From: Erysipelotrichia bacterium
GTDB taxonomy: Bacteria; Bacillota_I; Bacilli_A; Erysipelotrichales; Erysipelotrichaceae
DNA: 32,716 nucleotides
Reading direction: 5' to 3'
Assembly: GCA_018333955.1 (NCBI GenBank)
Contig: JAGXSD010000055.1
Location: 1-32,716, forward strand
Of the stretch, positions 1 to 32,716 are shown piece by piece; position 1 is the first letter of the stretch; each line of letters opens with the position of its first letter. Position numbers and translations under genes: made by a program. Under the pieces are notes generated by a model, which saw only the letters and a list, made by a program, of their open reading frames with translations, ran no database searches and was not told where the DNA came from.

Positions 1-1
1 G

Positions 2-265
2 CTATCTGGATTAAGTGATGTATATTTCGCTCATCCCTATGCCTCTTGGGAAAGAGGAGCCAATGAGAAACACAATGGAATTTTAAGACGCTTCATTCCT
101 AAGGGGAAATCCCTTAAAGATTATACGGTCCAACAGATCAAACAAATGATGCATTGGATGAATCACTTGCCTCGTAAAATACTCAATTATCAAACACCGA
201 CTGAATCCATCTTATTCCACTTTAATCAAATTCAAGGTACAAACGGTTCCTTAGTGACTTCTTAA
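2..265 (+). CDS. IS30-family transposase, C-terminal part (cut by window edge)
   Basis: This is the last 87 codons of an open frame that enters from the left edge. The residues around DVYFAHPYASWERGANEKHN and ILRRFIPKGKSL match the end of the IS30 DDE catalytic domain; the glutamate in the ANEKHNG context is the expected third acidic residue. It ends with PTESILFHFNQ, the usual 'NYQTPxE' tail of the family. The enzyme would catalyse movement of its own element. The 5' part is outside the window, so it cannot be said whether the copy is intact. The reading frame seen here has no stops or frameshifts. Confidence 0.9.
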   Translation, partial: LSGLSDVYFAHPYASWERGANEKHNGILRRFIPKGKSLKDYTVQQIKQMMHWMNHLPRKILNYQTPTESILFHFNQIQGTNGSLVTS

Positions 266-298
266 TTCAAAGTGGACGACTTCTCATTGCAATTTACG
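266..298 (+). mobile_element. Probable right end of the IS30-type element
   Basis: The stretch directly after the transposase stop (CAAAGTGGACGACTTC, then ATTGCAATTTAC) has the position and composition of an IS30-family terminal repeat. The opposite end is outside the window, so the exact boundary and any target duplication cannot be read. The neighbouring minus-strand orphan gene takes its last residues and its stop codon from this stretch. Confidence 0.45.
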
Positions 299-640
299 GT
301 TATAATTAAAATTGTAACCAACGAAAAACTTCTCATAATCAATAATATTAAAATTGGAAATTAATAAAGGGGTTATATGCAAATCACTTAATGTTTGGTA
401 TTCAATTTCATTTGAAAAGTCAAAATCATTATCTATTCCATCACTCTCACATTTCAACCATTCAAATGCCAATTTTTTCGGATTTGATTCAGCTATGAAC
501 TTTTTAAGACCTGATTTGAATCTTACATAAAAGTACTGTTTGGTTTCACTTTCAATAAAACCATTTCCAAATGAATTATGAGTAACATATTTTCTTCGGG
601 AAGTAATATAAGCTAGTAGATTGAGTAACTCACTTGACAT
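284..640 (-). CDS. Hypothetical protein, 118 aa, 3' end inside the IS30 end
   Basis: I do not recognise this protein. It is acidic in the middle (ESDGIDNDFDF), rich in aromatic residues, and has no signal peptide or membrane segment. The start has a good Shine-Dalgarno (GAGAGGG, about 6 bases upstream) and lies 15 bp after the stop of the Smr-domain gene, so it is probably the third gene of that operon. The last residues (about RKLQ) and the TGA stop fall in the probable IS30 terminal repeat. The natural C-terminus may therefore have been replaced when the IS inserted, leaving a truncated or altered protein. Confidence 0.6.
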   Translation of the reverse strand: MSSELLNLLAYITSRRKYVTHNSFGNGFIESETKQYFYVRFKSGLKKFIAESNPKKLAFEWLKCESDGIDNDFDFSNEIEYQTLSDLHITPLLISNFNIIDYEKFFVGYNFNYNRKLQ

Positions 641-655
641 ACTTTGCCCTCTCTC

Positions 656-904
656 TCAATGTAACCTTAAGATTGTTCTTCCATTTCCAAAATCACTTAC
701 TTCAACAATTTTTTCGTGATGGTATTTGCTTCTTAAAAAGTCTCGCAAGACTGTCCCATTGTTATAACCATGAATTACACAAATATCTTGTATCTCAGTA
801 GGAATAAATCCTAGTAATCTATTCAAATATCTCTGAATCGCATCAACACTCATCCCATGAGCATCAAAATTATAGTGCTTCATCATAGAAATCACGACTT
901 TCAT
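656..904 (-). CDS. Small Smr-domain protein
   Basis: The protein is little more than one Smr (small MutS-related) domain. DAHGMSVDAIQRYL near residue 14 matches the 'DLHG(M/L)T..eA' opening of Smr domains. IHGYNNGTVLRDFL matches the central 'IxGxGxG.LR' loop, and NGRTILRL matches the closing 'G.GxTxVxL' strand. Smr domains of MutS2, SmrA and SmrB are nucleases acting on branched DNA or on mRNA at collided ribosomes; which applies here is unknown. The upstream 345-aa gene ends inside this gene (35-bp overlap), which suggests translational coupling. The ATGs at 886 and 883 are alternative starts; none has a clear Shine-Dalgarno. The central loop has asparagine where the second glycine is usual. 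Confidence 0.7.
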   Translation of the reverse strand: MKVVISMMKHYNFDAHGMSVDAIQRYLNRLLGFIPTEIQDICVIHGYNNGTVLRDFLRSKYHHEKIVEVSDFGNGRTILRLH

Positions 905-1907
905 AGTTCAAGTCTAGATCGAATTTATGAATCAAGTATTGCTCAAACAAATGAACATGATAACGATGTCCCTCATCAAATAAATGGTTTCTTAGAATTT
1001 TTACTTTTAGTAAGTCTGGAATGTCCTTGTAGATTCCTTTAGCTGCAAAGATTGTTAGTTCCGCAAGTCTATCCGAAAGCTTGCTCTGCATTTCCCACGA
1101 GTAATAATTACTCTTCATCAAGAAATCCATTTCTTCCGATTTTTTGTAGACTTCGTTAATGTTCACTGTCTTCTTATATAAGTTTTGAATTTGCTTTAGT
1201 TGAAACTCAATCTTTGTCTCAACATCACTTATTTTTTCATTCTTATTTGATCCAAAAAGAATAAGAAGTGTATCACTCCATTGAAATCCCGACTTAGATT
1301 CGAAACTTTCAGAGAATAACGAATAACTGCTAAAAACCTTTTCAGTGTTTAGGTTATCAATATTTAAATACATATCATCAAGATGATCCCATGTGATTTC
1401 ACTAGTATCATCTAATCCTTTTTTTGATGTAATTATTGAATATTTAACTTCGCCAAATCCCCTACGTCTTCTTAAATATTCAAATGTTTGCTCGACAGTT
1501 AGATCTTTAATGTCATTCATTGCTTTCTCTTTAAAACTGCCTAAGTTTGATATATTAAATAATTGAGTCATATCTACATATATATCAAACATCGAATTGA
1601 AGGCAATCTCATCCCCTATTTCAGACAAATCCTTCAGTGAATAATCTTGATTATTCACCACAAAGAGTTTCTCTTTCGAAATAGTCTCCAAAATCTTTGA
1701 CAAGAGTTCTGATCTATTAAATATCGACTTGTATTGTGCTTCATTCTTGGATGAAAGAAAATCAACTAAGTTTTCCTTTTCTTGAGCAAGCATATTCACT
1801 AGTTTAAATCCAAATAAAGCATTATCTAGCAATTCTAAAATCTCTTTTTCTATCGCAAGCGACACTTTAACCTTCTCATATGACTTAGATACGTTTATTT
1901 TCTTCAT
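870..1907 (-). CDS. Hypothetical 345-aa protein, first gene of a three-gene operon
   Basis: I do not recognise the family. The protein looks soluble and mostly helical, is rich in Lys, Glu and Leu, and has no signal peptide or membrane segments. Features visible by eye are an arginine cluster (EYLRRRRGFGE, about residues 143-153) and a C-terminal section with several histidines (LFDEGHRYHVHLFEQYLIHKF). The start is well supported by AGGAGGG eight bases upstream and a good promoter. It overlaps the Smr gene and is followed by the 118-aa orphan. Its place beside restriction systems suggests, but does not show, a defence or mobile-element role. Confidence 0.75.
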   Translation of the reverse strand: MKKINVSKSYEKVKVSLAIEKEILELLDNALFGFKLVNMLAQEKENLVDFLSSKNEAQYKSIFNRSELLSKILETISKEKLFVVNNQDYSLKDLSEIGDEIAFNSMFDIYVDMTQLFNISNLGSFKEKAMNDIKDLTVEQTFEYLRRRRGFGEVKYSIITSKKGLDDTSEITWDHLDDMYLNIDNLNTEKVFSSYSLFSESFESKSGFQWSDTLLILFGSNKNEKISDVETKIEFQLKQIQNLYKKTVNINEVYKKSEEMDFLMKSNYYSWEMQSKLSDRLAELTIFAAKGIYKDIPDLLKVKILRNHLFDEGHRYHVHLFEQYLIHKFDLDLNYESRDFYDEAL

Positions 1908-1925
1908 AATAGCCCTCCTGAGACT

Positions 1926-1954
1926 ACTTTAACACACATAAAAACCAAAGTCAA
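1926..1954 (-). promoter_or_regulatory. Sigma-A type promoter of the 345-aa/Smr operon
   Basis: On the minus strand TTGACT (1954-1949) and TAAAGT (1931-1926) are separated by exactly 17 bp, about 20 bp upstream of the start codon of the 345-aa gene. The palindrome at 1954-1983 touches the -35 box. Confidence 0.65.
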
Positions 1955-1983
1955 CATATATATTACATTTGTAATATATATGT
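1954..1983. promoter_or_regulatory. 30-bp operator-like palindrome
   Basis: Perfect inverted repeat with 14-bp arms, ACATATATATTACA and its reverse complement, separated by TT. The core TTACA-TT-TGTAA resembles operators of the BlaI/MecI/CopY repressor group (TACAnnTGTA). It abuts the -35 box of the minus-strand promoter, so a bound protein could block or activate it. No regulator of that family is encoded in the window. Confidence 0.5.
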
Positions 1984-2089
1984 AATACAATAGTTCACTC
2001 ATTAACATGCTGTTGCTTTTGATGCACCCAACATAATTGCTTATAAGGGTACATATAATGAATAGTAGAAATTGAAAACTAGAATCTTG

Positions 2090-2962
2090 TCAGGTTGAGT
2101 AACTTATCGATATTCTTTTGTACACTCTTGCGATTTCATTTGATTGCATCTCATCAAATTCATAAACACCCACGAAACGGAAAGATAGATTCCCTAGATG
2201 GTCCTTACTCTTCGCAAAAGTAATTCTGATATGTCTTTTTTGCTTTTCAAGCGTACTCATTTTTCTATTATCTTCTCTAGATTCAATGATATAATTCCAG
2301 TCCTCACTTAACTGATTAATCCAACCATGTTTTCCTGCTGATACAATTCTTTCGTTGTATGTAGCTGCTAATTGTGGACACCAAACATAGACATTGTCTT
2401 TTAAGGGGAAATAAGCCGATTGCATTCCTTTAACACGTTTTCCCAAAGCATTCGCAATATCACTAATTTTTCTAAATCTAACATCATCATCAACAGATAT
2501 TGATTGAATAGTCGCAATCTCATCCACTCTCTCCTTGATATCCCAAGGTTGAAAATCTTCTTTAGATCTTAGTATAGCTTTGATTTCATTTACAACTTCA
2601 TCAATTTGGGAATGAATTGATTCGATGCTTTCATAAGCTTTGATTCTTTTCAAAACAAACGTATGCGACTCATCCACTGCATCTAAAATCTCAAATAAAG
2701 TCATTGTTCGAAGATTATCTTCTGACTGCCTATTTATGTGATGATATTCATCGCATTCTATCCCAAAATTGATTTGGGGAAAGTACAAATCAATAAGTCC
2801 ATATCTACCATTTTTGTATCTGACATATTTCTGGGTTATGGGTTGCAAATCTAACCGATTAAGCTTAGTCCAAATCGCATTCAAAATGTAGTTTTCATAG
2901 TCTTTCTTCTTTGTTCGAGAGAAAGTCTTTATTAGATAATCTCTTTTTGCATTTGTTTCCAA
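2090..2962 (-). CDS. PvuRts1I/AbaSI-like modification-dependent restriction endonuclease
   Basis: The N-terminal half matches, from memory, the PvuRts1I nuclease domain: KKDYENYILNAIW, then the core LIDLYFPQINFGIECDEYHH. Asp58, Glu69, Asp71/Glu72 and His74-His75 fit its Vsr/PD-(D/E)xK-like active site (PvuRts1I has ADLYFPQLNLYLEIDEGHH). The C-terminal half (about 160-290) carries YVWCPQL, an EDWNYI segment and FRFVGVYEF, placed like the SRA-type reader of that family. The length, 290 aa, is also typical. Known members cut DNA containing 5-hydroxymethylcytosine or its glucosylated form, as in T-even phages. The start is TTG with GGAGG eight bases upstream. It lies 33 bp after mcrC on the same strand, so it is probably the third gene of the mcrBC operon. 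The exact modification recognised cannot be read from sequence. Confidence 0.82.
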   Translation of the reverse strand: METNAKRDYLIKTFSRTKKKDYENYILNAIWTKLNRLDLQPITQKYVRYKNGRYGLIDLYFPQINFGIECDEYHHINRQSEDNLRTMTLFEILDAVDESHTFVLKRIKAYESIESIHSQIDEVVNEIKAILRSKEDFQPWDIKERVDEIATIQSISVDDDVRFRKISDIANALGKRVKGMQSAYFPLKDNVYVWCPQLAATYNERIVSAGKHGWINQLSEDWNYIIESREDNRKMSTLEKQKRHIRITFAKSKDHLGNLSFRFVGVYEFDEMQSNEIARVYKRISISYST

Positions 2963-2995
2963 CTTGTTGTCCTCCCATATATCTTAACTATTTTC

Positions 2996-4045
2996 CTACC
3001 CAAAATGATCAATCACAATCTGATCTAATTGCCTTTGAATATGTGGAAAGTCATAATTTAAGTCAATTGTTTTAACACTAATCTTATTGCCACTCATAAT
3101 GTAACTGTGATTGGGATGAATAAGTTCATCTGTCTTCGCATACAAAACTAATCCAGAAACAGCAGTGTTAAAGTCTTTTAGTTGTTCTGCTTTGTTTTTT
3201 ACATACGTAAAAATTTGATACAAATTGCTCGATCTTATCGACTGTTTATCAAATTGAGTTTGCATGGTTTTGGCGTAAAATTTCGTATCGATAATAAGAA
3301 CTTTATTCCCTTGACTTAATGTAATATCACTTTGCATGATTGGAAGCATTGTACCTAACCCATCATCTAAAGACCATGGAATTTGAGTAGCTCGAGGATT
3401 GGTTTTCGGATAATGTTTAATATAATATTCAAGAATGAATTTCTCAAACAGTCGATGCAGTCTTTGCTCATCCAAGAAAGATTGCATTTTAAACTCACCT
3501 TGCTGAGTTGTTTGCAACATTCCCTCAACGATAAGCTGACAAATACTTATTAACATTCTATATGTTTGGTTATTACGATGGAATCGTAGTGTTGACCAAC
3601 GAATTAAGCTCAAATCCAAAGTATCAACATGAGAAAAATACAACATATTTCTTTTAAGTTCATTTTTATACTGAACATCAACACTTCCATGTTTTAAAAG
3701 CAATAATACTGTGGTTTTAATGATCTGATTGAAGATATTATTCTCAGATAATTCATCAAACTCACAATGAAGATATTGTTTCTTGGCTAATTTAAGTTTA
3801 ATTGATTCTTGAATGCTTATCTTACCTTTAACTGTAGATAAATCCTCACTTCGATCAATATACTGCTTATACATACCCTGTTTTATTTGCTGACCAATAC
3901 CTTTTGAAAGTATAGATGCAAACATATTATGGATATGATCAAAGTCTTCCTTAGTAATCTCTTCAAAGATTGATTGACTAAGGTTTGTGAATGCATATGA
4001 AAGCATATAATAAATGTTCTTTATTACAATGCTTTTATGTGTCAT
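2996..4045 (-). CDS. mcrC: McrC, nuclease subunit of the McrBC system
   Basis: McrC partners the McrB GTPase and supplies DNA cleavage. The N-terminal part (NIYYMLSYAF, DLSTVKGKISIQES, CEFDELSENNIFNQIIK) is typical of McrC. The C-terminal PD-(D/E)xK site is clear: Asp240 in QSDITL, then Asp253-Thr-Lys255 in LIIDTKFY. I place the start at 4045, where ATGA overlaps the mcrB stop and AGAGGA lies nine bases upstream. An ATG ten codons earlier (4075) would lengthen it to 359 aa but overlaps mcrB by 34 bp. At 349 aa it is complete. The next gene downstream is the PvuRts1I-like nuclease. Confidence 0.92.
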   Translation of the reverse strand: MTHKSIVIKNIYYMLSYAFTNLSQSIFEEITKEDFDHIHNMFASILSKGIGQQIKQGMYKQYIDRSEDLSTVKGKISIQESIKLKLAKKQYLHCEFDELSENNIFNQIIKTTVLLLLKHGSVDVQYKNELKRNMLYFSHVDTLDLSLIRWSTLRFHRNNQTYRMLISICQLIVEGMLQTTQQGEFKMQSFLDEQRLHRLFEKFILEYYIKHYPKTNPRATQIPWSLDDGLGTMLPIMQSDITLSQGNKVLIIDTKFYAKTMQTQFDKQSIRSSNLYQIFTYVKNKAEQLKDFNTAVSGLVLYAKTDELIHPNHSYIMSGNKISVKTIDLNYDFPHIQRQLDQIVIDHFG

Positions 4046-6450
4046 TGAAAGATTCCTCTTAAATTGTTTTCCCATCGATGTAATTTATTGGGTTCATCAA
4101 ACCAATATTCACTAATCATCGGAATAATTTCATACTCAATAATAGAATGTACCCATTCTTCTGAACATGCAGATTGACCTAAGAAATAACTATGTCCAAT
4201 ACAAAATCCTTTTCCTAAAGTGCGATCATTTGAAATATCATCGTTTAGTTCTTGTATCATAGTGATCAAATCATTAAATAAGTCATTATTTAATGCTTCT
4301 TGATATTTTTTAAATCCTTCAGTTGTGAATCCAGGTTCTAGTTCAAAGAAACTAAATCGACGTCTAAGTGCATAGTCAATCATTGCTAAACTTCTATCTG
4401 CAGTATTCATCATACCAATTAGATATACATTTTTAGGCACGATAAATGGCAATCCATTGTATGCAAGTGTAAGTTTATTTCCACGATAATCTTTTTCGAT
4501 TAACATGAGTAATTCGCCAAAAATCTTACTCAAGTTCCCTCTATTTATTTCATCAATGATAAAGAAATGTTCTTTATCTGGTTGATTTAGAGCTTGTTGG
4601 CAGAACCGATAGAATATGCCCATTCTTAACTCGAAACCATCCTCATTCGGTTTATATCCCATCATAAAGTCTTCGTATGAATAATTCTGATGGAATTGCA
4701 CAAACTCAATGCGAGTTTCATCTTTTTCACCCATCATTGAATAAGCTAGTCGATTTGCAGCATAAGTTTTGCCAACCCCTGGAGCACCTTGAAGAATTAT
4801 GTTCTTTTTATTTCTTAAGACTGCAACCAAAATATCATAACGCTGTTCTGTCATGAAGACTTCGTTCAAGAAATGTTCTTTTGTATATTTTTCATAGATG
4901 ACTTCGATATTATGCGTTTGGAAAAGTTCATTCAAAGTCATTTCAAAGTAAGGGTTGAGTATTAAGTCCTCAAATAATTCCTTTTCATCAATTTTGATAC
5001 ATGTTGAATTATGGTTTGGTGTCCACCATTTTTCAACTCCCGAGAATGGTTGATCACTTATACTCTCTTTTATAACTTCATATGGCCTTTCATACCATTG
5101 ATTACCGATTTCATTGTTTTCAATCAAAATATCAGAAGTAATTCTTCCTAGCAATTTAACTTCATTCCCAAAGCAAAGGTAAAAGTAATCTCCTTTCTTC
5201 ATAGTATACATGAAGCTTTCACCTTGGGTTGTATTTGAAACTCCTTTAGCTTTAGTCGTTCCATGAACTACCACAATATTTCTTTCCAAGAACTTTCTTT
5301 TGTTTGAGTTAGAGATTCCTGTGGATTCAGTTCCATGACTGATTTTCCATAATGCAGGGGAAGGATCTACATATAATGAAACACTTTCGAGATCAACTTG
5401 CTCAAGTGCACTAAATAATTCATCTCTTATTTTCCATTCAAAAGTTCCAAGACTATCTTGCGAGACATTTCTTCCCAAATATAGAATAGGCCACCATTTC
5501 AAATCTTCATCACTTTTTTCAATCACAGGACAATTGGTGTATTTTGCAATTCTTTGTGCCAATACTGAGGAACCTCGATTATAAAAATTGACTGAATTCC
5601 CATATTTTAAAGATAGTTGTCTACAAGTGGCTTGTCCTCCAATGTCCATTAATCTTTTCATGATTTCTAAACTTTGAATATTAAAAACATCTGGGTTTTT
5701 TAGAAGTTCTACCCATTTTTCCGTGGTTATGTTAGGAGTGTAGTCAGCAGGAAACCATTCATTAACCTTATTGTGATCTTGGAGGTAATATCTGCTAATA
5801 TAAAAGCCGAAATCAAATGTGAGTGTCTTCAGTTTTGGATCTCTATAGCACTCATCAGTAATATTTGCATTTAGTAAATATTTAATTTCAGAGTCTCTAC
5901 TTATTTCATCTGAAATCAAATCATATAGTTGATAAAAATTGAGTATGTTGTCTGCATATGCGCCTTTCTTAAAACTTTTCTCAAATTCTAAACTTTCCGC
6001 CACAGTTTTCACTTCCCCAAACTTGTAAATATAATATTTATCTGGATAGTGAAGCCAAAGATAAACAGTTATAGCATTTTCATTTTGATAGTGTTGACCG
6101 GTTTCAAATTGCGCATAAAGTAATTTCGAAGTATCTTTGAACAGTTTTATTCGCTCTAAAATATCCTTTGACTCATCAAATAAGTTAATAAACATAGCTC
6201 TAGTTTCTTCTGGGAACTTTTTCGCAATATCCATTATTACTAAATATGGATAATTATTATAGGATGCAAGTAGATTAGAGGTTTTAGACATAGCAATTTT
6301 TATCATACTTGAGAAATCTTCAGCATTAATATCCCAATGCTCTTGAAACCATTTAACTGCAATCCATTTGTATCTCTCATTTGGCCAATACTTAGGAAAG
6401 TCTTCCTTATATTTTGCTAATAACTCATTAAATACTTTTTTATTGATCAT
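4042..6450 (-). CDS. mcrB: McrB, AAA+ GTPase of the McrBC system
   Basis: McrB recognises modified cytosine through its N-terminal region and translocates DNA using GTP. The AAA+ domain fills the C-terminal third: Walker A GAPGVGKT (555-562), Walker B FFIIDEINRGN (629-639), the McrB-type NTADRS motif (681-687) and the basic RRRF finger (696-699). The first 500 residues are divergent. About 391-489 (MKKGDYFYLCFG, LLGRI, WWTP) looks like an EVE/PUA-type modified-base reader; this is inference. The start is set at 6450 because GGAG sits seven bases upstream; ATGs at 6456 and 6513 lack usable spacing. It is translationally coupled to mcrC through ATGA. At 802 aa it is longer than E. coli McrB because of the extra N-terminal domains. 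Confidence 0.92.
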   Translation of the reverse strand: MINKKVFNELLAKYKEDFPKYWPNERYKWIAVKWFQEHWDINAEDFSSMIKIAMSKTSNLLASYNNYPYLVIMDIAKKFPEETRAMFINLFDESKDILERIKLFKDTSKLLYAQFETGQHYQNENAITVYLWLHYPDKYYIYKFGEVKTVAESLEFEKSFKKGAYADNILNFYQLYDLISDEISRDSEIKYLLNANITDECYRDPKLKTLTFDFGFYISRYYLQDHNKVNEWFPADYTPNITTEKWVELLKNPDVFNIQSLEIMKRLMDIGGQATCRQLSLKYGNSVNFYNRGSSVLAQRIAKYTNCPVIEKSDEDLKWWPILYLGRNVSQDSLGTFEWKIRDELFSALEQVDLESVSLYVDPSPALWKISHGTESTGISNSNKRKFLERNIVVVHGTTKAKGVSNTTQGESFMYTMKKGDYFYLCFGNEVKLLGRITSDILIENNEIGNQWYERPYEVIKESISDQPFSGVEKWWTPNHNSTCIKIDEKELFEDLILNPYFEMTLNELFQTHNIEVIYEKYTKEHFLNEVFMTEQRYDILVAVLRNKKNIILQGAPGVGKTYAANRLAYSMMGEKDETRIEFVQFHQNYSYEDFMMGYKPNEDGFELRMGIFYRFCQQALNQPDKEHFFIIDEINRGNLSKIFGELLMLIEKDYRGNKLTLAYNGLPFIVPKNVYLIGMMNTADRSLAMIDYALRRRFSFFELEPGFTTEGFKKYQEALNNDLFNDLITMIQELNDDISNDRTLGKGFCIGHSYFLGQSACSEEWVHSIIEYEIIPMISEYWFDEPNKLHRWENNLRGIFQ

Positions 6451-6580
6451 TTTCATTCTCCATCTTTTCGATATATAAGCAAAAACGTGTGTAAATATAT
6501 TTAATCGTAACATGAAAATGTAAAATTATTCCTCATTTTTGATGATTTACCACACAATTCTACATGTTTGTAAAAGAATG

Positions 6581-6611
6581 TTTCAAATCTAACTAGTCGT
6601 TTTGCTATAAT
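6581..6611 (+). promoter_or_regulatory. Probable promoter of the UPF1-like helicase gene
   Basis: A consensus -10, TATAAT, lies at 6606-6611, 20 bp before the start codon. The -35 is weak: TTCAAA at 6582-6587 with an 18-bp spacer. The Shine-Dalgarno AAGGGG follows. The 180-bp interval 6451-6630 must also hold the divergent mcrB promoter, which I could not assign. Confidence 0.45.
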
Positions 6612-6630
6612 ATTCTTACAAAGGGGAATT

Positions 6631-9600
6631 ATGTCACACTGGATCTTAGACGTTTCACGAGCCATTCGTGAAGGTCGCTGGTTATCAATTGTCTACAACA
6701 ACAAAAGCAGTGAACAAACAAAGTTCTGGATAGCTTTTAAAGACATTGATCCACAAAGTAAGAAATGCATTGTGGACGTTTTTAACAGTTCAAAAACACC
6801 ATCCTTTTCAAAGGATTATGTTATTTACTTCAATCTCATTCAAAATGCAATGATTATTGAGGGTTCGTACGCTCCTATTTCAGAAAAACTACTAAACAAA
6901 ATAAACCAAAGTCCGGAGGATTTTGGTTTTCTTGAATATAGTGAAAGACTTCATAAAGTTTTAGCATATTACGAAACATGTTATAAGATCGATGCTCAAC
7001 CTTATGAACAAGAATTCTCAGTCATTCCTAGTATAGATTTAGACACTTTTAAAGATAACAGAATCCATTGTAATCAAGTAACCTTTGATAGTATTGTGGG
7101 TACACTTCATCGCCAACTGAATATTAGACAAAGAGGCGGTGTAATGTATGAGCGAATTGTAATGAATGCTTTAAGCATCCATTCTAAAACAAAAGGCATC
7201 ATCCCTATTGCTTACTATACTGTGAATATAGATATTGAATCAAAAACATTGATCAAAGATGAAGAACTGGAGTTTAATAATCAGTTTATAAATCAAAAAG
7301 ATGAGAATCCTCTTAACCTTAATGATTATCTTGATGTTGAGTTTAGTTTCTTTAAAGAAAAATTCTTAGAACACAAACAAGAATTTATTGAACAACTAAA
7401 ATCACATTTAAGTCATGATGAAAAACTGGATGAACTTCCTTATTTCTTAAAAATTGTTAGTAAACATGTCATATCATTATCCAATGAATACGATTCTATT
7501 CAACATAAATATGATGAAGGAAAATTGACTCCTGGTATTCAATCTTTCTTTGGAATGACAACTTCTACTGACAAGCGAAGACAAACACGAAAGATTGTTC
7601 TTGGATCTACAAGAGTTAATACCAATCAACTTCGCATCATTCATCATGCTGTAAATTATAATGTCACCTTTGTTCAAGGTCCACCAGGATCAGGGAAAAG
7701 TGTTTCAATCGAAAACATTCTACATTCCTCCATCCACAATGGTGACTGTGTATGTGTAACCTCAAATAATAATGAGGCTGTTGATAATATCATTAATAAC
7801 CTTAAAAAGATTAAGTTTAACGGTGTTAGTATTAAATATCCTTTTATTCGACTTGGTAATGATAACTATATAGAAGTTGCTCTTAAAGAGATGCATCAAA
7901 GAGCACATTACTTTAAGATGAGAAAAGATATTTCGGAACATAAAAATCAATTAAAGGAATTAAGAGCAAAGATTAATCAGACTATGAGTGGAGTGTCACA
8001 AATTGTAGCGGATTATGAAAGGAAATTAGAACTTAAAGATTCTATTAAAACCATAGAAAACCTCATTGAAACAACAGAATCAATGAACATTGCAGAAGAA
8101 AATAAAGCTGCTGCAAAAATTGATTATGAGGCACAAATTGTTTATCTGCACAATCAAATCCCACAAGTTGAAGAAACCTTAGATTTTATTGATTTGGGGT
8201 TTGATCAAAATCTTGTGAATGAATATCTTGCTTGTTTAGGAGATTCTTATGGATTTAAATTATTCGAACCAAAACATAAAGCATTACTTGAAATTATTCT
8301 TAAAGACAATGAAAAAGAAAGACTAAAAGACTTCAAAACATTCATTAAATTAGAAGAAGGTTTTAAGAGTCTTGTATCGTGTTTTCCGATTATTTTCTCA
8401 ACAAATGTATCAATGTTAAAGTTAGGAACTCCGGAATCTTATTTTGATTTAGTAGTCATAGAGGAAGCCTCTCAAAGTAATTCAGCTCTATCACTTATCC
8501 CACTTAATAGAAGCAAACGAGTCTGTGTCATTGGTGATCCAAAGCAACTTCAACCCGTAGTTAGTTTGAGTGAAGAGAAAAATGAACAACTTCGATTACA
8601 TTATAAAGTTCCTTCCCATTATAATTACAAACTTAAGTCTGTGTTTAACACCCTTATGGACGTGGATATCATATCCAAGTTTATATTCTTGAATAAACAT
8701 TATCGTTGTCACAAGAAGATAGCACGATTCTCAAATGTTAAATACTATGATAATCAACTAGATATCCAAACCGACTACAATAATCCTACTCCACTCAAGC
8801 TTATTGATATTAAGAATGCGGTTGCCTCTGGTAAAAACTCTTCACACAGTGATATCGAAGTGATTATACAGGAAATTCGTAGTACTCCAGCAAATAAAGA
8901 AATTGGAATTGTTACTCCCTTTAGAAATCAAGCCATAAGAATAGAAGAAAGGCTTGAAAAAGAGAATATTACTAACGTCAAGGTAGGTACTATTCATACG
9001 TTTCAAGGACAAGAAAAAGATAAAATCATTTTAAGCAGTGCTATTACTTCTTCAACTACTGCTGGAGCATTTGATTTCATTAAAAATAATCGTGAACTCA
9101 TCAATGTCGCAACCACTCGACCTAAAGAGGAATTAGTAGTGATTGCGGATGTTGATCAAATCAAACGATTATCTGGTTCTGAAATGAATGATTATAGTGA
9201 ATTAATCTATTATGTACAAAGTAATGGGGAAACACAGATTAGAGAACAAGCACTAGATACTTTTGAATCAAGGGCATATAACACTAAGAAATATAATTCC
9301 GAATCAGAAGCCGAGTTTATTCAAACACTAGCTCAAATCAAGTCTTCTGTACAGAAATTTACTTTCGCAGATAAATCAAGAATCAGTGATGTTTTGAACT
9401 TAGATATTCTTAAAAAAGAAGATAGATCGTTATTCAATTATGGAATAAAAGCTCATTTCGACTTTGTGGTATTTGATCATAATAAACATCCATTATTAAT
9501 TATTGAAATATGTGGAGACGAACATTTCACTGATCCAGTAGTAATGGCTAATGATAAGAAAAAACTTGAAATATGTAAGAAGTACAATATTCATTTAATC

Positions 9601-9672
9601 TTTATAAAAAATGAAGATGTAAGACGATATAACGAAATAAAGAAAGTAATGATTTCAAAACTCTCACACTAA
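6631..9672 (+). CDS. UPF1-like SF1 helicase with WYL-like head and DUF2726-like nuclease tail
   Basis: Three parts are visible in 1013 aa. Residues 5-80 (AIREGRWLSIVYNN, FWIAFKDIDP, IIEGSY) follow the WYL-domain strand pattern; this is inference. The middle is an SF1 helicase: Walker A GPPGSGKS (350-357), VVIEEASQSN, GDPKQLQPV, KHYRCHKKI, VTPFRNQA, TIHTFQGQEKD and NVATTRPKEEL, with a long coiled-coil insertion after motif Ia. The C-terminal 100 residues have FDFVVFDHNKHPLLIIEICGDEH (in two parts, Asp944 and Glu959), a DUF2726/Vsr-type nuclease core. Motif II is EEAS rather than DEAS. The product would unwind and cut nucleic acid, a domain mix seen in phage-defence helicases. It is followed without a gap by the coiled-coil gene. 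Confidence 0.85.
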   Translation: MSHWILDVSRAIREGRWLSIVYNNKSSEQTKFWIAFKDIDPQSKKCIVDVFNSSKTPSFSKDYVIYFNLIQNAMIIEGSYAPISEKLLNKINQSPEDFGFLEYSERLHKVLAYYETCYKIDAQPYEQEFSVIPSIDLDTFKDNRIHCNQVTFDSIVGTLHRQLNIRQRGGVMYERIVMNALSIHSKTKGIIPIAYYTVNIDIESKTLIKDEELEFNNQFINQKDENPLNLNDYLDVEFSFFKEKFLEHKQEFIEQLKSHLSHDEKLDELPYFLKIVSKHVISLSNEYDSIQHKYDEGKLTPGIQSFFGMTTSTDKRRQTRKIVLGSTRVNTNQLRIIHHAVNYNVTFVQGPPGSGKSVSIENILHSSIHNGDCVCVTSNNNEAVDNIINNLKKIKFNGVSIKYPFIRLGNDNYIEVALKEMHQRAHYFKMRKDISEHKNQLKELRAKINQTMSGVSQIVADYERKLELKDSIKTIENLIETTESMNIAEENKAAAKIDYEAQIVYLHNQIPQVEETLDFIDLGFDQNLVNEYLACLGDSYGFKLFEPKHKALLEIILKDNEKERLKDFKTFIKLEEGFKSLVSCFPIIFSTNVSMLKLGTPESYFDLVVIEEASQSNSALSLIPLNRSKRVCVIGDPKQLQPVVSLSEEKNEQLRLHYKVPSHYNYKLKSVFNTLMDVDIISKFIFLNKHYRCHKKIARFSNVKYYDNQLDIQTDYNNPTPLKLIDIKNAVASGKNSSHSDIEVIIQEIRSTPANKEIGIVTPFRNQAIRIEERLEKENITNVKVGTIHTFQGQEKDKIILSSAITSSTTAGAFDFIKNNRELINVATTRPKEELVVIADVDQIKRLSGSEMNDYSELIYYVQSNGETQIREQALDTFESRAYNTKKYNSESEAEFIQTLAQIKSSVQKFTFADKSRISDVLNLDILKKEDRSLFNYGIKAHFDFVVFDHNKHPLLIIEICGDEHFTDPVVMANDKKKLEICKKYNIHLIFIKNEDVRRYNEIKKVMISKLSH

Positions 9673-10496
9673 TGAACTCACTTTACAGACAAGCGTATGT
9701 TACCTCGGTAGGTTTCACTAAATTCATAACAGGCATTCATTACCTCATTGAATTGCTTGCTTTTGAGCATGTTGTTGAACCTTTTGATATTGAATCATTA
9801 CAACCTCATATATCTAGTAAAGAACTCATCATGATTCTGACATCGAAATCATTAACGCATAGTGCAACTACTTATTTCAAATCACCATTAATTGAAGTTT
9901 TACAAAATACCATTAATGAACTTCAACGTAGACAAAATCCAATTAGTGATACAGAGAACGCCAAGAAAGAGCTTGAAAGATTATACACTTTACTTGAAGA
10001 AGCTGATGATCAAGAGGATGTAATCATTAAACTTGAACATACCCTTAAGGATGCTATGAATGAGAATAATCTTGAGATAGCAAAGGAGCTACTCGAAAAA
10101 TTAGAAAGAACCCGACTTAAGGACAGATTCTATCTTCAGAATAGAATTGATGAGCTTGAAAGTCAACTTGCTTTACCAAGTAGTGATGACCTTCATAATA
10201 ATTCAATACAAAATAAAACTCTAATTGGTTTAACTCAATTGATTGATACGCTCGATGCTAAGGAAAGCAATAAAGTTTTAAGAAAACGGTTTAGACAATG
10301 GTTAGTGAATAATGGGTATATTGTTGAAATACATGATGGAAAATCTAAGCTCTATAAACTAACACAAAAGGGAGAACAAGTAGGAATAATAACCAAAGAG
10401 TATAACAATCGGGATATTAAAACTACAGCGATATTCATGGAGTACTTAGTGTTTCTTACTTTATTGAATACTTCTGAAATTTTGATAAAAGATTAG
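9672..10496 (+). CDS. Coiled-coil protein with C-terminal winged-helix-like domain
   Basis: The start ATG overlaps the helicase stop (TAATG), so the two are almost certainly co-translated partners. Residues 1-70 are hydrophobic and helical without clear membrane segments. Residues 75-168 form a long charged helix or coiled coil (ELQRRQ, KKELERLYTLLEEADDQED, LEKLERTRLKDRF). Residues 200-242 (KVLRKRFRQWLVNNGYI, then KLYKLTQKGEQVGII) resemble the wHTH of phage antirepressors (KilAC-like), which ends in 'PTqkGxelGl'. A plausible role is an adaptor or sensor for the helicase-nuclease. Two TAG codons in tandem end the frame, which stays open for 31 more codons beyond them. Confidence 0.7.
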   Translation: MNSLYRQAYVTSVGFTKFITGIHYLIELLAFEHVVEPFDIESLQPHISSKELIMILTSKSLTHSATTYFKSPLIEVLQNTINELQRRQNPISDTENAKKELERLYTLLEEADDQEDVIIKLEHTLKDAMNENNLEIAKELLEKLERTRLKDRFYLQNRIDELESQLALPSSDDLHNNSIQNKTLIGLTQLIDTLDAKESNKVLRKRFRQWLVNNGYIVEIHDGKSKLYKLTQKGEQVGIITKEYNNRDIKTTAIFMEYLVFLTLLNTSEILIKD

Positions 10497-10821
10497 TAGT
10501 TTAAACATATTGATCTATCAGATAGAATTTTTTTCTTGAATGTACTGGATAATGAAATTGATGAGCTTCATGACCAAATGGAACATAGACAATAATTAAC
10601 CATTTGTTAAATTGATAAAGACAAGTAACACTAGAGAATTGTACCATTGAATATCTGCTTTTAAACTAAATAACTTACTATATAAGTGAAATCATATAAA
10701 TCTCATAATATCTTAAATAAAAAGATTAAAGAAAAACAATACATGCCATTGAAATTAAGATGATACAATGGGGTTAAATATTGAATTAGATAGAAAATAA
10801 TCGGAAACTTAGGGGGATGCA
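10497..10821. other. 325-bp interval upstream of the DUF2075 gene
   Basis: Apart from the in-frame continuation at 10500-10595 beyond the two stops of the preceding gene (31 codons including ...DELHDQMEHRQ), no gene, hairpin or repeat stands out. The end must contain the promoter of the next gene. No convincing -35/-10 pair was found, although TACAAT at 10765 is a possible -10. Confidence 0.4.
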
Positions 10822-12702
10822 ATGTTAGGATATAACAAAACTATCGCAGAATTCTATCATGATGTTATAGACGGTAATATTGTGAGTGAGATTACTCAAA
10901 AGATTAAAGTTGGACCATCTGAACAAGGTGCTTGGCAAGATGCTGCTATCTATATGAAAAACATTTTTGAAAAAGCAAAATTGCCTAATGATATAGAAAT
11001 TGGTATGGAACTAAAACTTCCTATAGGAAGTAGTAGGATTGATTTTCTTATTGCCGGATTAGATAGTGAAATGAGTAAGAATTTGATTATTGTTGAGTTA
11101 AAGAGATGGTCAAAAGTAACAAAGTCTCATAAAGAAAACTTAGTTAATGCTGACGACACTAGATATGGAAAAGATGCACTTCATCCATCTTATCAAGCAT
11201 ATACTTACAAGTTATCCTTAGAATCGCTAAACAGTGTGGTTCATACAGAAAAGATGAACGTTAATTCTTGTTCATACTTGCATAATCTAAGAAATGATAA
11301 GGATGTCAAGGATACCATTTACAAGGACTTGTTACTTAAGTCACCAATTTTTAGTGCTAATGATAATAATGAATTGGCTGAGTTCATTAAAAAACATGTT
11401 AACAAACCATGTGAGAAGAAGATTCTATATGAAATCAGTAATGGAGTAATTAAACCATCAAAAATGCTGATTGATTCTTTAAAGTCAGAACTCTCAAATA
11501 ATCCTCAATTCACATTATTAGAAAAACAAGAAGTAGTATATCAAAACATTATTTCAATTATTAAGGACTCATATAGTGACAATAAAAAACATGTCATTAT
11601 TGTTCAAGGTGGAGCAGGTACAGGGAAAAGTGTAATTGCAATCAAATTAATGAACTATTTCATTAAGAATGAAAAAATATCATACTACATCACAAAGAAT
11701 TCAGCTGTTAGAAATGTATATAGCAGAAGAATTTCTGGAAGAAATAATGAACACCTTCGAACATTGTTCAAGTCAGCAATCATGATTTCAAGAGGTGAGC
11801 AGATAACAGATTCACATGGAAACAAAAAGACAGTTCCCATACAAAACTTGTATGAATGTTTAATCGTTGATGAAGCTCATAGATTACCAGAACGATCTAA
11901 ATCAGGCAATATATTGCTTGGAAAGGATTTGATCAAAGAGATTATTCAAGCGAGTAAAAAATTCGCCATTTTCTTCATTGATGAAAAGCAACAAGTTGAT
12001 ATACGAGATTACGCTACGGTTGAAAACATTAGTGATACTGCAAAATCATTAAAAGCAATTGTTCATAATAATGAAAATCTAGAACTTATTAGCCAATTTA
12101 GGGTTTCTGGAAATGATGAGTTTATAAACTTCATTGATAGTATGTTATATAACAAACCCGTTGAACCATATTATGTGAATAAAGATTATGATATCAGAAT
12201 ATTTGATGATTTTAAGAGTTGGCACAGTGCTATTGTTGAAAAGATTGAACAAGATAGCGGCAAGAGTAGAATGTTATCAGGTGATATTTTCCCATGGGTA
12301 TCAAAAGATGCTAGAGATGCATTTGATATTGAAATTGATGGTATTAAGTTACAATGGAACAAAGACTCACTCTTCGCTTCAGATGAAGAACAAAGATACC
12401 GTGTTGGTCATATAGATACGGTACAAGGACTTGAGTTTGATTATATTGGGCTAATCATTGGGAATGATTTACTTTATAGTAATGAAAACAGGATTACTAC
12501 GGATTATACGATACACCCAACTAGTGCAGGGCATTTTAGACGTCATGGAAGAAGAAATCCATTACCAGAAGATCTAGAAAGAATTGATCTGATAATTAGA
12601 AATACTTACAATGTATTATTAAAACGAGGGATTAAAGGCTGTTATATCTATTGTGTAGATGCTTCTTTAAGGGAGTATCTGAAATCCATTATAATTTATT
12701 AG
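10822..12702 (+). CDS. DUF2075 (Schlafen-type) ATPase/helicase with N-terminal nuclease-like domain
   Basis: Residues 60-130 hold a PD-(D/E)xK-like core: SRIDFLIAG with Asp74, then NLIIVELKRW with Glu92-x-Lys94. The rest is a DUF2075 P-loop module: Walker A VQGGAGTGKS (261-270), Walker B LIVDEAHRLPE, a sensor-like FFIDEKQQVD, the strand-linked LISQFRVSG, and the HIDTVQGLEFDYIGLIIG motif that resembles SF1 motif V. It ends with NTYNVLLKRGIKGCYIY, characteristic of the family. The start has AGGGGG eight bases upstream. It stands alone between two multi-gene units in the same direction. Proteins of this type are frequent in defence islands; the substrate is unknown. Confidence 0.88.
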   Translation: MLGYNKTIAEFYHDVIDGNIVSEITQKIKVGPSEQGAWQDAAIYMKNIFEKAKLPNDIEIGMELKLPIGSSRIDFLIAGLDSEMSKNLIIVELKRWSKVTKSHKENLVNADDTRYGKDALHPSYQAYTYKLSLESLNSVVHTEKMNVNSCSYLHNLRNDKDVKDTIYKDLLLKSPIFSANDNNELAEFIKKHVNKPCEKKILYEISNGVIKPSKMLIDSLKSELSNNPQFTLLEKQEVVYQNIISIIKDSYSDNKKHVIIVQGGAGTGKSVIAIKLMNYFIKNEKISYYITKNSAVRNVYSRRISGRNNEHLRTLFKSAIMISRGEQITDSHGNKKTVPIQNLYECLIVDEAHRLPERSKSGNILLGKDLIKEIIQASKKFAIFFIDEKQQVDIRDYATVENISDTAKSLKAIVHNNENLELISQFRVSGNDEFINFIDSMLYNKPVEPYYVNKDYDIRIFDDFKSWHSAIVEKIEQDSGKSRMLSGDIFPWVSKDARDAFDIEIDGIKLQWNKDSLFASDEEQRYRVGHIDTVQGLEFDYIGLIIGNDLLYSNENRITTDYTIHPTSAGHFRRHGRRNPLPEDLERIDLIIRNTYNVLLKRGIKGCYIYCVDASLREYLKSIIIY

Positions 12703-13044
12703 CACATATTTGCTAATTTAATATAGCTATTTTGAATTTATATGGTGTATAAGTAGATTGTCTCGGTTATGCGCCAAATATTGTAAATACGTGAGGAAAT
12801 TTATCTGCACTTTCTTTGAGAGAAGTTTCTACCTGTTAAATCGAATGAATTTGAATATCGAAAATCCATTCTTGTTAACTAGTATAAAAGCACAAAAATT
12901 GTGATTAGGGACAAAAACATAAACACCAGATGATTAAATTTTGAAGAATATTTATGGAGTTTCAGTTTCTGCAAATCATTAGATTTTTATAAAGTCGTGA
13001 TCAAAAAGTTCAGTTATTTTATCGCATCAAAAGCGGAGGTGTAA
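12703..13044. other. 342-bp non-coding interval upstream of the type III operon
   Basis: A weak AT-rich hairpin (ATTAGCA/TGCTAAT, 12699-12718) could end the DUF2075 transcript. I see no gene with a ribosome site here; a 12-codon frame beginning at 12955 has only a poor one. A TATAAA lies near 12982 without a good -35. The interval is long for this island and may hold a regulated promoter or a decayed gene. Confidence 0.35.
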
Positions 13045-16000
13045 ATGAAACTAATCGATAACATCAATTCAACAGTCATCGATGATCTACAGTCATCAAT
13101 TCAAAGAGGTGATAAGATACTCATCGCATCAGCCTATTTCTCTATTTATGCTTATCAAGCTTTAAAAGAAAAATTGGAATCAATTGACGAGTTGAAATTC
13201 ATTTTCACTTCTCCTACTTTCTTTAGTGAAAAATCTGCTAAAGCTTCTCGAGAGTTTTATATACCACAACTTAATCGTGAACGATCACTATATGGAACTT
13301 CATTTGAGCTTAAACTAAAAAATGAATTGAATCAAAAAGCAATAGCTCGTGAGTGTGCTGAATGGATTAAAAACAAGGTTACCTTTCGAACGAATATTAC
13401 AGAGGGTAATATTGCACCTTTTTGCGCAATTGAAAAGGACGAAAGATCTTCAATTGCTTATTCTCCATTCAATTCCTTTTCAACACCAGATTTAGGACTA
13501 ACCTCTAGTAACAACATCATGAGTTTCGTTAATAGAATAGACTCTCCTCAAGCCAATGATTATATAAAAATGTTTAACCTAATTTGGGATAACAAAGACA
13601 TCTTAAAAGATGTCACTGAAGAGGTCATTGATAACATCAGTGCTGCCTACAAAGAAAACTCTCCAGAATTCATATACTATGTTGCAATATTCAATATCTT
13701 TAAAGAGTTTTTAAGTGATATCAGTGAAGATGTATTACCCAATGAAGCTACAGGGTTTAAGTCAACTAAGATATGGAGTAAACTCTTTGATTTTCAAAAA
13801 GATGCAGTACTCGCAATCATTAACAAACTTGAGCGTTTTAATGGTTGCATTCTTGCAGATAGTGTTGGATTAGGAAAAACATTCAGTGCTTTGGCTGTAA
13901 TCAAATACTATGAACTTAGAAACCGTAATGTGCTTGTTTTATGTCCAAAGAAACTGAGTGATAATTGGGCTACATTTAAAGAAAATTACTTAAATAATCC
14001 AATTGCGGAAGATCGACTTAGATATGATGTTCTTTACCATACTGATTTATCTCGTGAAGGGGGATTCTCTGGTAGTATTGATTTATCACGTATTAATTGG
14101 AGTAATTATGATCTAGTTGTTATTGATGAAAGTCATAACTTTAGAAATGGCGGGGATTATTCTGGACAAGGTGAAAATAGAAAAGAAAATCGATATTTGA
14201 AACTTTTGAATAAAGTCATTCGCCAAGGAATTAAAACAAAGGTTTTAATGTTGTCAGCTACTCCTGTCAATAATGGTTTCTCTGATTTAAGACATCAACT
14301 TGAATTAGCATATGAAGGTGATCAATCCTTAATTAATGATAAGCTAGACACTGAAAAACCGATCGATGTAATATTTAGGAATGCACAAACTGCATTTAAT
14401 CGTTGGAGCAAACTTGCTCCTGCAAGTCGAACTACTGAGCACTTACTTAAATCCATTGATTTTGACTTCTTTATCTTGCTTGATAGTGTAACCATTGCAC
14501 GTTCTCGTCGTCACATTGAAAAGTATTATGATATCGCATCCATTGGACGATTTCCTACCCGTAAACAACCTATTGCTTTAAGACCAAAATTATCCGATTT
14601 GTCATCCGCAATTGATTACGATGAAATCTATGATATCCTCATGCAGTTAAACCTCTCAATCTATACTCCAACTGACTTCCTCCTTCCTAGTAAACGTGAT
14701 AAATACATTGATCCTGAGGTCAATATCGATCGAGCAGGACGTGAAAGTGGAATTCGTCGACTAATGACGATTAATTTATTAAAACGCCTTGAAAGTTCTG
14801 TATACTCCTTTAATATTACAGTCACAAGAGTAAAAGAATTAATTTCTAAAACCATTGATACCATTAATGAACATGAAACAAAACAGCGAAATCATCGACT
14901 TGAAGCCTTTGAAATGAACGAATTTGATTTTGATGGAGATGATTTAAATACTGAGTATTTTGGACCTTCATTTAAGAAACTCGATATTGATCTTGATGAT
15001 ATGGATTTTGTTTCATGGAGAGAACTTCTTCTTAAAGATATGGATGAACTAGATTTACTGCTTTCGATGATCAACGATATCACTCCAAAACATGATACAA
15101 AATTACAGACCCTCATCTCTCTAATCAAAGATAAAGTTGAACATCCAATTAATCCAAATAATAAGAAAATACTTATCTTCTCTGCTTTTTCAGATACAGT
15201 TGAGTATCTTTATTCCAACATTTCATACTTACTTAAAAAAGAATATTCCATTGATACTGCCATGGTTACAGGCACAACCAATGGTAAATCTACAGTAAAA
15301 CTGAATAGAACCGATATCAACACCTTACTTACCTTGTTTTCTCCACTATCTAAAGATAAAGCTGTTCTAATGCCTAATTCTAAAGATGAGGTTGATATTC
15401 TCATTGCTACAGATTGTATTTCTGAAGGGCAAAACTTACAAGATTGCGATTACTGTGTCAACTATGATATTCACTGGAATCCAGTAAGAATCATACAACG
15501 TTTTGGTCGAATCGATCGAATAGGTAGTCAAAATGAATCAATTCAACTGGTCAATTTCTGGCCAAACATTGGTTTAGATAAATATTTAGAACTTAAAGGC
15601 CGTGTTGAAACCAGAATGAAAGCCTCTGTAATGACTGCAACTGGTGATGATAACCCTATTGATCCTGAAGAATTAGGTGATTTAGAATATCGTAAAACAC
15701 AACTTGAAAAGCTTCAAAATGAAGTGGTTGATATTGAAGATATGCAAAATGGTGTTTCTATTATGGATTTAGGTTTAAATGAATTCAGACTTGATCTACT
15801 GGATTATGTTAAAACTCACGATAATTTGGATCAAGTACCATATGGATTACATGCGGTTGTGAAAGGATATGATGATACACCCAAAGGAACATTATTTGTG
15901 TTAAAGAATAAAAACGATAAGATTAATCATCATCAAAGAAATCAATTACATCCTTTCTACATGGTGTATATCCAAAATGATTCTTCGGTTCATATTGATC

Positions 16001-16281
16001 ATTTGCAACCTAAAAAATTACTCGATATCTTTAGAAAGCTATGTAAAGGCAATAGTGAACCTTTATTATCCTTATGCCGTGATTTTAACCAAGAAACAAA
16101 AGATGGCAAGAACATGCAGAAGTATTCTCAACTACTACAAGATGCTGTAGCATCCATTGTGGACATTAATGAAGAATTATCCATTAGTTCTTTTATCAAA
16201 GGGGAGCAATTTTCTTTGGATTTAGGTGATATTGAAGGGGTTAATGACTTTGAACTAATCTGCTTCATCAATATACGTTGA
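13045..16281 (+). CDS. SNF2-family helicase with degenerate PLD-like N-terminal domain
   Basis: Residues 1-175 have the layout of a phospholipase-D-like nuclease domain (ILIASAYFSIYAYQAL), but the expected HxK...GSxN site is replaced by PFCAIEKDE...SPFNSF, so it is probably not catalytic. The SF2/SNF2 engine follows: DFQKDAV, Walker A LADSVGLGKT (270-279), DESH (361-364), MLSATPVNN, then the C-terminal lobe with IATDCISEGQNLQ and QRFGRIDRIGSQ. It should translocate on DNA using ATP. The start has GGAGGT six bases upstream. It is the first gene of a five-gene operon with DUF4391, Mod, Res and HEPN-CBS, an arrangement often found around type III-like methylase/helicase pairs. Confidence 0.9.
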   Translation: MKLIDNINSTVIDDLQSSIQRGDKILIASAYFSIYAYQALKEKLESIDELKFIFTSPTFFSEKSAKASREFYIPQLNRERSLYGTSFELKLKNELNQKAIARECAEWIKNKVTFRTNITEGNIAPFCAIEKDERSSIAYSPFNSFSTPDLGLTSSNNIMSFVNRIDSPQANDYIKMFNLIWDNKDILKDVTEEVIDNISAAYKENSPEFIYYVAIFNIFKEFLSDISEDVLPNEATGFKSTKIWSKLFDFQKDAVLAIINKLERFNGCILADSVGLGKTFSALAVIKYYELRNRNVLVLCPKKLSDNWATFKENYLNNPIAEDRLRYDVLYHTDLSREGGFSGSIDLSRINWSNYDLVVIDESHNFRNGGDYSGQGENRKENRYLKLLNKVIRQGIKTKVLMLSATPVNNGFSDLRHQLELAYEGDQSLINDKLDTEKPIDVIFRNAQTAFNRWSKLAPASRTTEHLLKSIDFDFFILLDSVTIARSRRHIEKYYDIASIGRFPTRKQPIALRPKLSDLSSAIDYDEIYDILMQLNLSIYTPTDFLLPSKRDKYIDPEVNIDRAGRESGIRRLMTINLLKRLESSVYSFNITVTRVKELISKTIDTINEHETKQRNHRLEAFEMNEFDFDGDDLNTEYFGPSFKKLDIDLDDMDFVSWRELLLKDMDELDLLLSMINDITPKHDTKLQTLISLIKDKVEHPINPNNKKILIFSAFSDTVEYLYSNISYLLKKEYSIDTAMVTGTTNGKSTVKLNRTDINTLLTLFSPLSKDKAVLMPNSKDEVDILIATDCISEGQNLQDCDYCVNYDIHWNPVRIIQRFGRIDRIGSQNESIQLVNFWPNIGLDKYLELKGRVETRMKASVMTATGDDNPIDPEELGDLEYRKTQLEKLQNEVVDIEDMQNGVSIMDLGLNEFRLDLLDYVKTHDNLDQVPYGLHAVVKGYDDTPKGTLFVLKNKNDKINHHQRNQLHPFYMVYIQNDSSVHIDHLQPKKLLDIFRKLCKGNSEPLLSLCRDFNQETKDGKNMQKYSQLLQDAVASIVDINEELSISSFIKGEQFSLDLGDIEGVNDFELICFINIR

Positions 16282-16289
16282 GGTGATTT

Positions 16290-16910
16290 ATGTTCTCTTT
16301 ACCAACATCTACAGAGTACAACAAAATTATTCCCAAGAAGCATGTCTTATCATCTGAATCTTTGAACATAACCGATAGGAAACTCATTGAGAATGAAATT
16401 AGTAAATTAACGATCATTAATGTGATTGATGCAGAAAAAATCAGGCTCTTTAATATTAAAGATTCATTTCCTCTTGTGATTATTCATGTTCAAACTAAAT
16501 CAAATGAATACAATCCAAAAATCTCAGAAGCATTATTCAAAGGAATTAATCAAACCATCATACTATTTTATTCATTAAGCACTGGTTCATTTTTTACCAC
16601 AAAACGAGCAGGAACTATCTTAACATCACAATCACAACCTATTAGTGATTGGAATTTCAAATTAACTGGAACGAGCATACAAGAAGTATGGGATAATCTA
16701 TGCATAGACATTTTTAAGATTAAAAAAGTGAGATCTAAATCTATTGATGAGTCTATCATTCTAAATGCTGAAATTCAGAAGATGGAAGAGAGTATTCAAA
16801 AGCTGGAAGATAAAGCAAGAAAAGAGATTCAACCAAGAAGAAAACGTCAACTTGCGGAAGACGTAATGAAGTTAAGAAAAGAACTAAGGGAGAAAATGAT
16901 TTATGACTAA
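16290..16910 (+). CDS. DUF4391 family protein
   Basis: The protein has 206 aa and begins eight bases after the helicase stop. The N-terminal 140 residues look like an alpha/beta domain (IINVIDAEKIRLFNIKDS, FPLVIIHVQTK, INQTIILFYSLSTGSFFTTKRAGT), agreeing with DUF4391, a family that sits between SNF2 helicases and type III methylases in many bacteria. The last 50 residues (IQKMEESIQKLEDKARKEI) form a basic coiled coil. The function is not established; the position suggests a bridge between helicase and methylase. The mod gene begins inside its last codons (8-bp overlap), so translation is coupled. The start has GAGGTGA eight bases upstream. Confidence 0.8.
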   Translation: MFSLPTSTEYNKIIPKKHVLSSESLNITDRKLIENEISKLTIINVIDAEKIRLFNIKDSFPLVIIHVQTKSNEYNPKISEALFKGINQTIILFYSLSTGSFFTTKRAGTILTSQSQPISDWNFKLTGTSIQEVWDNLCIDIFKIKKVRSKSIDESIILNAEIQKMEESIQKLEDKARKEIQPRRKRQLAEDVMKLRKELREKMIYD

Positions 16911-18786
16911 AAACATTAAATTAGCGATGCATACAGCTGACTTATCGGATGAAAAGTTCTTAGCACTTCAGGATTTGTTTCCTGAAGCTGTCACTGAAAC
17001 CATCACAACTGATGAAAATGGTGAACGAGTTGTCACTAGAGCTATTGATGCGGATGTACTTCAGCAACTCATCAATAAGAAAGTTGTGTCAGGAAAAGAG
17101 GAACGATATCAATTCACTTGGCCAGATAAAAAGAAAGCTATGTTATTAGCCAATGCTCCTATCAATAAAACTTTAAGACCTTGTAGAGAAGAAAGTGTTG
17201 ATTTTGATAATACAGAGAACCTCTATATTGAAGGTGATAACTTGGATGTTCTTAAACTCTTAAGAGAAACATATCTTGGCAAGATTAAAATGATTTATAT
17301 TGATCCACCGTATAACACTGGAAATGATTTTGTCTATAAAGATGATTTTGCAGAGGATACTCAAGAGTTTCTAAGACGAGACAATCAAATTGATGAACAA
17401 GGAAATAGACTTGTGACCAATACTGAAAGCAATGGAAGATTTCATACAAATTGGTTGAATATGATGTACCCAAGATTGAAATTGGCAAGAGATTTGCTTA
17501 CTGAAGATGGGGTAATATTCATAAGTATAGATGATAATGAAATTGAAAATCTTAAAAAAGTCTGTAATGAAATATTCGGTGAAATTAATTTCGCAACAAA
17601 CTTTGTTTGGGAAAAAGGGAAAGAAGGTGGAAATGATTCCTCATTGTTCAGAAGTCATTATGAAAATATTCTTTGTTTTTGTAAGAACTCAAGCAGTTCG
17701 AATATTTTCAACCTTGACCCAAAGGATACATCAAGGCATAAAGTGAATCTTCCTGAAGAGAATCTTGTTTCCGGAATAATTAATGAGATTAATCAAGGAG
17801 AACTTTTCCAATTAATTAATCTTAGTAAGCAAAAAGATTATTTGGTTAAAATTCCTCTTGTTAATGGTGATGAAATTGAATGGCCTTCATATGCTCCTCA
17901 ATCAACAGTAAATGAATGGATAAGAAATGGAAAACTATTTGTAGGCAAGGGGAAGACTCCGTATGTAAAATCGTTTCTAAAAGATGAGCTAGGTGGACAG
18001 AAACCATCTAATATTATCACTCAAAATTTTGGATCCACAAAATCAGGTAGTATAGAGATAAGAACTTTTTTTGGATCAAGAGAGATTTTCTCCTACCCAA
18101 AACCATCAACTCTAATACATAGATTGATTCAGATTTCAAGTAAACCTGACTCTTTAATTTTAGATTTTTTCTCTGGATCCTCCACAACCGCTCATGCAGT
18201 TATGCAATTAAATGCAAAAGACAATGGTTCTCGAAAATTCATAATGGTTCAACTTCCAGAAGAAACAGATGAGAAATCAGAGGCATTTAAGGCTGGATTC
18301 AGAAATATATGTGAGATTGGAAAAGAACGGATTAGGAAGGCAGGAATTAAAATCAAAGACGATGTGGGTCTCATTACTCAGAATCTTGATATTGGTTTTA
18401 GAGTGTTAAAGCTAGATGATAGCAATATGAACAATGTCTTCTATTCTCCAGATGAGTACAAAGAAACTAATTTCAAGTTTGAAGATCTTATTGAAAATGT
18501 TAAAGAAGATCGTACACAAGAAGATATTCTATTCCAGGTTATGTTAGAACTTGGTGTGCCATTATCCGCAAAGATAAATATTGATGGAAGCATCATAACT
18601 GTTGATGATGATTATCTTGTTGCTTGTTTTGATAAAGTAGACTCTGAAACAGTTACAAGAATTGCAAAAATGAAACCTTACTATGCCGTATTTAGAGACA
18701 GTTCTTTTATCAATGACAGTTCATTAATCAATGTTGAACAAATCTTCAACACTTACAGCCCAACAACAAAGCGGAGAGTGATTTAA
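16903..18786 (+). CDS. mod: Type III restriction-modification methyltransferase (Mod)
   Basis: Mod transfers a methyl group from S-adenosylmethionine to the N6 of adenine in an asymmetric site and guides Res. Order: DPPYNTG (motif IV, 134-140), then the target-recognition region about 235-375, then LDFFSGSSTTAHAV (motif I, 420-433), which is the beta-class order of type III Mods. The N-terminal 100 residues and the NLYIEGDNLDVLKLL lead-in are typical. At 627 aa it is full length. GGGAG lies seven bases upstream of the start, inside the DUF4391 gene. The recognition region contains a Ser/Asn-rich stretch and no repeat tract, so there is no sign of phase variation. The target sequence cannot be predicted by eye. 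Confidence 0.94.
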   Translation: MTKNIKLAMHTADLSDEKFLALQDLFPEAVTETITTDENGERVVTRAIDADVLQQLINKKVVSGKEERYQFTWPDKKKAMLLANAPINKTLRPCREESVDFDNTENLYIEGDNLDVLKLLRETYLGKIKMIYIDPPYNTGNDFVYKDDFAEDTQEFLRRDNQIDEQGNRLVTNTESNGRFHTNWLNMMYPRLKLARDLLTEDGVIFISIDDNEIENLKKVCNEIFGEINFATNFVWEKGKEGGNDSSLFRSHYENILCFCKNSSSSNIFNLDPKDTSRHKVNLPEENLVSGIINEINQGELFQLINLSKQKDYLVKIPLVNGDEIEWPSYAPQSTVNEWIRNGKLFVGKGKTPYVKSFLKDELGGQKPSNIITQNFGSTKSGSIEIRTFFGSREIFSYPKPSTLIHRLIQISSKPDSLILDFFSGSSTTAHAVMQLNAKDNGSRKFIMVQLPEETDEKSEAFKAGFRNICEIGKERIRKAGIKIKDDVGLITQNLDIGFRVLKLDDSNMNNVFYSPDEYKETNFKFEDLIENVKEDRTQEDILFQVMLELGVPLSAKINIDGSIITVDDDYLVACFDKVDSETVTRIAKMKPYYAVFRDSSFINDSSLINVEQIFNTYSPTTKRRVI

Positions 18787-18787
18787 G

Positions 18788-21700
18788 ATGAAATTCAAAT
18801 TTAAAGTTCAACCTTTTCAAACTGAAGCAGCCAAAAGTATTGTTTCGGTTTTTAATGGTCAACCTAAATATGACATAGTTCGATATAGACGCGACATCGG
18901 AGAAAGAACTGGGCAAACAACCCTGGATGAAATGGATGATGAATTCGATGCAGGTTATCGAAATGCAGATATCGAACTTAACCAAGCACAATTACTAGCT
19001 AACATCAAAGACATTCAAATTCGAAACAACATTAAGCAATCATCAACACTTATAAGTGGACTAGGTGCAGTTTCACTTGATGTTGAGATGGAAACTGGTA
19101 CTGGAAAAACATATGTGTACATTAAAACGATGTTTGAACTATATAAGAACTATGGTTGGGGGAAGTATATCGTTGTTGTTCCAAGTATTGCTATTAGAGA
19201 AGGTGTTAAAAAATCATTTGAAATGACTCAAGATCATTTCATGGAATTATATGGAATAAAAGCACGATTTTTCATTTATAACTCTTCTAATCTTCATCAG
19301 CTAGATGAGTTTTCTCACAATGCTGGAATTAATGTCATGATCATTAATACCCAAGCATTTAATACCACTCTTAATGAAGATAAAAGTGTTGCAGGAAGTA
19401 AGGGAAATGAAGCCGCTCGCATTATCTACACTAAACGTGATGAGTTCGCTTCACGTCGTCCAATTGATGTAATTAAAGCAAACAAACCTATTATTATCTT
19501 GGATGAACCTCAAAGAATGGCAGGACAGGCTACACAAAATGCACTAAAAAGAAACTTTAATCCACTTTTCTCTTTGAACTTTTCTGCTACTCATAAAACA
19601 TCGTATAACTTAGTTTATGTTTTAGATGCGCTTGATGCGTTTAAGAAAAAACTCGTTAAAAGAATTGAAGTTAAAGGATTTGATGTTAACAACCTCACTG
19701 GTACTAGTCAATACCTTTATTTATCATCAATTAGTATTGATAAAAATAAACCTCCTGTTTCCCGAATTGAATTTGAGAAAAAGCTTGTTGGATCAATCAA
19801 GCGATTCACTCAGAGATTTGAAGTCGGAGACAGCTTATATGAAGCATCTAATCAACTTGAACAATACAAAGATCTGTATATCACCGAAGTAAACCCAATT
19901 AATGGAACTGTTTCATTTTCTAGTGGTTTAGTTTTAAAGGTTGGTGAAGCCAGTGGAAATGTTAATGAAAATGACATAAAACGAATCCAAATTCGTGAAA
20001 CCATTGCATCTCATTTTGAAAAAGAGGAACGTCTTTTTGAACAAGGAATAAAATGTCTTTCATTGTTTTTTATTGATGATGTCTCTAAATACAGACTCTA
20101 CGATGAAGAAGGACAAGAGCTTATTGGAGAATATGGAAAGATCTTTGAAGAAGAATACGTTAATTACCTTAATGAGCATTTAAATATCTTTGATTCTGCT
20201 TATCAAGCTTATCTACGAAACATTGAAGTTCAAAGAACACATAATGGTTACTTTTCTATTGATAAAAATAAGAGGTTCATTAACAGCGATGTAAAGCGAG
20301 GTTCCGATATCACTGATGATATTTCAGCATATGATTTAATTTTAAAGAATAAAGAGAGATTGCTTTCTTTTGAAGAACCAACTCGCTTTATCTTTTCACA
20401 CTCAGCTTTGCGAGAAGGTTGGGATAATCCTAATGTTTTTCAAATCTGCACACTAAAGCAAACATCAAACATAACAACTAAACGTCAAGAAGTAGGACGT
20501 GGTTTAAGATTGTGCGTAAACACTAATGGAGACAGACAAGATAGTGATGCTCTTGGTGAAGCATATGTTCATGACTTAAATACACTTACCGTTATTGCAA
20601 GCGAGAGTTACCAATCATTTGTGACAGGTCTTCAAAAGGAGATTACAGATGATCTCTATAAGCGTCCTACATTACTAAACATTGCTTTTTTTGAAAACAG
20701 AACCGTTTATTCAAACGAACAAGTTAAAACATTCTCAACTAATGAATCACAAGCAATCTATAATTACTTAGTAAGAAATGACTATGTTGATGATTTTGGT
20801 CATGTTACTGATAAGTATAGAGAAGACGTCAATAATGAAATGCTTAAAAATCTTCCTGAGCAACTCAGTCACTTATCAAACGAAATTCATGCTTTAGTTC
20901 AATCTGTGTATGATGAATCAGCGTTTAATTCAATGATAAAGGATGCTCATGAAACAAAAATCAAAGATAATCCTTTAAATGATAATTGGCCTCACTTTAT
21001 TGAGCTTTGGAATAAGATTAATAAGAAATATGCTTACACAGTTGAATTTGATAGTAATGAGCTTATCAACAATTCAATTCATGCAATTGATAGAGAACTG
21101 ACTGTAAGCAAGCTCACCTATACACTTACTCAAGGTGAGCAAATTGGTGCAGAAATCCAAACTACTCATAGAACTACCCAAACACTTAAAAACAATTCTT
21201 TAAGCGCAGTTAGGTATGATCTTATTGGAAAGATTGCAGAAGCTACAAACCTGACTCGAAGAACTGTTGGTTCAATCCTTCTTGGAATTGACAATAGTAA
21301 GCAGCTTTTATTCACTGTTAATCCTGAAGAATTCATCAATAAGGTATCAAAGATCATAAACTCTCAAAAAGCAAATATGGTTGTAGAACATATTGCATAT
21401 CAACCTAGTAGTGAAGATGTATTTTCTCAAGAGATTTTCCATATGAATAAGTCTTCGTTAGAATATTCAAAAGCTTTACAACTAAAAAAGTCAATTCAAG
21501 ACTATACGTTTGTAGATGGATTAAGTGAGAATAGCATTGAGAAAAAGTTTGCCAATGATTTAGACACTGCAGATGAAGTATTAGTTTTTGCGAAACTTCC
21601 ACGTGGTCGTAAAGGTTTTTATATTCCTACACCAGTGGGAGATTACTCACCGGACTGGGCTATTACATTCAAACAAGGAACTGTCAGACACATTTTCTTT

Positions 21701-21868
21701 ATTGCGGAAACTAAAGGTTCTATGGATACTATGCAACTAAAACCCATTGAGCAAGCAAAGATATCATGTGCTAAGAAGCTATTCAATGAATTCTCAACTG
21801 AAGATGTGAAATATCATGATGTTGATAGTTATGATAGTTTATTAAGCATTATTGGACATTTAAACTAG
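18788..21868 (+). CDS. res: Type III restriction endonuclease subunit (Res)
   Basis: Res is the ATP-driven helicase-nuclease of type III systems and acts in complex with Mod. Helicase motifs: METGTGKT (101-108), VVPSIAIREG, DEPQ (239-242), NFSATH, and REGWDNPNVFQ with TTKRQEVGRGLRL in the second lobe. The C-terminal nuclease is intact: SPDWAI (Asp956) and FIAETKG (Glu974, Lys976) form the PD-(D/E)xK site. At 1026 aa it is typical and begins one base after the mod stop, with GGAGAG upstream. Because active sites in both Mod and Res are complete, the pair should restrict DNA that is unmethylated at its site. Confidence 0.95.
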   Translation: MKFKFKVQPFQTEAAKSIVSVFNGQPKYDIVRYRRDIGERTGQTTLDEMDDEFDAGYRNADIELNQAQLLANIKDIQIRNNIKQSSTLISGLGAVSLDVEMETGTGKTYVYIKTMFELYKNYGWGKYIVVVPSIAIREGVKKSFEMTQDHFMELYGIKARFFIYNSSNLHQLDEFSHNAGINVMIINTQAFNTTLNEDKSVAGSKGNEAARIIYTKRDEFASRRPIDVIKANKPIIILDEPQRMAGQATQNALKRNFNPLFSLNFSATHKTSYNLVYVLDALDAFKKKLVKRIEVKGFDVNNLTGTSQYLYLSSISIDKNKPPVSRIEFEKKLVGSIKRFTQRFEVGDSLYEASNQLEQYKDLYITEVNPINGTVSFSSGLVLKVGEASGNVNENDIKRIQIRETIASHFEKEERLFEQGIKCLSLFFIDDVSKYRLYDEEGQELIGEYGKIFEEEYVNYLNEHLNIFDSAYQAYLRNIEVQRTHNGYFSIDKNKRFINSDVKRGSDITDDISAYDLILKNKERLLSFEEPTRFIFSHSALREGWDNPNVFQICTLKQTSNITTKRQEVGRGLRLCVNTNGDRQDSDALGEAYVHDLNTLTVIASESYQSFVTGLQKEITDDLYKRPTLLNIAFFENRTVYSNEQVKTFSTNESQAIYNYLVRNDYVDDFGHVTDKYREDVNNEMLKNLPEQLSHLSNEIHALVQSVYDESAFNSMIKDAHETKIKDNPLNDNWPHFIELWNKINKKYAYTVEFDSNELINNSIHAIDRELTVSKLTYTLTQGEQIGAEIQTTHRTTQTLKNNSLSAVRYDLIGKIAEATNLTRRTVGSILLGIDNSKQLLFTVNPEEFINKVSKIINSQKANMVVEHIAYQPSSEDVFSQEIFHMNKSSLEYSKALQLKKSIQDYTFVDGLSENSIEKKFANDLDTADEVLVFAKLPRGRKGFYIPTPVGDYSPDWAITFKQGTVRHIFFIAETKGSMDTMQLKPIEQAKISCAKKLFNEFSTEDVKYHDVDSYDSLLSIIGHLN

Positions 21869-21877
21869 AGGTGAAAT

Positions 21878-22591
21878 ATGGAAAATGTACAAGATTTTAT
21901 TGAACTTATGCAAAAAATTGAAGATGAGCTTAGATTAATATTGAAGGTTAAATACGAAGAGAGATTAAATCTCGGAGATTTACTAAACAAAGCTAATTCA
22001 GGACTTAAAGTTAAGCAATCTATTATTTCTGAATTGGATATCATGCGTGAAGTAAGAAACTTACTATCTCACAGACATAAAGGTAAGCAAGTTATTGCTA
22101 TTCCTTCATCAACTATTGAAAAATTAAAAAGTATTTTGCAAGATTTAGAAAACCCTCCAAAAGTAAATCAGTATATTGCACGAGGTGTAGATTCTTGCCA
22201 ATCTGAAGACAATATAAAAAATGTATTAGAATTTATGGTAAAAAACGATTATTCTCAAGTACCTGTGTTGAATAATGATAAATTTGTTGGATTACTTACT
22301 ACTAATACAATTTCGAGATGGTTAGGATACAAGTTCATTACTGATGGGATTGTTGATATTGAAAATTCAATTTCACAAATACTCAATCATTCAGAGAATG
22401 AGAGAAATTACATTTTTATCTCTAGAGATTCAAATTTATCTGAAGTAATTGAAATATTTTCTAGTGAATCTACATCAAGCAATTTTTTTGATGCAATACT
22501 GATTACAGAAAACGGTAAGTCTACACAAAAATTACTCGGCATTATCACAAAATCAGATTTACCACAAATTGTCCTCAAAGTGAGAAAGTAA
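21878..22591 (+). CDS. HEPN-like domain fused to a CBS pair
   Basis: The gene begins nine bases after the res stop with GAGGTG upstream and is the last gene of the operon. Residues 1-95 are all-helical and contain MREVRNLLSHRH: Arg60-Asn61-x3-His65 fits the RNxxxH active-site signature of HEPN ribonucleases. Residues 97-150 (SEDNIKNVLEFMVKNDYSQV, VPVLNNDKFVGLLTT) and 165-233 (DSNLSEVIEIF, LLGIITKSDL) form two CBS motifs, a module that usually binds AMP, ATP, AdoMet or cyclic dinucleotides. A nucleotide-gated RNase acting as a back-up effector to restriction is a reasonable inference. HEPN-like domains can also be purely structural, so activity is unproven. The CBS call is firm; the HEPN call rests on the motif and helicity. 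Confidence 0.78.
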   Translation: MENVQDFIELMQKIEDELRLILKVKYEERLNLGDLLNKANSGLKVKQSIISELDIMREVRNLLSHRHKGKQVIAIPSSTIEKLKSILQDLENPPKVNQYIARGVDSCQSEDNIKNVLEFMVKNDYSQVPVLNNDKFVGLLTTNTISRWLGYKFITDGIVDIENSISQILNHSENERNYIFISRDSNLSEVIEIFSSESTSSNFFDAILITENGKSTQKLLGIITKSDLPQIVLKVRK

Positions 22592-22642
22592 AATTTCAAT
22601 GTTATCAGCAGTTCAATTTTCTGTTAATATGTATTAAACTCA

Positions 22643-22668
22643 AAACCCAATCCATCTGGATTGGGTTT
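22643..22668. terminator. Bidirectional intrinsic terminator
   Basis: Perfect 12-bp stem (AAACCCAATCCA and its complement) with a 2-base centre, between the convergent HEPN-CBS gene and the DeoR-family gene. The stem ends in A's on one side and T's on the other, so it can stop transcription both ways. It marks the end of the defence island. Confidence 0.8.
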
Positions 22669-22679
22669 ACTACTTTATT

Positions 22680-23435
22680 TCACTCCCACACAATCCTTGT
22701 CTTCCCTGCTTTCACTTCTTCTAAGTATTCAAGGGAAGGCTTTTCATTGGTAAGAATCACATCAAAATCATTGATCTTTCCAAATGAAAATGGAAAGACT
22801 AAATCAAACTTAGAATTATCCGCCATAAGCACTTTGAGTTTACTTCGACTTAATATCTTTCTTTTAATCTGTGCTTCTGGAGATGTTCGATTAGAACATC
22901 CATTAGTGAGCGATATCCCACTCACCGTAATAAAACAGGCATCAAAGTAAAACTCATCCAATAATCTAATGGATGCATCTCCTGATACCGAGATGGTTTT
23001 CTTATTCACTGAACCATGCATTAGGATTACCTCACAAGGTAAATCCTCATCCACAGCTTTTATCGCAAACAAAAGATTATTAGTTACTACAGTGACATCC
23101 TTCTTGTCTTTTAACCACTGCGTTAAATGCATATGAGTCGTTCCAGAATCCACAAAGATGGTATCCCCATCATGAATGTAATGAGAAGCCAATTGAGAAA
23201 TCTTTTGTTTTTCACTAGAGAGGTAATCAATCCGCGCTTTGATGTTCACTAAGTTATCATTAGTATTCGCAACCACATACCCATACTCTTTACGAATAAG
23301 ATCTTGTTCTTCAAGTTTGTTGATGTAGCGTCTTACTGTACTTTCTGACAAATCAAAAACATCCATCAAATCCTTTAAACTCACTTGTTTTTGCGCAAAG
23401 ATATATTCTTGAATTCGACTTAGTTTCTCAATCAA
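22680..23435 (-). CDS. DeoR-family transcriptional regulator of the sugar-acid operon
   Basis: The N-terminal HTH (19-45, VSLKDLMDVFDLSESTVRRY) and the sugar-phosphate-sensing C-terminal domain (DGDTIFVDSGTT, 89-100; VVTNNL; GCSNRTSPEA) define the DeoR family. Such repressors usually release DNA on binding a phosphorylated intermediate. Here that would be one made by the DUF1537 kinase. The start codon is TTG, supported by GAGGTGG just upstream; no ATG fits. It is the last gene of the operon, 33 bp after pdxA, giving autoregulation with the pathway. Its likely target is the dyad at 26751-26771. Confidence 0.9.
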   Translation of the reverse strand: MIEKLSRIQEYIFAQKQVSLKDLMDVFDLSESTVRRYINKLEEQDLIRKEYGYVVANTNDNLVNIKARIDYLSSEKQKISQLASHYIHDGDTIFVDSGTTHMHLTQWLKDKKDVTVVTNNLLFAIKAVDEDLPCEVILMHGSVNKKTISVSGDASIRLLDEFYFDACFITVSGISLTNGCSNRTSPEAQIKRKILSRSKLKVLMADNSKFDLVFPFSFGKINDFDVILTNEKPSLEYLEEVKAGKTRIVWE

Positions 23436-23468
23436 AGGGCCACCTCAATCTTCTTTGATATGATTATA

Positions 23469-24452
23469 TTATAGGCTTAGCTTATTTGCCAATAAAATCG
23501 CGGCGACCATACTACTATCTCCCGCAAGACCTTGTCCCGCAATATCAAAAGCCGTTCCATGATCCACTGAAGTACGAATAATCGGTAAACCAACCGAAGT
23601 ATTTACTCCGGAATCAAAGGCAAAGAGTTTAAATGGAATATGGCCTTGATCATGATACATTGCCACCACAATATCAAAATCTTTCTTTAAACCACGCACA
23701 AATACGGTATCTGGAGAGATCGGACCGATCACATCATATTTTGATTTCATGGCTTTAATGGCTGGGGTAATAATCTTTTCTTCTTCATCACCAAACAAAC
23801 CATTTTCACTCGCATGAGGATTTAATCCTGCCACCGCAATCTTAGCTTTGCGCCCTTTAATCTTCGCAATATTCTCACCCGCAAGTTCAATGACTTGTTC
23901 AATACGCTTTTGAGAAAGCGTTGAAATCGCTTGAGATAATGAAATATGGGTCGATACATGAATCACAGATAGTTTCTCATCATAAAGCATCATCGCATAA
24001 TCACTTGATCCACTGTACTCCGCAAAGATTTCAGTATGTCCTGGGTAATAATGCCCCGCTAGATGCATCGCTTCTTTATTTAAAGGCGCAGTGGTTACAG
24101 CCCTTGCAAGACCTGCTTGCACAGCTTTAATGGATTCCACCACATATTCAAACGCTGCTTGCCCACACATCTGACTCACTTCACCCATCTTATAGGTAGA
24201 CATATCGATATTATTAAAGTCCACCACATTGAGAACTTTTTCATTAAATACCACATCGTTGATATTGAAAACTTGTTTGAGTGCATACTCGCTAATATTC
24301 AGTTGTGTTTTGAATAACTCCATCACTTCAAAGTCTCCAAAAACAACCACAGGCAATGTATTCACCTCGGTTTTCTTAAAGCTTTGAAGAATGACCTCAG
24401 GACCAATCCCTGCCGGATCACCCATGGTTAAAATAATCGGAAGTTGATTCAT
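23469..24452 (-). CDS. pdxA2: PdxA2-type 4-phospho-D-threonate/erythronate dehydrogenase
   Basis: A full-length PdxA-family enzyme (327 aa). TMGDPAGIGPEV opens the protein, and the metal-binding histidines are present: His169 (STHI), His213 (NPHASENG) and His267 (MYHDQG). The C-terminal VGLPIIRTSVDHGTAFDIAG is typical. Classical PdxA acts in vitamin B6 synthesis, but the pairing with a DUF1537 kinase and a KdgT permease indicates PdxA2. PdxA2 oxidises and decarboxylates 4-phospho-D-threonate or -erythronate to dihydroxyacetone phosphate using NAD. No other pyridoxine gene is nearby. The start has GAGG overlapping the kinase stop; the genes are 5 bp apart. Confidence 0.9.
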   Translation of the reverse strand: MNQLPIILTMGDPAGIGPEVILQSFKKTEVNTLPVVVFGDFEVMELFKTQLNISEYALKQVFNINDVVFNEKVLNVVDFNNIDMSTYKMGEVSQMCGQAAFEYVVESIKAVQAGLARAVTTAPLNKEAMHLAGHYYPGHTEIFAEYSGSSDYAMMLYDEKLSVIHVSTHISLSQAISTLSQKRIEQVIELAGENIAKIKGRKAKIAVAGLNPHASENGLFGDEEEKIITPAIKAMKSKYDVIGPISPDTVFVRGLKKDFDIVVAMYHDQGHIPFKLFAFDSGVNTSVGLPIIRTSVDHGTAFDIAGQGLAGDSSMVAAILLANKLSL

Positions 24453-24457
24453 ACACG

Positions 24458-25711
24458 TTACCTCAATTCTTTCAATATCACATCAAATGCATCTATTTTA
24501 CCAAAGCCACCTGCTTTAGTCACAATATTAATATCTTGGTATTTCTCTGAAATAAAGCGTCCCATAGGAATTGCTGGAAGCACTTCCTTCACAATAACCA
24601 TACCTTCAATACCTAAATGCTTCGCAATCTTAATGAGCGTATCTCCACCTGTAATATAAAGACCACTAATCACATCACTCGCTTCATCCACAACTTTAGA
24701 AGTTAAATCCCCTAACTTCTCCGCAATCCGATCACTCATTTCAAACGTTGTTAAACCTAAGGCTTCAGCTTTTAAGGAAGCTTTTTTTACATCCTCAACA
24801 TGTCCTGCAGTTCTCACCACCACATGGCCACCTGCTTTAAGTTCCTTCACAACCTTATTAATAACATCATGACTTAAGGTTTCATCAAACATCGCATCAA
24901 TATCATAATCCACCACCATCAGTTCATGATGATTGGATGCATATTCAATTTGTTGACGAGTCACATCACTCACACTTCCAATAATTGATAACACACAACG
25001 ACGTGACTTAAGTTGTAATGCATCCGTTAAAAACTCCGCAAGCCCTGCAGTACCCACCATTAAGAATCTTTCTTCATACACTCTTAAGGCGGCCGCAAGT
25101 TGTTTTAAATCCTCATTATCATACGCATCAAACACTAAGACTTCAACCCCATTTGAGCGATGATGTTTAATCGTCTCGACAACTTCTAATACATCATATC
25201 CCTTCAGTGGTTTAAACACCACATGAACACGTTTGTCCATTTGTTGACTCAAGATATCAGGAATATATGATTTCTTGACTGGGGTCTTAGGATCATTCGC
25301 CACTTCAGTTAAATGAAGTGGTGTACCATTCACAATCACATGCCCTTCAATGGTTTGACGACCATTGGATGGAAGTGCAGGAATAAGTATTGCGAAATCA
25401 TAGCCAAACCCATCCATACATGCTTCAATCTCAGCTCCAACATTCCCTTTAAATGTAGAATCTAGTTTCTTATACACAAAAGTAATATGGTGACCTGAAA
25501 GTTGCTTTGATACTTGATTCACTTTATCAAACGCCACAGGTGCACTATCAAAGCGACTTTCAGTATCAATAACTGCCACCTCCGCATTAAGAATATTCTC
25601 ACCAAACTCTTGAAGGTTAGTGGTGACCACCGTTCTTAATCCTTTTTTCGCAAATTGAACTCCAGTATCATTTGATCCTGTAAAATCATCCGCAATAATT
25701 GTTAGTTTCAT
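24458..25711 (-). CDS. dtnK: DUF1537 four-carbon acid sugar kinase
   Basis: Members of this family phosphorylate D-threonate, D-erythronate or related acids. The N-terminal IIADDFTGSNDTGVQFAKKG is the substrate-domain signature (DDFTGxxD). The C-terminal half has YITGGDTLIKIAKHLG and TKAGGFGKIDAF, the nucleotide-binding loop. At 417 aa it is complete. The start at 25711 follows a G-rich stretch (GTGGGTG); an ATG six codons earlier (25729) has no ribosome site. The exact substrate cannot be told from sequence; the D-threonate assignment comes from the kdgT-kinase-pdxA2 order, which I recall from Salmonella STM0161-STM0163. A hairpin lies between it and the permease gene. Confidence 0.85.
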   Translation of the reverse strand: MKLTIIADDFTGSNDTGVQFAKKGLRTVVTTNLQEFGENILNAEVAVIDTESRFDSAPVAFDKVNQVSKQLSGHHITFVYKKLDSTFKGNVGAEIEACMDGFGYDFAILIPALPSNGRQTIEGHVIVNGTPLHLTEVANDPKTPVKKSYIPDILSQQMDKRVHVVFKPLKGYDVLEVVETIKHHRSNGVEVLVFDAYDNEDLKQLAAALRVYEERFLMVGTAGLAEFLTDALQLKSRRCVLSIIGSVSDVTRQQIEYASNHHELMVVDYDIDAMFDETLSHDVINKVVKELKAGGHVVVRTAGHVEDVKKASLKAEALGLTTFEMSDRIAEKLGDLTSKVVDEASDVISGLYITGGDTLIKIAKHLGIEGMVIVKEVLPAIPMGRFISEKYQDINIVTKAGGFGKIDAFDVILKELR

Positions 25712-25738
25712 ACCTACACCCACTTTCATTTGAAGAAA

Positions 25739-25770
25739 GAAAGAATCAAAACCAAGGCTTTGATTCTTTC
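25739..25770 (-). terminator. Intercistronic hairpin between permease and kinase genes
   Basis: Perfect 12-bp stem (GAAAGAATCAAA and its complement) with an 8-base loop, followed on the minus strand by TTTCTTC. It begins about 15 bases after the permease stop and ends just before the kinase ribosome site. It probably acts as a partial terminator or an mRNA-stabilising end, giving more permease message than kinase message. Confidence 0.6.
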
Positions 25771-25785
25771 AACTTAGACTTGATA

Positions 25786-26724
25786 TTAAGCTTTTACTTT
25801 TTTAGGAAATTGTTTCTTCACAAAGGTTGTAAAGAGTGGAGTTAATAAAGCTGTTGTAATGACAGAAGCCGCAACTTGAGCAGTCGCTACAGAAGCCACT
25901 GCAGCTAAAGTTGGATCAGCTAAGGCGACTGCCGCAGGAGTTCCTACCGCATTACCTGCAGTTGAAGATGCCGCTGCACCAGCCACACCTGTACCACCAG
26001 AAGCTTTATCAGCTAAGACGTTGAATACACCACCGACGACTGTAGTTAAGACACCAAGTAGAACCCCAGCGAAACCTGCACTTACGATAGTTCCAAAGTT
26101 TAGACCAGCTCCTAATGCGAAAGCAAAGAATGGAATTAAAACTGGTCCACCTTTAGTCAAGAATTGTCTCATATCATCATCAAGGTTACCTAAGATCATC
26201 CCTAATACGATAGGAACAATAACCCCTACCAATGTCATGAGAGGAATACTTGCTAGACCCGCAGTTCCCAAAGCAATAAGTGTTAAGAATGGACCATCAT
26301 TGACGGATAATACAGAAATAGCACCAATATCTGTTTCATCTCCTAATTGACCCACTAATGCAGCATATAAACCACCATTACTGTTAGTCATTGCGGCAAT
26401 AATCGCAATCGAAGATAAACCTAATAAACCATTAACTGGGAATAATGCCGCGACGGCTAAGCCAATGAGTACCCCAATCGCAAACTTAGTGAATGTAATC
26501 GCGGTACCACGTACCAATGCTTTTGGAGCTGCTTTAAAGCTAATGCCAGCCCCCATACAAAATAAGAATACCCCAATGAGTGGACTTGCTCCACGAGCAA
26601 TTGCCGTAGTGAATCCTCCAATTTCTAAAGCGGAAGGAAACCATGTGTTAAGGACTGCACCAATAAGTAAAGGCACAACCATCATTCCCCCAGGAATTCT
26701 TTCAATGCTCTTCTTGATCTTCAT
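25786..26724 (-). CDS. kdgT: KdgT-family sugar-acid permease
   Basis: A 312-aa, very hydrophobic integral membrane protein. The N-terminal [20 protein letters not shown] and [15 protein letters not shown] match the 2-keto-3-deoxygluconate permease family, and the small-residue-rich segment [20 protein letters not shown] is its conserved re-entrant or helical part. About ten membrane segments are likely. Family members carry sugar acids into the cell by proton symport. Here the likely substrate is D-threonate or D-erythronate, the input of the following kinase and dehydrogenase. The start is set at 26724, with AAGGAGA six bases upstream; the frame extends 11 codons further without a ribosome site. 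It is the first gene of the operon. Confidence 0.9.
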
Positions 26725-26750
26725 CTCTTTCTCCTTTCGAAAGCATTCAG

Positions 26751-26771
26751 TATTCATTCATAAAATGAATA
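26751..26771. promoter_or_regulatory. Dyad, candidate DeoR-type operator
   Basis: Inverted repeat with 8-bp arms (TATTCATT and its complement, 5-base centre) placed just downstream of the transcription start expected from the -10 at 26784-26789. A repressor here would block early elongation. The DeoR-family regulator of this operon is the natural candidate. Confidence 0.45.
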
Positions 26772-26783
26772 ACTTTTGAATAT

Positions 26784-26812
26784 ATCTTAGGCCAAAGCGC
26801 TTACATTGTCAA
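26784..26812 (-). promoter_or_regulatory. Promoter of the kdgT-kinase-pdxA2-deoR operon with cre-like site
   Basis: On the minus strand a perfect -35, TTGACA (26812-26807), and TAAGAT (26789-26784) are 17 bp apart. Between them TGTAAGCGCTTTGG (26805-26792) matches the CcpA cre consensus TGWAANCGNTNWCA except for the last two bases. This predicts glucose repression of the pathway. Confidence 0.75.
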
Positions 26813-27090
26813 CACTTTATTCCATAATTTGACTAAGTTTTGACTAAATTAATTATATTCCTGATTATTTTATGGTTGTTTCTCATTATTGGGACACTCA
26901 ATGGAACTGAAATGTTCATCCAATTGCCCATTATTAAGACGATCTACACATGATGAACTGTACCAATATTATCTCACATCTATGATTATTCGAATGAAAC
27001 ATTAATATAATGACTTGTTTTGAACATTAATCTCAATAGATGGAGTTAACAGTACTAATCATAGTGTATGATGAAATTAGGGAGGGAATT
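26813..27090. other. Intergenic region with tandem TTTGACTAA repeats
   Basis: Two copies of TTTGACTAA (26828-26836 and 26839-26847) lie 11 bp apart, one helical turn, and resemble tandem -35 boxes reading rightward. A weak promoter-like TATGAT (27067-27072) precedes the small gene at 27091. An unsupported 34-codon frame lies at 26901-27005. Confidence 0.35.
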
Positions 27091-27219
27091 ATGAAACTAA
27101 TACTTAAGATTATATTGGGCTTGTTGTTCTTAGTGTTTTTCATCTTCTTAGCTTTTCTTAATGGCATAATGATTGCAGCGAAGTCAATAACATCTAAAAA
27201 ATACAGAGTTGTTCCATAA
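27091..27219 (+). CDS. 42-aa single-pass membrane peptide
   Basis: A very strong Shine-Dalgarno (GGGAGG, six bases before ATG) precedes a 42-codon frame. It begins MKLILKIILGLLFLVFFIFL, a long hydrophobic helix, then turns basic (AKSITSKKYRVVP). The layout, one membrane helix with a short basic tail, is that of small membrane regulators or type I toxin-like peptides. I recognise no family. A long hairpin terminator follows 48 bp downstream, so the gene is a free-standing unit. No antisense RNA promoter was identified. Confidence 0.65.
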   Translation: MKLILKIILGLLFLVFFIFLAFLNGIMIAAKSITSKKYRVVP

Positions 27220-27267
27220 ACAATACTTTCTTTAATATTAATGATTATTAGATACAAACTAAAAAAA

Positions 27268-27308
27268 CTTCATCATCACTGCATTGCCTTAATGCAGTAA
27301 TGTTGAAG
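27268..27308. terminator. Intrinsic terminator between the small peptide gene and the GNAT gene
   Basis: 18-bp stem with two mismatches (core ACTGCATT/AATGCAGT) and a 5-base loop. On the minus strand it is followed by seven T's, a textbook terminator for the GNAT gene. On the plus strand it is followed by CTAATTTTA and probably ends the 42-aa gene too. Confidence 0.8.
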
Positions 27309-27323
27309 CTAATTTTATGTATA

Positions 27324-28352
27324 CTATGATTGTTCTTGTTTAGAAAACCATTCACTTCTTGTGATTCCATACTTTAATGAATCATAATAATAATCTTGAT
27401 AGTACCTAACTTTAGGTATATGAGCTTCTAGATTGAGTCCTACATTCAACGCAGATTTCATCATTCTTTGATTACCCGACCAGGTTGATAAACCAATATG
27501 TTCAATATTATGGGTATTAAAGATATGGGTAATCCACTGTCTTAGCGCAATCTTTCCAATACTTTTATTCCACATATCTTCTTCATAAAGGAGTATACCT
27601 ATCTCTAACCAACGTGTTCTTGAGTCTACATAATAAGATGATACAGACCCAACAAGTTTATCTTCTAACTTTATTGCTTTTAATGATGCTTTATTTATGT
27701 ATCTCTCATGATAATAAAGAGTGAACTCTTCAAATGTCTTTCGTTCTTCTTTCCCAAAGTATGGAGCATCAAAATCTTCAAATCGATAATGTGGTTGTTC
27801 ATACGCAAGTTTATAAACATTCTCTAAATCTGCTTCTTTGAAATCTACAATCTTTACAGCATCACTTAAATACTTCTGACTTGGTTTAAAGTTTTGCAAA
27901 GCACATGTGAAAACTTGATTAACTTCAGTACTAAACTCTCCTGTTGGTTTAAATCCTAATCTTGTATAAAGGTTGATTGCTTGTGTATTAGTAATTCTTG
28001 GATCCACTTGAACCTTGAGATTTGGAAAATTAATAAATATCTGTGTCATACAAAAACTAAGTGCATAACTAGCAATCCCTTTCCCATGAAACTTAGGATC
28101 AAGCTTGATATCAACATAAGCAATATCATCTTTTATACGATAAAAAGTTTCTCCACTAAATTGAGAATCATTATAGATACTATAATGTTTAGCACTACCA
28201 CTTTTTGATATGGCATCAAACCATGGGTTCATATCATCTCTATGTTTGCCTAAACCTTGAGGAAAACCTACCCATTTCATGACCTCACCATTATTCCAAA
28301 GGTCACATAAAAAATCTAAATCTTTAGTTTCAGTTTCTTTTATAATGATCAT
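27324..28352 (-). CDS. Tandem GNAT acetyltransferase
   Basis: Two GNAT domains are fused in 342 aa. The first (about 1-150) has the acetyl-CoA loop KFHGKGIASYAL and the closing NLYTRLGFKPTGEF. The second (about 165-335) resembles RimJ/RimL enzymes (RWLEIGILLYEEDMWNKSIG, HIGLSTWSGNQRMMKSALNVG). The enzyme would move acetyl groups from acetyl-CoA to an amine; the substrate is unknown and could be a peptide, a polyamine or an antibiotic. The second ATG (28352) is preferred because AGAAAAGA has workable spacing; the ATG at 28358 is too close. Upstream lie a leader peptide and hairpins, which suggest induction by ribosome stalling. Confidence 0.8.
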   Translation of the reverse strand: MIIIKETETKDLDFLCDLWNNGEVMKWVGFPQGLGKHRDDMNPWFDAISKSGSAKHYSIYNDSQFSGETFYRIKDDIAYVDIKLDPKFHGKGIASYALSFCMTQIFINFPNLKVQVDPRITNTQAINLYTRLGFKPTGEFSTEVNQVFTCALQNFKPSQKYLSDAVKIVDFKEADLENVYKLAYEQPHYRFEDFDAPYFGKEERKTFEEFTLYYHERYINKASLKAIKLEDKLVGSVSSYYVDSRTRWLEIGILLYEEDMWNKSIGKIALRQWITHIFNTHNIEHIGLSTWSGNQRMMKSALNVGLNLEAHIPKVRYYQDYYYDSLKYGITRSEWFSKQEQS

Positions 28353-28367
28353 GTTCATTCTTTTCTA

Positions 28368-28424
28368 AGTCGATTAGAAATTAATGAGACAACCCAAACA
28401 AATAATCGACTAAATTTGTTGGGT
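28368..28424 (-). promoter_or_regulatory. Leader hairpins upstream of the GNAT gene
   Basis: Two stems. ACCCAACAAAT (28424-28414, inside the leader peptide gene) pairs with ATTTGTTTGGGT (28403-28392) with one bulge. AGTCGATTA (28411-28403, at the leader stop) pairs perfectly with TAATCGACT (28376-28368), next to the GNAT ribosome site. A ribosome halted near the end of the leader peptide would open both stems and expose the start. Confidence 0.55.
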
Positions 28425-28448
28425 GAATTTTGATTTTAATTGTTTCAT
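28410..28448 (-). CDS. 12-aa leader peptide upstream of the GNAT gene
   Basis: Reading MKQLKSKFTQQI and a TAG stop, with a strong Shine-Dalgarno (AAGGTGG, 28459-28453) far better than that of the GNAT gene itself. It sits about 23 bp downstream of a promoter, and its last codons form the 5' arms of the two leader stems. The arrangement is that of translational attenuators of inducible resistance genes. It is not related in sequence to leaders I know. Confidence 0.55.
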   Translation of the reverse strand: MKQLKSKFTQQI

Positions 28449-28471
28449 AAATCCACCTTCTTTCCTTCGCT

Positions 28472-28501
28472 AGCATATCACAACACATGAGTACTGTTCA
28501 A
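28472..28501 (-). promoter_or_regulatory. Promoter of the leader peptide-GNAT unit
   Basis: On the minus strand TTGAAC (28501-28496) and TATGCT (28477-28472) are 18 bp apart, with an extended -10 TGA directly before it. The predicted transcript starts about 20 bases before the leader peptide ATG. Confidence 0.55.
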
Positions 28502-28525
28502 CACTCATAGAATAACTTGTTCTTT

Positions 28526-29194
28526 CTATACTCTAAGAGCACTATGATTTAAAAACACTACCTTCTTTCCTTCAACTTTAATCAACTTTTCATCAATCAT
28601 TGATTTCATTTCTCGTGCTAAAGCAGTGCGATCCACATTAAGGTAGTTCGCAAGTTCTTGTCGAGTGAATGGAATGAGTGTGGTATTGCTTTCAATTTGA
28701 GGACAATGGTTCAAGTATTCCAACAGTCTTTCACGAATGGTTCGCTTTGATAATGTATCAACTTTTTTATGCATTTCGATAAGTTTTTTCGCAAGGACAT
28801 GAAGTAAGTTCTCAGTAATCTTTTGATGATACCCACAAAACTTAGAACATCCCGCAACAAACTCTTGTATATCAAAAAAGGCGATGGCTGTGTCACTTTT
28901 CGCAATGACATTCACTCGACTTGGTTCATTCTTTGCAAGGGCAATAGCTTCACCAAATGAATTCCCTTCTTTGAGATAGGCAATAATGTTTTCATTGCCA
29001 TAGAAATCTGTTTTAGATAGTAATACTTCTCCTGTGATGATGACACCAATGTCTTTTATATACGTATCTTCTTGAACAATCATATCTTTAGCATGAAAAG
29101 TTTTAACACGTGGTTTCTTGCATGCAATAAAGTGGTCAAGTTCTTGAGGAGTTAATCCTTGAAATAATGGGCATTTTCTTAATACATGAATCAT
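28526..29194 (-). CDS. Crp/Fnr-family transcriptional regulator
   Basis: 222 aa with a cyclic-nucleotide-binding-like beta barrel (about 10-115, with IIAYLKEGNSFGEAIAL) and a C-terminal winged helix (FTRQELANYLNVDRTALAREM, 176-196). The Fnr iron-sulfur cysteine pattern is absent; cysteines occur at 8, 25, 116, 120 and 164 only. Regulators of this kind next to hemerythrin-DUF438 and DUF1858 genes resemble HcpR-type nitrosative or redox sensors; this is inference from context. The start has AGGAGG six bases upstream. A perfect palindrome lies ten bases before the start, between this gene and the divergent operon, so it probably controls both. Confidence 0.88.
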   Translation of the reverse strand: MIHVLRKCPLFQGLTPQELDHFIACKKPRVKTFHAKDMIVQEDTYIKDIGVIITGEVLLSKTDFYGNENIIAYLKEGNSFGEAIALAKNEPSRVNVIAKSDTAIAFFDIQEFVAGCSKFCGYHQKITENLLHVLAKKLIEMHKKVDTLSKRTIRERLLEYLNHCPQIESNTTLIPFTRQELANYLNVDRTALAREMKSMIDEKLIKVEGKKVVFLNHSALRV

Positions 29195-29203
29195 AAAACC
29201 TCC

Positions 29204-29225
29204 TAATGTTGCAATTGCAACATTA
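29204..29225. promoter_or_regulatory. 22-bp perfect palindrome, Crp/Fnr operator
   Basis: TAATGTTGCAA followed by its exact reverse complement, in the space between the divergent regulator and hemerythrin-DUF438 genes. Length and core (GTTGCAA-TTGCAAC) fit a Crp/Fnr dimer site of HcpR type. It falls just downstream of the predicted start of the regulator transcript and upstream of the other promoter. Confidence 0.75.
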
Positions 29226-29236
29226 TTTTCAACTTA

Positions 29237-29265
29237 AGTATATTAAACTTAGACATATAAAACAA
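29237..29265 (-). promoter_or_regulatory. Predicted promoter of the Crp/Fnr gene
   Basis: On the minus strand TTGTTT (29265-29260) and TATACT (29242-29237) are 17 bp apart, placing the start near 29230. The palindrome would cover about +5 to +26, suiting autorepression. For the plus-strand operon TATAAA (29256-29261) is the best -10, with a poor -35 (CTTAAG), as expected for an activated promoter. Confidence 0.5.
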
Positions 29266-29289
29266 GATACGTTGAAAAGGAGTGAACTC

Positions 29290-30492
29290 ATGAGTGAACT
29301 TATTAATAACCAAAGTAGAGAAAGACAAGAAGCTCTTAAGCAGTTAATCAAGAAACTGCATGAAGGGGTTGATGTAGAAATCGTTAAAGCACAGTTTCAA
29401 GAACAATTTGGTACTGTAACCACTAAAGAGATTGTTGAAATTGAAAGTGCGCTTGTGGAAGATGGTTTATCTGTGAAAGAGATTGAGCGACTATGTGATG
29501 TTCATGCAAGTGTCATGGGGGTTAATGTAAGTTTGATTCATCAAGGCGATGCTAAGCTATTATCTGGACATCCTCTACGTGTATTAGAAGAAGAAAATGC
29601 CCTGATTGAAAAACTCATAGTTGAGGAGATTGAGCCATTTACTCAACAATTCAATGCTCATCATATTATGATGTTGCGTATTGGTTTTGATCGTCTTTTA
29701 GAAATTGATAAGCACTATAAACGAAAAGAACATTTGTTCTTCCCGTATTTAGAGAAAAAAGGAATCACCACCCCTCCTCAAGTGATGTGGGGAGTGGACG
29801 ACTCTATTCGAGCTCACATCAAGGAAACGATTCGTCGTCTTAATGAGAAAGATATTAATCAAGAAGCACTTCAAGAACAAATGAAAGTCACACTAAGTCA
29901 AGTGCGAGAAATGATCTTTAAAGAAAATCAGATTTTGATTCCTCTTTTAAAGGAACAACTCAATTTACTTAATTTCATTGATATTGCTCAAGCGAGTGAT
30001 GAGATAGGATACTTCCATGAAGTTCCAAAACAACACTTCTTAGTTCAAAAACAAGAACATCATCAACCTGAAGTGGAAAACAATCATGTCAAGTTCCAAA
30101 CTGGTGGTTTAGATGTCCATGTCTTAGAAGCCATGTTAAATACACTACCACTGGATATGACATTTGTTGATGCTTCAGGTCATGTCCGATATTTCTCCAA
30201 TGGAAAAGAACGTGTGTTTGAGCGACCAGTTACCATTCTTGGTCGTCATGTCCATCATTGCCATCCTCCAAAAAGTGTAGATATAGTGGAAACAATTATT
30301 GAAAGATTTAGAAGTGGTGTTAAGGATGAAGAAGCATTTTGGATTAAAATAAAAGACAAGTTTGTTCATATTCGCTATTTTGCAGTGAGAGATCCACAAG
30401 GTAACTACTTAGGAACGCTTGAAATGACACAAGATATTGCTCCACTTAAAGCACTAGATAGTGAAAAGCGACTACTTGAAGATTATGTTTAA
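29290..30492 (+). CDS. DUF438-hemerythrin-PAS protein
   Basis: 400 aa in three parts. DUF438 covers about 8-76 (EALKQLIKKLHEGVDVEIVK, LVEDGLSVKEIERLCDVHAS). A hemerythrin HHE four-helix domain follows (about 90-225) with likely di-iron ligands His94, His142/His148, Glu147, and His176. A C-terminal PAS domain (278-395) has the HHCHPP motif. Proteins of this build are thought to sense or repair damage by oxygen or nitric oxide. The start at 29290 has AAAGGAG seven bases upstream; the frame extends to 29206 but that would run across the operator. It heads a four-gene operon and is divergent from the Crp/Fnr regulator. Confidence 0.88.
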   Translation: MSELINNQSRERQEALKQLIKKLHEGVDVEIVKAQFQEQFGTVTTKEIVEIESALVEDGLSVKEIERLCDVHASVMGVNVSLIHQGDAKLLSGHPLRVLEEENALIEKLIVEEIEPFTQQFNAHHIMMLRIGFDRLLEIDKHYKRKEHLFFPYLEKKGITTPPQVMWGVDDSIRAHIKETIRRLNEKDINQEALQEQMKVTLSQVREMIFKENQILIPLLKEQLNLLNFIDIAQASDEIGYFHEVPKQHFLVQKQEHHQPEVENNHVKFQTGGLDVHVLEAMLNTLPLDMTFVDASGHVRYFSNGKERVFERPVTILGRHVHHCHPPKSVDIVETIIERFRSGVKDEEAFWIKIKDKFVHIRYFAVRDPQGNYLGTLEMTQDIAPLKALDSEKRLLEDYV

Positions 30493-30922
30493 GCGACTAA
30501 TGTGGATTGTGATTGGAACGTTAAGTTGTGCTCTAGGACTCCTTGGTGTTATCTTACCAGGGTTACCAACAACACCATTTCTACTTCTCACAGTATTTGC
30601 GTATAGTAAAGGCTCAAAGCGATTCCATACGTGGTTTATCCAATCAAAGCTTTACACAAAACATTTAGAATCATTTCATAAGCATAAGTGTATGAGCAAA
30701 AAACAGAAGGATTTGCTTATGTTATATTCAGATCTAGTTGTCTTGATAAGCTTTATTACCATCAATAACATCATCCTTCGACTAGTTTTAATTATTCTAG
30801 TCGTTACAAAGTATTGGTATTTCCATCGCTTTATTACGATTATTAAGTCACAACCTGATCATGATATAAGACACACATTGAAGTCACATGGTGTACTAAA
30901 AAAGATAAAGTGGTCACAATGA
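30485..30922 (+). CDS. DUF454 (YbaN-like) inner-membrane protein
   Basis: 145 aa. The N-terminal MWIVIGTLSCALGLLGVILP followed by GLPTTPFLLLTVFAYSKGS is the DUF454 signature, with a second membrane region around DLVVLISFITINNIILRLVL. Function is unknown. I place the start at the ATG at 30485, overlapping the previous stop by 8 bp (ATGTTTAA); a GTG at 30461 would overlap by 32 bp. DUF454 genes are often next to hemerythrin, hcp or heme genes in anaerobes, which fits this operon. Confidence 0.85.
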   Translation: MFKRLMWIVIGTLSCALGLLGVILPGLPTTPFLLLTVFAYSKGSKRFHTWFIQSKLYTKHLESFHKHKCMSKKQKDLLMLYSDLVVLISFITINNIILRLVLIILVVTKYWYFHRFITIIKSQPDHDIRHTLKSHGVLKKIKWSQ

Positions 30923-31164
30923 TTTACATCAATATTCAACAAACAGTCTTTGAAATCATTAAAGCATATCCCGAATACAAACAAGTATTAATAGAGGCAG
31001 GATTTTCAAAACTTGCGGATTCAGGGATGCTTAATACGATGGGAAAAATTATGACATTAGAAAAAGGAATGATGCTTCGAAACATTGCAATCGATGATTT
31101 AGAAAGAGTTTCAAACACATATCATTTCACTTTATTTTATGAGAAGATTGACAAGCAATTATAA
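30919..31164 (+). CDS. DUF1858 protein
   Basis: 81 aa, starting at an ATGA overlap with the DUF454 stop (a GTG three codons earlier is possible). The pattern is that of DUF1858: a short INIQQTVFEIIKAYPEYKQV start, then EAGFSKLADSGMLNTMGKIMTLEKGM and a C-terminal helix. The domain is often fused to or beside hemerythrin, hcp and DUF438 proteins. Its role is unestablished, perhaps binding a redox partner. It is the third gene of the operon. Confidence 0.85.
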   Translation: MIYINIQQTVFEIIKAYPEYKQVLIEAGFSKLADSGMLNTMGKIMTLEKGMMLRNIAIDDLERVSNTYHFTLFYEKIDKQL

Positions 31165-31186
31165 ATAATGAAAGAAGGAAAAAACT

Positions 31187-31420
31187 ATGACACACTCATG
31201 CGGATGTGATGAAACATTAAATGCAGTGGATAAGATTAGAAGAAAAGGAGTATCCTCAGTAGCTTTACCACAGGCATTTGAAATCAAATGTTCTTGCGAC
31301 TATACCTTTATGATGACAACTCATGAAGCAAAATGTGATGCATGCGATATGGTGTATGGAGTAACACCATGCAGCGCTGATAGCATTGAAAATGTTGTTG
31401 CGGTAGGCATTAATTACTAA
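31187..31420 (+). CDS. Cysteine-rich 77-aa protein
   Basis: Seven cysteines are arranged as SCGC (5, 7), CSC (35, 37), CDAC (50, 53) and a lone Cys62, with His3 and His46 nearby. This suggests a zinc ribbon or an iron-sulfur/thiol centre. There is no signal peptide, so it is cytoplasmic. Its start has AAGGA ten bases upstream and it ends the hemerythrin operon 22 bp after the DUF1858 gene. I recognise no named family; a role in metal binding or thiol redox is inferred. Confidence 0.75.
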   Translation: MTHSCGCDETLNAVDKIRRKGVSSVALPQAFEIKCSCDYTFMMTTHEAKCDACDMVYGVTPCSADSIENVVAVGINY

Positions 31421-31468
31421 GCTATATTTAATATTGATTAACCAAAAGAAGTCATATGACTTACTATA

Positions 31469-31508
31469 AAAAGAGCTTATTCATTCAATATGATGAATAA
31501 GTTCTTTT
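31469..31508 (+). terminator. Terminator of the hemerythrin operon
   Basis: A 16-bp stem (AAAAGAGCTTATTCAT with ATGAATAAGTTCTTTT, one G-T pair), 8-base loop, T's at its 3' side. It begins 49 bp after the last gene. A separate 14-bp palindrome AAGTCATATGACTT (31449-31462) lies just before it. Confidence 0.75.
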
Positions 31509-31580
31509 AATTCCTCACATGCACTAACTACACTGATAAGTTTAATTATTTATGCATTTAATAAAAACCATCACTCATCT

Positions 31581-31609
31581 TTCAATCTTTCTTTGAAGCA
31601 AGCTATAAT
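31581..31609 (+). promoter_or_regulatory. Promoter of the lipoprotein gene
   Basis: TATAAT (31604-31609) with a weak -35 TTCAAT (31581-31586), 17 bp apart. The ribosome site AAGGAG follows eight bases before the ATG. Confidence 0.5.
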
Positions 31610-31637
31610 AAGGTTATAAAGCTAAAGGAGAATTCTA

Positions 31638-32075
31638 ATGAGGCACCCCACAATCCTATTGATTGCTTTGATTAGCATACACCTAAGCGCATGTGCTCCC
31701 ACACCAAATGAACCTTGTGATGAGGTTGAAGAATGTCCAATCTGTGATGAATGTCCAGTGAATCCTTTTCCTGAAGGACTTGTGTTACCACAAATCTATA
31801 TTCAAGGAAGAATCTTCTGGACTGAAGCTGATTTAGCTAACCTAAGAGAGAATGTCATCAATCCAATTATTGAATATTATGAACAACAAGATCAAATTGT
31901 AGTCTCTATTGTGATCAATAATGCCACTAATGATTGGACAACCATTAATTCGATTACTGTGGAAGTGATGATCTCTGATAATGATGGAAATGAAGACCCT
32001 CTTTATATGGGGGTACTCATAGAGAAAAAAGATGGTGTATTTCCTGTGTGGGAACAAGAAAGTATGGGACCATAA
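31638..32075 (+). CDS. Predicted lipoprotein, 145 aa
   Basis: A signal peptide of type II: MRHPTILLIALISIHLSAC, with lipobox LSAC and Cys19 as the lipidated residue. It is followed by a short Cys/Glu-rich linker (EPCDEVEECPICDECP), unusual for a lipoprotein, then a soluble acidic domain of about 100 residues with no family I recognise (VVSIVINNATNDWTTINSI, EVMISDNDGN). It would be anchored on the outer face of the membrane. The gene is alone, with its own promoter and terminator. Confidence 0.8.
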   Translation: MRHPTILLIALISIHLSACAPTPNEPCDEVEECPICDECPVNPFPEGLVLPQIYIQGRIFWTEADLANLRENVINPIIEYYEQQDQIVVSIVINNATNDWTTINSITVEVMISDNDGNEDPLYMGVLIEKKDGVFPVWEQESMGP

Positions 32076-32076
32076 A

Positions 32077-32103
32077 AAAAACAGAGGAACATCCTCTGTT
32101 TTT
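32077..32103. terminator. Bidirectional terminator
   Basis: 12-bp perfect stem AAAAACAGAGGA with its complement and a 3-base loop (ACA), between the convergent lipoprotein and membrane-protein genes. Confidence 0.85.
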
Positions 32104-32109
32104 AGTTCC

Positions 32110-32424
32110 TTATAAAGACAAAAACACTATCCCACCAATCACAAAAAGGATTCCTATATACTTTAAATCTCTTTTCATTTCTTGTGTAAACTCAAATGGT
32201 CTATGAGGCGTCATCTTTTGATAGTACGACTCCTGTAAACCACAATAAACATGGATGAACTTAAACCTCAAACCCACTAACATATATACACCATACAACA
32301 ATACAAGCACACCAATAATCACTTTTGAAAATTCATTAAGTCCTAAAATTTGAACAAGAAATGAAATCACAATCATAGAACCAATATATCCATATCTAAA
32401 AAAGTAAGCTAATGTGAAGTGCAC
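32110..32424 (-). CDS. Small membrane protein, 5' end possibly cut by the IS3 element
   Basis: 104 aa with three hydrophobic segments (GSMIVISFLVQILGL, VIIGVLVLLYGVYMLVGL, YIGILFVIGGIVFLSL). No family recognised. The GTG start at 32424 has no proper ribosome site, and the frame stays open upstream through the hairpin and across the IS boundary. The true N-terminus has probably been removed by the IS insertion, so this may be a remnant. Confidence 0.55.
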   Translation of the reverse strand: MHFTLAYFFRYGYIGSMIVISFLVQILGLNEFSKVIIGVLVLLYGVYMLVGLRFKFIHVYCGLQESYYQKMTPHRPFEFTQEMKRDLKYIGILFVIGGIVFLSL

Positions 32425-32431
32425 CCCATAG

Positions 32432-32458
32432 AGTAGACACTTAAAAAAAGTGTCTACT
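32432..32458. repeat. Inverted repeat at the IS3 boundary
   Basis: 11-bp perfect arms (AGTAGACACTT and its complement) around five A's. The right arm is the likely terminal repeat of the IS, which would begin at TGTCTACTTTTTG (32451) and contains the transposase stop. The left arm lies outside it and may belong to a neighbouring element end or serve as a terminator. Confidence 0.6.
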
Positions 32459-32716
32459 TTTTGTTTCGTCTTCTGCGTGTGTTATAAAAGATTAACCATG
32501 ACTTCACTATTTTGATGTATTCGTCATGAGATTTGATATCATTATTGTATAGAGTTTCTTTCTTCAGTAATGAATGAAAACTCTCTATGACTGCGTTATC
32601 AAGTGGGGTTCCTTTTCTGGACATCGAAATAAGTATTCCCCTTGATTCACACACAGTCTGGTATTCAGTTGAAATATACTGAAACCCTTGATCCGAGTGG
32701 AGGACGAGTCCACTTG
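32454..32716 (-). CDS. IS3-family transposase OrfB, C-terminal part (cut by window edge)
   Basis: The frame runs from the right edge through LVLHSDQGFQYIS, then ISMSRKGTPLDNAVIESFHS and LLKKETLY to WLIFYNTRRRRNKK. These are the second Asp and the Glu of the DDE site of IS3/IS150 OrfB transposases. The N-terminal part and OrfA are outside the window. No stops or frameshifts are seen, so the copy may be functional. Confidence 0.92.
   Translation of the reverse strand, partial: SGLVLHSDQGFQYISTEYQTVCESRGILISMSRKGTPLDNAVIESFHSLLKKETLYNNDIKSHDEYIKIVKSWLIFYNTRRRRNKK

Follow-up and report, generated by a model that had tools for sequence, protein, structure and literature searches.

What is a frame of 12 codons with a strong ribosome site doing in front of a tandem GNAT acetyltransferase gene? 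The question arises in the window analysed here, a 32,716-nucleotide stretch of an Erysipelotrichia bacterium genome (contig JAGXSD010000055.1), where a leader of about 113 bases, counted from the estimated transcript start, separates the acetyltransferase gene (27324-28352, minus strand; assigned by Pfam and homologue alignment) from a gene for a CRP/FNR-type regulator (29194-28526). A sequence-only reading had likened this leader to the attenuators of erm and cat genes and suggested drug-inducible control, with the tandem GNAT perhaps an inducible resistance or ribosome-stress gene. Comparison with relatives points to what a single sequence could not reveal, a putative conserved unit of leader frame and paired RNA on a GNAT family, and the leader probably acts as a translational attenuator that senses ribosomes, with a logic like that of erm and toiL.

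All elements of the leader are read on the minus strand. The promoter, as read from the sequence, comprises a -35 element TTGAAC (28501-28496), an 18-base spacer and an extended -10 element TGA-TATGCT (28480-28472), with transcription predicted to start near 28465. Its earlier description as strong holds in part: the extended -10 (TGA) and the alignment of the stretch from promoter to leader ATG with the E. tonsillarum locus, equalled by 0 of 500 shuffles, speak for it, but a consensus score of 8/12 is moderate and falls below the 9-of-12 threshold of the promoter scan, which for that reason did not list it. An inverted repeat, ATGAGT (28508-28503) and ACTCAT (28492-28487) with 10 bases between (28487-28508), overlaps the -35 element and, with a CRP/FNR-type regulator gene adjacent, is a possible operator. 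Downstream, the Shine-Dalgarno sequence AAGGTGG (28453-28459) precedes the leader frame MKQLKSKFTQQI (28410-28448; 12 codons and TAG, with ATG at 28448-28446 and TAG at 28412-28410). The leader site scores -10.7 kcal/mol in duplex energy, whereas the main start at 28352 reaches -3.6 and an ATG at 28358 reaches -0.7; the earlier description holds both for the 12-codon frame and for the far better leader ribosome site. The main start is probably 28352, since the homologue starts MITIKETT and MITINETT align with MIIIKETE there; this leaves a gap of 57 bases from leader stop to GNAT start (43-90 in relatives). Fusion of leader and enzyme by readthrough was considered and rejected: the two share a frame, yet three in-frame stops intervene. 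After the GNAT gene comes an intrinsic terminator (27259-27310, minus strand; a long hairpin followed by TTTTTTT; -24.6 kcal/mol, z = -6.5), which makes it likely that the gene forms a transcription unit by itself.

The end of the leader frame supplies the 5' arms of two predicted stems, and the coordinates uphold this part of the earlier description too. Stem S1 pairs CCCAACAAA (28423-28415) with TTTGTTTGGG (28402-28393) around one bulged T, while stem S2 joins AGTCGATTA (28411-28403) to TAATCGACT (28376-28368) through nine perfect pairs; the 5' arm of S2 overlaps the leader stop codon and sits inside the S1 loop, and its 3' arm ends 15 bases 5' of the GNAT start. On this geometry S1 and S2 might either be mutually exclusive or form an H-type pseudoknot with a first loop of 3 bases and a last loop of 16. 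Each stem has a competitor. Helix 0:1, between GGUGGAUUU in the leader Shine-Dalgarno region (28457-28449) and AAAUUCACC late in the leader frame (28430-28422), competes with S1, and similar pairings between Shine-Dalgarno and leader end are present at L047, L032 and L036, as well as in the fold of L048; S2 competes with a hairpin over the main Shine-Dalgarno region, TTTCTAA (28380-28374), TCGAC and TTAGAAA (28368-28362). This last hairpin belongs to the minimum-free-energy fold, and the computed cost of opening positions -16 to +2 is 5.3 kcal/mol; the hairpin is weaker in L046 and L048 as read from sequence, that is, not conserved. The stability of the whole leader fold is unexceptional (z = -1.14).

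How widely is this arrangement shared? Scanning genome and viral contigs with the single protein sequence gave no relatives; a query with alignment A1 gave 80 loci, and a homologue search of 315 genomes of the order yielded nine tandem-GNAT genes, the present one included, whose proteins are 37-46% identical to the present enzyme across the family set. Six of the nine are preceded by a short leader frame whose end is involved in predicted RNA pairing; besides the present gene, these are L047, L032, L036, L046 and L048, which thus share the frame, where it lies and the way it overlaps the paired RNA. To gauge how unusual such frames are, we took 128 control genes from DNA of the same family with at least 100 bases upstream and asked for a frame of 8-25 codons with a Shine-Dalgarno score of -8 or lower: one of the 128 had it. 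Comparable scores mark the leaders of L048 (-10.5), L047 (-10.8) and the present locus (-10.7), with only -6.0 in L046; those of L032 and L036 (AGAGGTGG and AGAGGGTGG) were judged by eye, with no computed score.

The two nearest relatives (genomes G013 and G245; loci L046 and L048) have proteins 41-46% identical and keep both S1 and S2. A DNA search with the leader matched G013 at 71% identity (E 1e-4), the match ending 6 bases 5' of the protein match, which itself starts 3 bases before the ATG; G245 has the same leader layout as G013 and the present locus. The gene upstream differs, a CRP-type regulator here and a membrane-protein-like frame, read from sequence, in G013 and G245, so the leader travels with the GNAT gene. 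Across the three sequences 92.6% of the cells in S1 and S2 are paired, with one compensatory change in each stem that alters both sides (A-U to G-C in S1, U-A to A-U in S2), and sliding the register by 1-3 columns leaves 27-50% paired and zero compensatory changes. We do not claim this covariation as proof, since with only three sequences it cannot reach significance, and 67 of 500 control shuffles reach the observed level. When 314 genomes of the order were searched for the S2 pattern, scattered matches came up beyond the present locus and G245; because a control pattern matches many genomes too, this gives no sign of a regulon. A search of viral contigs found neither the leader core nor the Bacillales leader treated below.

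The more distant relatives show what is, and what is not, kept. The homologue leader peptides, MFSFNNIHQSEIVV, MFLTNRISPSRASR, MLKTINHHPENR in L047 (E. tonsillarum), MLTTFTMTPRKKL in L032 (G218) and MKNMTTLSHEF in L036 (G220), are unlike MKQLKSKFTQQI, and the nucleotides that leaders have in common, TTCACC and CAA, are read in different frames. L032 and L036 keep the leader frame with a different RNA sequence, in which a second segment has two possible partners, the leader end or the flank of the main Shine-Dalgarno: CGUAAGA:UCUUGCG versus UCUUGCGUGG:CUAUGCAAGA (-12.2) in the first set of alternatives, CUCUCGCAUGAGU:GCUUAUGUGGGAG (-17.5) versus UUAUGUGGGAGAUACAA:UUGUAUUUUUCACAUAG (-17.1) in the second. 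In three genomes of Erysipelothrix, the genus of E. tonsillarum, the leader is absent (G212, G216 and G217), and a Shine-Dalgarno sequence and start of the leader type drive the enzyme frame directly; alignment of the stretch from promoter to Shine-Dalgarno with L047 was equalled by 2 of 500 shuffles for G212 and 0 of 500 for G217, and G216 is the weakest of the three cases because its frame is interrupted near the start in that assembly. The frames of L030-L035 extend past the tandem GNAT part, and a third GNAT-like domain (LPQWFGIPEA / LPEWFGIPES...), absent from the present gene, is seen in L030 and L032.

Unrelated peptides and shared nucleotides in different frames argue for selection on the RNA and the path of the ribosome, not on a stall peptide, and it is on this ground that we prefer an attenuator that senses position to an erm-like one specific to a peptide and a drug; the stall-peptide version is disfavoured by the same comparison. 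The likeness to erm and cat attenuators thus stands as far as a leader with attenuator-like RNA is concerned, but not for the stall peptide, and drug induction through a stall in MKQLKSKFTQQI is unsupported as it was worded; drugs or general translation stress are possible inducers. A terminator scan found no intrinsic terminator between leader and GNAT gene, which makes translational control the simpler reading.

In the attenuator that we favour, the strong ribosome site would start a short frame whose peptide sequence matters little, and whose last codons and stop codon would provide the 5' arms of two interlocking stems. The location of the ribosome on the leader would then select among the pairing of leader Shine-Dalgarno with leader end, S1, S2 and the hairpin over the main Shine-Dalgarno, and the helix chosen would make the weak main ribosome site available or not. 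We infer that the RNA folds in vivo, that the leader is translated and that expression varies with ribosome position. As to direction, we prefer, weakly, that a ribosome held on the leader would open the main site, so that slowed translation would yield more enzyme. With the leader start covered by a ribosome, the computed cost of opening positions -25 to +12 drops by between 0.8 and 4.9 kcal/mol in each of the six sequences (present locus 11.1 to 10.0, L048 7.4 to 4.2, L046 6.8 to 6.0, L047 8.3 to 7.0, L032 7.9 to 6.2, L036 14.0 to 9.1); with the last codon covered it falls in the present locus, L048, L046 and L032, and not in L047 or L036. For the narrow region from -16 to +2 of the present locus, covering the leader start raises the cost from 5.3 to 8.3. 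The differences are often small, and all these costs are biased downward because covered bases cannot pair.

Among other readings, the strongest is a pseudoknot activator with translational coupling, for which repZ of the IncIalpha plasmid ColIb-P9, controlled by a leader and a pseudoknot in which a hairpin loop pairs just upstream of the main Shine-Dalgarno, is the precedent. Here leader translation would remove the inhibitory hairpin and the S2 pseudoknot would favour main initiation, an idea to which we give perhaps one chance in a few. The topology fits, in that the partner site of the loop ends 15 bases ahead of the start, the leader stop lies inside that loop and S2 excludes the hairpin TTTCTAA-TCGAC-TTAGAAA over the Shine-Dalgarno. 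As in repZ, a loop complementary to the main Shine-Dalgarno flank and a leader stop by the hairpin are found here, the complementarity being the 9 bp of S2; unlike here, repZ is a plasmid replication gene with an antisense RNA, and the present pseudoknot is predicted. Stem pairs of equal strength in pseudoknot order are rare in shuffles of this locus (1 of 300), L046 (5 of 300) and L047 (4 of 300), whereas L048 is unremarkable (162 of 300) under an ungapped scoring that misses interrupted stems such as its S2. Against the activator, the 3' arms of S1 and S2 in L047 lie about 1 base apart, too short for coexistence, and the pseudoknot computed for the present locus, at -20.7 kcal/mol under an assumed 9 kcal penalty, is 6.3 less stable than the nested folds (-27.0). 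Given biased, mixed opening costs and a penalty-dependent pseudoknot estimate, the direction of control is held on weak grounds and a repZ-type activator is a live rival; it also overlaps our preferred explanation, because in it too the leader controls translation and the difference lies in the part that does the work.

It is improbable that the leader merely boosts basal translation, by reinitiation or ribosome loading, without regulation. Leader genes have been proposed as such boosters, with stop-start distances that peak at 10-16 bases (Korolev et al., PMC4833913), but the gaps here and in the relatives are far longer, and boosting has no need of conserved interlocking stems. Slightly less probable still is a drug-specific attenuator of the erm or cat type, in which a ribosome with an antibiotic bound would be arrested at one set codon of MKQLKSKFTQQI and the GNAT gene would confer inducible resistance: the architecture agrees, and the segment chains 0:1, 1:2 and 2:3 of L032 and L036 resemble erm logic, but the homologue peptides are wholly different and the enzyme matches no resistance family at cut-off. 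A ligand-binding pseudoknot riboswitch with an incidental leader frame is very unlikely, for despite the H-type pseudoknot order in the present locus, L046 and L048, an Rfam 15 scan of the window gave 0 matches at gathering score, and L032 and L036 keep the leader frame and not the RNA sequence, the reverse of an aptamer.

Both halves of the enzyme are GNAT domains (Pfam Acetyltransf_3/1/8/7), and the predicted structure (mean pLDDT 87) finds its best PDB matches among SpeG/RimL-type proteins, SpeG first, with a TM score normalised by target of about 0.8 and roughly 15-22% identity among the structural matches. NCBIfam matches to RimL and SpeG are weak and far below the curated cut-offs (36.9 vs 184 and 30.4 vs 218), and no NCBIfam resistance model matched at cut-off (aminoglycoside 6'-acetyltransferase, 29.4 bits vs 250); a resistance role for the tandem GNAT would be a guess. 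Elsewhere in the window, divergent from the CRP-type gene, 29206-30922 (plus strand) contains the gene of a DUF438/hemerythrin/PAS protein and, after it, a DUF454 gene. In 23469-26757 (minus strand), genes for a KdgT-type permease, a D-threonate-kinase-like protein and a PdxA/D-threonate-phosphate dehydrogenase-like protein stand in a row and may serve a pathway for a four-carbon acid sugar.

In Bacillales, relatives with a single GNAT domain have leaders of their own. Six loci (L102, L107, L115, L123, L108 and L124) have leaders of 10-14 codons, four ending VIEK and stop; the peptides include MKQIIWVIEK, MKQIQAYQVIEK, MKQVSKVTKVIEK and MRQKQKVIEK, and in L108 the frame extends to 29 codons because CAG replaces TAG after VIEK. 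Repeats at leader end, anti-segment and main Shine-Dalgarno (GATTGAAAAG, CTTTTCAATC and TTGAAAAGAGG) suggest a separate and clearer three-segment switch, whose segments would be GTGATTGAAAAG, where the leader ends, then CTTTTCAATC, and a Shine-Dalgarno resembling TTGAAAAGAGG; the pattern deviates in L102, L108, L115 and L124. Occupation of the late leader raises the computed opening cost in L107, L115 and L123, and lowers it at the last codon in L102. A class-wide search for GNATs of the Bacillales type returned Erysipelotrichaceae only. Two single GNAT genes, L003 (G029) and L037 (G087), have the short frames MKKTAAITNNQTWRDITL and MKQLTSCMRRAYIK upstream, with an SD-like sequence and GGAGGG/CCCTC-type complementarity.

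Open-access full texts searched for a leader peptide with GNAT or Erysipelothrix yielded nothing. Leader-controlled acetyltransferases, if real, would tie acetylation to the state of the ribosome through a short, testable element. We offer tentatively, as a doubtful but larger picture, that the tandem GNATs of Erysipelotrichaceae may be under peptide-free translation-stress sensors that respond to position only, through stems at the stop codon, with the Bacillales three-segment switch separate and acetylation a response to slowed ribosomes. Where the conserved feature is the location of the ribosome and not the peptide, searches for conserved leader peptides would miss the case.

Known systems resemble the locus in parts. 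For the enzyme only, SpeG and RimL are the best structural matches, and the present protein differs in its tandem domains. With the erm and cat attenuators (for example ermCL-ermC) it shares a short leader frame with a strong Shine-Dalgarno and helices that compete at the frame end and the main Shine-Dalgarno flank; it departs from them in a peptide that is not conserved, in an enzyme that is a GNAT and in stems that interlock in pseudoknot order. The toiL upstream frame of topAI-yjhQ in E. coli regulates different genes with no apparent sequence relation, and premature Rho termination is a feature of the toiL system; in likeness to the present locus, toiL bases pair with the main ribosome site, and stalls anywhere in the frame are proposed to unmask it (PMC12121999), so that no one codon has to be the stall site. 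This published proposal parallels the peptide-independent control that we favour for the tandem-GNAT leader.
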